In this document: positions 1 to 64,000 of the stretch, piece by piece
Position numbering within the stretch: position 1 is the first letter of the stretch
How the letters are laid out: every line of letters starts with the position of its first letter
Source: Gammaproteobacteria bacterium
Lineage (GTDB): Bacteria; Pseudomonadota; Gammaproteobacteria; Acidiferrobacterales; Sulfurifustaceae
Length of the DNA stretch: 64,000 bases
Direction of reading: 5' to 3'
NCBI GenBank assembly: GCA_016199745.1
Contig: JACQFZ010000013.1
Coordinates: forward strand, 1 to 64,000
Translations under genes and position numbers: made by a program
The notes under the pieces: generated by a model
Told to the model about the DNA's origin: nothing
The model's database searches: none
What the model saw: only the letters and a program-made list of their open reading frames with translations

Positions 1-2
1 AG

Positions 3-1070
3 GAAGTCCTGATTCCAAAGAAAAGCGGTGGTCAACGCCCGCTCGGGATTCCAACGGTCTCGGATCGTATCGCCCAGACCGTCGTAAAACTCGTGCTCGA
101 ACCCGAACTGGAACCTCACTTCCATGAGCACTCCTACGGGTACCGTCCGGGTAAGTCAGCCCATCAAGCAATCGGCGTCACCCGCGAGCGTTGCTGGCGG
201 CACGATTGGGTGCTGGAGTTCGACATCCGGGGGTTGTTCGACAACATTGACCACGGCCTTCTGATGAAAGCGGTTCGGCATCACACGACCTGCAGATGGA
301 TCCTGCTCTACATCGAACGCTGGCTAACGGTGCCGGTGCAACAGGAAAACGGGGAACTACGCCATCGAGAGAAAGGCACCCCGCAGGGCGGAGTCATCTC
401 GCCGTTGCTGGCGAATCTCTTCCTGCACTACACCTTCGATCGATGGATGACGAGGCATTGTCCCCGCATACCCTTCTGCCGGTACGCCGATGACGGACTG
501 ATCCATTGCCGCAGTCTCAGGCAGGCGCGTTACCTTAGAGAAAGGTTGGCGCAACGGCTAACGGAATGCGGATTGGAACTTCATCCCGATAAGACACGGA
601 TCGTCTACTGCAAGGACATTCATCGACAGCAAAAGTACGAACACATCCAATTCGACTTCCTGGGATACACCTTCCGTCCGAGGTTCAGTAAAGATCGGTA
701 TGGTCGTCTCTTCACCACCTTCACGCCTGCAATCAGTCCGGCCGCCGCGAAAGCGTTGCGCCAGGAGATTCGGGGGTGGCGGTTGCAATTGAAAAGCGAC
801 AAATCGATCGACGACCTCTCGCGGATGTTCAGCCCCATGATCTCGGGATGGATGAACTACTACTGTCGATTCCGCGCCTCGGTCTTCTACCGCGTGGCAA
901 AACATATCAACCGTGCGCTGGTCCGATGGGCCATGCGTAAGTTCAAAAGACTGCAAGGTCACAAACGTCGGGCAGACCAATGGGTTGCGCGCATCATGCG
1001 CCAACGACCCAATCTCTTCCCGCACTGGCGTTCGTCTTGCAGTCGCGGCTCGATGATGGGAGCCGGATGA
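3..1070 (+). CDS. ltrA: Group II intron reverse transcriptase/maturase, 5' end outside the window
   Basis: Intron-encoded protein that binds its own intron RNA for splicing and copies it at new DNA sites. The frame is open from base 3 and already reads reverse-transcriptase sequence (PKKSGGQRPLGIPT), so the N-terminus lies upstream. The GTG at 93 is internal, not the start. Visible are SYGYRPGKSAHQAI, the GTPQGGVISPLLANLFLHY block and the catalytic YADD (CRYADDGLIHC). A maturase (GIIM) domain around SGWMNYYCRF follows. It ends shortly after the maturase domain, so no HNH endonuclease domain is present. The stop codon lies inside intron domain V. The intron sits in an IS3-family transposase gene. 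Confidence 0.93.
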   Translation, partial: EVLIPKKSGGQRPLGIPTVSDRIAQTVVKLVLEPELEPHFHEHSYGYRPGKSAHQAIGVTRERCWRHDWVLEFDIRGLFDNIDHGLLMKAVRHHTTCRWILLYIERWLTVPVQQENGELRHREKGTPQGGVISPLLANLFLHYTFDRWMTRHCPRIPFCRYADDGLIHCRSLRQARYLRERLAQRLTECGLELHPDKTRIVYCKDIHRQQKYEHIQFDFLGYTFRPRFSKDRYGRLFTTFTPAISPAAAKALRQEIRGWRLQLKSDKSIDDLSRMFSPMISGWMNYYCRFRASVFYRVAKHINRALVRWAMRKFKRLQGHKRRADQWVARIMRQRPNLFPHWRSSCSRGSMMGAG

Positions 1071-1134
1071 ACCGAGAGGTTCACGTCCGGTTCTGCGAGG
1101 GCCTGGGGGTGAGATTCCCCCGGGCTACTCACCC
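1060..1134 (+). ncRNA. Group II intron RNA, domains V and VI and 3' end
   Basis: Domain V is visible at 1060-1093 as a 34-nt hairpin. GAGCCGGATG pairs with CGTCCGGTTC around the GAGA-capped inner stem AACC/GGTT. It is followed at about 1097-1126 by a domain VI hairpin (GCCTGGGGG paired with CCCCCGGGC). The 3' splice junction should fall near 1130-1134, because transposase coding sequence resumes at once. The exact junction cannot be fixed without the uninterrupted target. Confidence 0.8.
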
Positions 1135-1744
1135 GTATCTGCCAGGCCCCATCGCCGGCATGTTCTTCTTCCTCCACCTCATGCTCGATGTGTACTCGCG
1201 CAAGATCGTGGCGCACGAGGTGCACGACGCCGAGTCGGCGGAACACGCGGCGCGCTTGATCGAGCAGGCCGTGCGCCGCGAAGGTGTTCCCCACGGCGTG
1301 CTCGTGGTGCACCAGGACAACGGCAGCCCCATGAAGGGTTCGACCTACCTCGCGAAACTCGCCGACCTCGGGATCAAACCGTCGTATAGTCGCCCCGGCG
1401 TCAGTGACGACAATGCCTACGCTGAGAGCTTGTTCCGCACCTGCAAATACCGGCCCGAGTTCCCGGGTGCGTTTGCGACACTCGATGAAGCGCAACAGTG
1501 GATGCTTCGCTTCACGCGCTGGTACAACCACGAACACAAACACCGCAACCTAAAGTTCGTGAGTCCAGCGCAACGTCACCGCGGAGACGACGCTGCCATC
1601 TTTGCCAAGCGTGTGACGGTCTACGAGCAAGCACGCGCGAAACAGCCGGCGCGTTGGCGCGGACATATCCGAAACTGGTCACTGCCGAACGAAGTGTGGT
1701 TGAACCGCCCCGCTGAAGAAAACGTGTTGCGCGAGGCGGCGTAA
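1131..1744 (+). pseudogene. IS3-family transposase OrfB, 3' exon, interrupted by the group II intron
   Basis: Integrase-core (rve) transposase fragment. It starts at YLPGPIAGMFFFLHL, which in IS3 transposases directly follows the first catalytic Asp (WDIT). The intron therefore split the gene just after that residue. The second Asp (HQDNGSPMKG) and the Glu (DDNAYAESLFRT) are in this exon. The C-terminal part (RWYNHEHKH, then SPAQRHRG) looks intact to the stop. Upstream in the same frame, codons run through the intron 3' end, so any longer ORF call is an artefact. Precise intron splicing could restore the mRNA, but the 5' exon is outside the window. Confidence 0.85.
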
Positions 1745-1746
1745 AA

Positions 1747-1771
1747 AGTTGAGGCGACAACTATGTTGACA
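1747..1771 (+). repeat. Probable right terminal inverted repeat of the IS3-family element
   Basis: Just after the transposase stop, the sequence ends in GACAACTATGTTGACA. Read from the other strand it begins TGTCAACATAGTTGTC, the TG-starting end typical of IS3-family elements. The left end is not in the window, so the match cannot be confirmed. Confidence 0.5.
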
Positions 1772-1883
1772 GCCGCCGAAATGAAGAATTGCCAAGAATT
1801 CACAGGAAGCTGGAAAAGTTCTTGCGTCGTTGAAAGGCACTCAACAACGCTGCTTCATTGATACGTACCCAGAGACCACGATA

Positions 1884-2399
1884 ATGACCGTACGCATGTT
1901 GGCACGTTACAACGCATGGGCGAACGCGCTTATGTTTGATGCCGTTGCACAGCTTCCTGATGGTGAAGCGACAAAGGAGCGTCGTTCTCTGTTTAGGGAC
2001 ATGGTTCACACGCTTAATCACAACTATGTCGTTTCGTTGATTTGGCGTGCCCATCTCGAAGGACGTGTGCACAGTTTTGTGGCACGCAATACTGAAAGTT
2101 ATCCACCTCTAAACGAGTTATGGCATGCACAGCGAGCTATCGATGCGTGGTACATCGCGTCGTACGATGGTTTTTCGGAAACTGCACTAGCGGAACCAGT
2201 GAGCTTTACGCTTGTCGGTGGAAACACAGGCGTTATGACGCGTGCAGAAATCCTGCTTCACGTGCTTAATCATACGACCTATCACCACGGCTATGTCGCT
2301 GATATGTTCTATCAAGTGCCGGCTTGCCCGCCAACAACGGATTTGCCGGTGTTCCTTAGAGAAAATCGAGCAAGTCTCGGTTTGGGTACACAGATATGA
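1884..2399 (+). CDS. DinB family protein (putative metal-dependent four-helix hydrolase fold)
   Basis: The 171-residue product reads as a DinB/DUF664 four-helix-bundle protein: it starts MTVRMLARYNAWAN, the usual first helix. Two His-bearing helices (HTLNHNYVV and HTTYHHGYVADMF) would supply the metal triad. An upstream in-frame ATG at 1830 adds 18 residues without family similarity, so 1884 is preferred. The enzymatic role of such proteins is often unknown; several use thiol cofactors. It stands alone about 110 bp downstream of the IS end and is AT-richer than the core genes, which suggests acquisition. Confidence 0.8.
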   Translation: MTVRMLARYNAWANALMFDAVAQLPDGEATKERRSLFRDMVHTLNHNYVVSLIWRAHLEGRVHSFVARNTESYPPLNELWHAQRAIDAWYIASYDGFSETALAEPVSFTLVGGNTGVMTRAEILLHVLNHTTYHHGYVADMFYQVPACPPTTDLPVFLRENRASLGLGTQI

Positions 2400-2523
2400 G
2401 CTTCTCTGGACTCAATTGCCGAAACAAGCGCCTAGTAACGTAACAAGCAAGTAAACTCGCAAAGAAAGCCGTGGAGATGGGGTACGATCCCAAGTCGTAT
2501 AAAAAATAATGCAAGGTGCGAAT

Positions 2524-2922
2524 ATGAAAAACACCCTCTTAAGTTTTTGCTTGTCGATCATTTTAATCGGTTGCGTATCAATAGATGCCACAAAGGCTGT
2601 TGGTCTTAGCGGGAAGGAGATTTGTATCATTGACAACCCTAACGTTCGCCAAGACCTTAGAGGCGCCTACGAAAGAAGAATTCAAGCAAAGGGATATAAA
2701 ACACAAATAATAAAAGAAGCTTCAGCCTGCCCAATCACTTCTACATATACCGCTACATACGGTAACCACTGGGGGCTGTATTTAGCCACGTCCGAACTGA
2801 AGATCTTTAACGGAGGCGCATTAATAGGGCAAGTGCGCTATAAGGCGCCTTACGCCAGCCCAGAAAAACACGGACGAGTTGAAAACAAAATTGAGTCTAT
2901 GGTTGATCAACTACTTCCATAA
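2524..2922 (+). CDS. Small Sbal_3080-like lipoprotein
   Basis: The 132-residue product begins with a short lipoprotein signal (MKNTLLSFCLSIILIGC), with LIGC as lipobox and Cys17 as the lipidated residue. The mature part has KEICIIDNPNVR, CPITSTYTATYGNHWGLYLA and a C-terminal IESMVDQLLP, which resembles the Sbal_3080 family as I recall it. The function is unknown; it is probably membrane-anchored in the periplasm. The ATG at 2524 is chosen over 2509 because the signal peptide starts there. Base composition is clearly AT-rich. Confidence 0.75.
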   Translation: MKNTLLSFCLSIILIGCVSIDATKAVGLSGKEICIIDNPNVRQDLRGAYERRIQAKGYKTQIIKEASACPITSTYTATYGNHWGLYLATSELKIFNGGALIGQVRYKAPYASPEKHGRVENKIESMVDQLLP

Positions 2923-3026
2923 TAAATTGCGTGCGTCAATAAGATCCTTGAAGTTAACTCAGTGTTCAGCGGACTGATTAGCAATACTTTAGCGGCCGGC
3001 GCCTTATACGTTAAGAACTATCAAAC

Positions 3027-3671
3027 ATGTATATACCAAAACAGTTCGAACAACCCAAAGTCGAAGTAATGCACGAGCTGATCCGTGCTCGCCCACTCGC
3101 CACGCTAGTCACGCTCTCATCTAACGGACTTAACGCAAACCATATTCCGTTGCATTTATTCCCGGAACCTTCGCCTTTCGGTACGTTGCAAGGTCATGTC
3201 GCTCGCGCAAATCCGGTGTGGGCCGATTTTGCGAGTAACGTTGAAACCTTGGCAATATTCCATGGCCCGGATACCTACATAACGCCTTCTTGGTATGCGA
3301 CGAAGAAAGAAACCGGCAAAGTCGTGCCGACTTGGAACTACGTAGTAGTTCACGCTTATGGTTCATTGCGTGTCGTCGATGACGCTGCATGGTTGCGGGA
3401 TCGACTGGAAGCGCTAACGGCCCATAACGAAGCGTCGTTCCCGAAGCCTTGGAAAGTAACGGACGCACCTCACGAATATACAGAGAAACTGATTGGCTCC
3501 ATCGTAGGAATCGAGATCGTTATTACCAAGCTTTGCGGCAAGTGGAAAGTGAGCCAGAACCAACCGACACAGAATCAGGCGACCGTCGTTCAAGGATTGG
3601 AAGCGAGCGGAACAGAAGAGAGCTCAGTGATGGCAAAACTAGTTGCGGCCGCCGCAAAAGATGTTGGCTGA
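3027..3671 (+). CDS. PaiB-like FMN-binding family protein
   Basis: 214 residues, the usual length for the PaiB/FMN-binding negative transcriptional regulator family. The N-terminus MYIPKQFEQP and RARPLATLVTLSSNGL, then HGPDTYITPSWYATK and VPTWNYVVVHAYGSL, are family landmarks of the split-barrel flavin fold. In Bacillus PaiB is linked to repression of sporulation and protease genes; in proteobacteria the role is unclear. The C-terminal tail after GKWKVSQNQ is intact. It is a single gene, not in an operon. Confidence 0.88.
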   Translation: MYIPKQFEQPKVEVMHELIRARPLATLVTLSSNGLNANHIPLHLFPEPSPFGTLQGHVARANPVWADFASNVETLAIFHGPDTYITPSWYATKKETGKVVPTWNYVVVHAYGSLRVVDDAAWLRDRLEALTAHNEASFPKPWKVTDAPHEYTEKLIGSIVGIEIVITKLCGKWKVSQNQPTQNQATVVQGLEASGTEESSVMAKLVAAAAKDVG

Positions 3672-3678
3672 CATTGCG

Positions 3679-3757
3679 ATCTAGCGAACTTCTTTAGACG
3701 TTGCGGCGCTTCGTGATTCGGATCGCGGCCAACGTCGCTGACTTCAGCATTAGGCAT
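3679..3757 (+). repeat. Imperfect palindrome, weakly attC-like
   Basis: Between the PaiB-like gene and the next ORF, GACGTTGCGGCGC is roughly mirrored by GCGGCCAACGTCGC, and the unit ends in GCATTAGGC. This recalls the paired arms and right core (GTTRRRY) of an integron attC site. However, the core has A in place of the invariant G, so the assignment is doubtful. A second GCATTAGGC-ended palindrome lies near 9410-9462. Confidence 0.2.
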
Positions 3758-3796
3758 GGACTGTTATGCCGTCACAAAAAAAATTTAACGAAAGAG

Positions 3797-3985
3797 TTGT
3801 CCCATGCATTTCTTCTCGCGCTGCTGTTAATCTGTTTTCCACAATCCCAACTATTTGCGAACGGTTCCCGAATGCCAGCATTTGATCCGATGTGGAGTGT
3901 AGTCAGCTTCTTCCGCATGCTTGGACTGGAATTGACTAGCCAATTTAATAACGAGTTGACGCGTTTGCCCCGAGGCGCAAGTTGA
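3797..3985 (+). CDS. Hypothetical small secreted or membrane protein
   Basis: Not recognised. The frame opens at 3701, but no ATG precedes the hydrophobic stretch LSHAFLLALLLICF. The TTG at 3797, shortly after a purine-rich AACGAAAGAG, is the most plausible start and gives 62 residues beginning with a signal-like segment. The rest (MWSVVSFFRMLGLEL, then NNELTRLPRGAS) has no known motif. Its stop overlaps the ATG of the DUF3995 gene, so the two are probably translated together. Confidence 0.4.
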   Translation: MSHAFLLALLLICFPQSQLFANGSRMPAFDPMWSVVSFFRMLGLELTSQFNNELTRLPRGAS

Positions 3986-4425
3986 TGGCTGCCGGGGAGT
4001 TCGTGATCGCCATCGCTTGTGTTGTCGTTCTGGCCATAGCGGCTGCATTTCATTTTTATTGGGGACTGGGTGGAAAAATTGGGTTAGTGGTGTCCTTGCC
4101 TCAGCGGGAAGGCGGCCAGCCGACCATTAAACCTGGAACATTTGCCACTCATACCGTCGGCTTTGCACTTGTAGTGGCCATATTAATCGTCCTTGCTTAT
4201 GTCGGTCTCATGGCATCACCGTTGCCATTCGGTTGGCTGCGAGGCGGAGTCGCTCTCTTGGCTTTTGTCTTTACAGCACGTGCACTGAGTTGGCACAAAT
4301 ACGCAGGCCTTTTCAAAAAGGTGCGCAATACACGATTCGGCAAATATGACACGTGGCTCTATAGCCCTTTGTGTTTGTTCCTTGGCGTGGCATCGTTCTT
4401 CTTGCTCATCAAAGGCACTAACTAA
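3985..4425 (+). CDS. DUF3995 domain integral membrane protein
   Basis: 146 residues with four hydrophobic spans: near the N-terminus (FVIAIACVVVLAIAAAFHFYW), then VGFALVVAILIVLAYVGLM, GVALLAFVFTA and LCLFLGVASFFLL. The FHFYWGLGG motif in the first span and the later PGTFATHTVGFA fit DUF3995. The function is unknown. The start ATG at 3985 overlaps the preceding stop, and its own stop overlaps the ATG of the following FosA-like fragment, so the genes form a tight unit. Confidence 0.72.
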   Translation: MAAGEFVIAIACVVVLAIAAAFHFYWGLGGKIGLVVSLPQREGGQPTIKPGTFATHTVGFALVVAILIVLAYVGLMASPLPFGWLRGGVALLAFVFTARALSWHKYAGLFKKVRNTRFGKYDTWLYSPLCLFLGVASFFLLIKGTN

Positions 4426-4673
4426 TGGCACATAAGGTCTCTAGCGCTGATCTTTCAATTTACGAAAAAAATTTAAAAGCGCTCGGAGTCGAAATCAAAC
4501 CGCCGAGAAACCGAGTGGACGGCGAAGGCGAGTCACTTTACTTTTACGACTTCGACAATCACCTGTTCGAGTTACATACCGGAACACTCGAACAACGGCT
4601 CGCACGATATTCTGAGGGAGAAAGCAATGGCACAAGTAAAAGTCTATGGATTGAAGTCAGTCCTGACTCGTAG
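4425..4673 (+). pseudogene. C-terminal fragment of a FosA/glyoxalase (VOC) family protein
   Basis: 82 residues matching only the last part of fosfomycin-resistance-type VOC enzymes: LKALGVEIKPPRN, then GESLYFYDFDNHLFELHTG and LEQRLARY. The Glu in FELHTG is the usual metal ligand of the second module. The first module with its His ligand is missing, so this is probably a remnant, although it begins with an ATG directly after the DUF3995 stop. The end overlaps the tautomerase start by 47 bp. Confidence 0.65.
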
Positions 4674-5016
4674 AATAGAACCGCTATCAAACGCCATCCA
4701 CGCTTCTATTATGGAGGCCTTGCAATACCCAAAAGATAAAAAATTTCACAGGTTCATCGGTCTTGAGCCGGGCGAATTTATGTTTCCGTCCGACAGGAGC
4801 GAGAATTACACCATTATCGAAATTTCGATGTTCCAAGGCCGGTCCGTCGAAGCAAAGAAAGCGCTTATCCGGCTGCTTTTTTCGAATATAGAAAACCAAG
4901 CGCAGATTATGCCTGGCGATCTCGAAATCACCATTTACGAAACACCAAAAGAAAACTGGGGTATCCGAGGCGTTCCAGGTGATGAACTTTCACTAAGTTA
5001 CAAGATCAATGTATGA
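4627..5016 (+). CDS. Tautomerase superfamily protein without Pro-1
   Basis: 129 residues. IHASIMEALQYPKDKKFHRF, YTIIEISMFQGRSVEAKKAL and YETPKENWGIRGVPGDELSL are typical of the tautomerase_2-type group. A GAGGGAG ribosome-binding site lies just before the ATG. Classical 4-oxalocrotonate tautomerases use an N-terminal Pro as general base; here the residue after Met is Ala (MAQVKVYGL), so catalysis by the classical route is unlikely. It starts inside the FosA-like fragment. Confidence 0.82.
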   Translation: MAQVKVYGLKSVLTRRIEPLSNAIHASIMEALQYPKDKKFHRFIGLEPGEFMFPSDRSENYTIIEISMFQGRSVEAKKALIRLLFSNIENQAQIMPGDLEITIYETPKENWGIRGVPGDELSLSYKINV

Positions 5017-5430
5017 AATATAAAGGAAGATGGTTCTCCACTTTTTCAATATAAAGCAACCTGGAGTGCCAAGCATCTGAATGAAGGGCGCATGATCGTG
5101 GATGACTTCAAGGCATATGCGCCAACGGGGCAGGCGATCTCGTCCTATGTCACCCTGAGAACCTATTCAGAAGCTACCCGCCGCTGGGAGATGACTGGTC
5201 TGGCAGCACTTCAACCGGCTATGAACTCGCAATGGTATGGCGAGTGGAAGGATGGCGAAATGTTGTTAGATGCTGCCGGGAAGGATCCGGCGGGTAACAG
5301 TGTCAGAACCAAAATACGTTTCTTTAATATCGCTAAGAACAGTTTCAGCTGGGAGAGCGACATCAGCAGAGACGAAGGAAAAACATGGGTTAAGACAGCC
5401 GCGCTGTTCGCGTCCAGGGCAGCACGATAG
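5017..5430 (+). pseudogene. 5'-truncated DUF1579-like gene
   Basis: The frame is open right after the tautomerase stop and reads LFQYKATWSAKHLNEGRM before the first ATG (5092). These residues look like family sequence, so the gene has lost its 5' part rather than starting at 5092. The remainder (YVTLRTYSEATRRWEMTGL, YGEWKDGEMLL, FSWESDISRDEGKTWV) resembles DUF1579-type proteins. It is probably a non-functional remnant, although translation from 5092 (112 residues) is possible. Confidence 0.55.
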
Positions 5431-5490
5431 CTTAGTCACCGATCGAACGCTGTAAAAGCGGCGCCGGTAACTGGCGTTAGTTTTAATCGC

Positions 5491-5643
5491 ATGAATCCCT
5501 CCAACCACACAGTGCTCATTGCCGGCGGAGCGATTGGAATAGGTTTCGCTATTGCCAAAAAGTTTCACGCTGCTGGCAACCGAGTCGCCTGGCGGGATTC
5601 ATCATGTGTATCGTGTGGGACCATAATCCAATGGGCGAGATGA
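5491..5643 (+). pseudogene. N-terminal fragment of a short-chain dehydrogenase
   Basis: A 50-codon ORF beginning MNPSNHTVLIAGGAIGIGFA, the first beta strand and glycine-rich NAD(P)-binding loop (GGxxGIG) of an SDR enzyme. It continues AKKFHAAGNRV and then diverges to unrelated sequence and a stop. The catalytic YxxxK part is absent. This is a broken gene. Confidence 0.6.
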
Positions 5644-5693
5644 AGGATGAAACGGAATAGTCCATTGAACCAGAACCTCGGAGCAGAATCGCG

Positions 5694-6035
5694 ATGAACC
5701 CGACCAAATCACCTGCAGGCTACATTGCAACGAAGCACGAATGGGCACAGCGTCTTGCCGCCACCCCTAAACCCGACTGGTTGGTGGCGTTCGACAACAC
5801 CGATTGCTTGGTGGAATATTGGGCACCGCGGGATCCCGACACGCAGGAGCCGCACGATCGCGACGAGGTTTACGTCATTATCGCCGGCGATGCCGATTTC
5901 GATATGAACGGTCAACGTCGTGCCGTTGTCGATGGCGATTTGATTTTCGTGCCAGCAGGAATGCCGCATCGTTTCGTTAGATTTAGTGCTGATCTCGCGA
6001 TGTGGGTCGTCTTTTTTGGACCTGTTCGAAAATAG
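5694..6035 (+). CDS. Cupin domain protein
   Basis: 113 residues forming one small beta barrel. Cupin motif 1 appears as EPHDRDEVYVIIAGDADF (His and Glu ligands) and motif 2 as GDLIFVPAGMPHRF (final His ligand). Single-domain cupins of this size bind a metal and may act as dioxygenases, isomerases or sensors; the substrate cannot be told. It is followed by a GNAT gene starting 5 bp downstream, so the two may be cotranscribed. Confidence 0.85.
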   Translation: MNPTKSPAGYIATKHEWAQRLAATPKPDWLVAFDNTDCLVEYWAPRDPDTQEPHDRDEVYVIIAGDADFDMNGQRRAVVDGDLIFVPAGMPHRFVRFSADLAMWVVFFGPVRK

Positions 6036-6039
6036 CTTC

Positions 6040-6501
6040 ATGCAGATACTTAATCTTAAAGATGAACCACAGCACCTCCCAATGTTGGGTGCGTGGCATC
6101 ACAGCCAATGGTCGTATCTCAATCCGCAAGGCAGTCTTGAGCAACGGTTCGAAAAGATGAAGTTGCACTTAGACGCGGAACTTATCCCGAGCACCTTCAT
6201 TGCTAAAGACGGAATGCTCTTGGGTTCCGCTTCCATAATCGCTCAGGATATGGACACCAAATCTGAGCTGACGCCTTGGCTAGCGAGCGTCTTTGTTACG
6301 CCAGAACACCGGAATAGGGGCACTGGCGACGAACTAGTAAAGCACGTTATGCAAAGAGCTAAGGAAGCGAAGGTCGAGACGCTCTATCTATTCACGCCCG
6401 ATCGCGAAGCGTTTTATCAAAAATTGGAGTGGCGCCTATTTTCTAAAGAAAATTATCGTGGGCACTGGGTAACCGTTATGCACGTCAAATTCAATGACTG
6501 A
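6040..6501 (+). CDS. GNAT family N-acetyltransferase
   Basis: 153 residues. Motif A of the acetyl-CoA site is VFVTPEHRNRGTGDELVKHV, with the pyrophosphate-binding RxxGTG. LFTPDREAFYQKLEW is the usual motif B region. An in-frame ATG at 5986 lies inside the cupin gene, so 6040 is preferred. The acceptor is unknown. The stop codon lies inside the 11-bp target duplication of the MITE that follows, so the insertion just missed disrupting the gene. Confidence 0.88.
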   Translation: MQILNLKDEPQHLPMLGAWHHSQWSYLNPQGSLEQRFEKMKLHLDAELIPSTFIAKDGMLLGSASIIAQDMDTKSELTPWLASVFVTPEHRNRGTGDELVKHVMQRAKEAKVETLYLFTPDREAFYQKLEWRLFSKENYRGHWVTVMHVKFND

Positions 6502-6504
6502 GTC

Positions 6505-6635
6505 GAATGGCACTTACTTAACTTGACTATGTTACTAAACTGACCTACCCCGAACTTATTAGCAGGTCCCTTCCCCTTCAGGGGGAGGGAGTGGCGGCGG
6601 ATGCGTTCGGTTTTTGCTTTGAGTAAGTGCCATTC
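6505..6635. mobile_element. 131-bp MITE with 14-bp terminal inverted repeats and 11-bp target duplication
   Basis: Both ends read inward as GAATGGCACTTACT, giving perfect 14-bp inverted repeats. The element is flanked on each side by ATGACTGAGTC (6494-6504 and 6636-6646), an 11-bp direct repeat typical of a target site duplication. No coding capacity is visible. The interior carries a copy of the C/G-rich hairpin (6566-6590) that recurs through the window. Target duplications of 9-12 bp are usual for IS4-type transposases, so one of these may mobilise it. Confidence 0.8.
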
Positions 6636-6690
6636 ATGACTGAGTCCTTTCGGTGGCAAGCAACGCGAGTTCTCCATTTGTCGAGCAACA

Positions 6691-7041
6691 TTACTTTGCC
6701 TTTCGCAAGGCGCGCTTCTTTGCGCGCCGTTCCTTGAGTGCGAGCGTGTCACCCGGCGGAATGCTTTGGCGGATGCCGATTATCTGCATCGTCATATCCT
6801 CCTCTCGCAAACTGAATGAATCCGTTGGTACATTGATGGCACCAATCGTAAGCTGCGGATCGGGCAAACGACCTTCGTAGACCGCGCGTTCGGAAGCAGC
6901 GGCAACATTCGTGCGGTGATGAGATAACAACGGCGCGTTGATGACGGCGAGCTGTTCAGCACGTTCGAGCGTGAGCGTTTCTGCCGCCGGCAGTGCCGAC
7001 GACACGACGAACAGGATCAAGCAAATACGATTCTTTGGCAA
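6691..7041 (-). pseudogene. N-terminal fragment of a TolC-family outer membrane efflux protein
   Basis: About 116 codons. A signal-like stretch RICLILFVVSSALPAAE is followed by TLERAEQLAVINAPLL, SERAVYEGRLPDPQLTIGAINVP and IGIRQSIPPGDTLALKERRA. This is the start of CzcC/CusC-like metal-efflux outer membrane proteins, normally over 400 residues. It stops early, close to the MITE insertion. A TTG at 7041 is the likely original start. The gene is clearly broken. Confidence 0.7.
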
Positions 7042-7339
7042 CGGCGGTGAGCTGGCCCAGAGCGTTAGGGGATAACATTCTGGGGACACGGGCGATGATT
7101 CTTCGGACCACGACGGCTTTTTTGAACCTAAGCCGTGGTTCATGCAACCAACAACTATACGGGTTATTCAACGTCAGACAGCGGCGACTAGAGCGTACTA
7201 GCGACGCGTATTGCGCCGTATTTGTTGGAACAAATCCTTTAAACGCTGATCTAGGAAGAGGGATGCCTAACACGGCGCTCTATCAAGACGGCCAAAAAAA
7301 TGTGGAGCAAAAAACATGTCAACAAAATCAAACGGTCCT

Positions 7340-8227
7340 ATGAAGCGACGGATCGCCATAGCAGTAATTTTCGGCCTGGGGTTCGCAGTAACGGCGTCGG
7401 CGCAGGCTAGTCGGGGGATAGATGTCGGTGTGCCGGCTTACGTGTGGCCCAACGATCCGTTTATCGCAGATTTAAAGGACCCCGTCAAAACACCGATACC
7501 GCCGGCGGTGGTGATCCTCAACATCGAAAACGGCGATGGCAATGTGGCGTTGATGGATGCAGATGCCGATGCTTTGCGCGCACGTACGTTGCCGGATGGG
7601 GAACACGTACGAGTCATCGGCTATGTGTGGAGCAATTATGCGATGCGACCGATAGCGGACGTTAAATCCTCCATCGACCATTGGCTCGGGGCACGTAACG
7701 GATCGGTGCATGTCGACGGTATCTTCGTCGATCAAGTCACGAGCGCCTGCGGCCCGAGCGTCGGGTCGAATCAGTACCGCGATTATTACCGCCAGATCCG
7801 AGAATACGTTTGGACCAAACTGCCGAATAACGATTTAGTGGTGAACAACCCAGGCAACGCGATCACCGACTGTTATCTAGAAGCGCGTCACGACACCGCT
7901 GATATTTTTGTGACGTTCGAAGGATCGAAGACTTCCTACTTACAAGCGCCGTCGGCCGCTAACGGGTGGGTAGGCTGGACTGGCGGGAACGTCATCGTCA
8001 AAGGTCAATATCAAATAGGTACCAAATACCCAAGCTCGCGTTTCTGGCATTTGGTATATGACACCGGTGCGGGCGATTACCAACAGATCATCGATCTCGC
8101 GTTCGATCGTTGGGCCGGTACCGTGGAGACGACCGACGATGTAATGCCGAATCCGTGGGATGTAAAACCGTCGTATCTTACTCAAGCCATTCGGTACTCG
8201 ACGTCCGTCGGACCCTACACAAGATAA
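7340..8227 (+). CDS. Spherulation-specific family 4 (Spherulin4/GH135-like) secreted protein
   Basis: 295 residues from the ATG at 7340. The signal peptide MKRRIAIAVIFGLGFAVTASAQA directs export; an upstream ATG at 7316 adds eight polar residues. The body has GVPAYVWPN, VILNIENG, VIGYVWSNYAMRP, VDGIFVDQV, VVNNPGN and ADIFVTFEG, the barrel strands of Spherulin4 proteins. Sph3 of Aspergillus, in this family (GH135), cleaves galactosaminogalactan. A role on exopolysaccharide is inferred, not shown. Composition is intermediate between the island and the core. Confidence 0.8.
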   Translation: MKRRIAIAVIFGLGFAVTASAQASRGIDVGVPAYVWPNDPFIADLKDPVKTPIPPAVVILNIENGDGNVALMDADADALRARTLPDGEHVRVIGYVWSNYAMRPIADVKSSIDHWLGARNGSVHVDGIFVDQVTSACGPSVGSNQYRDYYRQIREYVWTKLPNNDLVVNNPGNAITDCYLEARHDTADIFVTFEGSKTSYLQAPSAANGWVGWTGGNVIVKGQYQIGTKYPSSRFWHLVYDTGAGDYQQIIDLAFDRWAGTVETTDDVMPNPWDVKPSYLTQAIRYSTSVGPYTR

Positions 8228-8552
8228 CGCTGTCGACTTAGCGCATGGCTCGCTGGTGACCATGCGCAAGATCCATGTCGTCCGACTCTTCACTGCGGTA
8301 ACGGTAATCGGTTTGGTTGCCGCAGTTATCTGCTATTTGTCAGCGAGGTAACATGACATTGTATTGCCGAGTACGCGGTCAACGAGTGACGTACTGACCG
8401 TATCGGATTCAACACCGCAGTCCCGCCACATAAAGCGGAAGGGTAAATATTCGAGCGACAGATGATGTTTCCGGCAAGCGCGGCGCTTGCATTTTTTGCG
8501 CAAAAAGTAAAAATGGAATCGCTCTATAGCGCCTAGATAAAAATCGACTGCC
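8228..8552. other. Gene-poor stretch with one possible tiny membrane peptide
   Basis: No conserved gene is seen. A 29-codon ORF on the plus strand (8262-8351, MRKIHVVRLFTA then a hydrophobic run ending CYLSAR) could encode a one-span peptide. It lacks a convincing ribosome-binding site. Otherwise nothing is recognised. Confidence 0.3.
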
Positions 8553-9002
8553 ATGTCCTCGATCATCCACATTTTCGTTGCCCTTCAGCGCGGACTACCA
8601 ATGACCGCACTTACGCATGTCGAAGCGCTGACCGAGTGCGGACTTCGGGGTGATCGATACGTAGAACCGAAGAACCGTCGATCACCCGCCTACCAAGTAA
8701 CACTGATCGAGATCGAAAACATCGACGAGTTCAGCCGAGTGACGGGATTTGTGTTGGTCCCAGATGCCCCACGACGTAATCTCGTTACCCAAGGAGTCCG
8801 TTTGAACGACCTTTGCGGCAAGTGCTTTCTCGTTGGCGAAACTGTGTTGGAAGGTTTGGAGCTTTGCGAACCCTGCGGATTGTTTGCGAAGAGAACCCAT
8901 CCGCAAGTGCTCAAGCTATTTAAAGGAAAGGGCGGCTTGAAAGCTCGAATTCTCGTCGGCGGTACCATTGGTATCGGAGATGAAGTCAAAGAAAGCGCCT
9001 GA
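8553..9002 (+). CDS. MOSC domain protein
   Basis: 149 residues covering one MOSC beta-barrel, the domain at the C-terminus of Moco sulfurases. Landmarks are GLRGDRYVEPKNRRSPAYQVTLIE, PDAPRRNLVTQG, FLVGETVLEGLELCEPCG and the GIGDEV end. The conserved Cys pair in LCEPCG is present. Such stand-alone domains probably carry sulfur to metal-sulfur or Moco targets; the substrate is unknown. It is a single gene in the accessory region. Confidence 0.85.
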   Translation: MSSIIHIFVALQRGLPMTALTHVEALTECGLRGDRYVEPKNRRSPAYQVTLIEIENIDEFSRVTGFVLVPDAPRRNLVTQGVRLNDLCGKCFLVGETVLEGLELCEPCGLFAKRTHPQVLKLFKGKGGLKARILVGGTIGIGDEVKESA

Positions 9003-9071
9003 TCATTGCGTCGAGCTGGACTCTCTAAGTCAGCATTGAAGCTTTTTATTGGGCACAACACGGGAGGTATT

Positions 9072-9392
9072 ATGTCGGACGCAGTTGCTGAGTATGAAAA
9101 ACTGGTCAAAGTCTTTACGCAAATCAAAGGTGTCGTTGCCAGCCAGATGTTTGGAAAGCCGTGCCTAAAAATTAACGGCAAGGCGTTTATTGCTCAGCAT
9201 AAGAAGGCAGTGATTTTCAAGCTCAGTTCACCTCAACACGAGAAGGCGTTGTCCACCAAAGGGGCGGTCTTGTGGGACCCTTCGGGGAAAGGTCGACCTA
9301 TGAAAGAGTGGGTGGCCGTACCGGCATTAGCAAGTAAAGGTTTAAAAACTTTTGCCAAGTCGGCGCTCGACTACGTTGCTTCCGATACTTAA
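9072..9392 (+). CDS. TfoX N-terminal domain-like small protein
   Basis: 106 residues, starting at the ATG after a strong GGGAGG site. MFGKPCLKINGKAFIAQHKKAVIFKL and VLWDPSGKGRPMKEWVAVPA fit the small MmcQ/YjbR- or TfoX_N-like fold. TfoX regulates competence, but stand-alone domains of this type have no proven role. Start 9006 is rejected because the sequence before 9072 has no family similarity. Confidence 0.65.
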   Translation: MSDAVAEYEKLVKVFTQIKGVVASQMFGKPCLKINGKAFIAQHKKAVIFKLSSPQHEKALSTKGAVLWDPSGKGRPMKEWVAVPALASKGLKTFAKSALDYVASDT

Positions 9393-9404
9393 CTCTTTGT
9401 TTGC

Positions 9405-9462
9405 CGCTAACGGCAGCGCGGCGTTCGATCCGTTCAAAAATCCCGCGTAGCGGCATTAGGCG
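9405..9462 (+). repeat. Imperfect palindrome ending GCATTAGGC, weakly attC-like
   Basis: After the TfoX-like gene, the left arm GCTAACGGCAGCGCGG is imperfectly mirrored by CGCGTAGCGGCATTAGGC. The right end repeats the GCATTAGGC seen near 3755. It resembles an integron recombination site, but the invariant G of the core is A, so it remains a suspicion. Confidence 0.2.
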
Positions 9463-9871
9463 ACTGGAATATAAATATCGACCTCCGAATCTTCCGACCC
9501 CGGCCTGAATCGCTGGTCATAGATCTCTAATTCGGGCGCGTCGCGTAACCTCATTCCGGATTTCGGCAGCCACGAGCCGTAGATATACTTCATCGTCAGA
9601 CCGATTTTCTCGACCTGACATTTATGCGCGAACATGGCATAGGTACCGGAAGGTATCGTCATGACAGTCATACCGTCGGGAACTGTATCCGTGCTTTTGA
9701 CTTCTGTGCCTGCCATATAGAGGCATTCATCGGGATGCGATTTGTCGTTGTCATCTGAAAATGCCATTTGGAAAAGCCGGCGACATTGGCAATAGCAGCC
9801 GTCGACAGATCGCCATGTAGATAATCTTCGATGTAGTCGATCGCGTTTTGTATTCGGCGCTGATGTTCCAT
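9456..9871 (-). pseudogene. AraC-type regulator with internal deletion and frameshift
   Basis: The 5' part (9871 down to about 9750) reads the first helix-turn-helix of an AraC regulator: RRIQNAIDYIEDYL, then LSTAAIANVAGFSKWHFQ. The frame then changes, and the rest reads only a GyrI-like effector-binding domain (VPDGMTVMTIPSGTYAMFAH to VDIYIPVA). The second helix-turn-helix and the linker are missing. A deletion with frameshift has inactivated the gene. Confidence 0.75.
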
Positions 9872-10074
9872 TCAGGTCCTCTCACGTATTTATAATGCCG
9901 ACGGAAAATTTAATTTTGATAATTTGTGCGATTCTGTAGCGTGCTTAGCTGGAATTTATCGAAACACGGGCTTTCTTTACTTTATACTGAAAAAGGTGTG
10001 GCTTCGGCAGCGTAAAAAATCGGCGAGTTGAGCTGGCCCAGCGGTGACGCATTTACTTTTTCGAGGGCGAAGCG

Positions 10075-10503
10075 GTGGAAAGAAACACGTTTTCGTTTTT
10101 TCATGAGTTGCGCGTGCGAACCTCCGAAGTCGACTATCAAGGCATTGTCTTTAACGCCCATTACCTGACGTACTTCGAAGTCGCCGTAATCGAATACATG
10201 CGGCACATCGGTTACAACTATCGGGCGCTGGTGTCGACCAAGGGGCTCGACTTTCATACCGTCAAGGCGACGGTCGAGTACCTGGCACCGATCGGCTTGG
10301 AAGAGTTAATCGAAATCGGTGTCATCGCCAGCAAAATTGGAAATTCCAGTCTGACGTGGACGCTCGGAATTTATAAGAAAGGACAACCCGAAATTACGGC
10401 AAAAGGGGAAATTATTTGGGTGTGTGCACGCGTCGGTGCGCATAAGTCGCATCCGTTACCGGAAGATCTGGTGCAGTTGTTGAAGCAGAACGCCAACGGC
10501 TAA
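10075..10503 (+). CDS. Acyl-CoA thioesterase, 4HBT hot-dog fold (YbgC/FadM-like)
   Basis: 142 residues from a GTG preceded by TCGAGGG. The active-site helix and motif are RVRTSEVDYQGIVFNAHYLTYFEVAVIEYM, with the catalytic Asp of the 4HBT family in VDYQGIVFN. It likely hydrolyses acyl-CoA thioesters in the cytoplasm. The strand end GEIIWVCAR is also typical. It lies at the boundary where core-like composition begins. Confidence 0.85.
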   Translation: MERNTFSFFHELRVRTSEVDYQGIVFNAHYLTYFEVAVIEYMRHIGYNYRALVSTKGLDFHTVKATVEYLAPIGLEELIEIGVIASKIGNSSLTWTLGIYKKGQPEITAKGEIIWVCARVGAHKSHPLPEDLVQLLKQNANG

Positions 10504-10543
10504 TGTTTGCCGATAGCGCCGTTATGTCAACCGAGCATTAAAC

Positions 10544-11272
10544 ATGTTTACCCGCCGAAAAGTATTTGTAGCCGGTACAGCGCTGGCAACGATTCTATTT
10601 TCAGGGGGCTCGGTGCGCGGCTCGGCGTTGTCTTTGCGCAATCAGCGTCGCGGCGGCTACACCGTTTCCGAAAGATTGACGCAGTACGGTCCGATCGTCG
10701 AATCACGTCTCCGTCGTGCCTTTGAAAGCGCCGGGCTTTCGTATCCACCGCACGAGCTTGCCTACATCGCCTTCAAAGACTCACGCCGTTTCGAGGTCTA
10801 CGGTCGTATGTCGCCGGTACAGCGGTGGCGCTTCGTTAAGGCGTATCCGATCCGCGCCGCGAGCGGCAAGCTGGGACCGAAACTTGCCGAAGGCGATAAC
10901 CAAGTGCCCGAAGGGAGTTATCGCGCGGCTTATCTCAATCCCAATAGTCAGTTTCATTTGTCGATCCGTGTGAACTATCCGAACGAATACGATCGGCACG
11001 TGGCGAAAGCTGACGGTCGCACCAGGCTCGGCGGCGACATCATGATCCACGGCAACGCCGTGTCGATCGGGTGTCTCGCGGTCGGCGATCAAGCGGCTGA
11101 AGATTTATTTGTTCTGGCCGCGCTCGCGTCGCCGGAGCGGGTGCGCGTGATTATCAGCCCTACCGATTTTCGGCTGGCGTCGGCGTCAGTGCCTGTTGCC
11201 GGGCCGCCGTGGATCGGTGATCTGTATGTGGCGATCCGCGCCGAGCTGCAGCAGTTTCAAAGAAAGCCATAA
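10544..11272 (+). CDS. L,D-transpeptidase family (YkuD domain) protein
   Basis: 242 residues. The N-terminus MFTRRKVFVAGTALATILF looks like an export signal, with a twin-Arg that could be Tat-like. The YkuD active site is GGDIMIHGNAVSIGCLAVGD (HxxG and SxGC), with the catalytic Cys near residue 177. Overall it resembles YafK/DpaA-type members, which act on peptidoglycan or Lpp links in the periplasm. It is convergent with tamB. Confidence 0.82.
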   Translation: MFTRRKVFVAGTALATILFSGGSVRGSALSLRNQRRGGYTVSERLTQYGPIVESRLRRAFESAGLSYPPHELAYIAFKDSRRFEVYGRMSPVQRWRFVKAYPIRAASGKLGPKLAEGDNQVPEGSYRAAYLNPNSQFHLSIRVNYPNEYDRHVAKADGRTRLGGDIMIHGNAVSIGCLAVGDQAAEDLFVLAALASPERVRVIISPTDFRLASASVPVAGPPWIGDLYVAIRAELQQFQRKP

Positions 11273-11299
11273 TCGACGGCGGTTACGCTAACGGGTCGT

Positions 11300-14200
11300 T
11301 CAACGCTCGATTTCGTACAACACGTCCCCGCCCGACACCGTCCCCGATTGCGCTTCTAGCGACCAATTCGAATTGAGCTTGTAGCGGATACGAAAGATGT
11401 TCGCTTGGCCGAACAAACCGATACTGTAGTTAATGTACAGCCGCGGTGACAGACGCTTGCCGAGGACGAGCGCCGCTTCTTCCGAGGTATTGCTCGATTC
11501 GACGTCGACTTCGTCGATGCCGAAGCGCTCGCCGAGCCACTGAGCGACGCGTGCGCCGCCGGAAAGTTTAAGAGCACGAGTGGCGGCGGCGATGGCGCGA
11601 CCTTCGCCGGCGTCGGCGCCGGTCGCGGGCTTACCGAACAGTAGATAGGAGAGCGTGTCTGTTTGGCTCATCGACGGATCGGAGAATAGTTTTAGTTCCG
11701 GTGTTTGCAACGTGCCTTGCACTTCGACGCCGACGGTTATCGTATTCGTATCGTCGATGACGCGCACGGCGCGCGCGTCGATGCCGGGATTGTCCACCGG
11801 GCCGACAAAGAGCAGGCGGCCGCGTTCAAGATCGAGCTTCTCGCCGAACGCCTCGTACTTGCCTTCAGTGACGCGCAACTCACCGCGAGCGGTGGTTAGC
11901 TGGCCCGGCGCGTCGATGGCGACCACGCTGCCGGTGATCATGGCATGTAGGCCAAAACCATCGAAGCTTACTTTGTCGCCGAGCGTTACGTGTACTTCGG
12001 CAGTGACTGGCAGCGGATCACGTGCCGGCACTTGTGCTTGCACCTGTGTCGGCGCGTTGACGATGACGACATCATGCGAAACGGTAACGGCGTCTTCGCT
12101 TTTTTTGCCACTTAGCGTGAAGCGGGCCTCGGGAATATGAACGTCGCCGGTTGCTTTGACGGCGTTTGGTGTAAGGACGAAGCGCAGATCGGGCGATACG
12201 TATACCTTTGCTTCCGGCAGGTCGGCGGTGAGGAAGCGGGCGCCGGCAATGCGCAGATCGGTTTGCCAATCGAGGCCGCTCTTCAGCGTTATCAGTCCGG
12301 AGAGACCGAGCGTACCGCCGCCCGATGAAGCGTGGCCGTTCAGCTGAATGTTGCCATTAGCCAACGGGGTCGCCGTGAGTTGCGTGTCGTCGACGTGAAT
12401 ACCGATCGTTGGCAGGCGCGCGCTCGCGTCAGCCAGCGTCGCTTGGCCACGCACGCGGGGTCGCGCGAGCGTGCCTAGCAGCGTTAGGTCGGCGTGCAAA
12501 TTTCCGTGCAGGTCTTCGAGTTCGGGGAACAGCGCGGCGAACGGCGCCAACGTGCGTAATGCCAACGAAAATTTTCCTTCAACCGGTTGATCGCCGCCGT
12601 CGATGCTGAATTTTGGTAGCGCGACCGATGCCGAGCCGCCGTCGCCGTTAGCCAGCGCGAACTCGGCGTTGGTACGTAGGCCGTTGTCGTTGATCGTTAG
12701 ATCCAAGTGCGCACGTTCGTACGCCAACGTTGCGCCGGCGGCGAGGTAGGTGACGCTGCCGGGTCCGAAATCGAAGCGTGCGTCGGTTTTAATCCGATCG
12801 TTGGCATCGATTCGCGCTTGCGCCCGGCCGCTGGCGCTGCCGGCCAAGCCGATCGGTGTGCGCATGAGTGGGTTGAACAGCGCCAACGGCATGCGTTCGG
12901 CGATGAGTCCGAGTTCAGTACCGGTGTCGTTGCGATCGACGTGCGTACATACGCGCGCTGCCGCTAGTTGCCAGCAGCTTTCGTCGAGCTTGATGCGTTC
13001 AGCGCTCAGCAGCAGTGGGGCGCGGTTGACCAGCTTCCAGTCCTCGGTGCCGATGTGCAACGTACTGTCGCTAAGCGCACCGTTCCATACCGTATCGGCG
13101 TAGCGGCCGTTGAGTTGCGCGTTCAGCGTTACCTCGGCGGCATGCGCGCTGATGGTCAGGGTATGTTGCGTCAGTTTTCCATCGCCGTCGACGGATAGGC
13201 GATCGACATCGCGGCCGGCGACGGACAAGCCGGTCGCGTTTAGCTTCAGGTACGAGCGCACGCGATCGGAAAGGTCGATGGCCGTATCGATGTCGATCTT
13301 TTCGGTCCGCGTCTGACCGTAGGCAAGCCCACTGCCGTTGAGCTTTGCCTCTATATAAGGAGTGGCGCGGGTGCCACCGACGTGGCCATTACCGTCGAGG
13401 CGGCCGCTGGCGCGGGGTAACGCAGCGCCGAGCTCGGGGGCGTGCACACGCCAGGCGAGATCCCAGTTATTGCCGATGCTGCCGTTGACGTCGACGGTCG
13501 CATCACCGGACTTAAGCTTGAGCGCCACGTCGGGATAACGGTCGTCGCGGCGGGTGACGCGCGCCTCGCCGGTTACCGGGCGATTACGCAGAGTGCCGCG
13601 TAGTTGCTGGACCGTGCCGCGTATTTCGTCGTGATCGCCGGCGAGTTGTGCAGTCAATGCCAGCATGCCGGGCCATTCCGGCCAGGTGACAGCGGGATTG
13701 AGCGACTGGCCTTGCAGCTGCGCACTCCATTGCAGTTGCGGCGACCAGGCGAGCTGCGCCGTGCCATTCACGCTACCGCCGAGAATGTCGACGGCAACGG
13801 CATCGAAGCCGATGTGCGCGCGATCACCGCTACCGGTCGCCTGCCAGTGGGCGTCGGGCAATTGCGCGCCGTTGGTTTTAGCGTTGAGCGAGAGGCGGTA
13901 GTTGGCGAGTGTGCCGCTGATATCGAGCCGACCGTCCGGGCTGGAAATGACCGGCGCGTCGGTCAGTGGCCAGCTCAGCTGGTGCCACTGTAGATGCGCG
14001 TCGAGCGCTTGCTTCGGCAACTGCCAGCGTCCTTGTGCCGTCACCGTCGTCTTCGTGCTCGGTAATTGCAGCGCTAACTCGTCGACGATGATTTCTTGCG
14101 TCATCGCGCCGTGCAGGCGAAAGCGCCCGCGGGTTTCCGGAAGATCGGCCGGACGCGCCTGCAGCGTGCCGTCGGCCTTGAAGTTATCGCGGTCGCCGCT

Positions 14201-15025
14201 GGCCGCGAGCGTTAAACCTAAGGTGGCGGTCATTCCGTCCGGTTGTAATCGTTGCCAATCGAACGCCGGAACTTTGGCTTCTGCCTGCCAACGTAGCGCC
14301 GTCAGCGCGTCCTTGAGCTTGAGATGCACGTCGGCGGCGATCGGCTGCGTCAGTTGTTGCGTCAACGACAGATCGGCCAGACGACCTGTGATGTCGCCAT
14401 GGCCGGCGAGGGGCGGGTGCCCATCGAGATTGACGCGCCAATCGACCGTCAAGCGTTCGTTGTCGGCGGCGAGACCGAGCGTTCCTTGTGCGCTCACGGC
14501 GAACATGTCGGCATCAACCGTTAAGTGATCGATGCGCATACGGGTGTTGTTGATGTGCGTCGCCAGCGCTATCGATTGGAGGCGATAGACCGCATCGCCG
14601 CGTCGTACTTCAATGTCGCGCAACGTCGCATTTTGCAAACGCACGCTGACAGGTAACGACAGTGACGGCGGCGCGGACGATTTGTCGGCGGTCGGCGCGA
14701 GCGAAATGCGCACGCCGTTTACGGTGAGCTCGCCCAGCTGCACGCGGCCGACGAGCAATGCCAACGGCGACCAATTGAGCGTGGCATGTTCGACCTCGAC
14801 ATTGACGGAGGTGTCGCGATAGTGCAAACCGTCGATGGTCAGCGGGCCCGCGAGCCGGCCTGCGAGCGCGCGCAGCTCGAGCGTGCCGGGCAAGCGAGTA
14901 CGCAATGTGGCGTAGGTCCATTGCAAGCCACTCTCGGTCATCAGCAGCCAGATTGCTGCGCCGAGCACTCCGAGCAAGCCGGCGACAATAGCGCCGAGCA
15001 TGAGCCATACCGCTTTGCGCTTCAT
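11300..15025 (-). CDS. tamB: Translocation and assembly module inner membrane subunit TamB
   Basis: 1241 residues, in the usual TamB size range. One N-terminal membrane anchor (MKRKAVWLMLGAIVAGLLG onward) leads into a very long repetitive beta-rich periplasmic region of AsmA/TamB type. The last part carries the conserved TamB C-terminal domain (GRLLFVGPVDNPGIDARAVR, LSYLLFGKP, GQANIFRIRYKLNSNWSLEAQSG). It spans the periplasm, works with TamA and is implicated in outer membrane protein insertion and lipid transport. ATG at 15025 overlaps the tamA stop (ATGA); an in-frame extension to 15211 lies inside tamA and is rejected. Confidence 0.95.
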   Translation of the reverse strand: MKRKAVWLMLGAIVAGLLGVLGAAIWLLMTESGLQWTYATLRTRLPGTLELRALAGRLAGPLTIDGLHYRDTSVNVEVEHATLNWSPLALLVGRVQLGELTVNGVRISLAPTADKSSAPPSLSLPVSVRLQNATLRDIEVRRGDAVYRLQSIALATHINNTRMRIDHLTVDADMFAVSAQGTLGLAADNERLTVDWRVNLDGHPPLAGHGDITGRLADLSLTQQLTQPIAADVHLKLKDALTALRWQAEAKVPAFDWQRLQPDGMTATLGLTLAASGDRDNFKADGTLQARPADLPETRGRFRLHGAMTQEIIVDELALQLPSTKTTVTAQGRWQLPKQALDAHLQWHQLSWPLTDAPVISSPDGRLDISGTLANYRLSLNAKTNGAQLPDAHWQATGSGDRAHIGFDAVAVDILGGSVNGTAQLAWSPQLQWSAQLQGQSLNPAVTWPEWPGMLALTAQLAGDHDEIRGTVQQLRGTLRNRPVTGEARVTRRDDRYPDVALKLKSGDATVDVNGSIGNNWDLAWRVHAPELGAALPRASGRLDGNGHVGGTRATPYIEAKLNGSGLAYGQTRTEKIDIDTAIDLSDRVRSYLKLNATGLSVAGRDVDRLSVDGDGKLTQHTLTISAHAAEVTLNAQLNGRYADTVWNGALSDSTLHIGTEDWKLVNRAPLLLSAERIKLDESCWQLAAARVCTHVDRNDTGTELGLIAERMPLALFNPLMRTPIGLAGSASGRAQARIDANDRIKTDARFDFGPGSVTYLAAGATLAYERAHLDLTINDNGLRTNAEFALANGDGGSASVALPKFSIDGGDQPVEGKFSLALRTLAPFAALFPELEDLHGNLHADLTLLGTLARPRVRGQATLADASARLPTIGIHVDDTQLTATPLANGNIQLNGHASSGGGTLGLSGLITLKSGLDWQTDLRIAGARFLTADLPEAKVYVSPDLRFVLTPNAVKATGDVHIPEARFTLSGKKSEDAVTVSHDVVIVNAPTQVQAQVPARDPLPVTAEVHVTLGDKVSFDGFGLHAMITGSVVAIDAPGQLTTARGELRVTEGKYEAFGEKLDLERGRLLFVGPVDNPGIDARAVRVIDDTNTITVGVEVQGTLQTPELKLFSDPSMSQTDTLSYLLFGKPATGADAGEGRAIAAATRALKLSGGARVAQWLGERFGIDEVDVESSNTSEEAALVLGKRLSPRLYINYSIGLFGQANIFRIRYKLNSNWSLEAQSGTVSGGDVLYEIER

Positions 15026-16770
15026 AAATCGGGCCCGAGATAAATATGTAGGCGCAATGGCTTGTCCGGTTCGCTGATGGCCGACGCTACATCGACGCGG
15101 ATTTGGCCGATCGGCGAGCGCCAACGCACGCCGATGCCGGCGCCTTTGTCGAGCGGATCGGAAAAATTGTTGACGGCGTTGCCGACATCGTAGAACACGG
15201 CGGCAGCCCACTTACCGGTTATGTGTTGCTCGTATTCGACGCTGCCGACGAGCAGGTTGCGGCCGCCGACTACGTTGCCGTTATCATCGGTCGGACCACG
15301 ACTGTTGTAGGCGTAGCCGCGTACGCTAACGTCGCCGCCGCTGAAGAAACGCAGCGATGCCGGCAGCTCGTGGGTGGCGGCGAGGCGTGTGTGGCCGACG
15401 TCGCCGCGGACGATGAAACGGCTGGAATCGCCGACCGGGCGGATGATCTTGGCGCCTAGGCGCGATTGCAGCAGGCTGATATCCGACACGAAGTGACTCG
15501 AGGCGCCGCGCAGATCGAGTGTGGCGCGCGCGCCGCGGCGGGTGAAGACGCGTTCGTCGCCCCAGAAATAGGTCCAATTTATGCCTGGCATCAGCAGTGT
15601 CGATGCGCCGGTTTCATCGCCGATTTCGAATTTTTCGTTGTGATAGGTCAGCGATAGTGTTTCCAGTACGTGCCCACGTGCGTTCGTGCGATTGACCGCG
15701 AGTTGCCGGATTTCGGTATCGGCGGTGCGTGTCGTGTTTTCGGAGTAGCCGGCGGTGAAGCCGAGCTGATCGGTGCGCGGGTTGCGTATCGGAATGAAAT
15801 AGCCGGTGGTGATGCTGCGTTCGATTCCTGAGTTGTGTACGTCGGCGCGTACATGGTGACCGTCGGCATTGAGATAGCGCCGTTCCCAGCCGGCTTGAAC
15901 GCGCGCGTCGGTGTCGGTTCCGTAACCCAAACCAAACGTGTATTTGTCGGGCCGGCGCGCGGTCAGGTGTACCGTCACCGGGATCGAGTGATCTTTCGCC
16001 AACAGCGGATCGGCGTTCATCTCGACATCGCTGAAGTACTCGCTACTGAGCAGTGCCTGTTGTAGCTCGAGCAGCGCCTCGGCGGAATAGTAGTCGCCCG
16101 GCTGAATGCGGATGTAGCGTTGCAGCAGTTCGGGGTTCAGGATTTGCTGTTCGACGTTGATCTCGCCGAAGCGATAGCGCCCACCGGTGTCGATATGCAG
16201 ATAAATATCGGCGTGGTAGTCGGCGAGATCGATGCGCATTTCACTGCGCGTGAAGCGCATGTCGAAGTAACCGCGTTCGGCCGCTACCGTCTGTAGTTCG
16301 TGCTTGGTGTCGTCGTAGTCGCGTTGATTGAGCGGCTCGTTCAGTTGCAGCGGGAAATTGTCGATAATAATTTCGAATTCGGGATCGGTGCGGCCGTCGC
16401 CGTCGATCTGAACATCGACCGTCTTCACCGGAATCGGCCTGCCGGGCTCGATACGGTAGCGTGCGATCCAACCGTTCTCGTCGTGCTCCAAGCTCGATTC
16501 AACGCGCGCGCGATAGTAGCCGAATGGCTGCAGCGCGGTCGTGATTTCGCTCACCGCTTGCTCGTGCAAGCGGCGAATGCGGGCGACCGACAGCTCGCGC
16601 TCGCGTTCTTGATGCAGTGTCAGCGACGCCAGTACATTATCGCGCGGCTCGTCGGTGATACCTTCGACGGAAATCGTGACCTTATCGGCCCAAACGGTGC
16701 TCGATAATAAGAACAGTAAAATACCGGCAGCGAGCCGTGTCGCGAACGATTGTTGTTGTAGGTGTAGCAT
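15022..16770 (-). CDS. tamA: Outer membrane translocation and assembly module TamA (BamA family)
   Basis: 582 residues. A signal peptide ends near SSTVWADKV. Three POTRA-like repeats fill about residues 28-270, and an Omp85 beta barrel follows. The barrel has FGLGYGTDTDARVQAGWERRY, the lid-lock motif region VRGYAY and the C-terminal strand ending LHIYLGPDL. It sits in the outer membrane and partners the overlapping tamB. Length and architecture are standard. Confidence 0.94.
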   Translation of the reverse strand: MLHLQQQSFATRLAAGILLFLLSSTVWADKVTISVEGITDEPRDNVLASLTLHQERERELSVARIRRLHEQAVSEITTALQPFGYYRARVESSLEHDENGWIARYRIEPGRPIPVKTVDVQIDGDGRTDPEFEIIIDNFPLQLNEPLNQRDYDDTKHELQTVAAERGYFDMRFTRSEMRIDLADYHADIYLHIDTGGRYRFGEINVEQQILNPELLQRYIRIQPGDYYSAEALLELQQALLSSEYFSDVEMNADPLLAKDHSIPVTVHLTARRPDKYTFGLGYGTDTDARVQAGWERRYLNADGHHVRADVHNSGIERSITTGYFIPIRNPRTDQLGFTAGYSENTTRTADTEIRQLAVNRTNARGHVLETLSLTYHNEKFEIGDETGASTLLMPGINWTYFWGDERVFTRRGARATLDLRGASSHFVSDISLLQSRLGAKIIRPVGDSSRFIVRGDVGHTRLAATHELPASLRFFSGGDVSVRGYAYNSRGPTDDNGNVVGGRNLLVGSVEYEQHITGKWAAAVFYDVGNAVNNFSDPLDKGAGIGVRWRSPIGQIRVDVASAISEPDKPLRLHIYLGPDL

Positions 16771-16835
16771 CTATTGGCCGATGACAGCGAGTTGCGGGCA
16801 TAATACCGAAAAGCCGCAACGCGTTAGGAGCAACT

Positions 16836-17327
16836 TTGACACAACAACAGACGCGCTGGGGACATCGCCTGGCGCAGTGGCTGGCGACCGGTTTCGGTGT
16901 CGGCTACATCGGTTTCGCGCCGGGCACGTTCGGCACATTGGTCGCTCTCCCGCTCTATCTACTCGTGCGCGAGTTGCCGCCACCGGCGTACGTCGCCGTG
17001 GTCGCGGCACTCTTCGCGTTGGGTGTTTGGATTTGTCAGATCGCCGAACGACAGTTCGGCCGACCCGACCATTCGGCAATCGTTTGGGACGAGATCGTCG
17101 GTTATTTGGTCACGATGTTTCTCGCGCCGTCGGGCATGTTATGGATCGTCGCTGGTTTTGTATTATTCCGCTTGTTCGACATCTGGAAACCGTTTCCGAT
17201 CCGTCGCCTCGAGCATGTTGTGCCCGGCGGCTGGGGCGTAATGGCAGACGACGTGCTCGCCGGCATTTATGCCGCTGTGATGCTGCGGGTTTTAGCGATG
17301 TTGCTGGCGACGCGGCAACTTTCCTAG
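16836..17327 (+). CDS. pgpA: Phosphatidylglycerophosphatase A
   Basis: 163 residues from a TTG start behind TAGGAG. It removes phosphate from phosphatidylglycerol phosphate to make phosphatidylglycerol at the inner membrane. Family features are GFGVGYIGFAPGTFGTL, the acidic IVWDEIVGYLV and FRLFDIWKPFPI. Hydrophobic spans alternate with these motifs. It is divergent from tamA and followed 40 bp later by a TauE-like permease. Confidence 0.93.
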   Translation: MTQQQTRWGHRLAQWLATGFGVGYIGFAPGTFGTLVALPLYLLVRELPPPAYVAVVAALFALGVWICQIAERQFGRPDHSAIVWDEIVGYLVTMFLAPSGMLWIVAGFVLFRLFDIWKPFPIRRLEHVVPGGWGVMADDVLAGIYAAVMLRVLAMLLATRQLS

Positions 17328-17367
17328 CGGCGCTAACCCCAAACCCGAAGGAACAGATCAACCGCTG

Positions 17368-18153
17368 ATGGATATCGTCGTGTTGCTGCTGATCGGCGCC
17401 GTCGCCGGCGTTATGGCCGGATTACTCGGTATCGGCGGTGGTGTGATCGTTGTGCCGGCCCTGGCGTTCTTGTTCGAGCGCCAGGGCGTGAGCCCGGCCG
17501 TGGTAATGCAGATGGCGATCGGCACGTCGTTGGCGGCAATCGTCTTTACATCGTTGTCGTCGATTCGCGCACATCACGCGCGCGGCGCGGTTCGGTGGCC
17601 GGCGTTCTGGCAGCTGCTGCCGGGAATACTGATCGGCGGTTTAGTCGGTGCCGCCATCGCCCATGGATTGTCGGGCAAGATGCTCAAGGTGCTGTTCGGT
17701 GGGTTCATTCTATTGGTGGCGTTGCAGCTGGCGTGGAAACTGGCGCCGGTGCCGCATCGGCCGCTGCCGGGGCGGCCGCTGATGTTGGGTTGGGGCGGGT
17801 TGATCGGTGCGTTGTCGTCGTTGTTCGGTATCGGCGGCGGAACGATTTCGGTGCCGTTTCTGATGTGGTGCAGCGTGCCGACGGTGCAAGCGATTGCGAC
17901 CGCCGCCGCTATCGGGTTGCCGATCGCGCTCGCTGGAACTGCCGGTTATGTGTTGACCGGATGGAACGTTGCCGAGCTGCCGCCGGGAAGTTTGGGTTAC
18001 GTGGCGCTGATGCCGATGTTGGCGCTAGCGGCGGCGAGTGTTTTGTTTGCGCCGCTCGGCGCGCGGCTGGCGCATCGACTGCAGCAGCTGACCTTGCGGC
18101 GAATCTTCGCGTTATTCTTGACGGCCGTCGGCTTGCGGCTGCTGTTGAGCTGA
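17368..18153 (+). CDS. Sulfite exporter TauE/SafE family membrane protein
   Basis: 261 residues with eight or so hydrophobic spans and two internal repeats. Each repeat carries the signature: GLLGIGGGVIVVPAL near the N-terminus and SSLFGIGGGTISVPFL in the middle. Members export sulfite, sulfoacetate or related anions, or are uncharacterised; the substrate here is unknown. It lies 40 bp after pgpA on the same strand and is probably cotranscribed. Confidence 0.9.
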   Translation: MDIVVLLLIGAVAGVMAGLLGIGGGVIVVPALAFLFERQGVSPAVVMQMAIGTSLAAIVFTSLSSIRAHHARGAVRWPAFWQLLPGILIGGLVGAAIAHGLSGKMLKVLFGGFILLVALQLAWKLAPVPHRPLPGRPLMLGWGGLIGALSSLFGIGGGTISVPFLMWCSVPTVQAIATAAAIGLPIALAGTAGYVLTGWNVAELPPGSLGYVALMPMLALAAASVLFAPLGARLAHRLQQLTLRRIFALFLTAVGLRLLLS

Positions 18154-18154
18154 G

Positions 18155-18907
18155 CTAGTTCGACGCTTCGTCGGAGAGGACGCCGTAGCTTCGCAAAATC
18201 TCGAGCCCTTTGACCGCCTGCTCATGTCCTTGCGCGGCCGACATCTGCCACCAGTGTGCCGCCTCTAACAGATTTTGCGGTTCGCCTTCGCCGGTGGCGG
18301 CGAGTACACCGAGCTGAAACTGAGCCGCGGCGTCGCCGCCGTCGGCGGCGCGCTGCCACCAATCGCGCGCCTTGCTAATGTCCTTGTCGACGCCCTGACC
18401 GTGGGCGTAGAGCAGGCCGAGATTGAATTGTGCACCGACATGGCCGTGTTCCGCGGCTTCTTCCCACCAATAAATGGCGCGCGCGAGATTGACCGGGGTG
18501 CCTTGGCCGACCGCATAGATAACGCCGAGATTGAATTGTGCGCGGGCGTGGCCGTTGCTGGCCGGCCCACTCCAGGCGTTCATCGCCGCCGCATAGTCGC
18601 CGTCTTCGTAGTAGCTGACGCCTTCGCGAAACGCCGCTTCTAGCAAATCGACATCGCCGAGCGCATCGAGAGACATTGCCGGCGACAGGCTCGCGGAAGT
18701 GGCGTGGCCGATGGCGGCGTGTGCTTTCAAGTTAGGAGTGAGTACGAGGAGTGCGGCGAAAAGTAGGGCCAGCAACCAATGGAGTTGCCAGTCCTTGCTT
18801 ACGTATCCCTGCATACGGATCTCGTAGTTCGTGATGTCTCTTGAGTATAGTTGCCGTACGCGCGCTGTCGGTTCAGTGCTGACTCGCACCGGGATGAGGC
18901 GATTCAT
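18155..18907 (-). CDS. Sel1-repeat (TPR-like) exported protein
   Basis: 250 residues from the ATG at 18907, which has a strong TTAGGAGAC site; the frame extends to 19129 but that part overlaps pncC. After a polar N-terminus, a hydrophobic segment (LHWLLALLFAALLVLTPNLKAHA) anchors or exports it. At least four Sel1 units follow, each with A-QFNLG-(V/L)-(I/L)-YA-G-G spacing (NLGVIYAVGQGTPVN, NLGLLYAHGQGVDKD, QLGVLAATGEGEPQN). These are protein-interaction repeats. The partner is unknown. Confidence 0.85.
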   Translation of the reverse strand: MNRLIPVRVSTEPTARVRQLYSRDITNYEIRMQGYVSKDWQLHWLLALLFAALLVLTPNLKAHAAIGHATSASLSPAMSLDALGDVDLLEAAFREGVSYYEDGDYAAAMNAWSGPASNGHARAQFNLGVIYAVGQGTPVNLARAIYWWEEAAEHGHVGAQFNLGLLYAHGQGVDKDISKARDWWQRAADGGDAAAQFQLGVLAATGEGEPQNLLEAAHWWQMSAAQGHEQAVKGLEILRSYGVLSDEASN

Positions 18908-18959
18908 GTTGTCTCCTAACCTGATTTCGCAGGTATTGAGTCCGTGCGTAAAATGATGC

Positions 18960-19454
18960 ATGGACCATGCCGACCTCGAACTGAACGAACTAGCGGTAAA
19001 TGTGGGCCGCGCACTGGACCGCGCCGGTTGGATGTTGGCGACCGCGGAGTCATGCACCGGTGGTTGGGTCGCGCAGGTGATAACCGCTATTTCGGGCAGC
19101 TCCGCCTGGTTTGAGCGCGGCTTCGTCACCTACAGCGATGCCGCTAAACGCGAGCTATTAGGGGTACCAGCGGCGGTTTTAACGAATCACGGTGCTGTCA
19201 GTGAACCCACGGCGCGGGCGATGGCAGAAGGTGCACGGGTCCATAGTCAGGCGCAGGTGGCGCTCGCTGTTACCGGTGTCGCCGGGCCGAGCGGCGGTTC
19301 GCCGACGAAGCCGGTCGGCACGGTGTGGTTCGCCTGGGCCGTACCGGGGCAGGCGACGAAAAGCCGACAGCATTTGCTAATGGGTGATCGCGGGTCTATC
19401 CGGCGACAATCGGTCGTGATTGCTCTCAGTGGATTACTGAGTGTGTTGCCGTGA
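18960..19454 (+). CDS. pncC: Nicotinamide-nucleotide amidohydrolase PncC (CinA C-terminal domain)
   Basis: 164 residues forming only the CinA C-terminal domain, which deamidates NMN to nicotinate mononucleotide in pyridine nucleotide recycling. Landmarks are ATAESCTGGWVAQVIT with the catalytic Ser/Thr region, GFVTYSDAAKRELLGVP and LAVTGVAGPSGGSPTKPVGTVWFAW. It lies upstream of recA as in many proteobacteria, here with ispG inserted between on the other strand. Confidence 0.93.
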   Translation: MDHADLELNELAVNVGRALDRAGWMLATAESCTGGWVAQVITAISGSSAWFERGFVTYSDAAKRELLGVPAAVLTNHGAVSEPTARAMAEGARVHSQAQVALAVTGVAGPSGGSPTKPVGTVWFAWAVPGQATKSRQHLLMGDRGSIRRQSVVIALSGLLSVLP

Positions 19455-19690
19455 GCTCGATGTCGCTCGTCTCCGGTCGGTAAACCTCCATTGCCGTAAG
19501 ACCCGCTAGTGCCAACTCGGTGATGTTGTCGTTTAGCTCGGTTGTGAACAGCGCGCCCCGCAATCCGCCGCGCGATCGATGAATAAATGGATTGTTACCG
19601 AATCCTAATTATTCGGTTCGCGTTGGATGATACGCGAGTTGGGCGCGTGCAATTATTGGCCGATGAACCAGAGAAAAGGAAATAGGGGGA

Positions 19691-20845
19691 TTAAACGTTG
19701 CTGTTGTTGTTGCCGCGGGTGGCGATGATCGCATCCAACTCTTGCCGCAGTCGCGCCAAAATCTGATCGTACGGGAAGCTGCCGACTTCTACCGACTTAC
19801 GCTTCAGGTTTACCAGCTTTGGACCGCACCACAAACCGAGATCGGCGTCGTCGGTTTCGCCCGGACCGTTCACGCGGCAACCCATTACGGCGATGGTGAT
19901 GGCATGTTGCGCCGCATACTGCGTAACTTCTTTCACTTGTTGCGCGAGCTCGATGAACGCCTCGTTCTCGACGCGGGAGCAGCTCGGGCAGCTAATGATG
20001 TTGATGCCGGTCCGCTCGAACCGAACCACGCTGCGCACGCGACCGGCGGCAATATCGTCGATGATCTGTTGGCCGACGATGATCTCTTCCGACTTGCGCG
20101 GGTTCGGTACTGTCAGCGAAACCCGCAGCGTGTCGCCGATGCCACGGCTGATAAGCTGCTCGAAGGCGATACGGGTTTTGATGATGCCTTCCGGCGGCAA
20201 GCCGGCTTCGGTCACACCGAGATGCAGTGGCACATCCGGTCGTTCGGCGGCGAAACGGCGATTAACCTCGATGACTTCATTCGGGTCGGAATCTTTGAGC
20301 GACACGCAGTAACGCGTGAATCCGATCTTATCGAGGAATTCACAATGATCGAGCGCGCTTTCGAGCATCGGCGATAGCCGATCGTTAGCGTCGTATTTCT
20401 CCGCCTTGGCCGGATCGACCGAGCCGCAGTTCACGCCCACGCGCAGTGCGCAGTCATGCTCGCCGGCGACATCGACCAGGTAGCGGACTTTGTCTTGCCA
20501 CGGTTTGCGACGCTCGTGATGGTAGAGGTGGCCGGGGTTGTAGCGTAGCTTGTTGACGTGCGGCGCGACGCGCTCGGCCATGCGGTAGCTTTCTTGCAGG
20601 TCGGCCGACAAATTGGCAGCGGTCTGTGACCGGATCGATGCCAAGGCAATCGCGTCCTTCGGGTTGTCGATGGCGATACGGACCACAGCGGCGCCGGCAG
20701 CGGCCAGGTCATTCACTTGGGCGACCGTCGCGTCGATATCTTGTGTGTGCGTAGCGCACATACTTTGGACGGCGATTGGCTGGCCGGCGCCGATAGTGAC
20801 GGAGCCAATGCGGACAAGACGAGTCGGGTTGCGCGGCAGATTCAC
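19691..20845 (-). CDS. ispG: 4-hydroxy-3-methylbut-2-en-1-yl diphosphate synthase (flavodoxin)
   Basis: 384 residues, the bacterial short form. It makes HMBPP from MEcPP in the MEP isoprenoid pathway using a [4Fe-4S] cluster. The N-terminal TIM barrel has [13 protein letters not shown] and NPGHLYHH; the cluster ligands are in [12 protein letters not shown] and [15 protein letters not shown]. Both expected CxxC and later Cys are intact. It is convergent with pncC and divergent from recA; about 236 bp between it and pncC hold nothing recognised. Confidence 0.96.
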
Positions 20846-20934
20846 GGGATGAAGCGGATACGGTTCGAATAGGGCCTTGAGCGGGCGCTAACGCTACCGG
20901 GTGTGCTTAAGAAAGGCAAATCGCCGCCACGCCA

Positions 20935-20963
20935 CTCCTTAAGGAAGGAGAATTATGAAATAA
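20935..20963 (+). promoter_or_regulatory. recA leader: SD-sequestering hairpin and two-codon ORF
   Basis: CTCCTT at 20935-20940 can pair with AAGGAG at 20945-20950. A near-perfect Shine-Dalgarno (AAGGAAGGAG) is followed four bases later by ATG AAA TAA, a two-codon ORF ending 65 bp before the recA start. The AT-rich TTATGAAATAAT could instead be a -10 region. No classical LexA palindrome (CTGT-N8-ACAG) was found from 20846 to 21027. Confidence 0.3.
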
Positions 20964-21027
20964 TCTGCCGCTGATTTTTCCTGTGTTTCAACGTTTAGAG
21001 CGGAATCCAACCGCGGGAGTACCGGTT

Positions 21028-22071
<1,044 letters not shown>

Positions 22072-22115
22072 ATCGCACGCCACCCGCGCTCGACGCCGCC
22101 AAAGCGCGGCAGCTC

Positions 22116-22535
22116 GTGCTCGGGTGGCTTGCCCGGCGCGAGCACAGTCGTAAAGAAGTCGAGACGAAGCTCAAGCGCAAAGGTTGTGACGCCAAGCTTG
22201 CCGAAGAAGTAGCGGCGGTATTGGCGGCGCAGCATTTGTTGTCAGACGAGCGTTTCGCCGAAGTGCTGGTTCGCAGCCGCCGAAACCGTGGTTATGGACC
22301 GGTGCGGATCCGCAAAGAGCTCGAGCAACGCGGTCTGGCAGTGGAAGCGATCGAGCAGTGGCTCGACATCCATAACGACGAATGGCTCGCCGAGCTGAAA
22401 CAGCTTTGGCGCAAGAAATTCGGCGGCCGCGTACCACGCGACTACGCCGAACGGGCCAAGCAGGCGCGATTTCTGCAATACCGCGGTTTCACTTTTGATC
22501 AGATCCAGCGTGTGCTGGGCGACTTAGACACGTAG
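22116..22535 (+). CDS. recX: Regulatory protein RecX
   Basis: 139 residues from the GTG at 22116. RecX inhibits RecA filament growth. The three-helix repeats are visible: [52 protein letters not shown] and [17 protein letters not shown]. Family similarity continues upstream in frame ([15 protein letters not shown]) to the recA stop, where only a CTG at 22068 could start. The true protein may therefore be about 16 residues longer with a non-standard start overlapping the recA stop. Confidence 0.92.
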
Positions 22536-22567
22536 GTGGAACGATCCAACCGATTCGGCATGAAACT

Positions 22568-25165
22568 ATGAAGAGCACAGAGATCCGCAGTTTATTTCTC
22601 GATTACTTTAAGCGAAACGGTCACGCCATCGTGCCGAGCAGTCCGCTCGTGCCCGGTAACGATCCGACGCTGCTCTTCACCAATGCCGGCATGGTCCAAT
22701 TCAAGGACGTGTTCCTCGGTAGCGATAAGCGCCCGTATTCGCGTGCCGTCAGCAGCCAGCGTTGCGTGCGCGCCGGTGGCAAGCACAACGACTTGGAAAA
22801 CGTCGGCTATACCTCGCGTCATCACACGTTTTTCGAAATGCTCGGCAACTTCAGCTTCGGCGATTACTTTAAGCGCGACGCGATCCGTTTCGCCTGGGAG
22901 TTCTTGACCAAGGACATGCAGTTGCCGCGCGAGAAACTGTGGGTGACGGTCTATAGCGACGATAACGAAGCCGCCGATATCTGGCTGAACGACATTAAGG
23001 TCGATCCGAAGCGCTTCACCCGGCTCGGCGAGACATCGAATTTCTGGCAGATGGGCGACACCGGTCCGTGCGGTCCGTGTACCGAAATTTTTTACGATCA
23101 CGGCGCCGCCATCGCCGGCGGCCCGCCCGGCAGTCCCGATGAAGACGGCGACCGTTACGTCGAGATCTGGAATCTCGTGTTCATGCAGTACAACCGCGAC
23201 GCCAGCGGCAAGCTGACGCCGTTGCCGAAGCCGTCGGTCGACACCGGCATGGGTCTGGAACGCATCGCCGCCGTGAAGCAGGGCGTGCATTCGAATTACG
23301 ATATCGATCTATTTCGTAACTTGATCGGCGCTGTCCGTGCGGTTATCGGCACCAAAGAGACTAAGAGCGCCTCGCTCAACGTGGTTGCCGACCACATTCG
23401 CGCCGCCTCGTTTCTAATCACCGATGGCGTATTGCCCGCGAACGAAGGTCGCGGCTACGTGTTGCGCCGTATTATTCGTCGCGCAATCCGTCATGGACAC
23501 AAGCTCGGGGCCAACGAGACGTTCTTCTATAAGCTAGTCGCACCGCTGATTGCCGAAATGGGCGCGGCCTATCCGGAGCTGGCGGCAGCGCAAGCGACCG
23601 TCGAACGTGCGCTCACCCAAGAAGAAGAGCGTTTCAACGAAACGCTCGATCAGGGCCTTAAAATACTCGAAGACGGTATTGCCACCATTAGTGGCGACAC
23701 GATTCCGGGCGAGTTGATCTTCAAGCTGTACGATACCTTTGGTTTTCCGTTCGATCTCACACGTGATGTCGCGTTGGAGCGCAATCTGAAGCTCGATAGC
23801 GCCGGTTTCGAGCGCGAGATGGAAGCACAGCGCGAACGCGCCCGCGCCGCCAGCGCTTTTAAAGCAGCGGATATCGGCACGGTAACGGTCGATCGGCCGA
23901 GCGAATTTACCGGTTACGAACGCTTGGCCGATGACGGCAAGGTGCTGGAGATTACGCGCAGCGGCGATCAGGCAAGCGCGGTTTGTTTACGGCCGGGCGA
24001 GGTGGGCAGTGTCGTACTCGACCGCACGCCGTTTTATGCCGAGTCCGGCGGCCAGGTTGGCGACCGTGGCGTTCTGCGGGCCGGTAAGACGGTGTTCCGG
24101 GTCGAAGATACGCAGAAGGTCGGACAGATTTTCGTGCATAAAGGCCGGGTTGAAGCCGGTGAGCTACGCGTCGGCGACAGCGTGCAGGCGGAAGTCGACA
24201 TGGCGCTGCGGCGGGCGACGATGCGCAACCATTCGGCCACGCACTTGATGCACAAGGCGCTGCGCGATGTATTGGGCACGCATGTGCAACAAAAAGGATC
24301 GCTGGTCGACCAGAACCGCACGCGTTTCGATTTTTCGCATTTCGAGCCGCTGACGCTGACGCAAATCGTCGAGGTCGAACGGCGGGTAAATGATCAAATT
24401 TTGCGCAACGAAGACACCCGCGCCCGCGTCATGGGTATGGAATCGGCGCAAGCGGAGGGAGCGATGGCATTGTTCGGCGAGAAATACGGTGCCGAAGTGC
24501 GCGTGCTCAATATCGGCGATTCGACCGAGCTTTGCGGCGGTACGCATGTTCGTCGGACCGGCGATATCGGCATCTTCAAGATCCTATCCGAAGGCGGTGT
24601 GGCGGCCGGCGTGCGTCGTATCGAGGCGACCACCGGCGAAGGCGTCATCGAATACCTTCGGACCAACGAAACGCGGGTTAGTCGTATTGCCGAGCTGGTC
24701 CGCGGCAATCGCGATGAGGTCGTCACGAAGGTCGAGCAGCTGCAGGGCCGGGTGCGGACTCTCGAAAAAGAGCTGGAACAGCTACGCGGTCAGCTGGCGA
24801 AAGGCAGCGGAACCTCGTTGCTCGATCAAGTCAAAGAGGTGAAGGGCGTGCGCGTGCTGGCAGCGCAAATGGACGGTGCCGACGTAAAGGCGCTGCGCGA
24901 GGCGGTCGACCACTTTAAAGACAAACTCGCGCCGGCGGCGATCGTGCTGGCGTCGGTCCAGGACGGCAAAGTCACGCTAATTGCCGGTGTCACCCAGGAG
25001 CTGACCGATCGGGTAAATGCCGGTCAGTTGGTCAACCAAGTGGCGGCGCAAGTCGGCGGTAAGGGGGGGGGACGGGCGGATATGGCGCAGGCGGGCGGAA
25101 ACGACCCGACGGCGCTGCCGGGAGCGCTCCAAGCGGTTACCGATTGGGTTAGCGAACGTCTATAA
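22568..25165 (+). CDS. alaS: Alanyl-tRNA synthetase
   Basis: 865 residues, normal for the family. It charges tRNA-Ala and edits mischarged Ser and Gly. The class II catalytic domain begins [20 protein letters not shown] and includes [18 protein letters not shown]. The editing domain has [11 protein letters not shown] (HxxxH) and LCGGTHV (Cys and His zinc ligands). The C-terminal DHHA1 and oligomerisation part ends in [12 protein letters not shown]. It lies in the conserved recA-recX-alaS order. Confidence 0.98.
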
Positions 25166-25282
25166 AAGAACGAATCAATGCGCAATTGGGACGGTGTTTC
25201 CCGATTTCCCTGTTTACTAACGCGAGAAAAGCCGGTTTAATTCGCGCTTTTTAGCGGTCTGAAATAATACTTTCATAAATTT

Positions 25283-26539
25283 ATGGCCCTAATTGTCCAG
25301 AAATACGGCGGAACCTCCGTCGGCAGCCCCGAACGTATCGATGCCGTCGCCGAAAAGGTCGCTCGTGCCCAGGCGTCCGGGCATGAGATGGTGATCGTTG
25401 TGTCGGCCATGACGGGCGAGACCGATCGCCTCATTAAGTTGGCAAAGTCGGTGCATCCCGAGCCGCCCGCGCGTGAGCTCGACGTACTGCTGGCGACCGG
25501 CGAGCAAACGACGATTGCGTTGCTCAGCATGGCGCTCGACCGCCATGGCGTGCAGGCCCGTTCCTATACCGGTCACCAGGTTCACATCCGTACCGACAAC
25601 GTCCACGGCAAGGCGCGTATTCTCGACATCGACGACAAGCGCGTACGTGACGATTTGGACAAGGGGCGGGTCGTCGTTATCGCCGGTTTCCAAGGCGTAG
25701 ACGAAGACGGCAACATCACCACTCTCGGTCGCGGCGGTTCCGATACCACGGCGGTGGCGATGGCGGCGGCATTACGGGCGGATGAGTGCCAGATTTACAC
25801 CGATGTCGACGGCGTCTACACCACCGATCCGCGCATCGTCCCGCAAGCGCGTCGCTTAGATCGCATCACCGCTGAAGAAATGCTCGAGATGGCAAGTCTC
25901 GGTGCCAAGGTGCTGCAAATCCGTTCGGTCGAATTCGCTGGTAAGTACAAAGTACCGTTGCGTGTGCTGTCCTCTTTCGAAGAAGGCCCGGGCACGCTGA
26001 TTACGTATGAGGAAAATGATATGGAAGCGCCGCTAATTTCAGGTATTGCCTTCAACCGCGACGAGGCGAAGCTGACGATTCGCGGTGTGCCGGATCGTCC
26101 GGGCATCGCTGCTCACATACTCGGTGACATCGGCAAGGCCAACATCAACGTCGACATGATCGTGCAGAACGTCGGCGCTGACGGCAGCACCGATTTCACC
26201 TTCACTATGCACCGGGCCGACTATAAGAAAGCGACCGAGATTCTGAAGCAGGTGGCACAAATGCTGAAGGCGACCGAGGTTAACGGCGACGACAAGATCG
26301 CCAAGATCTCCGTCGTCGGTGTTGGTATGCGCTCGCATGCCGGTATCGCTAGCACTATGTTCCGGGCGCTGGCCGATGAGCAGATCAATATCCAAATGAT
26401 TTCGACCTCGGAGATTAAAGTCTCCGTGGTGGTAGACGAAAAATACCTAGAACTGGGCGTTCGTGCCCTGCATCAGGCGTTCAAGCTCGATCAACCGCCG
26501 GAACAGGCGGAACCTTCCAAGGCCAAGAATGCACGATAG
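25283..26539 (+). CDS. lysC: Aspartate kinase
   Basis: 418 residues. It phosphorylates aspartate at the head of the Lys/Thr/Met/diaminopimelate pathway. The kinase domain starts VQKYGGTSVGSPERI and has TLGRGGSDTTAVAMAAAL. Two ACT domains at the C-terminus (ISGIAFNRDEAKLTIRGVPD and ISVVGVGMRSHAGIASTMF) form the regulatory Lys/Thr site. The length and start fit the Pseudomonas-type monofunctional enzyme. A second internal start for a beta subunit is possible in this class but not evident. Confidence 0.97.
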   Translation: MALIVQKYGGTSVGSPERIDAVAEKVARAQASGHEMVIVVSAMTGETDRLIKLAKSVHPEPPARELDVLLATGEQTTIALLSMALDRHGVQARSYTGHQVHIRTDNVHGKARILDIDDKRVRDDLDKGRVVVIAGFQGVDEDGNITTLGRGGSDTTAVAMAAALRADECQIYTDVDGVYTTDPRIVPQARRLDRITAEEMLEMASLGAKVLQIRSVEFAGKYKVPLRVLSSFEEGPGTLITYEENDMEAPLISGIAFNRDEAKLTIRGVPDRPGIAAHILGDIGKANINVDMIVQNVGADGSTDFTFTMHRADYKKATEILKQVAQMLKATEVNGDDKIAKISVVGVGMRSHAGIASTMFRALADEQINIQMISTSEIKVSVVVDEKYLELGVRALHQAFKLDQPPEQAEPSKAKNAR

Positions 26540-26830
26540 CCAGCGCGTACTAGAATGATGTCAGGCGGCTTTTTCGCAGAAAAGCGGCTAATGGCACGGA
26601 AGCTGCATATTTAAGCTCGGGGTGTGCAAGCAGCGCTAGCTACACTGCTTATCGGTTTAAAACTGATGCTTGCAGCGTATCGGTGTGGCTCACTAGCCAG
26701 GGAAGAGTGGCGATTACAACAAAATAACAAAAAACGATAAATTCAAGTAACGGGGTGTGAACTTCAGCAGGGTTGCTGCATGGGAAAATGGATGACACGG
26801 TGATAACGGAGAGACTTGAGGGTACAGCGG
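26540..26830. other. lysC-csrA intergenic region
   Basis: No gene is seen. The AT-rich stretch AACAAAATAACAAAAAACGATAAATTC near 26719-26745 probably holds csrA promoter elements. Nothing further can be assigned by eye. Confidence 0.3.
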
Positions 26831-27049
26831 ATGCTGATTTTAACTCGACGTATCGGTGAGACCTTGAACATTGGCGACGACGTTCAAGTGACGGTCCTTG
26901 GTATCAAGGGCAACCAAGTGCGAATTGGTGTGAATGCGCCTAAAGAAGTCCCGGTTCACCGGGAAGAGATCTATGAGCGCATCAAGAAGGAGAAAGAAGC
27001 TGGCATCGTGCGTGAGCCGCGCGAGGCTAGCGGAAACAACAAAGGATAG
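26831..27049 (+). CDS. csrA: Carbon storage regulator CsrA
   Basis: 72 residues starting [20 protein letters not shown]; the five extra residues from 26816 are rejected because CsrA always starts MLILTR. It binds GGA motifs in mRNA leaders and controls carbon flow, motility and biofilm. The RNA-binding Arg44-region [12 protein letters not shown] is intact. GAGGG lies about 10 bp upstream. The position between lysC and tRNA-Ser/Arg matches Pseudomonas and other gammaproteobacteria. Confidence 0.97.
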
Positions 27050-27115
27050 AAATTCAAGGGAGCGCCTTTCTTTACGTGTCGGGCAGCAGCAGGTATCCTT
27101 GCCGCCCGTCGTAAA

Positions 27116-27209
27116 GGAGAGATGGCCGAGTTGGTCGAAGGCGCTCCCCTGCTAAGGGAGTATAGGGTCAAAAGCTCTATCGAGGGTTCGAATCCCTCTC
27201 TCTCCGCCA
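27116..27209 (+). tRNA. tRNA-Ser(GCU)
   Basis: A complete class II tRNA. The acceptor stem GGAGAGA pairs with TCTCTCC, the discriminator is G, and CCA is encoded. The anticodon arm CTCCC-CTGCTAA-GGGAG shows anticodon GCT. A long variable arm (TATAGGG...CTCTATC) and a TTCGAAT T-loop confirm serine type. Confidence 0.97.
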
Positions 27210-27289
27210 TCTTTACGATAAATCGCGGGCAATTATTTTTTTGATGACCACGACAAATGTGGTCATCATCATTATAATTTCGCACCTTC

Positions 27290-27366
27290 GCGCCCGTAGC
27301 TCAGTTGGATAGAGTACCTGGCTACGAACCAGGGGGTCGGGAGTTCGAATCTCTCCGGGCGCACCA
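27290..27366 (+). tRNA. tRNA-Arg(ACG)
   Basis: A 77-base tRNA. The acceptor GCGCCCG pairs with CGGGCGC, the discriminator is A, and CCA is encoded. The anticodon arm CCTGG-CTACGAA-CCAGG gives anticodon ACG (inosine at 34 expected). The T-loop is TTCGAAT. It follows tRNA-Ser after 80 bp containing a hairpin (27242-27267). Confidence 0.97.
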
Positions 27367-27392
27367 ATCATTTCGCAGTTCACACAAGTAGT

Positions 27393-27422
27393 TGGGGGCG
27401 TTAGCCCCCGACCATCTTTTTT
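27393..27422 (+). terminator. Rho-independent terminator after the tRNA pair
   Basis: GGGGGC-GTTA-GCCCCC forms a strong stem; after CGACCATC it runs into six Ts. It lies 27 bp past tRNA-Arg and probably ends the csrA-tRNA transcript. Confidence 0.65.
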
Positions 27423-27545
27423 GGTCCGGGTCCTCAGGCGATCGCACTAGCGATGTTGTATGCATCCAAGTACGGGTTTGAACCGTTGTCGAGCACTTAA
27501 ACTCATCGAACTACGTTCACGCTCATCAACTTCTAGCGCTCCGAA

Positions 27546-29333
27546 TCAACTCGACGTCAGAAGCGCGGCGAAATTCTCGGCGGAAACAGGTCGGTTATAA
27601 AGGTAGCCCTGCGCCTGATCGCACTTCAGCAGCCGCAGCAAATTGGCCTGCTCCTCGGTTTCGACACCCTCGGCGACGACCTTGAAGTTAAGGTTATGAG
27701 CAAGCGTGATGATCGTGCTGACGATCCCGAGATAAGCAGAATCGGTGGTCATTTTAATGACGAAGGCGCGATCGATCTTGAGCTCATCGATCGGCAGCGT
27801 GACGAGATAGGCGAGCGAGGAGTAACCGGTGCCGAAGTCGTCGATGGCGATCGGTATGCCGATGTTTCGCAGTGCGCTTAGAATCTCGAATGCCCGTTGT
27901 CGGTCGGTCATCAACGTCCCTTCCGTGACTTCCATCGACACCACCGCTGATTCACTGCCCGCCGACTTGAGCAGGGCGTCGATGTCATGGACGAAGCCAC
28001 CGGTTTTTAGATGTGCGGCCGTAACGTTCACCGCGATTCTCGGCGCGCCGAGCCCCGCCTTGCGCCACGTGTACCAATCGGTAACGGCTCGACACAGCAC
28101 CTGCCGGTCGGCGGCGACGATCAAACCCGACGATTCGAGCGCTGGGATAAATTGCATCGGCATGACCAACCCGCGCGTCGGGCTGACCCAGCGTAGGAGC
28201 GCCTCCGCTCCGCAGATTTTGCCCGTGGCGAGGTCGATCTTGGGTTGGTAGTAGTTGACGAACTCTTCCCGATCGAGCGCCTTGTACAGTTCGGCTTCAA
28301 GCCGAAAATGTTGCCCGGCTATTTCATCCGTAGACTTGTCGTAGGCGCGGAACGGCTCATCCACGGTGCGGGCGCTTTGCAGCGCCTGTTCGGCGGATAT
28401 CAGCAGGGCGTCCATGGTCATCCCGTCGCCTGGAAAATAGGATGCGCCGATATGCGGCGGGCAATGGATTTGCTGCTCCTCGGTCCCGATCAATATCGTG
28501 TACGGCGCCGCCAGTGCCGGCGCAAGTTTTTGAACAACAAAATCGGACACCTCTGCCGGACCGGCATCGGGGACGAACAGAACAAAGAGTCCTCTCCTGA
28601 AAAAAGCCAGGATCGTTCCATCAGGGACGATCGTCTTCAACCGCTGTGTCGATTGCACGAGGATCATATCTGTCGTACGGGAGCCGAGTGCAGCGACGAT
28701 CTTATTCAGACGTTCCATCCCGATCAGCAGCAAGCCGCCTTGGCGGAGACGCGGCGCGGCGGCGATGAACTTTCTCTCAAAGGCAAAACTGTTGGGCAGT
28801 CCGGTCACCGCGTCGAGCGTTTTTGCGATCGATATTTCCCGGCGCAAGTTGAGCTGGGCGCCGACGGCGCCGGCGATGGTCGTCAGCGATTGTCGCTGTG
28901 CATCAGATAGTTCGCGTGGTACCCGGTCCAGCACGCACAGAGTGCCGATGGCGCTGCCGGGTTTTGTCGTGATCGGCATCCCCGCGTAAAAGCGGATGCT
29001 CGGGTCGCTCGTGACAAGAGGATTATTTCTGAAGCGCCTATCTGCTAACGCATCGGGTACGACGAACAGTTGTTCAGGTTCGTTGATGGCGTGCGCGCAG
29101 AAGGCGATGTCGCGCGGGGTCTCGGTTGCCGCCAGGCCGTGCCGGGATTTAAACCACTGGCGCTCGGCGTCCACCAAGGAAACGAGCGAAATTGGTGTAC
29201 CGCAGATAAAGGCGGCCAGTTTGGTAAGTCCGTCAAAGACTTCTTCGGACTCCGTGTCGAGAATATCCAGATCAACGAGTTCGGCAAGCCGCTCCAATTC
29301 GTTCGCGGGAATGACAGGTTGGGTAGACGCCAT
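27546..29333 (-). CDS. GAF - degenerate GGDEF - EAL protein, probable c-di-GMP phosphodiesterase
   Basis: 595 residues. A GAF domain fills about 10-165 (ISLVSLVDAERQWFKSRHGL, GMPITTKPGSAIGTLCVLD). A GGDEF-fold domain follows (TLDAVTGLPNSFAFER), but its catalytic loop reads FFRRGLFVLF, so cyclase activity is lost. The EAL domain (about 350-590) keeps the key motifs: AEALLRW, AVNVTAAHL, EVTEG, IDDFGTGYSS and AEGVETEEQ. It therefore probably hydrolyses c-di-GMP under control of the GAF ligand. No membrane span is seen. The ribosome-binding site is AAGGAGG. Confidence 0.93.
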   Translation of the reverse strand: MASTQPVIPANELERLAELVDLDILDTESEEVFDGLTKLAAFICGTPISLVSLVDAERQWFKSRHGLAATETPRDIAFCAHAINEPEQLFVVPDALADRRFRNNPLVTSDPSIRFYAGMPITTKPGSAIGTLCVLDRVPRELSDAQRQSLTTIAGAVGAQLNLRREISIAKTLDAVTGLPNSFAFERKFIAAAPRLRQGGLLLIGMERLNKIVAALGSRTTDMILVQSTQRLKTIVPDGTILAFFRRGLFVLFVPDAGPAEVSDFVVQKLAPALAAPYTILIGTEEQQIHCPPHIGASYFPGDGMTMDALLISAEQALQSARTVDEPFRAYDKSTDEIAGQHFRLEAELYKALDREEFVNYYQPKIDLATGKICGAEALLRWVSPTRGLVMPMQFIPALESSGLIVAADRQVLCRAVTDWYTWRKAGLGAPRIAVNVTAAHLKTGGFVHDIDALLKSAGSESAVVSMEVTEGTLMTDRQRAFEILSALRNIGIPIAIDDFGTGYSSLAYLVTLPIDELKIDRAFVIKMTTDSAYLGIVSTIITLAHNLNFKVVAEGVETEEQANLLRLLKCDQAQGYLYNRPVSAENFAALLTSS

Positions 29334-29460
29334 CGCTTACACCTCCTTGTGTTTAATCGAATACGAGTAAAGGTCGTAGCGCGTATTTTGGGGCTGCGCC
29401 CATCCTATTTATGTTGCCGCATATCCAGTGTGATGCTGCGGGAGCGGCGCTGATGTATGC

Positions 29461-30759
29461 CTAGTCGTCTCCGCGAATAATGAACGGCGGTGCAACATAA
29501 TCCGCCGGCAGATGTTCGGGTGGCATGGCAACGGCGTTGCCGCTGCGCAGCGCGGTGTAATGTGGCGAGAGAATCTCCACGCCGGCGTGGTGGAAACGAT
29601 CCTGGATATGTTGATGTAACGCCGAATAGATCGTCGATTTCTTTTGCGCCTCGCGGGTGTAGGCGTTCAACTGGTAGGAGACGTAGAAGTCGTCCAGGCT
29701 GGTCTGCAGAACGAACGGCGTCGGGTCCTGCAGGACATGTTCGGTATCGCGAGCGGCGTCGAGGAGCAGGTCGTGTACTTTGCGCCACGGCACGTCGTAG
29801 CCGATGGTAACGGTGGTCGGCAGGATCAGCCCGCGCCCGTGCGCCTCCGAGCTGTAGTTGATGATGTGGTTCGCGAGCATGATCGAGTTCGGCACGGTGA
29901 CGACGACGTTTTTGATCGTGCGCAGGTGCGTGGCGATCAGCGTTTTGCCGACGATGTCGCCTTCGGTTTCGTTGACTTTGACGCGGTCGCCGATTTGAAA
30001 CGCGCGCGTATACGTCAACACCACGCCGGCAATGAGATTCGAGATCGCCGGACCCGAACCGAACGAAAGTAGTACACCGACGAAGATCGACACGCCCTGA
30101 AACGCCGGTGAGTTCGCGCCCGGTAGGTAAGGAAAGGCCACGACCGCGGCGAACGTGATAATCGTGAAGCGCGCGATCTTGTACGTGGTATCCGACCAGT
30201 CGGGATGAAAACCCTTGAAGTGCAGCGTGCCCTTGCCCAATTCGTTGAAGATTACGTGGACGAATTTCGTAAGCAGTGTGGTCAGCGCGATCACGACGGC
30301 AAGCACGCCGATATTAGGCAGGTAATCCACGAAAGCGCGCCAGACCATCCACAGCGGTGTGGTCAGTGCCGCGAGCAGCACGGTCGCGTAGCCCCGCGTC
30401 GCGGGGAAGAAGCTGAAGACCAGCGAGATATAGAAATAAAGCGCGAGCGCCAAGAATATCAATGCCAAGATCTGAACGCCGCGTCGCAATGTCCGCGCCA
30501 TGCGTGCGCCCGAGACCAATTCGGCCTTCTGCCAACGCACGACGAGCCGCCCGCTGGCATGCCGTGCGTCGATGCCGCGGCGCAGCGCAGCACTGGCGGC
30601 GAGCAGTAGTAGGAAGAACGTGATGAAGCCGATAGTGGCGAATGCCGTATAGGTCGTGGCTTGTGCCAGGCTGCCGTGAATCACCGCGTCGGATTCGGCA
30701 GCTGTCGCCGACGGCAGCGTCGCCAGCAGTGTTATAAAAAGTACCAAGCGCTTATACAT
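29461..30759 (-). CDS. Mechanosensitive ion channel of the MscS family
   Basis: 432 residues. A signal-like N-terminus (LFITLLATLPSATAAE) is followed by four or five membrane spans. The pore helix and beta domain read FVGVLLSFGSGPAISNLIAGVVLTYTRAFQIGDRVKV, then TIKNVVVTVPNSIMLANHIINYS. It resembles the medium-size MscS-like channels rather than the minimal E. coli MscS. It opens under membrane tension. The C-terminal cytoplasmic vestibule ends about residue 400 with a short tail. The ribosome-binding site is TCAGGAGAC. Confidence 0.92.
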   Translation of the reverse strand: MYKRLVLFITLLATLPSATAAESDAVIHGSLAQATTYTAFATIGFITFFLLLLAASAALRRGIDARHASGRLVVRWQKAELVSGARMARTLRRGVQILALIFLALALYFYISLVFSFFPATRGYATVLLAALTTPLWMVWRAFVDYLPNIGVLAVVIALTTLLTKFVHVIFNELGKGTLHFKGFHPDWSDTTYKIARFTIITFAAVVAFPYLPGANSPAFQGVSIFVGVLLSFGSGPAISNLIAGVVLTYTRAFQIGDRVKVNETEGDIVGKTLIATHLRTIKNVVVTVPNSIMLANHIINYSSEAHGRGLILPTTVTIGYDVPWRKVHDLLLDAARDTEHVLQDPTPFVLQTSLDDFYVSYQLNAYTREAQKKSTIYSALHQHIQDRFHHAGVEILSPHYTALRSGNAVAMPPEHLPADYVAPPFIIRGDD

Positions 30760-30802
30760 CGCGAGTCTCCTGAATTTGTCGAATAGGGCAGAAGGTCATT
30801 CG

Positions 30803-31951
30803 TCAATTGGCGCTGACTTCAACATTGATGACGTCGGAATAGGTGCCGGCGGTTTCGTCGCCAGAGAGCGTACCGACCGTGAATTCGATGGGAAACGCGA
30901 TACCGGTTGCGGGCGTGGTGCCGGTGTTGGCGATGACCTGCACCGGTGCGCCGGTGGAAAGATCGACGCCGCCGCCGTTAAAGATGACGCTATAGGGGAC
31001 GACGTCTGCAATCGTGGGTGCGCGCGTGTGTGTCAGCAGTTGGCGATTCTGCGATTGCAGGGTTACGACGTAGCCGTTGTTGCTGCGCACCACGACGTCG
31101 AAGCCGCGCTGTGCGCCGCTTTCGAGCGTACCGAAATCGACCCGTTGCGTCGTTTCGCTGATATCGAAGCGCTTGCCGGATTCGACCAGCGAGACATCGA
31201 CGCTGCTGTCCACGTGCGCCCGGAATGTGATGGTTTTGGTGGCCTCCAGCGTGGGATTGAGCAACAGCAAGCCGCTGTAGAGACTCAACGTCAAATTACC
31301 GTCGGTGTAGGGCGTGCCCGAGGCCGGAACCACCTGCTGCGGATGGATAACCCAGAAAAATTTATGCGTGTTGGTTTGGGTCAGTGCCACGGCCACGGGA
31401 AAACTGCCGCTGATGATTTCGCTTTGCGTCGCGGTCGGCAGTGCCTTGAAAACACCGCTCTTGCCGCCGTCCGTATAAGCGTTGTAATTCAGCTTGTTCA
31501 CCATCTCGGATAATTTGCGCTGATTAAAGTCGCCCGATTGCCCCGCACTTAACGTCAGGAAGTACTCGCAGGTCGCGCCGGTCGCTTCTCCGCGCACTTC
31601 TATGCTCACGGTTTGCAGATATTCCTGCGGATCGTAGACGGCGTAGCCGCCACTGCCGCCTTCGAACGTCGCGAGCGACGGCACATTACCGAAAGTCAGA
31701 TTGATGCACAGCGCATGGGCCTCATGTGCGAACAGTAGGAACGGGCAGAAGAATATAGTCAGTCGTTTAATCCTAGAAACGACAGTTGAAGTACAACATC
31801 TGTGCAATGTACCGATGTCAAACGTCTTTCCCTCACCCCATCCCCTCTCTCGGAGGGAGAGGGGCTTTACTCCCTTCTCCCACCGGGAGAAGGGTCGGGG
31901 ATGAGGGAGCGCGGCGTTTCCGTTTATGCCAATCGCCATCTTTAGGTTCAT
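30803..31951 (-). CDS. Chaperone-usher pilus subunit, probable tip adhesin, with repeat-encoded N-terminus
   Basis: 382 residues from the ATG at 31951, which overlaps the usher stop (ATGA) and has a good AGGAGAAC site. Residues about 13-42 are encoded by a palindromic C/G-rich repeat. Only after it comes a signal peptide (RLTIFFCPFLLFAHEAHALC). A TTG at 31807 would start 334 residues just before the signal and may be used instead. The mature part ends in a pilin-like domain (RVDFGTLESGAQRGFDVVVR, TYSDVINVEVSAN) of SCPU-like type. As last gene of the operon with an extra N-terminal domain, a tip adhesin is inferred. Confidence 0.75.
   Translation of the reverse strand: MNLKMAIGINGNAALPHPRPFSRWEKGVKPLSLRERGWGEGKTFDIGTLHRCCTSTVVSRIKRLTIFFCPFLLFAHEAHALCINLTFGNVPSLATFEGGSGGYAVYDPQEYLQTVSIEVRGEATGATCEYFLTLSAGQSGDFNQRKLSEMVNKLNYNAYTDGGKSGVFKALPTATQSEIISGSFPVAVALTQTNTHKFFWVIHPQQVVPASGTPYTDGNLTLSLYSGLLLLNPTLEATKTITFRAHVDSSVDVSLVESGKRFDISETTQRVDFGTLESGAQRGFDVVVRSNNGYVVTLQSQNRQLLTHTRAPTIADVVPYSVIFNGGGVDLSTGAPVQVIANTGTTPATGIAFPIEFTVGTLSGDETAGTYSDVINVEVSAN
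31829..31909. repeat. Palindromic C/G-rich repeat inside the pilus tip gene
   Basis: About 81 bp: two hairpins (CCTCTCTCGGAGGGAGAGG and CTTCTCCCACCGGGAGAAG) lie inside outer arms CCCTCACCCCATCCC and GGGGATGAGGGA. It is read in frame by the minus-strand pilus gene. It belongs to the same broad class of hairpins as those at 34526, 48544 and 54682. Confidence 0.75.
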
Positions 31952-34443
31952 GGGTTGTTCTCCTGATCCGCCGTAACGGGAAGCGTTAATATTCCGGCTC
32001 GCATCGGCCCGGCGGTGTTTTCAGGGATAGTGAGAGAAAGCGTCACACCGGGGAAACTGAAAAATTGCATGAGGTACTGACCCGGCTTCAATTTTTCGAT
32101 GCGGAAGCGGCCGGCACGGTTGGTGAAGAAAGTTTCCGGCGTGGCGCCGGGTTGATCGGCCAGCCGTATGCTTCCCGCTTGCAGCGCCACCGGCGTGTTG
32201 TCTTGATATTGCAGCGTGCCGTCGAGCAACACGTTGGCGTCACTGCCGAGGCGCACGAGCGTGCCGCTGCGGTAGCTGGGATAGAACGTGTAGATGCCGT
32301 CGCCGGCGTCGAAGCCGGGTGGCAAGCTGGCGGCGTCCACGCGTACCGTGCGGTAGAGATAAGGCGTCAAATCCGGCAGCACTGCCGGGCCCCAGCCGTC
32401 GGTGGTGGTTTCGTAAATACGTTCTTCATTATCACGGCGGCCCTGCGGATTGATGCCGATGGGATATTCTTGAATCGACGGATCGGGCGCGAACATCGCA
32501 AAGCTGTTACTGACCGGCCGCGACGACGCCACGTGACCGCCGGCATAAACCATCGCCGAGGCAAAGCGCAGCTCACTGCGCGATTCGGTGGTATTCGACG
32601 AGCCGTCGGCATTGTCGAACGGCGTGACGATATCGTGGCTCGCTGTCACTTCGCCGCGTCCGCCGTAGTAGGTGATGCTGCCGCTGCCGTCATAGCGGTC
32701 TTGCGTACGCACAACGCCGGCCGAGGCGCTCACGCTCTGCGCGCGGCTTTCCTGCGCGTAGTTCCACTCGGCGCGTGTCGTCTTGCTGAAACTGTCGTAG
32801 CTGCTGTGGATCGACTGGCGTGAATCCCGTGGTGTCCAGCTGAGACTCACGAACATGCCGTAGTCCTCAATTGCGCGTTGTTGGAAATTGACATTGATAT
32901 GGATGCCGTCCGGCAGTTGCTTGTCGAGCGACAAGGCATAATTCCAGTCGTCACGCGCGTTCCCGCGGCTGGTTTGGTAGCCGCCGCCGACGCCGAGACT
33001 GACGGTCGACGACCATTGCTGGCTGTAACGCGCAATGACTTGATGCGACCAAACATTATCCGGCTGCAACAGGCCGAGCGGCGCGAAGTGCTCGCTGCGA
33101 GAGTTCGCTAGTAGCGTGAAATTCTGGGTGCCCCTGAATTTGCCGTCATCCTCGGTTTTCCCTCGATCGACAATTTGGTATTGGATTTGCCAGGCGGAGC
33201 CGTTGTCGCCGTTTTCAAGATGGCTGCCCGCGGCATCCGCGCGAAAAACTCCCCACGGGGTACCCATGGTCGCATCGACGCCGGCCATGCGCTGCCTCCG
33301 ATCGACCTGCAGATTGCCGCCGAGCGTGAAATGATCGCTCACACTATAACGATGAAAGGCCGACAACACCGGTTGGTCGGAATCATATTCTCGTTCACGG
33401 TTCATGGTCGTGGAGATGATGCCGACGTTGTAGGCAAACTTGTGTAGCCCGGCCGCGAGGAGATTGGCGTCGCTGACGATATCAAACGTTTTTACTTCCA
33501 CGCGCCCGCTGGCATCGGTGATGATCAATTTGACGTTGTTGCTGCCGTTGACCACCGGAAAGTCGGTGATGTCGAAGGGACCGGAGTTGAGCTGCAGGGT
33601 TTGCACCTTGCGGTCATTGACGTAAATATCCACGCGCGAAGGTGTATTCAAAAAGAAGGAGGTCCGGCCGGTCGGCTCCGAAACGCGATAGGGCTGCAAA
33701 TCGAAATTGCGCGCCACCGTCAGGCCGAGTATCGGCTGGAAACTTTGGAAACCCTCGACCGGGTAGGAAAGATCGCCGAGCGCGGTTCGGATCATGTCGT
33801 CCGGGACGTCATGCACTAGTCTCGTGTCGCCGCGCTGCCACGGGCGCGCATCGTTCTCGATGTAATCGCCGCTCGCTTCCAGTACCCACCCGTTCATGTT
33901 CAGCGCGCCGTCCGCACTCAGGCGCAAAGGTTGCCGCCCGTCGTTCTGCGACGGCTGGCCGCTGTCGACGTAATCCTGCGCGCCGAAGATGTTGAGATAA
34001 GCCGAGACTACACTGGGCGGCGTGATGGGTTTGTTGGAGATGTCAAAATCACGGCGCGCCCGCAACGATCGCTGTATTTTATTTTCCGAGGGAATGGTAA
34101 CGACAAGAGCGATCAATTCTTCGTCGAAGCGCCAATCGATGCCGCTCCGCGCTCCGTCTTTCAAGCGGATAAACCCTTGCACGGTGGCGGTGGCGATGGC
34201 CCGCCACTTTTCTTCCGGCACTCGGTCTTTCAGCATCGCCAGCACTGGTGCGGCCTGCACGTAGCTTTGCGCCGCGTTCGGCATGACAAGCATCTGCACC
34301 ATGCCGAGTTGACGCTGGTCCAGATAAAGCGGCACGGAAATCGGAACCGCCTCCGGCGGAAAGTCAGCCGCCAAACTAACGGCGCACGGAAATATCCAAC
34401 AGGGCAGGATGAGCCAGGCTAAAAAAATTCGGATTATTGGCAC
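31948..34443 (-). CDS. Fimbrial outer membrane usher protein
   Basis: 831 residues from a GTG at 34443 just before a signal peptide (VPIIRIFLAWLILPCWIFPCAVSLA); the frame extends to an ATG at 34533, but that part is partly repeat DNA. Ushers form the outer membrane pore that takes chaperone-subunit complexes and assembles the pilus. The barrel is recognised by GDLSYPVEGFQSFQPILGLTVARNFDLQPY, RTSFFLNTPSRVDIYVNDRKVQTLQL and GPFDITDFPVVNGSNNVKLIITD. The C-terminal domain has GRFRIEKLKPGQYLMQF. It is closer to archaic or CS1-type ushers than to FimD. Confidence 0.9.
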   Translation of the reverse strand: MPIIRIFLAWLILPCWIFPCAVSLAADFPPEAVPISVPLYLDQRQLGMVQMLVMPNAAQSYVQAAPVLAMLKDRVPEEKWRAIATATVQGFIRLKDGARSGIDWRFDEELIALVVTIPSENKIQRSLRARRDFDISNKPITPPSVVSAYLNIFGAQDYVDSGQPSQNDGRQPLRLSADGALNMNGWVLEASGDYIENDARPWQRGDTRLVHDVPDDMIRTALGDLSYPVEGFQSFQPILGLTVARNFDLQPYRVSEPTGRTSFFLNTPSRVDIYVNDRKVQTLQLNSGPFDITDFPVVNGSNNVKLIITDASGRVEVKTFDIVSDANLLAAGLHKFAYNVGIISTTMNREREYDSDQPVLSAFHRYSVSDHFTLGGNLQVDRRQRMAGVDATMGTPWGVFRADAAGSHLENGDNGSAWQIQYQIVDRGKTEDDGKFRGTQNFTLLANSRSEHFAPLGLLQPDNVWSHQVIARYSQQWSSTVSLGVGGGYQTSRGNARDDWNYALSLDKQLPDGIHINVNFQQRAIEDYGMFVSLSWTPRDSRQSIHSSYDSFSKTTRAEWNYAQESRAQSVSASAGVVRTQDRYDGSGSITYYGGRGEVTASHDIVTPFDNADGSSNTTESRSELRFASAMVYAGGHVASSRPVSNSFAMFAPDPSIQEYPIGINPQGRRDNEERIYETTTDGWGPAVLPDLTPYLYRTVRVDAASLPPGFDAGDGIYTFYPSYRSGTLVRLGSDANVLLDGTLQYQDNTPVALQAGSIRLADQPGATPETFFTNRAGRFRIEKLKPGQYLMQFFSFPGVTLSLTIPENTAGPMRAGILTLPVTADQENNP

Positions 34444-34525
34444 GTGATCATTTTGGGGGCCGCTGTTTAATTTCCTCTCCCTACGGGATGGTGCCAGGGA
34501 GTTGTCATTGGAAAAGCACGGCATT

Positions 34526-34561
34526 TCCCTCACCCCAACCCCTCTCCCGGAGGGAGAGGGG
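34526..34561. repeat. C/G-rich palindromic repeat between chaperone and usher genes
   Basis: CCCTCACCCCAACCCCTCTC followed by CCGGAGGGAGAGGGG forms a strong hairpin (CCCCTCTCCC/GGGAGAGGGG). It is a copy of the arm seen at 31829. It may act as a transcript-stabilising or attenuating hairpin between the two pilus genes. Confidence 0.7.
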
Positions 34562-34578
34562 TAATATCCGTGTTTCCC

Positions 34579-35325
34579 CTAGAACGCCTGCTTGTCGTAG
34601 GTGAAATCGATCTGCTTCACTTTCCCGGTGAGTTCCTTGGGCCGCGGGATCATGAATTGCCGCCGGTGTTTGGCCAGAACGCTCTCGCCGGTAATGCCCT
34701 TAAGCTGATTCTCGCCGGTAAGGCTGATGGTGTTGCCCTTGTCGTCCTTGAGGTCGAGTTTCAGGTTGCGCAACAGGGCATGCTGAGTACCGCGATTGTG
34801 CAGCACGATCTCGAGCATCTTGTTGCCCACCGCGTCCTGCGTTGTGCCGGAGAAATCGAGCGTGACATTTTGCGTAAGGCCGGGTGGCGTGACGAACAAC
34901 GCGCCGCGGTAGGAGACAAGAAATTTGACCGCGCTGTTTTTCGGGTTTTCCTTGTTGAGATTGACCGGCAATTGTTCGGCGATGATGCGGTAGGATTTTT
35001 CTTCCTTGAGCTTGGCGTCGCCGGTCCACTGCACGCGCACGGAGCGGCTGGCGTGCGGTTCCAGCACCATTTGCGCCGGGTAAATCGCGAAATCCTTCTC
35101 GGCGTCGACATTTTTCTCGCCACCGTCGACGTCGACCTCGCGCGTCATGATGCGAATCTGCACCGATGCAGGTTCATTCGTATTGTTCTCGACGGTGAAA
35201 AGTTGGTTCGCGCCGGCGCCAGAGGGTTCGAACTTCGCCCGGAACGGCGAGAAGCGGAAGGCGTGGGCTTCCTGCGCGACCACCACAGAAACCACGAAGA
35301 TAAAAACGAACATTAGTTTTCGCAT
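34579..35325 (-). CDS. Periplasmic pilus chaperone (PapD-like)
   Basis: 248 residues. The signal peptide is RKLMFVFIFVVSVVVAQEAHA. Two Ig-like domains follow: domain 1 has FTVENNTNEPASVQIRIMTREVD and VRVQWTGDAKLKEEKSYRIIAEQLPVNL, where the long insert and IIAEQLPV are typical of PapD-type chaperones; domain 2 begins near RGALFVTPPG. It folds subunits by donor-strand complementation and passes them to the usher encoded next. It lies directly downstream of the pilin gene (9 bp). Confidence 0.92.
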   Translation of the reverse strand: MRKLMFVFIFVVSVVVAQEAHAFRFSPFRAKFEPSGAGANQLFTVENNTNEPASVQIRIMTREVDVDGGEKNVDAEKDFAIYPAQMVLEPHASRSVRVQWTGDAKLKEEKSYRIIAEQLPVNLNKENPKNSAVKFLVSYRGALFVTPPGLTQNVTLDFSGTTQDAVGNKMLEIVLHNRGTQHALLRNLKLDLKDDKGNTISLTGENQLKGITGESVLAKHRRQFMIPRPKELTGKVKQIDFTYDKQAF

Positions 35326-35333
35326 GGGAGCCT

Positions 35334-35834
35334 CTACTTAGCCGAGATAGTGAAGATGAGCGTTTCGTCGTAGGTGTTGGTCACGGTGCCGGTAAGCGTT
35401 TCGTCTGCCGGATACGTGATGGCGACGTTCTTCTGCACGCCGAAAGCCGGCAGGGTACTGTCCGTGACCAGCCCGCCCGGCGGAACCGAAATACCGTTGT
35501 AGTTAATAGTGAAGGGGTGTGAATCGGTGCTGATGACATCGACGAACATGCCGGTGTGATCGCCCGAATTGGACGCTGTCAGGGTGACGGTATAGCCATC
35601 GGGGCTGTTGCAGGTCTCGGTCACCGTGGCGACATGCCGGTTGGAATGGCCGGCGGAAATGTCGGGGATGTTATCGGCGCCGGTTTCCTGCTGTACCAGG
35701 AGATCGCAGGCTATCGGTACGTTGCCGGTGATGGTGACTTGTCCCGTCGTCGCGGCGGTCGCAAGCGGAACAGAAAGGTAACCGCTCCCAAACAGTAACA
35801 CCGTAATAACGTAGGTAAACATGAAACGTTTCAT
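35334..35834 (-). CDS. Pilin-like structural subunit of the chaperone-usher operon
   Basis: 166 residues from the ATG at 35834 (an ATG at 35822 is also possible); the frame extends to 35891 without signal-like sequence. The signal peptide ends near SVPLATAATTG. The mature domain has two Cys (VPIACDLLVQ and VTETCNSPDG) and the alternating beta pattern of a pilin, ending DETLIFTISAK. It is the first gene of the operon, so it is probably the major shaft subunit. Sequence similarity to named families is weak by eye. Confidence 0.8.
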   Translation of the reverse strand: MKRFMFTYVITVLLFGSGYLSVPLATAATTGQVTITGNVPIACDLLVQQETGADNIPDISAGHSNRHVATVTETCNSPDGYTVTLTASNSGDHTGMFVDVISTDSHPFTINYNGISVPPGGLVTDSTLPAFGVQKNVAITYPADETLTGTVTNTYDETLIFTISAK

Positions 35835-36217
35835 GAGAGGCACCGTTAGGTTGGAGGACGTTGGGGGAGGAGATCGGATAATGCACGGCATTGCGAACCG
35901 CGCTGCGCGTTGGGGAAAGCGCAGCGATGGTATGCAGTAGGAGGTGGGCGCGGACAGCCGGGCGAAAGCACGATGTGCCGATGCCGTGCGCCAAGACGAT
36001 ATTTATTCTCGGTGAGAAGCGCTGTGACTGCATCGGCCTTCCTGGCCATCGACGCCGCTTCCTGTGGTGATCCCCAAGTAAAGCCGTGCAGCTGGTAGAG
36101 TCAAGGAAAGAAATCGTCAACCGGCGCTCTCGCCGGGTTTCGAGCGGGAATTGGGTGTTCCCGACACCGTATTTCCCAACGTGTTCGCCATTGATGGCTC
36201 ACGCCTGGCGGATGCGT
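35835..36217. other. Pilus-cobalamin intergenic region
   Basis: No convincing gene is seen; ORFs here lack family features and ribosome-binding sites. The stretch must hold the pilus operon promoter (minus strand) and the 3' end of the cobalamin operon transcript. I looked for a c-di-GMP riboswitch because of the neighbouring pilus genes and did not find its conserved elements. Confidence 0.35.
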
Positions 36218-36910
36218 CTAAGAGGCATTTGCCGGTTCGATCTGGCTCGCCATGGGTTTGCGCGTGCGGATCAGCATAATGCTCATGTCGGTGAAGTCGC
36301 GCGACCGGCATTCGCCCAACGTGCCGCGCCACTCGGCATCGGCGCGCGTTAGATTTTCCCAGACCTCGACCGGGTGTTCCGGCGGAATTCCTTTTTCAAC
36401 AAGATAGGTCGCGATGTGACGTGGCATGAAATCCCAAGGGCAGGGGATGACGATGGCGTTGCGATCGTCTTGCAGCACGTGTACCAGATGACGCTTGAAG
36501 GGTTCGAGGTCGCCGCGGCGGTGGAACGTGACGAAGGTGGTCTCATCGAAGCAGACCTTACCGCGCGACGCCATGATTTGCGCCGACGAGATGCCGGGGA
36601 GCGTTTCCACCGGATGGCCGCAGGCGCGCTCGACACGCTCCAGGTACTGAAAGCCGCTGAAGTGAATGTCACCCATGAAGACGACGACACAACGTTTGCC
36701 GGCGTGGTGGGAAACAGCGACCTGCGCCAATTTTTCGGTCTGATCTTTGTAGCCCATGGTGACGATCTCCGCCGTCGCCGGGATCAGGCTGCGGACGACG
36801 TTGACCACGGCATCGAAGCCGGCGACAACGTCGGCGTTGCGGATCAAGTCGGCGCCGCGTTGCGTTAAGTAGCCGGTGTCACCGGGGCCTGCGCCTATGC
36901 AGATAATCAT
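36218..36910 (-). CDS. cbiE: Precorrin-6Y/cobalt-precorrin-7 C5-methyltransferase subunit CbiE
   Basis: 230 residues of the tetrapyrrole methylase fold. The N-terminal loop [22 protein letters not shown] binds [17 protein letters not shown] and SIMLIRT are CbiE-like. It methylates C5. In most bacteria the partner CbiT (C15 methylation and decarboxylation) is fused (CobL) or adjacent; here no CbiT domain follows and none is seen elsewhere in the window. It is the last gene of the minus-strand cobalamin operon and overlaps cobA by 4 bp. Confidence 0.85.
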
Positions 36911-37662
36911 TGCTGTGCCTCGAGCTTGTCGTAATGGTTCATGGAATTTTCCGCCAGCTGCACGACCTCGCCAACGACGATGATCGTCGGACTACCGATG
37001 CCGTGCGCTTCGATGGCGGCTGCTACGTTCGCCAGGGTGCTGACGACGCTGCGTTGTTGCGGCAGCGTGCCGTGTTGAATCGCCGCGACCGGCAGTGTCG
37101 GCGCTAGACCGGCGTCTAACAGCGCGCTGATGATCTGCGGCAGATGGGTAAGACCCATGTAAATCACCAACGTGCTGCCGGCCTGCGCGAGCTTGGCCCA
37201 ATTCGACGGCCAGCCGTCGCGCGTGTGACCGGTGATGAACGTCACGCTTTGCGACAACCCGCGATGGGTCAATGGAATGCCGATCGCGGCGGGGGCGGCG
37301 ATACCGGCGGTTACGCCGCTAATAATGTCGACGGCGATACCAGCTTGTTGTAGCTGCAAGAGCTCCTCGCCACCGCGACCGAAAATAAAAGGATCGCCGC
37401 CTTTCAAGCGGGCGACGGTTTTTCCGGTGCGAGCGTATTCCACCAGCAAGCCGTTGATGTGGTCTTGTCGGGCTGATGGTTGGCCGCCGCGTTTGCCGAC
37501 ATCGATGATCTGCGCGCCGGGCTTTGCGTATTGCAGTGTTTCGCGGCTGACAAGGTCGTCGATCAGAACCACGTCGGCTTTGCCGAGCGCGTTCACGGCT
37601 TTCAGCGTTAGCAGTTCCGGATCGCCGGGACCGGCGCCTATTAAATAAACCTTGCCGGTCAT
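36907..37662 (-). CDS. cobA: Uroporphyrinogen-III C-methyltransferase
   Basis: 251 residues. It adds methyl groups at C2 and C7 of uroporphyrinogen III to give precorrin-2, the branch to cobalamin and siroheme. Motifs are [42 protein letters not shown] and the [18 protein letters not shown] loop. It is the short monofunctional form without the CysG siroheme synthase domains. It overlaps cbiE and lies 2 bp after the chelatase gene. Confidence 0.96.
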
Positions 37663-37664
37663 GC

Positions 37665-39554
37665 TTATGCCGTCGGCGTCGTGCGGCGGCGGATCGTGAG
37701 CGCCAGGCTCTCCGCCGACAGCTCGTCGAGTGCGAGATACTCACCACCGAGCGCCTGCGCTAGTTGGCGGGCGCGGCCGAGGCGCAAATAGCCGGTTTCG
37801 GTGTCGAGCACCAACGCCGGTACGCCGCGTTCGGCTAGCAGCGCCGCATACGCCAGCGTTTCTTGCCACGGATCGCCACTGGCATTGATCGGCACATTGG
37901 CCTTGCCGTCGCTCAACAGCACGAGCAACGGCGGTACGTCATTCGATTGCGCCTTACGCAGGCAATCGACGGCGAGTTCGAGGGCGTGCGCTAGCGGCGT
38001 GCGGCCGCCGGTGGGCAGCTCGCGTAAACCTTGTTCGGCTAAATCGACGCTGCGGGTCGGAGCGAGCAACAGTTGCGCTGTGTCGCCGCGGAAAGCGATC
38101 ACCGCCACTTCATCACGCCGTTGATAGGCGTCGGTGAGTAACGACAGCACCGCGCCTTTTACCGCCTCCATGCGCCGTTGCGCTGCCATCGAACCGGAGG
38201 CATCGACCACGAACAGGATCAAGTTGGCGGTTTTGCCGGCACGGACTTGTTGATGGAGATCGGCGCGGGTGACGCGTAATTCATCGGACGCGCGCAGCGC
38301 GGCACTGCGCAGCGTCGCGCCGACGGCCAGACTGGTCGGCTTCTCATCGGGCACGGCGCGTACGACGCGGCCGCGTGCGGCATTGGTGACGTCGCTGCGG
38401 CGGCCGGACTGGCGACCTCGGGCGTTGTCGACGCTGATCCGCCGAACGGCGCCGGCCGGCGCGCCGCTAAAGACTTGTTGATCGTTGTCGCCGCCGTTGT
38501 CGCCGTTATCGTCGTCGTCAGACGGTGGGTTAGAAGTGTCATCCGCTGCCGGCGGCGGGTTAGTGGCATCGCGCATTAACTCGTCGAGTCGGTCTTGATC
38601 CAAACCCGGCTGCTCGAACGGTTTGCGTCGGCGCCGATGCGGTAGTGCCAGCTCGGCGGCGCGACGTACGTCTTCCGGCGTCGCCTCGTTGCGTCCGGCC
38701 AGCGCCGCCAACGCGCGTGCCGCTTTGTGCATGACGATGTCGGCGCGCAAGCTGGCGACCTCGAACTCGCAGCAAAGATGGCTGATGAGATCGAGCATGG
38801 CGTCGTTGACACTAACTCGTGGCAGCAATTGCTGCGCTGTAATGAGTTGGCGTTGCAGCGTCTCTTGTTGCTGCGCCCATTGCCGGCTAAACGCCGAAGC
38901 GTCCGCCTCGAAGGCGATACGCCGACGTACGACTTCCGAGCGCAGTTGCTTGTCGCGCGGCGTCGTTACTTCGACCATCAGGCCGAAGCGATCGAGCAGT
39001 TGCGGCCGCAAGTCGCCTTCTTCCAGATTCATCGTGCCGATGAGCGTAAAGCGGGCGGCGTGCGATATCGACAAGCCTTCACGCTGCACCGAGTTGACGC
39101 CCATGGCGGCGGCGTCGAGCAAGACGTCGACCAGGTGATCGGGCAGTAAGTTAACTTCATCGATATACAGAATGCCGCGATGAGCCGATGCGAGCAGTCC
39201 GGGTTGGAAGGCGCGCTTGATATCTTTCAGCGCACGCTCCAGATCGAGTGTGCCGATCACGCGATCTTCGGTTGCACCGAGCGGCAGCGTGATAAACGGC
39301 ACTGACGCCGTTTGCGTACGGACGTCGGCACCAACGTGATCACAGGCGGCGTTTGGCGCGCAGTTAAACGCGCAACCCTCAACGCGCTCGATCGGCGGCA
39401 GAATTTCGGCCAATGCGCGCGCGGCGGTGCTTTTGGCAGTGCCCTTGTCGCCGCGGATTAAGACGCCGCCGAGTGAGGGATCGATAGCGCACAGCAACAG
39501 GGCGGTCTTGAGCTGCTCCTGACCGACGACGGCGCTGAACGGAAAATGATTCAT
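37665..39554 (-). CDS. Cobaltochelatase ATPase, ChlI-ChlD fusion
   Basis: 629 residues from the ATG at 39554, which overlaps the cobN stop (TAATG). The first half is a ChlI-type AAA+ module (GVLIRGDKGTAKSTAARALAEILPP as Walker A region, ILYIDEVNLLPDHLVD as Walker B). The middle is Asp/Asn/Pro-rich (about 290-330). The C-terminal half is a von Willebrand A domain with MIDAS LFVVDASGSMAAQRRM. Such fused proteins act with CobN as the motor subunit for cobalt insertion. The order cobN-chlID supports this over a magnesium chelatase. Confidence 0.92.
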   Translation of the reverse strand: MNHFPFSAVVGQEQLKTALLLCAIDPSLGGVLIRGDKGTAKSTAARALAEILPPIERVEGCAFNCAPNAACDHVGADVRTQTASVPFITLPLGATEDRVIGTLDLERALKDIKRAFQPGLLASAHRGILYIDEVNLLPDHLVDVLLDAAAMGVNSVQREGLSISHAARFTLIGTMNLEEGDLRPQLLDRFGLMVEVTTPRDKQLRSEVVRRRIAFEADASAFSRQWAQQQETLQRQLITAQQLLPRVSVNDAMLDLISHLCCEFEVASLRADIVMHKAARALAALAGRNEATPEDVRRAAELALPHRRRRKPFEQPGLDQDRLDELMRDATNPPPAADDTSNPPSDDDDNGDNGGDNDQQVFSGAPAGAVRRISVDNARGRQSGRRSDVTNAARGRVVRAVPDEKPTSLAVGATLRSAALRASDELRVTRADLHQQVRAGKTANLILFVVDASGSMAAQRRMEAVKGAVLSLLTDAYQRRDEVAVIAFRGDTAQLLLAPTRSVDLAEQGLRELPTGGRTPLAHALELAVDCLRKAQSNDVPPLLVLLSDGKANVPINASGDPWQETLAYAALLAERGVPALVLDTETGYLRLGRARQLAQALGGEYLALDELSAESLALTIRRRTTPTA

Positions 39555-42500
39555 TAGGCACCGCGCGGCGTTTCGCCACGCGCCTCCAACCAGGTTTCGC
39601 TGCGCAGATAAAGCGACTGCAGCGCCGCCAGTGTATCGGCCTGCGGTTCGCCCCACATCTTGCGCTGCGCCGCTTCCAGCAGACGCTCGGTGATGGCGTT
39701 GAGTGCCCACGGATTGCTTTCTTGTAGGAAACGCTGCATCTCGGTGTCGAACGCATAGGTTTGGGCGACTTGCTCGTACATCCAGTCGTCCATCACTTGC
39801 GCGGTCGCGTCGTAACCGAATAGGTAATCGACCGTGGCGGTCAACTCGAGGCCGCCTTTGTAACCGTGGCGTTGAATGCTCGCCAGCCATTTCGGATTGA
39901 CCACGCGCGCGCGGAATACACGCAGCGTCTCTTCTTTGAGATCGCGCACTTGTGCTCGCGCCGGATCGTGGCTGTCGCCGAAGTAATGCTTCGGCTGTTT
40001 GCCGGTAATAGCGCGGATCGTGCCGATCAGGCCACCGTGGTATTGCAGGTAGTCGTCGCTGTCGAAGATGTCGTGTTCGCGATTGTCCTGGTTGTGCAAC
40101 GCAACTTGCACGCCGGCCAAGCGCTCGCGAAACGCCTCGCGTTCATCGCTGCCGTGTTCGCCGCGGGCATAGGCATAGCCGCCCCAGTTGATGTACGCCT
40201 CGGCGAAGTCGGCGTCGGTTTGCCAGTTCTTTTCTTGGATCAGCGGCAGGATGCCGGCGCCGTAGCTACCGGGTTTGGAGCCGAAGATGCGCAAGCGCGA
40301 ACGGCGCTCGGCATCGTCGTTGTTCAATCCTTTGCCGACCCATTCGCCCAGTTCGGCGAGGTAGTGCTTGCGTACGAAGTTCTGCGTCGGTGGCTCGTCG
40401 AGTGCGATCACGGCGTTGACCGCATCGTCGATCAGCTCGATCAATTGCGGAAAGGCGTCGCGGAAAAAACCGCTGATGCGAGTGGTGACGTCGATGCGTG
40501 GGCGCTTGAGCTCGGCCAACGGCACTACTTCGATGCCGGCGAGTTGTCGATTTTGCGGGCGCCACACCGGTCGCACGCCGAGCAACGCTAAGATCTGGGC
40601 AACATCGTCGCCGTGCGTGCGCATGGCGCTCGTACCCCAGATGCTGATGGCGACGCTCTCGGGGTACTCGTTGGTTTCGCGCAGGTGGCGCGTCAATACT
40701 TCATGCGCGAGTTGCTGGCCGACATGCCAAGCGGATTGCGACGGCACGCTGCGCGGATCAACCGAATAGAAATTGCGCCCGGTCGGCAGAATGTGCGCCA
40801 TGCCACGCGTCGGCGAACCGCTTGGGCCGGCTGGGACGTAGCCGCCGTTGAGTCCGTGCAGCAGGTTGTCGATTTCATCGCTGGCACGATTAAGGTTAGG
40901 CACCAATTGGCGGCAAGCGAAATCAAGTACGCGCCGTACCTCATCGAAGGGTTCCTCCCCCTTCAGGGGGGAGGATAGGAGGGGGGTGGGTTTTGTGGTT
41001 GCGTCACCAAGACCCACCCCCACCCCAACCCTCCCCCTGAGGGGGAGGGAGAAGACTTCGTTAAGTGCGTCGTCGATGTGCGGCTCCGCATAGCCGCGCG
41101 TTTGTAATGCGGCAAACAGCCGGCGACATAGCTCGTCAATCGCCTCCAGCGCATCAGCGCGAGTAACGATATTTTTGCCGCTTTGTTGCGCAAGCATCAA
41201 CGGCGGTGTCTCAAAGCGCTGGCCTTTATTGTCGACCAAATCCTCAATCGCTAACCCAAACAAACGCGCCACTTCTGCTTGCAAGCCCGGAACATCCTGG
41301 TTCGGTAAGCGCGTGAGCGACACCAACATGTCGACCAGTTGCTCATTCTGCGGTGCTTGACCGAGCGTATGCAGACCATCGCGAATTTGCGCAGCGCCGA
41401 GCTCGCACAAATAGCCGTCGAGATCTTCGATCAGGTGCGCGACGTCCGACCCACCCATTTTTGCCAGGACGGTCGGCAATGCGCCGTCGTGATCGTGGTG
41501 ATGATCATGATCGTGCGAGTGTTCATGATCATGGTGATGATGGCCGTGCGCCGGTGCGGCTAATTTGAAACCGCCGGCCGGCGGCGACGACAACGGTTTA
41601 AACATCGCGCCGGCTGCGGCAAACGCTTTCGGCGCCGAGCTTGCGAGTGGATTAGGCGTATGTGGGTGATGATGGTGGTGATCATGCGCATGATGATGAC
41701 CGTCGTGATCGTGATCGTGAGGGTGGTCATGATCATGATGATGGTGCAGCAACCGTGCCTGCAGATCGCTATCGAGATTGGTCTGCTTCACCAGCTCCCA
41801 GATCCGTTGCTGCAGCAATGGCAGCTTCGTCGGATCGAGTACTTCGACTTGGTAGTATTCATCGACCAGTTGCGTCAACTCGGCGAGCGCGCCGTAGGTG
41901 CCGGCGGTCGTCATCGGTGGCGTCAGGTGATCGATGACCACGGCGTGGCCGCGGCGCTTGGCTTGTGAGCCTTCGCCCGGGTCGTTGATGATGAACGGGT
42001 AGAACAGCGGCATGTCGCCGAGCAAGCCGTCGGGGGCGCAATTCTGCGACAGGCCGACACCTTTGCCGGGCAACCATTCGAGCGTGCCATGCTTGCCGAC
42101 GTGAACGATCGCGTCGGCGCGCCACTCGTCGCGCAGCCAGCGATACAACGCGTAGTAGTGATGCGGTGGCGGCAGATCGGGCTGATGGTAAATCGCATCC
42201 GGATCCATGCCGTAACCGCGCGGCGGCTGCAACGCGACGAACGCATTGCCGAGCTCGAGGCCGGCCAATGCCAAGTGGCCGTCGTGGAAATAGGCCGTTC
42301 CCGGCGCGGTACCCCACTGATTTTCCATTTTCTCGCGCACTGCCGGCGGTAGCTCGGCGAACCAGGCGTTGTACTGCGCCGTCGGGACGCGGCCGGCGGC
42401 GCGGTTTAGTTGTTCGGCGGTAAGGTAGGTGTTGTCGTAAGCGCAGCGATCGATCAGCTCGTGAATGAGTACGTCGCTAGTCACTGGCAGATCGCCGATT

Positions 42501-43771
42501 TGGTACCCGGCGTCGCGCATTGCCTGCAACAGGCGCATCAGCGATGCCGGCGCGTCGAGACCGACGGCGTTGCCGATCTGCGAGGCTTTGCTGTTCGAGT
42601 TGGTGAATACGAAAGCAATACGCTTGTCACGGTTCGGCAGGTGCTTGAGCCGTGCCAGCCGCGCGGCGATGCCGGCGGTGCGTTCGATGCGATCGGGTAG
42701 GGGCTCGTACTCGAACAATTCGTTCGGCATGCCGGGTTGCCGTTCCTTGAAGGAAATCGGCACGGTGATGATACGACCGTCGAATTCCGGCAGCACCACG
42801 TTCATCGCGGCGTCGAGCGGATTCAAACCGCGCGTCGATTGTTCCCATTGACCGCGCGTCATGCCGCTGGTGATCGCCTGCAGCACCGGTACGTCGAGCC
42901 GTTCGAGCACGGCGACCGACCAGCCGGCCGGCGTCGGCCCGCCGGGCGTGATTTCGCCCATGGCGAACGACGTTGTATTGATGAGTACGTCGACGTGCGT
43001 ATTCGTGCCGTCGCTGAAGTAGCGCAGTGAAGTCGGTAATTGTTTGCCACCGCCCGCGCGCAGCGACGCGGTGAATACCGGCAACACGTTCAAGCCACGA
43101 TGTTCGAGCGCGCGCACCAAGGCATCGATGAAGCGGGTGTTGCCGCTCATCCAATGGGCTCGATAGAAAACGATGCCGGCGCTCGGCCGCTTCGGATCGC
43201 GCAGCGCCAGCCAGTCAGCGATGTCGGCGCCATCGGCTAAGTCGGGGTGATAAATTCCGTGCTCCGGCAACGGCACCGGCGGATCGAAGCCGAAGCCGGT
43301 GAACAGTAGGTGGTCCGATAAATAGCGCAGCAGCTGCGCCAGATTCATACTGCCGCCGGCTTGGAAGTACGTCAGCGTCTCGTGCATGACATTCGGCGGC
43401 ACGGTCGAAGCGGCGCCAAGCTCGGGGTCGGGTTCGCCGGTGCCGCTGACGACAATCAGATGCTTGCCGCGGCTACGCGCTTGCCGCACCAGCTCGGCGA
43501 ATCCCGGTACGTTGCCTAGCCGGCCGAGGACGCGCGCGACGATGATGTCGGCGGCGGCGAGTTCATGCGTCAACAGCGCCGTGATCTGCGATTCGTTTTC
43601 CAGTCCTTGCAGATTGATGCCGACGACGTGCGGGAACTCGGTCGGCATCTGCGCCAGCACGTTGTGCAACACGGCGAGGTCGTTCGGCGCATGCGACAGC
43701 AGCGCGATACGCGCCGGCGTGGCTGGCGACGATTTAGGAATCGGGTGCGATGACATGAGCGGGGCAAACAT
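39554..43771 (-). CDS. cobN: Cobaltochelatase large subunit CobN with His-rich and repeat-encoded inserts
   Basis: 1405 residues, clearly longer than typical CobN/BchH proteins. The conserved core is intact, for example HVGKHGTLEWLPGKGVGLS, YPFIINDPGEGSQAKRRGHAVVIDHLTPP and the C-terminal YDATAQVMDDWMYEQVA. Two inserts stand out. Residues about 670-760 carry two His/Asp clusters with about 32 His. Residues about 907-940 are encoded by a palindromic repeat. CobN holds the corrin ring and inserts cobalt with ATP from the ChlID protein. It overlaps the ferredoxin gene upstream by 38 bp. Start at 43756 is an alternative. Confidence 0.95.
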   Translation of the reverse strand: MFAPLMSSHPIPKSSPATPARIALLSHAPNDLAVLHNVLAQMPTEFPHVVGINLQGLENESQITALLTHELAAADIIVARVLGRLGNVPGFAELVRQARSRGKHLIVVSGTGEPDPELGAASTVPPNVMHETLTYFQAGGSMNLAQLLRYLSDHLLFTGFGFDPPVPLPEHGIYHPDLADGADIADWLALRDPKRPSAGIVFYRAHWMSGNTRFIDALVRALEHRGLNVLPVFTASLRAGGGKQLPTSLRYFSDGTNTHVDVLINTTSFAMGEITPGGPTPAGWSVAVLERLDVPVLQAITSGMTRGQWEQSTRGLNPLDAAMNVVLPEFDGRIITVPISFKERQPGMPNELFEYEPLPDRIERTAGIAARLARLKHLPNRDKRIAFVFTNSNSKASQIGNAVGLDAPASLMRLLQAMRDAGYQIGDLPVTSDVLIHELIDRCAYDNTYLTAEQLNRAAGRVPTAQYNAWFAELPPAVREKMENQWGTAPGTAYFHDGHLALAGLELGNAFVALQPPRGYGMDPDAIYHQPDLPPPHHYYALYRWLRDEWRADAIVHVGKHGTLEWLPGKGVGLSQNCAPDGLLGDMPLFYPFIINDPGEGSQAKRRGHAVVIDHLTPPMTTAGTYGALAELTQLVDEYYQVEVLDPTKLPLLQQRIWELVKQTNLDSDLQARLLHHHHDHDHPHDHDHDGHHHAHDHHHHHPHTPNPLASSAPKAFAAAGAMFKPLSSPPAGGFKLAAPAHGHHHHDHEHSHDHDHHHDHDGALPTVLAKMGGSDVAHLIEDLDGYLCELGAAQIRDGLHTLGQAPQNEQLVDMLVSLTRLPNQDVPGLQAEVARLFGLAIEDLVDNKGQRFETPPLMLAQQSGKNIVTRADALEAIDELCRRLFAALQTRGYAEPHIDDALNEVFSLPLRGRVGVGVGLGDATTKPTPLLSSPLKGEEPFDEVRRVLDFACRQLVPNLNRASDEIDNLLHGLNGGYVPAGPSGSPTRGMAHILPTGRNFYSVDPRSVPSQSAWHVGQQLAHEVLTRHLRETNEYPESVAISIWGTSAMRTHGDDVAQILALLGVRPVWRPQNRQLAGIEVVPLAELKRPRIDVTTRISGFFRDAFPQLIELIDDAVNAVIALDEPPTQNFVRKHYLAELGEWVGKGLNNDDAERRSRLRIFGSKPGSYGAGILPLIQEKNWQTDADFAEAYINWGGYAYARGEHGSDEREAFRERLAGVQVALHNQDNREHDIFDSDDYLQYHGGLIGTIRAITGKQPKHYFGDSHDPARAQVRDLKEETLRVFRARVVNPKWLASIQRHGYKGGLELTATVDYLFGYDATAQVMDDWMYEQVAQTYAFDTEMQRFLQESNPWALNAITERLLEAAQRKMWGEPQADTLAALQSLYLRSETWLEARGETPRGA
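40952..41051. repeat. Paired inverted repeat (DUF559-type element without gene) in frame in cobN
   Basis: The left arm CCTCCCCCTTCAGGGGGG continues GGATAGGAGGGGGGTGGGTTTT. The right arm starts AAGACCCACCCCCACCCC and ends CCTCCCCCTGAGGGGGAGG. The arms are near-inverted copies around about 16 bp of spacer. They match the arms that flank the DUF559 gene at 51558-51982. The insert length keeps the cobN frame and encodes about 34 residues. Confidence 0.85.
41488..41756 (-). other. His-rich metal-binding segment of CobN
   Basis: Coding sequence for two His/Asp clusters: HHHHDHDHPHDHDHD then HHHAHDHHHHHPH, and after an Ala/Pro/Ser linker of about 35 residues HGHHHHDHEHSHDHDHHH. The composition resembles His-rich loops of cobalt or nickel chaperones (HypB, CobW, ZIP loops), so cobalt storage or delivery to the active site is inferred. 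Confidence 0.8.
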
Positions 43772-44075
43772 CTCCTTCGCCTAAGCGATGGAAGACATAG
43801 TCGGTGACTTCGCGCCCGTCTTCGAGATGCTCGACGACGATGCGCCGTATTGCCGCTTCATCGACTCGGTGATACCAAACCCCTTCGGGGTAGACGACGA
43901 TAATGGGACCGTTCTTGCACACGACCATACAGTGCGAGCGCGTGCGTTTAACTTGCAGGTGCGGGCGGGCGTCGATTTGCTGGCCGAGATATTTGAACAT
44001 CGCCTCCGCCTGCACGCCGTCTTCGGTGCAGCGTGGGCCGGTGCACATGAGCACGTGCCTGCGATGCGTTCTCAT
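43734..44075 (-). CDS. Thioredoxin-like [2Fe-2S] ferredoxin of the cobalt chelatase operon
   Basis: 113 residues. Four Cys in the thioredoxin-like ferredoxin pattern are visible: VLMCTGPRCTEDG near the start and HCMVVCKNGPIIVVYPEGVWYH later. A final Cys (GDVCPAHV) is extra. Such ferredoxins are common between cbtA and cobN and may supply electrons for cobalt or corrin reduction; this role is inferred from position. The 3' end overlaps cobN. Confidence 0.88.
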   Translation of the reverse strand: MRTHRRHVLMCTGPRCTEDGVQAEAMFKYLGQQIDARPHLQVKRTRSHCMVVCKNGPIIVVYPEGVWYHRVDEAAIRRIVVEHLEDGREVTDYVFHRLGEGDVCPAHVIAPDS

Positions 44076-44105
44076 ATCGAATTATTTAGGTAGGCGACAT
44101 CGGCG

Positions 44106-44131
44106 AATCGCCCCCTTCGAGAGGGGGCGAT
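44106..44131. repeat. Hairpin between cbtA and the ferredoxin gene
   Basis: ATCGCCCCC-TTCGAG-AGGGGGCGAT forms a near-perfect stem in the 63-bp gap. There is no T-run in the direction of the operon, so it is more likely a processing or stabilising hairpin, or a short relic of the C/G-rich repeats, than a terminator. Confidence 0.6.
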
Positions 44132-44138
44132 AGCGTTC

Positions 44139-44837
44139 TTAGCCGATCTTCTTGTAGAAAAATCCGAGCAGTCCACCGAGCGCCAGCCAGAACACGGCGT
44201 TGGCGATCGCCGAGGCGATAACAAACGAATGTGCCAACTCTTCCGGCGCCAAGCTGCTGTGCACTTGCGGTTGCGGTGCGCCGATCAGATGCGGCACCCC
44301 GAGCAGCAGGGCACCACCGATCTTGGCAGCCCAGTGACGCGCGAACACCAGCAGGGCGAGGCCGGTAGCGGTGAATGCTGTTGTCATCAACCACCAGACT
44401 TGGCGATCGCTGAGCTGGGCAGCTTCTGTACCCGGAACTTCTGGCGGCAGACCCAGCGAGGGTGCAACGAAGAAGACCGCGTACGCGGCGGCACCCCATA
44501 GTAGGCCAATGCGCCAGTCGGTCTTTTTACGGAAGACCGCGATAGCGGCGGCCAGCAGCAGTGCGAAGGACAGGCCGACAATGATATTGGCGCCGGTGGT
44601 GAAGAGCGTGCGTTCCCAACCGTCTGCCGGTGCCCATGCTTCGGCATGGTGTTCGTGCGCCGACACGGTGGCGTCGCGGCTGGCGTTTGCCGCCTCGGCG
44701 GCTTGTTCGTATACCTCGGCCTGAAGAATCAACGGCACCACCTGCACGCGTTGCACGGCGGTCAATAGCAATCCCGCCAAAATGCCAGCTAGCGCAGCCA
44801 CGGCGACGATTTTCTTGAATACGGCCATGTTGAACAT
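44139..44837 (-). CDS. cbtA: Cobalt transporter subunit CbtA
   Basis: 232 residues with about five membrane spans: KKIVAVAALAGILAGLLLTA, then ANIIVGLSFALLLAAAIAVF, IGLLWGAAAYAVFFVAP, LMTTAFTATGLALLVFA and a final span. His residues AHEHHAEAW sit in the first outer loop. The sequence VAPSLGLPPEVPG and PQPQVHSSLAPEELAHSF fits CbtA. With CbtB it is a predicted B12-regulated cobalt importer, consistent with the riboswitch upstream. Confidence 0.92.
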   Translation of the reverse strand: MFNMAVFKKIVAVAALAGILAGLLLTAVQRVQVVPLILQAEVYEQAAEAANASRDATVSAHEHHAEAWAPADGWERTLFTTGANIIVGLSFALLLAAAIAVFRKKTDWRIGLLWGAAAYAVFFVAPSLGLPPEVPGTEAAQLSDRQVWWLMTTAFTATGLALLVFARHWAAKIGGALLLGVPHLIGAPQPQVHSSLAPEELAHSFVIASAIANAVFWLALGGLLGFFYKKIG

Positions 44838-44858
44838 GAGAAACCTCAGGCAAACAAA

Positions 44859-45053
44859 TTAATGACAGGGAAAGGCAGCAGAGTGACGCGCGTCGTGGGT
44901 AGCGTTGTGCAGCGGGCTGACGCTGGAGAAGCCGGCGGCCCAGAGCAGTGTTGCGCCGAGGACGGCGGCGAATAGCACCGGCAACAGCGTGTTCGTTGTA
45001 ACGTCGGATTGGATGTGTGATTCGGTTTTAATTGCGTTCGGCGTTGACGACAT
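44859..45053 (-). CDS. cbtB: Cobalt transporter subunit CbtB
   Basis: 64 residues from the ATG at 45053, which has GAGGAG nine bases upstream; an ATG at 45083 lies before that site and is rejected. One membrane span (TLLPVLFAAVLGATLLWAAGF) is followed by a His-rich C-terminal tail (LHNATHDARHSAAFPCH), the hallmark of CbtB. It is the first gene behind the cobalamin riboswitch. Confidence 0.9.
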   Translation of the reverse strand: MSSTPNAIKTESHIQSDVTTNTLLPVLFAAVLGATLLWAAGFSSVSPLHNATHDARHSAAFPCH

Positions 45054-45189
45054 GTGAGCGTTCTCCTCTGGGGCGTTGTCCAATGCTTAAAAGTCCAAAA
45101 TACGGATACCAACGGCAGAAACGGATAGGGGAGGATGGGAGACGGGTGCGAGAAGAGCAAGCCGCCTGCATCGCCCTCCGCGATACCGA

Positions 45190-45395
45190 ACCTGCAGTCA
45201 CTTCGGGCCGGTCTCCGGACTCACGAGTCGGTCCCCCTCCGGGTCCCGTTGCCGGCGCCTTCCCGTGTTCGCACACAGTGGCGTACCGCTGGCGTTTTAC
45301 TCGTTTACCGTTGCGGGGGCAGCGTCGGAATTGCCTTGCGGCGCACCGACTTCCCGTTTCACCCCCATGGAAAATGCCCATGGAGTACCTGAAGC
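45190..45395 (-). ncRNA. Adenosylcobalamin riboswitch
   Basis: On the minus strand the leader reads GGGTGAAACGGGAAGTCGGTGC, then GCTGCCCCCGCAACGGTAAACG, and later a B12-box-like GTGAGTCCGGAGACCGGCCCG (plus coordinates about 45204-45225). These are the conserved core elements of the cobalamin aptamer in the right order. It lies about 140 nt upstream of cbtB, so it should turn off the cobalt-import and chelatase operon when adenosylcobalamin is plentiful. Confidence 0.93.
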
Positions 45396-45409
45396 GTTAC
45401 TACCGGCGC

Positions 45410-45438
45410 AGTCTATGCTGCGGCGAAAATACTGACAA
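45410..45438 (-). promoter_or_regulatory. Sigma-70-like promoter of the riboswitch operon
   Basis: On the minus strand TTGTCA (45438-45433) and TAGACT (45415-45410) are separated by 17 bp. They would start the RNA just before the riboswitch. The match is moderate (five of six and four of six bases). Confidence 0.45.
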
Positions 45439-45729
45439 GCTGTTGTTTGTATTAGCCACCGGTTTTGGCGCTGGGTCGTTGGTGAGTGACGCATGGCGGC
45501 ATTTGCCAACGTCGTGGTGTCATGGCGCCGGTGGGTGCCGGTGGCGAGTTGTCCTGGTCGATGTCCCCGGGTCGCCCGCACGATGGTATCCGCCGCCAAC
45601 TCGTTTTGGGGGTGGCGGGTTTGCGATTACACTCGCGTTCCCGTAAATCGGGCGGGGTTGGTTGAGACGCAGGCGCCGTAGCTCCCGCTGACCGATGGCC
45701 TACGGTTTTTCGGACGAGTCGACATCTTA
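45439..45729. other. Divergent control region upstream of cbiX/cbiC
   Basis: No gene or second cobalamin riboswitch is recognised on the plus strand. An ORF reading through the riboswitch is not a gene. The promoter of the plus-strand cobalamin operon should be here, but no clear -35/-10 pair was found. Confidence 0.35.
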
Positions 45730-47409
45730 ATGAAACAAGCCGTTTTGCAGGACTACAGCATCATTGTCGCCGCCCACGGCAGCCGCGACCCGGATGGATT
45801 GCGCGAATGCGAGTCCTTAATAGCGTTGATGCGCGCACGTGCCCCGCAGCGGCAAATTGCTTGCGGCTATTTGGAGTTCGCCTCGCCGACGATCGATCAA
45901 GCGATCAAAGCCACGGTCGATGCCGGCGCCACGCGCGGGGTGATGTTGCCGGCGTTGTTGTTCGCCGCGGCGCACGCGAAGAACGATATGCCGAGTGAGC
46001 TTGCGGTGTTGAAGCGCGATTTTCCGCAGATCGGATTTCATTTCGGCGCGGCGCTGGACGTGCATCCGTTGTTGTTGCGCTTGGCACAGCAGCGCATCGT
46101 CGAAGCCGAAGCGCAATCGAGTCATACGATTAAGCGGGCCGACACCTGTTTGGTCGTCGTCGGTCGCGGTACGTCGGATCCCGACGCCAATGGCGAGGTA
46201 TCGAAGCTGGCGCGCATGCTGGAAGAGGGCATGGGCTTCGGCGCATCGTTCGTGTGTTATGCCGGCACGGCCAAGCCGTTGGTGACCGACGGCGTGCAAG
46301 CGGCGGCGCGGTTGGGTTTTCAGCGCATCATCGTGTTCCCCTATTTTCTGTTCGACGGCGTGTTAGTGAAGCGCATCTATGCCGCCGCCGACGCACTGCA
46401 CGAGCGCCAACCGGAGATCGATGTCTTGAAGGCCGGCTATCTCGGTGCGCATGCCGATGTCGCCGATGTATTTCTGGAACGTGCGCAAGAAAGTATCGAC
46501 GGCCGCGCGCATATGAATTGTTCGCTCTGCAAATATCGTGTGCAGATCGTCGGCTTCGAAGAACAAGTCGGCGCCCCGCAGCAAGCACATCATTTGAAAT
46601 CGCGTGGTCTATTGGCAAAAGAATCCGAGGTGGGTTCCCTCCCCCTCAGGGGGACGGACAGGGTGGGGGTGGGTTCGTTGGACGATAATGCATCGATGCA
46701 ACCCACCCCCCACCTATCCTCCCCCCTGAACGGGGAGGAACCCAGTAGCGAATCCGGGTGGGCACCCTACGAACCGCACCCGATCGAAGCCGAGAGCTTT
46801 CGTATCATCGACGCCGGTCGCGATTGGTCCAAGTTCTCGCCGATCGAAAAGTTGGTACTGCAACGGTTAGTCCACACCAGCGGCGATTTCGGTATCGTCG
46901 ACGATATTTATTTCTCGCCGGGCGCGGTCGAAACCGGCCTGCGCGCGTTGTTGCGTTGTCGGCGCATTGTCGCCGACGTGACGATGGTCGAAACCGGATT
47001 GAAGCGCACTTTGTTGCAACAGCTCGGCGTGCAAACCTGGTGTGGCGTGCACGATCGCGAAACCCATTTGCTGGCGCAAGCGAGTGGCATCACCCGCTCG
47101 GCCGCTGGCATCCGCCGTGCTTGGCAGAAATTCGGCAATGACGTGATCGTGGCGATCGGCGATGCACCGACAGCAATCATGGAAGCCACGCGCCTGATTC
47201 GCGAACATGGCTGGCGGCCGCAGCTCGTGATCGGTCTACCGGTCGGCTTCGTCGGCACGCGTGAATCGAAAGACGATTTGCGTCGTTGCCTGCAAGTGCC
47301 ACGCGTAACCAACGTCGGCTTCCGCGGCGGTTCGCCGTGGGCGGCGTCGGTGGTCAACGCGATGATGATCGGCGCGCAAAATTATCTCGCCGGGGTGCAA
47401 ACGCTGTGA
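45730..47409 (+). CDS. Fusion of CbiX cobaltochelatase and CbiC precorrin-8X methylmutase
   Basis: 559 residues. Residues about 8-290 are a long-form Cbi[32 protein letters not shown] and the second repeat [15 protein letters not shown], with a CSLCKYR cysteine pair near residue 260. It inserts Co(II) into sirohydrochlorin. Residues about 345-555 are CbiC, moving the C11 methyl to C12: [37 protein letters not shown] and [16 protein letters not shown]. The linker (about 302-338) is encoded by an inserted palindromic repeat. cbiD overlaps the stop. Confidence 0.93.
46634..46742. repeat. Paired inverted repeat (DUF559-type element without gene) in frame in cbiX/cbiC
   Basis: The left arm TTCCCTCCCCCTCAGGGGGA continues CAGGGTGGGGGTGGGTT. 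The right arm starts AACCCACCCCCCACC and ends CCTCCCCCCTGAACGGGGAGG. The spacer is about 25 bp. The arms match those of the DUF559 element and of the cobN insert. The frame stays open and about 36 extra residues are read between the CbiX and CbiC domains. Confidence 0.85.
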
Positions 47410-48530
47410 CGCGTGCGCCGTTCGACCTAGCGCGACCGGCGGACAACGGGATGCGTCGCGGTCGTACGACCGGCACGTGCGCGACCGCGGGGGTAAAAGC
47501 CGCCCTGCAATTGTTGCTGCACGGCGAGACCGCGACCGAGATCGCCGTCAGCCTGCCGGACGGCGCACACTATATTATGGTGCCGGTGCAGCGGGTCGAG
47601 CAGGTTGACGGCGGTGTGCGGGTCGAAGTCGTGAAGGATGCGGGCGACGATCCGGATAACACCGATAAGGCAGTGATCGTCGCCACGGTGCGATCGAACG
47701 GTCGCGGCGACGTGCGCTTTCTAGCGGGCAAGGGTGTGGGCACCGTTACTGAACCGGGAATCCGTGTGCCGGTCGGCGAGCCGGCGATCAATCCGGTGCC
47801 GCGACAGATGATGCAGCTGGCGGTTGAAGAAATGCTCGATGGCGCCGCCAATCCCGGTTTCGATCTGGAGATCGGCTGCATCGATGGCGAAACGATCGCT
47901 AAGAAAACGTTCAACCCGCGGCTGGGTATCGTCGGCGGTATTTCGATTATCGGTACCAGCGGCATCGTCGAGCCGATGTCGATGGCGGCGTATATCGCCT
48001 CGATCGAGGTGTATATCCGCGTCGCCGTCGGCGGCAGCGCAATGCAGGTCGCGTATACGCCGGGCAAGATCGGCACCGCCTTCGCCAAGGGTGTGTTGCA
48101 GCTAGCGAATAAACAGATCGTGCAGATTTCGAACTTCGTCGGCACGTCGTTGGACTTTACTCAGCAAGTGCTGACGGAAGCGGGTGCGACGTTGCCGGCG
48201 TTGTGGATGCTTGGCCATCCCGGCAAGCTTGCCAAGACGCTCAACGGCGAGTGGGACACGCACTCGGGCAAGAGCGCGATGGCCATGGGCGCGGTCGCGC
48301 GCGTGGCGGCGGATTGCGGTATCGAATCGGCGCTGGTCGAAAAAATCGAGCAAGCGAATACCGTCGAAGCGGTGATGGAGCTGATGAAGCCGCATCCGCA
48401 GGCGACGGCGATGTGGAGTGAAGTCGAAAACCGGATTGCGAAGGCGATGCACGAGCGCGTACCGCGCGCGCAGCGCATTGAGGTGCGGTTGTTTGGTTTG
48501 CACGGCGTTGCTTTGGGTAAGGCGGCGTAA
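47406..48530 (+). CDS. cbiD: Cobalt-precorrin-5B C1-methyltransferase
   Basis: 374 residues from the GTG at 47406 overlapping the previous stop (GTGA); the longer frame from 47286 lies inside cbiC. CbiD methylates C1 and marks the anaerobic route. Landmarks are [50 protein letters not shown] and [18 protein letters not shown]. The family is well conserved here and the length is standard. Confidence 0.96.
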
Positions 48531-48543
48531 TTGCCCCCACCCT

Positions 48544-48570
48544 AACCCTCCCCCGCGAGCGGGGGAGGGA
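48544..48570. terminator. C/G-rich hairpin after cbiD
   Basis: AACCCTCCCCC-GCGA-GCGGGGGAGGG forms a stem just past the cbiD stop. No T-run follows. It is a member of the window-wide repeat class and may reduce read-through or protect the 3' end. Confidence 0.5.
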
Positions 48571-48633
48571 ATTGATAAATAAGTCATAGGGCGACCCGTT
48601 TCTTTTTTTGAAGATGATGTGAGGAGAAATGTG

Positions 48634-49227
48634 ATGCGTAAATTATCGATGCGGTTTTTGCTGCCCAGCTTGGCGGCATTGTTGGCACCGGCATATGCCT
48701 TCGCTCATCCGAGCGCTGTGGCGCATGTGCACAGTTTCGACGCCGGCTTCGGCCATCCGTTCGTAGGCCTGGACCACATGTTGGCCATGGTCGCGGTCGG
48801 TTTGTGGGCGGCGCAGCTGCGCGGCCGCGCCATGTGGATCGTGCCGGCGGCGTTCGTCGGTGTGATGATGCTCGGCGGTGTGTTGGCGCTGGCGGGCGTA
48901 TCCATTCCGTTCGTCGAGCAGGGCATTCTTGCCTCGGTCGTGGTATTCGGTATTTTGATCGCGGCGGCCACGCGTTTGCCGATCGCCGTTAGCGCCGCGC
49001 TCGTCGGCGTGTTTGCCGTGCTGCACGGCCATGCGCACGTGACGGAGATGCCGCTGGCGATGGATGCGATGGAGTATGGTGTCGGTTTTGCGCTAGCGAC
49101 GACACTGTTGCATGTCAGCGGGATGTCGTTCGGTCTGGTGCTGAACAAATGGCGTGTGCAAGAGCAGCTGTTCCGCGCCGTCGGCGTCGCCATCGCGGCG
49201 ACAGGTCTATATCTAGCGATCGTTTAA
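48634..49227 (+). CDS. hupE: HupE/UreJ family metal permease
   Basis: 197 residues from the ATG at 48634 with GAGGAG upstream (a GTG at 48619 precedes the site). The signal or first span ends at PAYAFAHPSAVAHVHSF; the mature N-terminal His motif and HPFVGLDHMLAMVAVGLWAAQL are signatures of HupE/UreJ. About six spans follow. Relatives carry nickel or cobalt. Its place between cbiD and cobI suggests cobalt uptake. It gives the locus a second importer besides CbtAB. Confidence 0.9.
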   Translation: MRKLSMRFLLPSLAALLAPAYAFAHPSAVAHVHSFDAGFGHPFVGLDHMLAMVAVGLWAAQLRGRAMWIVPAAFVGVMMLGGVLALAGVSIPFVEQGILASVVVFGILIAAATRLPIAVSAALVGVFAVLHGHAHVTEMPLAMDAMEYGVGFALATTLLHVSGMSFGLVLNKWRVQEQLFRAVGVAIAATGLYLAIV

Positions 49228-49235
49228 CTAATGTA

Positions 49236-49262
49236 GGGTGGGCAGTGTTTTTCTGCCCACGC
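49236..49262. repeat. Short inverted repeat between hupE and cobI
   Basis: GTGGGCAG-TGTTTTT-CTGCCCAC is a perfect 8-bp stem with a short T-rich loop. It may be a small interspersed repeat or an RNA processing hairpin. Confidence 0.5.
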
Positions 49263-49280
49263 GTTCCTACACGGAACTCC

Positions 49281-50015
49281 ATGAATCCACTCGGCACATT
49301 TTTCGGCATTGGCGTCGGCCCCGGCCCGGCAGGTTATCTGCCGGTCGCCGCGCTCGAAGCACTGCAGCGCGTCGATACCATATACATCCCACGCGCGCGC
49401 TCGGCCGAAGTCTCGGTCGCGCGCCAATGTTTGGTCGGTCTGTCGATTCCCGACCAACGCTTCCGTGAAATCGAATTCACGATGGATCCGGACCGCACGG
49501 TCTTGCGCGAGCACTACGCCGAGCTCGCGCAACAACTTGCCGCCGAGCTCAAAGCCGGGCGCAACATCGCCTACCTCACGATCGGCGATTCGATGACGTA
49601 TTCCACCTATGGTTACATCCTCGCCGCGTTGCGCGATTTGTTGCCTGGGTTAGTGCAGAAGACGTTCCCCGGCGTAACGAGTTACGCTGCCGCTGCGTCG
49701 GCGATGGGTTGGTCGCTCGGCGAGGGTAAGGAACGCGTGCTAATTCTACCGTGTCCTGATGAACCGTCCGCCTTGCAGCGCGACATCGAGACGCACGACA
49801 TCGTCGTGCTGATGAAAGTCGGCAAGCGGTTGCCGTGGGTGCTCGATCTGCTGCGGCGTTTGGGTATTGCCCAACATTGCGCGCTGGCCTCCCGCATCGG
49901 GCTGCCGGGCGAGGTGTTGTGCGGCGATTTAACACAACTGCCGGCGGACGATTCGCTCGGTTACTTATCGACGATGTTGATTCGTCGCACACCACGAGAA
50001 AAAAGACACATATGA
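49281..50015 (+). CDS. cobI: Precorrin-2 C20-methyltransferase
   Basis: 244 residues from the ATG at 49281; the frame upstream lies in hupE. It methylates (cobalt-)precorrin-2 at C20. Tetrapyrrole methylase motifs are FFGIGVGPGPAGYLPVAALEAL, YLTIGDSMTYSTYGYIL, FPGVTSYAAAASAMGWSL and DIVVLMKVGKRLP. Its stop overlaps the cobM start (ATGA). The symbol cbiL would be equally right for an anaerobic enzyme; substrate form cannot be told from sequence. Confidence 0.93.
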   Translation: MNPLGTFFGIGVGPGPAGYLPVAALEALQRVDTIYIPRARSAEVSVARQCLVGLSIPDQRFREIEFTMDPDRTVLREHYAELAQQLAAELKAGRNIAYLTIGDSMTYSTYGYILAALRDLLPGLVQKTFPGVTSYAAAASAMGWSLGEGKERVLILPCPDEPSALQRDIETHDIVVLMKVGKRLPWVLDLLRRLGIAQHCALASRIGLPGEVLCGDLTQLPADDSLGYLSTMLIRRTPREKRHI

Positions 50016-50791
50016 AAGTTTATTTCATTGGCGCCGGCCCCGGCGCACACGATTTGATCACCGTTCGCGGTGCCGAGCTTCTGAAACGTGCGCGCATGGT
50101 GCTTTACGCCGGCTCGTTGGTGCCGCCGCAGGTGCTGTGCTACTGCCGCAAGAACGCCGAGATTATCGACACCGCCGCGCTCAATCTCGACGAGCAGGAA
50201 GCGTGTTATCGGCGCGCACTCGAAAAGAAATGGGACGTGGCGCGCGTTCATTCCGGCGATCCGTCAATTTACGGCGCGACCGCCGAGCAGATGCGACGGT
50301 TAGACAAGCTCGGTGTTTCATATGAAGTCGTGCCGGGCGTGTCGTCGTTCACCGCTGCCGCCGCGGTGTTGTCGAGCGAGCTGACCAAGCCGAACGTGTC
50401 GCAGACGATTATTCTGACGCGCGTTTCCGGCCGCGCCTCGCCGGTACCGGAAAAAGAATCGCTGGGTAAGTTGGCCAAATCGGGCGCCACCCTGTGTATT
50501 TTTCTGTCCGGCCCGCATCTCAAGAAGATCGTCGACGAATTACGCAAACACTATCCGGATAAGACACCGGTCGCGCTGGTTTATCGTGCCACCTGGCCGG
50601 ATCAGCGTTCGCTCCGCAGCACGCTCGGTAAAGTCGTGAGCGAAACCAAAGTCAGCAAGTGGAAGCTGACCAGCATGATGATCGTCGGCGATGTCTTGGC
50701 GACCGAAGCGGCGACGGAATCGAGCCTGTATGCCGCCAACTTCAAACACAAGTTCCGCAAACCGGCCAAGCGTGTGAAGGTCGAGGCGTGA
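50012..50791 (+). CDS. cobM: Precorrin-4 C11-methyltransferase
   Basis: 259 residues from the ATG overlapping the cobI stop. It methylates C11 (CobM/CbiF). Motifs are VYFIGAGPGAHDLITVRGAELL, VLYAGSLVPPQVL, RVHSGDPSIYGATAEQ, VVPGVSSFTAAAAVL and the C-terminal LTSMMIVGDVL. The tail FKHKFRKPAKR is normal. The stop overlaps the cbiG GTG. Confidence 0.95.
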   Translation: MKVYFIGAGPGAHDLITVRGAELLKRARMVLYAGSLVPPQVLCYCRKNAEIIDTAALNLDEQEACYRRALEKKWDVARVHSGDPSIYGATAEQMRRLDKLGVSYEVVPGVSSFTAAAAVLSSELTKPNVSQTIILTRVSGRASPVPEKESLGKLAKSGATLCIFLSGPHLKKIVDELRKHYPDKTPVALVYRATWPDQRSLRSTLGKVVSETKVSKWKLTSMMIVGDVLATEAATESSLYAANFKHKFRKPAKRVKVEA

Positions 50792-51531
50792 CCGAGTCGC
50801 TCGGCATTTGGCTAGTACGCGAGCATGCCGAGCACGTCGGACGAATCTTGCAGGAGCGACTCGGCGGCACGGTCTTCCGCCCGTGGCAAAACGCTGCGCC
50901 GCAGCGAGAGCAATTTAGAGCGCTGTTTCCGCAGTACTCGAAATGGGTGCTGGTAATGACCACCGGTATTGCGTCGCGCTTTATCGACGGGCTGATCAGC
51001 GATAAGCATTCCGATCCGGCGGTGGTGGTGCTGGATGAAGCGTGCCGCTACGCGATTTCTTTGCTTGGCGGTCATGAGGCCGGTGGCAACGACCTTGCTT
51101 ATCGGGTCGCCAACGTCGTCGGCGCGGTGCCGGTGGTGACGACCGCGACCGAAGCGCTGAAGCCGCTGGTTGTCGGCATTGGTTGTCGTAAAGGGGCGAC
51201 GGTCGAGCAGATCGAGCGAGCGGTGCGACAGGCGCTCGGGACGCGTGATATCAGCGAGATCAGAGAAGCGGCGACCATCACGCTCAAGGCGGACGAGCCG
51301 GGATTGCGGGAGTTTTGCCAGCAGCAAGGCATTCCGCTGCGCGTGATCGCCACCGACGACGTCGCTGCGCGCGCGTGGGTGACGCAGCCGTCCGAGTGGG
51401 TGAAGAAGAACGTTGGTGTTGATGGCGTCTGTGAGCCGTGTGCGCTGATTGCGAGCCCGCGGGGGAAATTGTTGGTTGCGAAGATGGCGTTGGATGGTGT
51501 GACGGTTGCCGTGGTGGAAGACCGTGCTTGA
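50788..51531 (+). CDS. cbiG: Cobalt-precorrin-5A hydrolase CbiG, short form
   Basis: 247 residues from a GTG overlapping the cobM stop. CbiG opens the delta-lactone and releases acetaldehyde in the anaerobic pathway. The N-terminal domain has KWVLVMTTGIASRFIDGLI, DPAVVVLDEACRYAISLLGGHEAGGNDLA. The C-terminal domain starts LVVGIGCRKGATVEQIE and includes CEPCALIASPRGKLLVAKMA. The central domain of typical CbiG (about 350 residues overall) is missing, so the two ends are directly joined. Both ends look intact. Confidence 0.92.
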   Translation: MTESLGIWLVREHAEHVGRILQERLGGTVFRPWQNAAPQREQFRALFPQYSKWVLVMTTGIASRFIDGLISDKHSDPAVVVLDEACRYAISLLGGHEAGGNDLAYRVANVVGAVPVVTTATEALKPLVVGIGCRKGATVEQIERAVRQALGTRDISEIREAATITLKADEPGLREFCQQQGIPLRVIATDDVAARAWVTQPSEWVKKNVGVDGVCEPCALIASPRGKLLVAKMALDGVTVAVVEDRA

Positions 51532-51557
51532 TGGATAGCTCCTCGCAAAACTGCGGA

Positions 51558-51982
51558 TCTCCCTCCCCCTCAGGGGGAGGGCCGGGGTGGGGGTGGGTTT
51601 AGATGCACGGCCGATCTAACACTTTCGCCAAATCTTCCTCAATTCGCTTGCGTAAACAGATGACCGATGCCGAGCGGAAGCTTTGGTACGGTCTTCGCCA
51701 CAAACAACTGGGCGTAAAATTCCGCCGACAGCACGCGTTTGATAATTACATTCTTGATTTTGTCTGTCTCGAGCACAAGCTAGTCGTCGAAGTGGACGGA
51801 TCACAGCATGTTGAGAACGTGGTATCAGATTGTGCTCGCACCGAGGCGCTGCAGCGAGCCGGATTTCGTGTGCTCCGATTTTTCAACAACGAAGCCCTAA
51901 CGACGACAGAAGCTGTACTTGAAAAAATTTTGGCGGAGCTAAACCCACCCCCACCCCAGCCCTCCCCCTGAGGGGGAGGGGG
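51558..51982 (+). mobile_element. DUF559 gene bounded by 43-bp inverted repeats: candidate mobile element
   Basis: A 425-bp unit sits between cbiG and cobJ/cobK. The left arm (51558-51601) begins CTCCCTCCCCCTCAGGGGGA and ends GGGGTGGGGGTGGGTTTA. The right arm (51940-51982) is its near-exact inverted copy. The enclosed gene starts one base after the left arm and terminates inside the right arm. Two other arm pairs with a short spacer instead of the gene occur in cobN and cbiX/cbiC. No obvious target duplication was seen. Confidence 0.75.
51603..51971 (+). CDS. DUF559 PD-(D/E)XK endonuclease-like protein
   Basis: 122 residues. LRKQMTDAERKLWYGLRHKQLGVKFRRQ opens the domain. The nuclease core is YILDFVCLEHKLVVEVDGSQH (D, then ExDG with QH), followed by RTEALQRAGFRVLRFFNNEAL. 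This Vsr-like fold suggests DNA cleavage, not yet tied to a process. The last residues (LNPPPPQPSP) are encoded by the right inverted repeat. It is unrelated to cobalamin; being framed by repeats, it may be the mobility or maintenance gene of the element. Confidence 0.9.
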   Translation: MHGRSNTFAKSSSIRLRKQMTDAERKLWYGLRHKQLGVKFRRQHAFDNYILDFVCLEHKLVVEVDGSQHVENVVSDCARTEALQRAGFRVLRFFNNEALTTTEAVLEKILAELNPPPPQPSP

Positions 51983-52021
51983 TTAACAGTGGCGTCGTTA
52001 CCTTTCTATAGAGTCTGAAAC

Positions 52022-53569
52022 ATGCAAGGTGTTCTTAATCTAGTTTCCGTCGGTCCCGGTTACAGCGACCTCATCGTCCCGCGCGCCGAAGCGGCATTGC
52101 GTAGCAGCGACGTCATTGTCGGCTACGAGCTGTACCTGCGCTGGATTCAACCCTGGGTCGAAGGCAAGGAGATTCATTCGCCGCCGCTAACCCAAGAGCG
52201 CGAGCGCGCATTGCTAGCGATCGAAAAGGTACGCGCCGGCGCCAAGGTGGCGTTGATATCGAGCGGCGATATCGGCATTTATGCCATGGCGGCGCTCGCG
52301 TTCGACGAGATGCGCGAGGACGACACCTATGAGGTTAACGTGGTGCCGGGTATTACCTCGGCCAATTCCTGTGCGTCGTTGCTCGGTTCGCCGCTGTCGC
52401 ACGATTTTGCCACGCTGAGCTTGTCCAATCTGCTGTGTCCGTGGGAATGGATCGAGCACCGCGCGCGCCATATCGCCCAGGCCGATCTCGCCTGCGTGTT
52501 CTACAACGTGCAGAGTGCTGGCCGCCAAGAGGGTGTGTATCGCATTCTGCGTATCATGCTGGAGCACAAGCTGCCGTCGACGCTGTGCGGTGTCGTGCGC
52601 AACGCCTATCGTCCGGATCAACAAATAAGTATTCATCGGCTGGAAGAGTTGCCCGGGTTGCAGTTCGACATGTTAACGACGATTGTCATCGGCAATCGCT
52701 TTACACAACGTAAGCGCGGTTGGATTTTTACACCGCGCGGCTACAACGACTGGGCGGCGACGGCCGACGTTGTTGCGCCGGAATCGTTGCCGCAACAAGC
52801 GGTGTGGGTGTTCTCCGGCACCAGCGACGGCAACGCGTTGGCGAATGCCATCGCCGAGCGCGGCAGCCCGGTAGTCGTTTCTACCGCGACGGAATACGGC
52901 GGCGAAGTCGCGCTCAAGCATTGTCCGGGCGTGCATGTTTGGTCGGGTCGGCAAGGGATGGAAGCGCGCCGGCAGGCGTTGACCAACGGCCAGGCGCGGG
53001 CGCTGGTCGACGCGACCCACCCGTATGCGACGCAAATGTCGGAGCAGCTGATCCAGCTTTCGCGCACGCTCAATATTCCGTATTTGCGTTATGAACGGCC
53101 AAGCTCATTGATCGCCGCCAGCGGCGAGTTGTGCGAATCGGTCGCGCAGGCGGCACAACGCGCCATGCAACTCGGCAAGCGCATCTTTCTCGCGAGCGGT
53201 TCCAAGGACTTGGCGACATTCGTCAAAGCCGACGGTGCCGGCGAGCGCCAATGGTTTACGCGCATCACGCCGGAACCGGAATTTATTCAACGCGCGCTCG
53301 ATCTCGGCGTGCCGCGCGATCATATTTGTGCGATGCAAGGTCCGTTTTCCGCGGCGTTCAACGAGGCGTTGTGGCGCGATTGGCATATCGATTGCGTCGT
53401 GACCAAGGACTCCGGCGAGGAGGGCGGCTTTACCGCTAAGGTTGCCGCGGCCGATGCGCTCGGCATTCCATTGTTGGTAATACGGCGGCCGACGCTCGCT
53501 TACCCGACGTTGACGTCGACGTTCGACGCCGCTTTGCAGCAACTCAAGGCCTGGGGCATTCCGGCGTGA
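52022..53569 (+). CDS. cobJ: Fusion of precorrin-3B C17-methyltransferase (CobJ) and precorrin-6A reductase (CobK)
   Basis: 515 residues. Residues 1-250 are CobJ/CbiH, which methylates C17 and contracts the ring: LVSVGPGYSDLIVPRAEAAL, ALISSGDIGIYAMAALA, VVPGITSANSCASLLGSPLSHDF and VIGNRFTQ. Residues about 262-510 are CobK/CbiJ, the NAD(P)H-dependent reductase: VWVFSGTSDGNALANAIA, LVDATHPYATQMSEQL, LRYERPSS, FLASGSKDLATF and DCVVTKDSGEEGGFTAKVAAA. The fusion is complete on both sides. It overlaps cobW by 4 bp. Confidence 0.95.
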   Translation: MQGVLNLVSVGPGYSDLIVPRAEAALRSSDVIVGYELYLRWIQPWVEGKEIHSPPLTQERERALLAIEKVRAGAKVALISSGDIGIYAMAALAFDEMREDDTYEVNVVPGITSANSCASLLGSPLSHDFATLSLSNLLCPWEWIEHRARHIAQADLACVFYNVQSAGRQEGVYRILRIMLEHKLPSTLCGVVRNAYRPDQQISIHRLEELPGLQFDMLTTIVIGNRFTQRKRGWIFTPRGYNDWAATADVVAPESLPQQAVWVFSGTSDGNALANAIAERGSPVVVSTATEYGGEVALKHCPGVHVWSGRQGMEARRQALTNGQARALVDATHPYATQMSEQLIQLSRTLNIPYLRYERPSSLIAASGELCESVAQAAQRAMQLGKRIFLASGSKDLATFVKADGAGERQWFTRITPEPEFIQRALDLGVPRDHICAMQGPFSAAFNEALWRDWHIDCVVTKDSGEEGGFTAKVAAADALGIPLLVIRRPTLAYPTLTSTFDAALQQLKAWGIPA

Positions 53570-54678
53570 ACGGGCCGATTCCGGTCACCGTCGTTACCGG
53601 CTTTCTCGGTTCCGGTAAAACGACATTGCTGACGAGTTTGGTGAAACATCGGCAGATGCGCCGGTTAGCGCTGTTGATCAACGAATTCGGCGAAGTGTCG
53701 ATCGACGGCGCGCTGGTGCGGAAAAGTGCAGCCGCGGCCGCCGAGATTCAGATCCATGATTTTCCTTACGGCTTGATCGCCTATGGCGACGACACGCTGT
53801 TCGTGCCGACGCTGCGCGCCATTGCCGCGCGGCGCGCGCAGTTCGATCACGTGTTGATCGAGACGTCGGGCTTGGCATTGCCGAGTGCGGTAATGGAGCG
53901 ATTGCAGGCGCCTGAGCTGGCGAACGATTTCGTGTTGGACGCGACGTTGACGGTAGTCGACACGCCATTGTTACTGGCGAACGAGTTCGACCGCGTCGAC
54001 GGCGCCAATGCCGTGGTCGCCGATTCGGTGGCGACCTTGTTCGAGCAACAGCTGGAATACGCCGACGTCGTCGTTCTGAACAAGATCGATACACTCGACG
54101 AGGCGGCGTTGTTGGCGGCTGAGGCGCGCGTGCGTCGGTTGGCGCCGAACGTACGTTTCATCGAACTCGCCTATCAGGCGCGGCTCGATACGCGGTTGGC
54201 GCTCGGGCTGCGTCTGCATCAACCGACGGCGGATACGAGCGCTCGCTACTTACCGTTGGCGCCGATGCCCGATGCTAATGCGCAGCCGTTGCGCGAGCAG
54301 CGCCGGCTCGACGGCCATTCGCACTCCGGTCTGAACGCGCATGCGCACGGGCTGACAACGCACAAACATTTTCATGAGCAGGATCCGGGTTGGTTGTCGT
54401 TCGTGTTGCGTAGCACTGAACCGCAGGAGACCGATCGTTTGAAGGCAGCTGTCGTCGCCGCGGCGAAGGCGGAGCCGATCTTGCGCGTCAAAGGTTTTAT
54501 TCGTGCGAAGGCTGGCGAGCGCGTGTTGTTGCAAGGGGTGCGTACGAGAGTGGTGACGACAATCGATAACGCCGCGCTGGCGTCGGCGTCGTCCGAGTTG
54601 GTATTTATCGGTTACCACTTGAACCGTGGCAGCGTTGCCGAACGGTTGACGCAATTGACCGGTAAAGACTGGAAATAA
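53566..54678 (+). CDS. cobW: CobW-type GTPase lacking the CxCC metal motif
   Basis: 370 residues. It is a G3E GTPase thought to deliver cobalt to the chelatase. Walker A is GFLGSGKTT (12-20), Walker B region LIETSGLALPSAVMERL, and NKID is present. The position of the usual CxCC motif reads FPYGLIAYGDD (66-76), so no Cys remains. A His-rich stretch (about 249-272: GHSHSGLNAHAHGLTTHKHFHE) precedes the C-terminal domain. It belongs to the cobalamin operon, overlapping cobJ/cobK. Confidence 0.9.
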   Translation: MNGPIPVTVVTGFLGSGKTTLLTSLVKHRQMRRLALLINEFGEVSIDGALVRKSAAAAAEIQIHDFPYGLIAYGDDTLFVPTLRAIAARRAQFDHVLIETSGLALPSAVMERLQAPELANDFVLDATLTVVDTPLLLANEFDRVDGANAVVADSVATLFEQQLEYADVVVLNKIDTLDEAALLAAEARVRRLAPNVRFIELAYQARLDTRLALGLRLHQPTADTSARYLPLAPMPDANAQPLREQRRLDGHSHSGLNAHAHGLTTHKHFHEQDPGWLSFVLRSTEPQETDRLKAAVVAAAKAEPILRVKGFIRAKAGERVLLQGVRTRVVTTIDNAALASASSELVFIGYHLNRGSVAERLTQLTGKDWK

Positions 54679-54681
54679 TTT

Positions 54682-54710
54682 TCCCCTCTCCCCTTGCGGG
54701 AGAGGGGAGT
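54682..54710. repeat. C/G-rich hairpin between cobW and cobO
   Basis: CCCCTCTCCCC-TTGC-GGGAGAGGGG forms a strong stem in the 50-bp gap. It is a short member of the repeat class found through the window. Confidence 0.65.
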
Positions 54711-54728
54711 GACTCTAGGAGACGACTG

Positions 54729-55331
54729 ATGAAGACCGATACCGAATCGCACAAGCGCATGACCCAGAAGCACAAGGAAGGCTTCGAGAAAAAGAAGGCG
54801 GCGGCGCAGAAAGAAAAAGGCTTGCTGATCGTCAACACCGGCACCGGCAAGGGCAAATCGTCGGCCGCGTTCGGTATGGGCATGCGCGTGCTTGGTCACG
54901 GCATGAAGCTTGGCGTCGTCCAGTTCATCAAAGGTGCGCTGGAGAGCGCCGAGCGCAATATTCTCGGCGGTCATCCAAATTGCGATTTCCATGTGGTCGG
55001 CGCAGGATACACCTGGAACACCCAGGATCGCGAAGCGGATACGCGTACCGCGGCTAAGGGCTGGGCCGAAGCGGTACGTATGATCAACGATCCGTCGTAC
55101 GACATGGTGATCCTCGACGAGCTCAATATTGTCCTGAAGTATCAGTACCTCGATCTGCAAGAAGTGCTGAAGGTCTTCGGTGGGCGGCGCGAGATGCTGC
55201 ACATCGTCGTTACCGGTCGGCATGCGCCGGCCGAGCTGATCGAACTCGCCGATCTCGTCAGCGACATCCGCCCGGTGAAGCATCCGTATCAGGAGCAAGG
55301 CGTGAAAGCGCAGAAGGGCGTGGAGTTCTGA
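54729..55331 (+). CDS. cobO: Cob(I)yrinic acid a,c-diamide adenosyltransferase
   Basis: 200 residues, BtuR/CobO/CobA-type. It adds the adenosyl ligand to the corrinoid cobalt. The P-loop is IVNTGTGKGKSSAAFGMGMR; VVQFIKGALESAER and DMVILDELNIVLKYQYL follow. A Lys/Glu-rich N-terminus precedes (MTQKHKEGFEKKKAAAQKEK). The C-terminal HPYQEQGVKAQKGVEF is standard. cobB starts two bases after the stop. Confidence 0.96.
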   Translation: MKTDTESHKRMTQKHKEGFEKKKAAAQKEKGLLIVNTGTGKGKSSAAFGMGMRVLGHGMKLGVVQFIKGALESAERNILGGHPNCDFHVVGAGYTWNTQDREADTRTAAKGWAEAVRMINDPSYDMVILDELNIVLKYQYLDLQEVLKVFGGRREMLHIVVTGRHAPAELIELADLVSDIRPVKHPYQEQGVKAQKGVEF

Positions 55332-55333
55332 GC

Positions 55334-56629
55334 ATGGCGCGGCGATGCCCGGCGTTGTTCCTGAGTGCGCCCGGTTCCAATCACGGCAAGACCACGATCA
55401 CGGCGGCGCTCGCGCGTTATCACCGCGATCAAGGTCGGCGCGTGCGTGTGTTCAAAGCGGGGCCGGATTTTCTCGATCCGATGATCCTCGAGCGCGGCAG
55501 CGGGTCGCCGGCGTATCAGCTCGATTTGTGGATGGCGGGTGAGGCCGAGTGTCGGCGCTTGTTGTACGACGCGGCTGGCAGCGCCGATATCGTTTTGATC
55601 GAGGGTGTGATGGGGTTGTTCGACGGCAGCCCGTCGTGCGCCGATCTCGCGCAATTGTTGAACGTACCGGTGGCGGCGGTGATCGACGCCACCGGCGTCG
55701 CGCAGACGCTCGGCGCTATTGCTTACGGATTGGCCAACTTGCGTGTCGGTCTTCCGTTTGCCGGCGTATTGGCGAATACCGTTGCCAGCGCGCGCCACGC
55801 CGAGATGATCGCACAAGGTATACCGGCCGGCATGCGTTACTTCGGGCCGATCATGCGCGACGCGCAGCTTACTTTGCCGGGGCGACATCTAGGATTGGTG
55901 CAGGCGGAAGAGATCGTCGATCTCGACGCACGGGTTGCGGCCGGTGCCATATCGATCGCGCAGACTGGCTTGGCTGAGCTGCCGCCGGCGGTCGAGTTCG
56001 TCGACGGTGATGTTGCCGCGCCGCCCAAGTCGTTAGCTGGCGTGCGCATCGGCGTCGCGCGTGATGCGGCGTTCTCGTTTATCTACGCCGCCAACCTCGA
56101 TTTGCTGCGTGCGATGGGCGCCGAGATCGTTTTCTTTTCGCCGCTGACCGATACCGCGTTGCCGGCGGTCGACAGTCTATATTTGCCCGGCGGTTATCCC
56201 GAGCTGCATCTGGCAACGTTACAAAACAACACCGGTATGAAGGCGGCGCTGCAACAACATTTTCGTGCCGGCAGACCGATATACGCCGAATGCGGTGGGC
56301 TGTTGTATTTGCTCGAATCGCTCACCGACAAAGCTGGCGCGCGGGCGGCGATGGTCGGCTTGTTAGCGGGCCACGCGCATATGCAAACCCGCTTGCAAGG
56401 ATTGGGTTATCAATCGGTGTCATTGCCGGGCGGAGTGTTGCGGGCGCACACGTTCCATCACTCGATCATCGACACGCCGCTAACGCCGATCGCGCGCGGC
56501 GAGCGCTTGCACAACACCTCTGCCGGCGAAGCCGTTTTTCGGCAGGGTCGATTGATCGCCAGTTATCTGCATTGTTACTTCCCTTCCAATCCGGTCGCGG
56601 TCGCTCAGCTGTTCGCGCCGTCTCGTTAA
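55334..56629 (+). CDS. cobB: Cobyrinic acid a,c-diamide synthase
   Basis: 431 residues. It amidates the a and c carboxylates of (hydrogeno)cobyrinate using glutamine and ATP (CobB/CbiA). The N-terminal DTBS-like domain has FLSAPGSNHGKTTITAAL and DLWMAGEAE; the C-terminal class I amidotransferase has LYLPGGYPELH and RPIYAECGGLLYL with the catalytic Cys, and a His in ASYLHCYFPSNP. It is the last gene of the plus-strand cobalamin operon. Confidence 0.95.
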   Translation: MARRCPALFLSAPGSNHGKTTITAALARYHRDQGRRVRVFKAGPDFLDPMILERGSGSPAYQLDLWMAGEAECRRLLYDAAGSADIVLIEGVMGLFDGSPSCADLAQLLNVPVAAVIDATGVAQTLGAIAYGLANLRVGLPFAGVLANTVASARHAEMIAQGIPAGMRYFGPIMRDAQLTLPGRHLGLVQAEEIVDLDARVAAGAISIAQTGLAELPPAVEFVDGDVAAPPKSLAGVRIGVARDAAFSFIYAANLDLLRAMGAEIVFFSPLTDTALPAVDSLYLPGGYPELHLATLQNNTGMKAALQQHFRAGRPIYAECGGLLYLLESLTDKAGARAAMVGLLAGHAHMQTRLQGLGYQSVSLPGGVLRAHTFHHSIIDTPLTPIARGERLHNTSAGEAVFRQGRLIASYLHCYFPSNPVAVAQLFAPSR

Positions 56630-56813
56630 GACGGTACTCGGCACGGTCGCTTGCTGCCGCTCGCCGTAAATATAATTCTCCTTTACTTTCACTAAGATGA
56701 ACCATTTCGTTCTTGGGTAACCGATTAGTGCCGGCTTTTTTGTAGTTGCCGGATCGGGAAAATGGCGTGGTGACAATGTCACGCACATACACAAACCCCT
56801 GAGGACAGATGTA

Positions 56814-57050
56814 ATGACACAGAAAGCCGTTTTTTATCACGCGGGTTGCCCGGTCTGCCTAGAAGCGGAGAAGACAGTCGCCTCCGCCATCGATGGTTCC
56901 AAATATGCCGTGGAGCACGTGCATCTTGGCGAGCGCAAAGATCGCATTAAGGATGCCGAAGCGGTTGGCGTTAAATCGGTGCCGGCATTAGTGCTCGACG
57001 GTATTCCCTTTCATATTAACTTCGGCGCCCCCATTTCCGCGCTCAAGTAA
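56814..57050 (+). CDS. Small thioredoxin/glutaredoxin-like protein
   Basis: 78 residues. FYHAGCPVCLEAEKTV carries a redox CPVC motif, and VKSVPALVLDG gives the conserved cis-Pro. This is a minimal thioredoxin fold without extra domains. The gene is preceded by TGAGGACAG. It lies 184 bp beyond cobB and 72 bp before a second redox protein gene. A partner is not evident. Confidence 0.82.
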   Translation: MTQKAVFYHAGCPVCLEAEKTVASAIDGSKYAVEHVHLGERKDRIKDAEAVGVKSVPALVLDGIPFHINFGAPISALK

Positions 57051-57121
57051 TACGGCGACGGCCCGGCACCCAGTCGGTGATGCCGGGCTCTCTTGTAAAT
57101 GGAATCGAGTTGAGATTGACG

Positions 57122-57685
57122 ATGAACGAGAAAAATTTAACGGCGCCTGAGCTTCAAGTGAGCCAGTGGTTCAACAGCAAGACAGATCTGACGCTTGCCG
57201 GGCTACGCGGCAAGGTGATCGTGCTCCATGCTTTTCAGATGCTGTGCCCAGGCTGCGTGCAGCATGGAATCCCGCAGGCGCAACGCATTGCCGAACAGTT
57301 TCCCAGCAGCGACGTTGCCGTGGTCGGTCTGCATACCGTTTTTGAGCATCACGATGCCATGACACCGGTGGCGTTGGCGGCGTTTATCCATGAATACCGG
57401 CTGACGTTTGCCATCGGTGTCGACGCCGCCGGCGAACCGAACGGCGTCCCGCTGACGATGCAGGCCTATCAGATGCAGGGAACGCCCAGTCTTATTCTTG
57501 TGGATCGCTGCGGAAAAATCCGTTGGCATAAGTTTGGTCATGCGCCGGATTTGCAGGTCGGGGCAGCGGTGGCAACGCTCGTGCATGAGTCGACGGTTCG
57601 CAGCATAAGCGCGACCCCTATCGGCGCTGACCAACAGCAGCGTGTTGCAGATGGCGGTTGTAATGAGGATATGTGCATTATTTAG
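57122..57685 (+). CDS. Redoxin (TlpA/AhpC-like) family protein
   Basis: 187 residues from the ATG at 57122 (an ATG at 57077 is also in frame). The redox motif is LHAFQMLCPGCVQHGIPQA, replacing the usual W-x-x-C-x-x-C; GTPSLILVDRCGKIRWHKFG has the cis-Pro. No signal peptide is evident, so it may act in the cytoplasm. A C-terminal pair GGCNEDMCII is unusual. It follows the small thioredoxin-like gene on the same strand. Confidence 0.82.
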   Translation: MNEKNLTAPELQVSQWFNSKTDLTLAGLRGKVIVLHAFQMLCPGCVQHGIPQAQRIAEQFPSSDVAVVGLHTVFEHHDAMTPVALAAFIHEYRLTFAIGVDAAGEPNGVPLTMQAYQMQGTPSLILVDRCGKIRWHKFGHAPDLQVGAAVATLVHESTVRSISATPIGADQQQRVADGGCNEDMCII

Positions 57686-57710
57686 CACAGCACCGACATG
57701 GTTGTAGCCA

Positions 57711-59252
57711 CTACGCTCGGCTGTTACGAACGAACAACCAATGACGTGCCACCGCTTTCAGATTGGCGACGGTCTTGCCGAAGCGCGTCGTGCGGCAGTG
57801 CGGGTTGATCGGTTCGCCTAATAGCTCCGGCCAAGTGCGTTCGATGAATCGGCGGAACAAGGAATAGTTCGGTGCCCGGCGATAGCGCTCATCGACGCCG
57901 AGCAGGACGGTGAACAGTTCACGACAGTTGTAGGGCGTGAAGATCTCGCGCCATGCGATATCGAATTCGAGCTGGGTCATTGCCAGCCAGTTGCCGTAGT
58001 CTTGTTCCCATTCGAAAAGATCGAGCAGCTTTACATGCGTTTGCCGGCCGGCATCGGCCAGCCATTCGCTGAAGTGGTGTACCAAGAAGGGTTGGGTCGA
58101 GCCATATTCGAGCCATGCCAGCAACTCTGGTGTGAAATGTACGTAGTCGGCATGCGGCAACTTCGCACGGAACGGGCAGCGTCCGACCTCGGCGCCGCTG
58201 CCGGTCAATGTCGCGCGGCTGCGTCCGAAGCGTTGCAGCAGCGCTTCGGCGTCGTGACCGTAATGATCGTGCGCCAGGTAAACATTGTTTTTGAACTGCC
58301 AGCTAAACTCCGGCGTCATCGTCGGCGCGGCGCGGATGATGTCGTGCGGCAGCCGCAGTGTTTTGAGAAGACGCGCGGGGATGTCGATATCCGGATGACG
58401 ATCGGACAGTTTTCCTTGGCGCACGGTAATGATTTCTACTTGATCGACGATTCCGCGAGCCGCCGCGAGCACCACGCGGCTATCGAGCCCGGCAGTCAAC
58501 GCCAGCGTCAACGGGAAGCGGTTCGCCGCCGCTCGAATCGTTCCCGTCAGAAGAATGCCGAATCGATCAAGCGCCGATTTCGCGGTTAGTCGTTCGATCG
58601 GAGCTGTCGGCCAGTAGCGCTCGGCGTTGCCGGTTTGCAGATTGAGACGGTGATTCGGCAAGAGATGTTTTAGCTCCTTGAACGGCGTCGCTGCCGCCGG
58701 CCAGCGCGACTCGGACGTGCGGCGGAATGTCTGTGAATCCATGTATTGCTTCGCCGATTCGTCGACGACGAGTTCCAAGACCTCGCGGCCGATTCCCGGT
58801 TGCGACATTGCCCATAGCGCGCCTGTTTGTGCCGGGTCGGTGTAGAATGCCTGGCGCAATCCCAGTGCATCGTGGAATAAAAAGACGTCGCGCTCGTCTG
58901 CGGCAATTAATAACCAACGACCGCCGAGACGGTTAGTCGCGGTCATGAGCGATTCGTGGGTTCGAAAATTATCCAGCAGGTCTTGCAGAATTTCGCGGTT
59001 GCCGGCGTCGGGGTTCAGCGGATCGAGCAGATGTCCGAGTAGCGTTAACTCGCGGCTGCCGGCAGTAATCTGCGTGCAGCTGACGGTCGGATGTGCGGTC
59101 AGCTTGAGGTGTTGCGTCACCGAAAAATGTTGCCACTCGCGCAGCGTGTCGACGAACCTCGGGCCCAGCAGAAATTGGCTGACATAGCGATCGGCGTTGG
59201 CTACCGATGTTGGTGCAGTTCGTTGCTTGTGTGTCGCGTCGAGCGTGATCAT
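57711..59252 (-). CDS. Asparagine synthase-like protein, divergent from a repeat peptide gene
   Basis: 513 residues. The C-terminal half is an Asn_synthase-type ATP-pyrophosphatase domain: LTLALTAGLDSRVVLAAARG (P-loop near 250), LTGSGAEVGR and LFEWEQDYGNW. The N-terminal half resembles the Ntn domain (RLGGRWLLIAADERDVFLFHDALGLRQAFY), but residue 2 is Ile, not the catalytic Cys, so glutaminase activity is not expected. Such enzymes activate carboxylates as acyl-adenylates; relatives cyclise lasso peptides. A GGAGG site precedes the ATG. The divergent small gene at 59477 is the natural candidate partner. Confidence 0.85.
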   Translation of the reverse strand: MITLDATHKQRTAPTSVANADRYVSQFLLGPRFVDTLREWQHFSVTQHLKLTAHPTVSCTQITAGSRELTLLGHLLDPLNPDAGNREILQDLLDNFRTHESLMTATNRLGGRWLLIAADERDVFLFHDALGLRQAFYTDPAQTGALWAMSQPGIGREVLELVVDESAKQYMDSQTFRRTSESRWPAAATPFKELKHLLPNHRLNLQTGNAERYWPTAPIERLTAKSALDRFGILLTGTIRAAANRFPLTLALTAGLDSRVVLAAARGIVDQVEIITVRQGKLSDRHPDIDIPARLLKTLRLPHDIIRAAPTMTPEFSWQFKNNVYLAHDHYGHDAEALLQRFGRSRATLTGSGAEVGRCPFRAKLPHADYVHFTPELLAWLEYGSTQPFLVHHFSEWLADAGRQTHVKLLDLFEWEQDYGNWLAMTQLEFDIAWREIFTPYNCRELFTVLLGVDERYRRAPNYSLFRRFIERTWPELLGEPINPHCRTTRFGKTVANLKAVARHWLFVRNSRA

Positions 59253-59476
59253 GGGAGGGCCTCCGCTGTTATGGAACGGATGTTCGCCGGTCGCTCGTTG
59301 TTTTCATAGCGGTGTTGCCAAAGCCGTGAACGCTTTAGGGGCAAGCCGTCGCAGTGTCGTCATTCGGCCACTGGGGATTTTTACCGATAGTAGGTTTTGT
59401 CCTATCGCAGTAGGGTGAACCTCGTGAGTCGCTAAGGCTCACATCAGACTACTAACCTCAATATGGAGAACACCTG
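59253..59476. promoter_or_regulatory. Divergent control region with two inverted repeats
   Basis: It separates the Asn synthase-like gene from the small peptide gene. An imperfect inverted repeat (CGATAGTAGG then CCTATCG, 59385-59407) and a hairpin (GTGAG...CTCAC, 59424-59442) lie in the peptide gene leader. No clear promoter hexamers were found. Confidence 0.4.
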
Positions 59477-59608
59477 ATGATTCATGCAAAAGGCTGCAGC
59501 ATCGGAGGCGGCGGGCAACCGTCGGTAGGAGGTGGAGGACAACCCACCGTCGGTGGCGGCGGGCAGCCGCCGACAGTGCAGGGCGGTGGTGGACAGCCAC
59601 CTACATAA
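59477..59608 (+). CDS. 43-residue GGGGQP-repeat peptide, candidate RiPP precursor
   Basis: ATG at 59477 with GGAG nine bases upstream. The short leader MIHAKGCSI is followed by four GGGGQP units: GGGGQPSV, GGGGQPTV, GGGGQPPTVQ and GGGGQPPT-stop. One Cys lies at residue 7. No signal peptide or known motif is seen. A strong terminator 70 bp downstream makes it a self-contained transcription unit. Codons vary between repeats (GGA, GGC, GGG, GGT), so the peptide, not only the DNA, seems conserved. No family is recognised. Confidence 0.7.
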   Translation: MIHAKGCSIGGGGQPSVGGGGQPTVGGGGQPPTVQGGGGQPPT

Positions 59609-59677
59609 GTTAGCCGGCAGAATTGTCGGAGATTGTCTTTTTACTCGTCTAATTTAATTCCCACCTTAGCTAATAGC

Positions 59678-59710
59678 CCTCACCTTCCTGGTGAGGGCTA
59701 TTTTTTTTGA
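59678..59710 (+). terminator. Strong Rho-independent terminator
   Basis: TAGCCCTCACC-TTCC-TGGTGAGGGCTA followed by a run of eight Ts. It ends the peptide gene transcript. Read on the minus strand it has no upstream gene close by, so it serves the peptide gene. Confidence 0.93.
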
Positions 59711-59733
59711 TACGTCTGGTTTGTGGACGAGCG

Positions 59734-61119
59734 TTAGAACGTGCGCGCGAACAGTGTCGTCAGCGATTTTCGGAATCGATCGAACACGACGGCTTCATCG
59801 CTATGCCGGCCGTCAATGATGACAGGGCGGCCGCCGACGTAGACGTCGCGAATACAGCTGCTATCGCCGGCGAACACATACGACGTTAACTGATCGGCTC
59901 GCGTGCGACCGATCAGCTTGGGATGGTCGGCGTCGAGCACGAGCAGATCCGCCGCTGCACCGATTGCAAGACCATCGCCTACCTGTCCAAGTGCCGCGGC
60001 GCCGCCGCGTTGTGCCGCTCGATAGATTCCTTCGCCGATCGAACCTTCGCCGAGGCGCAGCAGATTTCGCTCGCGCCGCTGCAAGCGCTGGCTGTATTCC
60101 AACCAACGTAGTTCTTCGTGCACAGCGACGCTGATCTGGCTGTCGGAGCCGATGCCGTAGCGGCCGCCGGCCGCGAGATACGGCAGTATCGGAAACAAAC
60201 CATCGCCGAGATTGGCCTCGGTCGTCGGGCACAGGCCGACGACGGCACCGCTCGCGGCCATGCGCGCGATCTCGCGGTCGTCGACATGGATGGCATGCAC
60301 TAAACACCAACGCCGATCGACCGGTACGGCGTTGAATAGCCAGTCGACTGGGCGCTGGCCCGACCACGCGATGCAGCTGTCGACCTCGGCAACTTGCTCG
60401 GCGATGTGAAGGTGGATCGGAGCGGTTGCGTCGATCGTTGTCATGCCGCTGAGCGTCGCTTGCAATTCGTCCGGTGTGACGGCGCGCAATGAATGCAGCC
60501 CGAGACCGACTGCCAAGGTGTCGGCGCCACGCGCGTGCGCCCGACAGCGTTCGATAATTGCCAACAGGCGCTCGACCGGATTGATGAAGCGCCGCTGCCG
60601 TTCGGTCGGCGGTTTGCCGCCGAAGTCGGAGTGACAGTAGAGCGTCGGCAGCAGCGTTTGCCGCAAGCCGACTGCGCGCGCCGCTTCCATCAAGCGCAGG
60701 CTCATCTCCGCCGGATCGGCGTAGGGTGTGCCGTCGGCGGTGTGATGTAGGTAATGGAACTCGGCCACCGAGGTGTAACCGGCTTTCAGCATCTCGATAT
60801 AGAGCTGCATGGCAATTGCCGACAGATCGTCGGGCGCGACCTGAGCGGCCAAGCGATACATCGTCTCGCGCCAGGTCCAAAAGTTGTCGGCGGTGTTGCC
60901 GGCGCGTTCGGTGAGACCGGCCATGGCGCGTTGAAACGCGTGCGAGTGCAGGTTCGGCATGCCGGGTACACACGGGCCGGTGGCGCGCATCGTTGCTTGC
61001 GCCGGCGTGCCCGATTCGGTAGCGGCAATTTTGCCGTCGACGGTGAAGTGCAAGACGACGTTGTCGTGCCAGCCGTCGCTAAGTAATGCCGATGGGCAAT
61101 AGAGCGATGCGGGATTCAT
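59734..61119 (-). CDS. hutF: Formimidoylglutamate deiminase
   Basis: 461 residues from the ATG at 61119; the longer frame to 61170 overlaps hutG. HutF converts N-formimidoyl-glutamate to N-formylglutamate in histidine breakdown. Amidohydrolase metal ligands are in PGMPNLHSHAFQRAM, with later HLHIAEQVAEV, LVHAIHVDDREI and IGSDSQISVAVHEELRWLEY. The C-terminal beta sandwich (DLLVLDADHP) is intact. It lies directly after hutG. Confidence 0.94.
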   Translation of the reverse strand: MNPASLYCPSALLSDGWHDNVVLHFTVDGKIAATESGTPAQATMRATGPCVPGMPNLHSHAFQRAMAGLTERAGNTADNFWTWRETMYRLAAQVAPDDLSAIAMQLYIEMLKAGYTSVAEFHYLHHTADGTPYADPAEMSLRLMEAARAVGLRQTLLPTLYCHSDFGGKPPTERQRRFINPVERLLAIIERCRAHARGADTLAVGLGLHSLRAVTPDELQATLSGMTTIDATAPIHLHIAEQVAEVDSCIAWSGQRPVDWLFNAVPVDRRWCLVHAIHVDDREIARMAASGAVVGLCPTTEANLGDGLFPILPYLAAGGRYGIGSDSQISVAVHEELRWLEYSQRLQRRERNLLRLGEGSIGEGIYRAAQRGGAAALGQVGDGLAIGAAADLLVLDADHPKLIGRTRADQLTSYVFAGDSSCIRDVYVGGRPVIIDGRHSDEAVVFDRFRKSLTTLFARTF

Positions 61120-61129
61120 CGCTGGGTTC

Positions 61130-61939
61130 TCATGCGCTGCGGCGAATCGCCTGCGCTTGCGACCACGCAAGCAATGTCTGTATGAAGCGGCGCAGATGCC
61201 GTTTCATCGGTGTGGCCCGGCATTCGTCATACGAAAACGGCGGCGCTTCGTCCATGTAGCCACATTGCGCCAACTCGAGCTGAACGGCGTGCCAACCGGC
61301 CGAGGGCTGTCCGTAGTGACGAGTGATGTAACCGCCCTTGAAGCGACCGTCGAGTACCGAGGCGAACGACGCGGCATTCTGCAGTACGTCCAGTAAACGC
61401 TGTACAAGTTCGGGTGCAGCGCTCCGTCCGTCATAAGTGCCGAGATTAAAATCGGGCAGGCGGCCGTCGAACAGGCGTGGGATTACCGAGTTGATCGAGT
61501 GCGTGTCGAGCAACACGGCGATGCCGTGTTGCCGATGGAGCCGCGTCATTTCGCTGTCGAGGCGCTGATGATACGGGCGCCAGTATTGTTCTAATCGGTC
61601 GGCGCGCTCGGCGGCATCCGGTTCTTGCCCGGCTTGGTAGAGCGGTTCGCCGTTGAACAGTGTGGTTGGGCAGAGGCCGGTAGTCGTGTGACGATAGAGC
61701 GGCTCATCGTCCGGCGGTCGATTGAGATCGATGACGCTGCGCGACAGCGTGGCTTGCAACACGCCGATGCCCATATCAGGCAGAAAATCGTAGAGCCGGT
61801 CGACATGCCAATCGGTATCGGGCAGCGAGCGTGCAGGTAAATTCAGTCGATCAATGAAACTGGCGGGGAGGCCGGTGCCGACATGCGGCATGCTGACAAG
61901 CACGGGTGTGTTGCCGGCTTGGAATAAGTAGGGATCCAT
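61130..61939 (-). CDS. hutG: N-formylglutamate deformylase
   Basis: 269 residues. It hydrolyses N-formylglutamate to glutamate and formate, the last step after HutF. Family landmarks are VLVSMPHVGTGLPASF, DTDWHVDRLYDF, VIDLNRPPDDEPLY, LLDTHSINSVIPRLFDG and GGYITRHYGQP. The gene precedes hutF by 10 bp, so they form an operon. hutH, hutU and hutI are not in the window. Confidence 0.94.
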   Translation of the reverse strand: MDPYLFQAGNTPVLVSMPHVGTGLPASFIDRLNLPARSLPDTDWHVDRLYDFLPDMGIGVLQATLSRSVIDLNRPPDDEPLYRHTTTGLCPTTLFNGEPLYQAGQEPDAAERADRLEQYWRPYHQRLDSEMTRLHRQHGIAVLLDTHSINSVIPRLFDGRLPDFNLGTYDGRSAAPELVQRLLDVLQNAASFASVLDGRFKGGYITRHYGQPSAGWHAVQLELAQCGYMDEAPPFSYDECRATPMKRHLRRFIQTLLAWSQAQAIRRSA

Positions 61940-62371
61940 TAGACTCGATAATAGTACCTATAAGATGCAGGCGCGAGAAATCGATTAGTGTTCATGCAGG
62001 CTTCGACAAACCTTAACGTTAACGTCCTTATAAAGAAGCAGCACTAAGAACGATGGGTAAAACATCGTCAGTCTCCGTATACTTCGGCTCGTAAGTTCAT
62101 ACGATTAATCTTCGTTGTTCTCTCGACACGGACGTTCGCCGAGTGCCTTCTGTATTGTGCTTTTCTACCTACTCTTCGCGCCGCACTGCGGCAAGTTGTC
62201 ACACAAGTGTGTTAAATCGGAAGGGCCTGTGGTACGGGCGCTGTAATCGTTGCTTTGCGTTTGGCGCGGAGCACCAGCCGTATGCCCTGCAGCCAACGGC
62301 AACTGTGGAGAAATTAGGAAGCAAATTAGTCTAACGATCTGGTATCGCTAAGGACTTTAATCAGTGAGGAT
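61940..62371. other. hutG-phaC intergenic region
   Basis: Divergent promoter region of about 430 bp. A perfect palindrome CACACAAGTGTG at 62200-62211 follows TTGT and may be an operator. No conserved gene is seen; a 63-codon ORF at 62143-62334 has no ribosome-binding site or recognisable motif. Confidence 0.4.
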
Positions 62372-64000
62372 ATGATGCGACAACGCAAGCAAGGGATAGC
62401 AGATGGCGACGCGAACAGCAGCGTCAGCGGCGCCGATTTTATGACAGCAGCGCGGCAGTTAGCGGCGTTGCAGCAGACTTTTTTGGGCGAAGTAACGGCA
62501 TTTTGGATGGGACTGTCGGCGGTTGCCTATTTTCCGTCGACCACCAAGCTCAACGACAAGCGCTTCACCGATGACGCGTGGAGCGAAGATCCGCGATTCG
62601 ATCTTATCCGCCGCACCTATTTGGCATATTCCACATTTTTGATGGACACGGTCGATCGGGCACCGCTCGACGATCGGACCAAAGGCCAGATGCGTTTTGC
62701 TATGCGCCAGTACGTCGATGCGATGAGCCCGGCAAATTTTTTGGCGACGAATCCGGAAGCGTTGCGGCTCGCCATGGAGTCGGGCGGGCGTAGCTTAAGC
62801 GAAGGCATGGCGCTGTTCTTTCAAGATCTCGCCAAAGGCCGAATCTCCAACAACGACGAGGGCGCGTTTGAAGTCGGTAAGAATGTCGCGACTACTGAAG
62901 GCGCGGTTATTTACGAGAACGAACTGATTCAGTTGATTCAGTACTCGCCGCGCACGGCCGACGTGCACGCGCGGCCGTTGGTCATTATTCCGCCGTGCAT
63001 CAACAAGTACTACATCCTCGACTTGCAGCCCGAGAACTCGTTTGTCGGTTATGCGGTCGAGCAGGGCCACACGGTGTTTCTGGTGTCGTGGCGCAACATT
63101 ACCAACGAGCAGGCGCATTCGACCTGGGATGATTATCTGTCCGCTGGCGTGATGCGGGCGATTGATATCGCATTAGCGGTGACCGGTGCCGATAAAGTCA
63201 ACGCGCTCGGCTTCTGCATTGGCGGCACTTTATTGGCGTCGGCATTGGCGATCATGAAGGTGGGCGGCCGGGATCCGGTGGCGAGTCTGACGTTGTTGAC
63301 AACCATGCTCGATTTCTTCGATACCGGCGAGATCGGTCTGTTACTGACCGATCACACGATGGTGACGCGCGAGCTCACCATCGGTAACGGTGGAATCATG
63401 CAAGGCAGCGAATTGGCGTTCGTGTTTTCGGCGTTGCGCGCCAACGATTTGATCTGGCCGTATGTGGTTAACAGTTACTTGAAAGGTAAAACGCCGACGG
63501 CGTTCGATATGTTGTATTGGAACGCCGACAGCACCAATCTGCCGGGACCGATGTTCTGCTGGTATGTGCGCAACACGTATTTGGAAAATAATCTGCGCGT
63601 AGCCGGGAAGGCCGTGCAATGCGGTGTGCCGGTGGACTTATCGTTGATCGATTGCCCGACTTATATATATGCCTCGCGCGAGGATCACATCGTGCCTTGG
63701 CGTACGGCTTACGCGAATACGAAATTGCTGTCGGGCGACAAGACCTTCGTGCTGGGTGCAAGTGGACATATCGCCGGTGTCGTTAATCCGCCGGCGAAGA
63801 AGAAACGAAATTACTGGACCAATGAGCAACCCAGCGAGCAGCCGGAGCAATGGTTCGAGCAGACGCAGAGCGTACCCGGCAGTTGGTGGACGCATTGGTG
63901 CGATTGGCTGGCGCAACGGGGTGGACCGCGGGTACCAGCGCGCACGACATTGGGTAACGATGAATATCTGAGTATCGAGCCGGCGCCGGGGCGTTACGTT
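62372..64000 (+). CDS. phaC: Class I polyhydroxyalkanoate synthase, 3' end outside the window
   Basis: At least 543 residues, open to the window edge. It polymerises (R)-3-hydroxyacyl-CoA into PHA on granules. The N-terminal domain includes FWMGLSAVAYFPSTTKLNDKRFTDDAWSEDPRFD; the alpha/beta-hydrolase core has PLVIIPPCINKYYILDLQPENSFV, the lipase-like box GFCIGG with the catalytic Cys near residue 283, and IDCPTYIYASREDHIVPW with the catalytic Asp. LGASGHIAGVVNPP carries the catalytic His. The start MMRQRKQ follows GTGAGGA. Confidence 0.96.
   Translation, partial: MMRQRKQGIADGDANSSVSGADFMTAARQLAALQQTFLGEVTAFWMGLSAVAYFPSTTKLNDKRFTDDAWSEDPRFDLIRRTYLAYSTFLMDTVDRAPLDDRTKGQMRFAMRQYVDAMSPANFLATNPEALRLAMESGGRSLSEGMALFFQDLAKGRISNNDEGAFEVGKNVATTEGAVIYENELIQLIQYSPRTADVHARPLVIIPPCINKYYILDLQPENSFVGYAVEQGHTVFLVSWRNITNEQAHSTWDDYLSAGVMRAIDIALAVTGADKVNALGFCIGGTLLASALAIMKVGGRDPVASLTLLTTMLDFFDTGEIGLLLTDHTMVTRELTIGNGGIMQGSELAFVFSALRANDLIWPYVVNSYLKGKTPTAFDMLYWNADSTNLPGPMFCWYVRNTYLENNLRVAGKAVQCGVPVDLSLIDCPTYIYASREDHIVPWRTAYANTKLLSGDKTFVLGASGHIAGVVNPPAKKKRNYWTNEQPSEQPEQWFEQTQSVPGSWWTHWCDWLAQRGGPRVPARTTLGNDEYLSIEPAPGRYV

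Follow-up and report, generated by a model that had tools for sequence, protein, structure and literature searches.

A candidate peptide-modifying pair: an asparagine-synthetase-like enzyme without its glutaminase nucleophile and a divergent GGGGQ-repeat peptide gene

Enzymes of the asparagine-synthetase fold adenylate a carbonyl oxygen, after which a nitrogen attacks. Two of them, carbapenam synthetase (CarA) and beta-lactam synthetase, have lost their glutaminase and carry out ATP-dependent amide formation within the substrate. To our knowledge, asparagine-synthetase-like enzymes of ribosomal peptide natural products are almost confined to lasso peptides, whose McjC-type macrolactam cyclase is accompanied by B1/B2. 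Multicore RiPP precursors, for example those of cyanobactins and some graspetides, combine several near-identical units and variable spacers in one short gene. The window analysed here, a stretch of 64,000 nucleotides from contig JACQFZ010000013.1 of the gammaproteobacterial assembly GCA_016199745.1, contains two divergent genes that recall lasso systems in that an asparagine-synthetase-like enzyme stands beside a short precursor gene, and multicore precursors in the near-identical units and variable spacers of this gene. Unlike multicore RiPPs, the pair comes without a recognisable leader, protease, ATP-grasp or YcaO enzyme, and the partner of the peptide is an asparagine-synthetase-like protein. 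It differs too from the uncharacterised asparagine-synthase-related proteins of Nitrospira, Acidiferrobacteraceae and others, which belong to the same family (40-52% identity) and have the same invariant residues, but which are often found in polysaccharide clusters and have no repeat peptide.

The enzyme of the pair (57711-59252, minus strand) is a protein of 513 amino acids with an ATG start. Pfam assigned it to no family, and in NCBIfam it matches TIGR01536 only, at 24.9 bits, far below the cut-off of 267.1. An AlphaFold2 model built from 36 relatives (pLDDT 92.6, pTM 0.91) has carbapenam synthetase among its best Foldseek matches (E 5e-16), and near-full-length matches to carbapenam synthetase, beta-lactam synthetase, TsnB9 and AsnB (VIA Z 21-22); in the PDB it matches AsnB with a Z of 22.4 (1ct9, 370 residues) and carbapenam synthetase with a Z of 22.3. 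Going by the model, the enzyme is of the asparagine-synthetase (AsnB/carbapenam-synthetase) fold, and hhalign against Cys-bearing AsnB-type proteins (E 2.3e-16; the profile alignment covers residues 104-356) aligns it with the same group. With glutamine-hydrolysing AsnB it has in common the fold and the ATP pyrophosphatase loop, which is kept in altered form as LTAGLDSR at 252-259, TAGLDSR pairing with SGGLDSS, while TGSGAEV replaces TGDGADE. It departs from AsnB at the N-terminal Cys nucleophile: the alignment begins with AsnB residue 1 opposite model residue 25, and Gln26, invariant in the enzyme family, occupies the place of the Cys. An invariant Gln at this position indicates that the glutaminase nucleophile is gone, and bears out the absence of the N-terminal Cys claimed in an earlier note on this DNA. 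The glutaminase is likewise not working in CarA and beta-lactam synthetase, which have the same full-length fold and are among the best structural matches; they are only 12-18% identical to the window enzyme and act on small acyl amino acids, whereas the module that we propose would act on an encoded peptide. At the C-terminus, the Lys of the KxGF motif, invariant in five AsnB-type comparison proteins, has no visible counterpart in the enzyme family, which ends in EPINP in a part of the protein that the profile alignment does not reach. This lack of a counterpart may mean that the chemistry of the enzyme differs from that of AsnB or is absent.

The likeness to lasso systems does not extend beyond the arrangement of the two genes. 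The window protein matches no lasso-cyclase model. A B2 leader protease (PF13471) has no match in the genomes G000, G014, G004 and G015, and a B1/RRE protein (PqqD-like, PF05402) is found neither near the pair nor, in three of these four genomes, anywhere; the single PF05402 match (G000:C28) lies within a 742-codon open frame on a different contig from the pair. Lasso precursors need an acceptor Asp or Glu at core position 7-9, and the window peptide contains neither residue. With B2, a nearby RRE, a conserved leader and an acceptor acid all missing, we reject a lasso peptide system, in agreement with the earlier view that this would not be a classical lasso cluster.

The peptide gene (59477-59608, plus strand) encodes 43 amino acids with four GGGGQP units, MIHAKGCSIGGGGQPSVGGGGQPTVGGGGQPPTVQGGGGQPPT, as had been read from the sequence before; it is identified from its ORF, from codon statistics and from counterparts at four further loci (L004, L005, L038 and L165). 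It is separated from the enzyme start by a divergent intergenic region of 224 bp (59253-59476) that contains both 5' regions and in which neither a sigma-70-like match nor a conserved RNA structure was seen. The ribosome-binding site TGGAGA (59464-59469, plus strand) has its GGAG core about 10 nt upstream of the ATG and is of moderate strength, so that the good site previously claimed applies less to the window than to the four counterparts, all of which have GGAGGT. The strong terminator attributed to the gene stands, as a predicted stem of 13 bp with a T-run behind it (59672-59702, plus strand). Between stop codon and terminator a small hairpin is predicted (59614-59629, plus strand), with a hairpin at the equivalent place in all five peptide genes, whose whole 3' parts fold with z of -2.6 to -6.3; every one of the five has its own ribosome-binding site and hairpin-terminator end. 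Beyond the terminator, hutF (59734-61170, minus strand) runs convergently, which makes the mini-ORF a stand-alone gene and not the leader peptide of a downstream operon. The peptide has no match in Pfam or NCBIfam, and open-access papers held nothing relevant on GGGGQP or GGGGQ peptides with such an enzyme, or on RiPPs of asparagine-synthetase-like enzymes.

Homologues 64-65% identical to the enzyme occur in two further genera of the family, at L004 (genome G014) and L005 (genome G004), and a fourth, 60% identical and truncated by a contig end, is encoded at L038 in the metagenome-assembled genome 13_May_SF_Bin80. With the window enzyme they make four, at least 60% identical, that form one clade by maximum likelihood (support 100/100), and beside each of the four lies a divergent mini-ORF of 25-55 amino acids with 2-5 GGGGQ units: besides the window peptide these are MRNIFIGGGGQTDPRIGGGGQTDTI at L004, MRNIFIGGGGQDPRIGGGGQNDGIPQL at L038 and MRSKHAIGGGGQPPNSIGGGGQPNDLIRGGGGQPPRMGGGGQPKPTGGGGQPPVL at L005. 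L004 and L038 are near-orthologues, and the known set of four enzymes and five peptides spans three genera of one family, mostly from draft metagenome-assembled genomes. The earlier note had looked to homologues lacking a nearby peptide, or to an ORF with neither translation nor conservation, as evidence against the pairing; every homologue of at least 60% identity proved to be linked to a peptide. A nucleotide pattern that stands for two GGGG-Q units matched in 3/57 genomes of the order, exactly those with the clade enzyme and always adjoining it, and in none of the other 54, while a reversed-pattern control gave no match; the probability of this strict-pattern coincidence arising by chance is 1/29,260. 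G001 and G005, which have paralogues only, gave no match. A relaxed search based on the L004 5' region recovered a fifth peptide that the strict pattern had missed, an orphan in the draft genome G015 (L165 1400-1480, minus strand, on G015:C279), MQNNIFGGGEQTGPSIGGGGQPDTFG, with the units GGGEQ and GGGGQ. Its 5' region is 81% identical to that of L004, with a similar ribosome-binding site and terminator; its neighbour is a DUF3530/hydrolase gene, no asparagine-synthetase-like gene is adjacent, and elsewhere G015 has only a 46% paralogue. With the orphan counted, the association is 3/3 clade genomes against 1/54 others (p ~1.4e-4). A sequence model of the 5' region and ORF, run over the order, added no clear member to the set; the weak matches inspected held no repeat ORF, apart from three at a contig end whose frames were unread.

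The outer neighbours of the pair differ between the three genera: hutF/hutG and a redoxin gene in the window, HbpS-like and AsnB genes at L014, and an AcrB-type RND transporter at L015. Only the enzyme-peptide pair is kept, and it stays together while its surroundings change. In G014 only, a glutamine-hydrolysing AsnB homologue (L014 10757-12670, plus strand) lies a few hundred bases downstream of the peptide ORF. More distant relatives of the enzyme lack the partner. The window genome has two paralogues at 50-51% identity (L017 8516-10087 and L018 8581-10137, on contigs C56 and C61), one of them within a polysaccharide cluster, and neither has a repeat peptide. The peptide is absent as well from the flanks read of homologues at 40-52% identity in Nitrospira, Thiogranum, Brocadia, Syntrophaceae and others, several of which have glycosyltransferases and Cys-bearing AsnB-type proteins as neighbours within polysaccharide clusters. 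A scan of the paralogue loci for a ribosome-binding site, short ORF and terminator yielded no peptide candidate, at a setting that also misses the weak-site gene of the window. Viral contigs gave no relative, and a plasmid search gave relatives at 23-28% only. In samples of the class (369 genomes) and phylum (398 genomes), GGGGQ matches outside the known members were mostly Gly-rich stretches of longer frames, with a few short frames besides, and no clade enzyme was present wherever the surroundings were read. One short ORF in G057 (L141, G057:C79:15599-15673) is a perfect (GGGGQ)5 tandem with no related enzyme nearby, and looks like an unrelated minisatellite-type gene.

The five peptides contain 15 copies of the repeat unit in 12 different DNA versions. 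Among 279 pairwise base differences between units, 265 fall at codon position 3, none at position 1 and 14 at position 2, all of the latter tracing to the single GGGEQ unit. Gln and the first three Gly are kept in 15/15 units, and the Gln codons CAA/CAG are kept across units. The spacings between units vary (24, 24 and 30 nt in the window; 30 at L004; 30, 33, 27 and 27 at L005; 27 at L038; 30 at L165), and each is a multiple of three; between the cores of L004 and L038, the only differences are the in-frame loss of one codon and synonymous changes. This concentration of differences at third codon positions argues that the peptide is under selection, as the synonymous codons of the window repeats had suggested before. 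Outside the units little is retained: the 6-9 residues before the first unit, the Cys, the Lys and the acidic residues are not conserved among the five peptides. The 9-residue leader proposed earlier is not supported by this comparison, as the relatives have 6, 6, 6 and 7 residues there with no conserved sequence, and a leader role is improbable for the pre-repeat segment of the window peptide. The single Cys, also put forward as a modification site, is present in the window member only.

What might the enzyme do with such a peptide? Our preferred reading, to which we give about an even chance, is a small RiPP-like module of two genes: the enzyme would use ATP to activate the repeat peptide and would modify it, probably at Gln. 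The peptide gene, short, monocistronic and with no leader to be recognised, would yield a flexible peptide of 2-5 GGGGQ units. The divergent enzyme, unable to draw ammonia from free glutamine, would act on this peptide instead, spending ATP (with formation of AMP and PPi) to activate a peptide carbonyl for a new C-N or related bond. No functional side chain other than that of Gln recurs in every unit, so that a unit probably offers a single modification site, at Gln, displayed on a Gly4 arm. With neither Asp nor Glu, the window peptide lacks a side-chain carboxylate, and the peptides of L004, L038 and L165 are free of Lys; a side-chain isopeptide therefore cannot be the common reaction. Shared by all the peptides are their termini and the side chains of Gln, and the recurrence of the unit favours a per-unit event at Gln; head-to-tail joining, or attachment of a small amine at the C-terminus, may be alternatives. 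A candidate precursor gene linked to a candidate modifying enzyme, one feature of RiPP systems in the broad sense, is found at four loci in three genera, and the pair has neither a protease nor an RRE or exporter beside it. That the pair represents a new RiPP class, leaderless and multicore, with Gly4-Gln units modified at Gln by a glutaminase-dead enzyme, possibly through the side-chain amide, and doing without protease, recognition domain and exporter, is a tentative suggestion. Besides the lack of such accompanying genes, the small set of known members and the C-terminus without a visible KxGF counterpart, two further findings count against the module: the orphan peptide at L165 in G015 has no adjacent enzyme, and the active site has no visible retuning for peptides, with only three positions separating the peptide-linked clade from its peptide-less paralogues.

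Since so few positions are clade-specific and nearly all conserved ones are common to clade and paralogues, the comparison suggests that the family's basic reaction is unchanged in the peptide-linked clade, and this leaves room for a peptide that serves the enzyme as a small binding partner, as a pseudosubstrate or as a regulator, while the true substrate, for example a glycan, would have to be sought elsewhere. The frequent location of the 40-52% paralogues in polysaccharide clusters beside Cys-bearing AsnB-type proteins fits such a role, and a unit number of 2 to 5 would be tolerable for a multivalent binder. We nevertheless hold it to be unlikely, as in three genera the clade is found away from polysaccharide clusters, no glycan gene goes along with the pair, and strict retention of Gln in each unit suits a reaction site better than loose binding. 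The orphan of G015, with its 5' region and terminator conserved and the enzyme not adjacent, is what would be expected if the peptide were a small protein in its own right (secreted, structural or surface-related) that merely shares the intergenic region through inherited synteny, and the restriction of all members to one bacterial family is in keeping with this. Inherited synteny is hard to reconcile with a pair that is kept where the outer gene order is not, and with the pattern of presence and absence across the 57 genomes (3/3 against 1/54), and we consider it rather improbable.

The remaining readings fare worse. The (GGN)4 units could form a two-tier G-quadruplex, or the transcript could act as an sRNA with hairpin and terminator at its 3' end, the ORF being incidental or secondary; the strongly folded 3' ends and a 5' region conserved in one genus would be compatible with an RNA function. 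Such a function would not account for the kept Gln codons, the spacings in multiples of three, the wobble changes, the in-frame indels or the presence of a ribosome-binding site and stop codon; moreover, the 5' region belongs to no Rfam family and folds no better than shuffles (z -0.49 and -0.52), and the Rfam matches here are all sub-threshold and mostly terminator-like, which makes this reading quite improbable. Repeated codons in a short ORF, and a terminator behind it, also recall a leader-peptide attenuator of a downstream gene. The gene past the terminator is convergent in the window and at L015, the enzyme runs the opposite way, and a co-directional gene, the AsnB homologue, is present only at L014; gene orientation thus rejects the attenuator for two of the three genera and leaves it very little probability overall. 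Perfect (GGGGQ)n tandems without the enzyme, such as that of G057, show how a chance ORF in a GC-rich tandem repeat might look. We reject this origin for the present peptides and give it almost no weight: each unit has a codon usage of its own, the spacers vary, and the gene is conserved in five loci together with ribosome-binding site and terminator.

Taken from genome comparison, the conserved pair points to an undescribed peptide-modifying system. If the proposed module is correct, a leaderless GGGGQ-repeat substrate and its enzyme, two genes in all, would widen the chemistry of asparagine-synthetase-like enzymes; the pair would be very small for transfer to a laboratory host, and it would provide a first handle on the uncharacterised asparagine-synthetase-like proteins in polysaccharide clusters of several phyla. 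Elsewhere in the window, Rfam matches mark a cobalamin riboswitch (45189-45407, minus strand, 108.6 bits) and a group II intron (1058-1133, plus strand, 58.9 bits).
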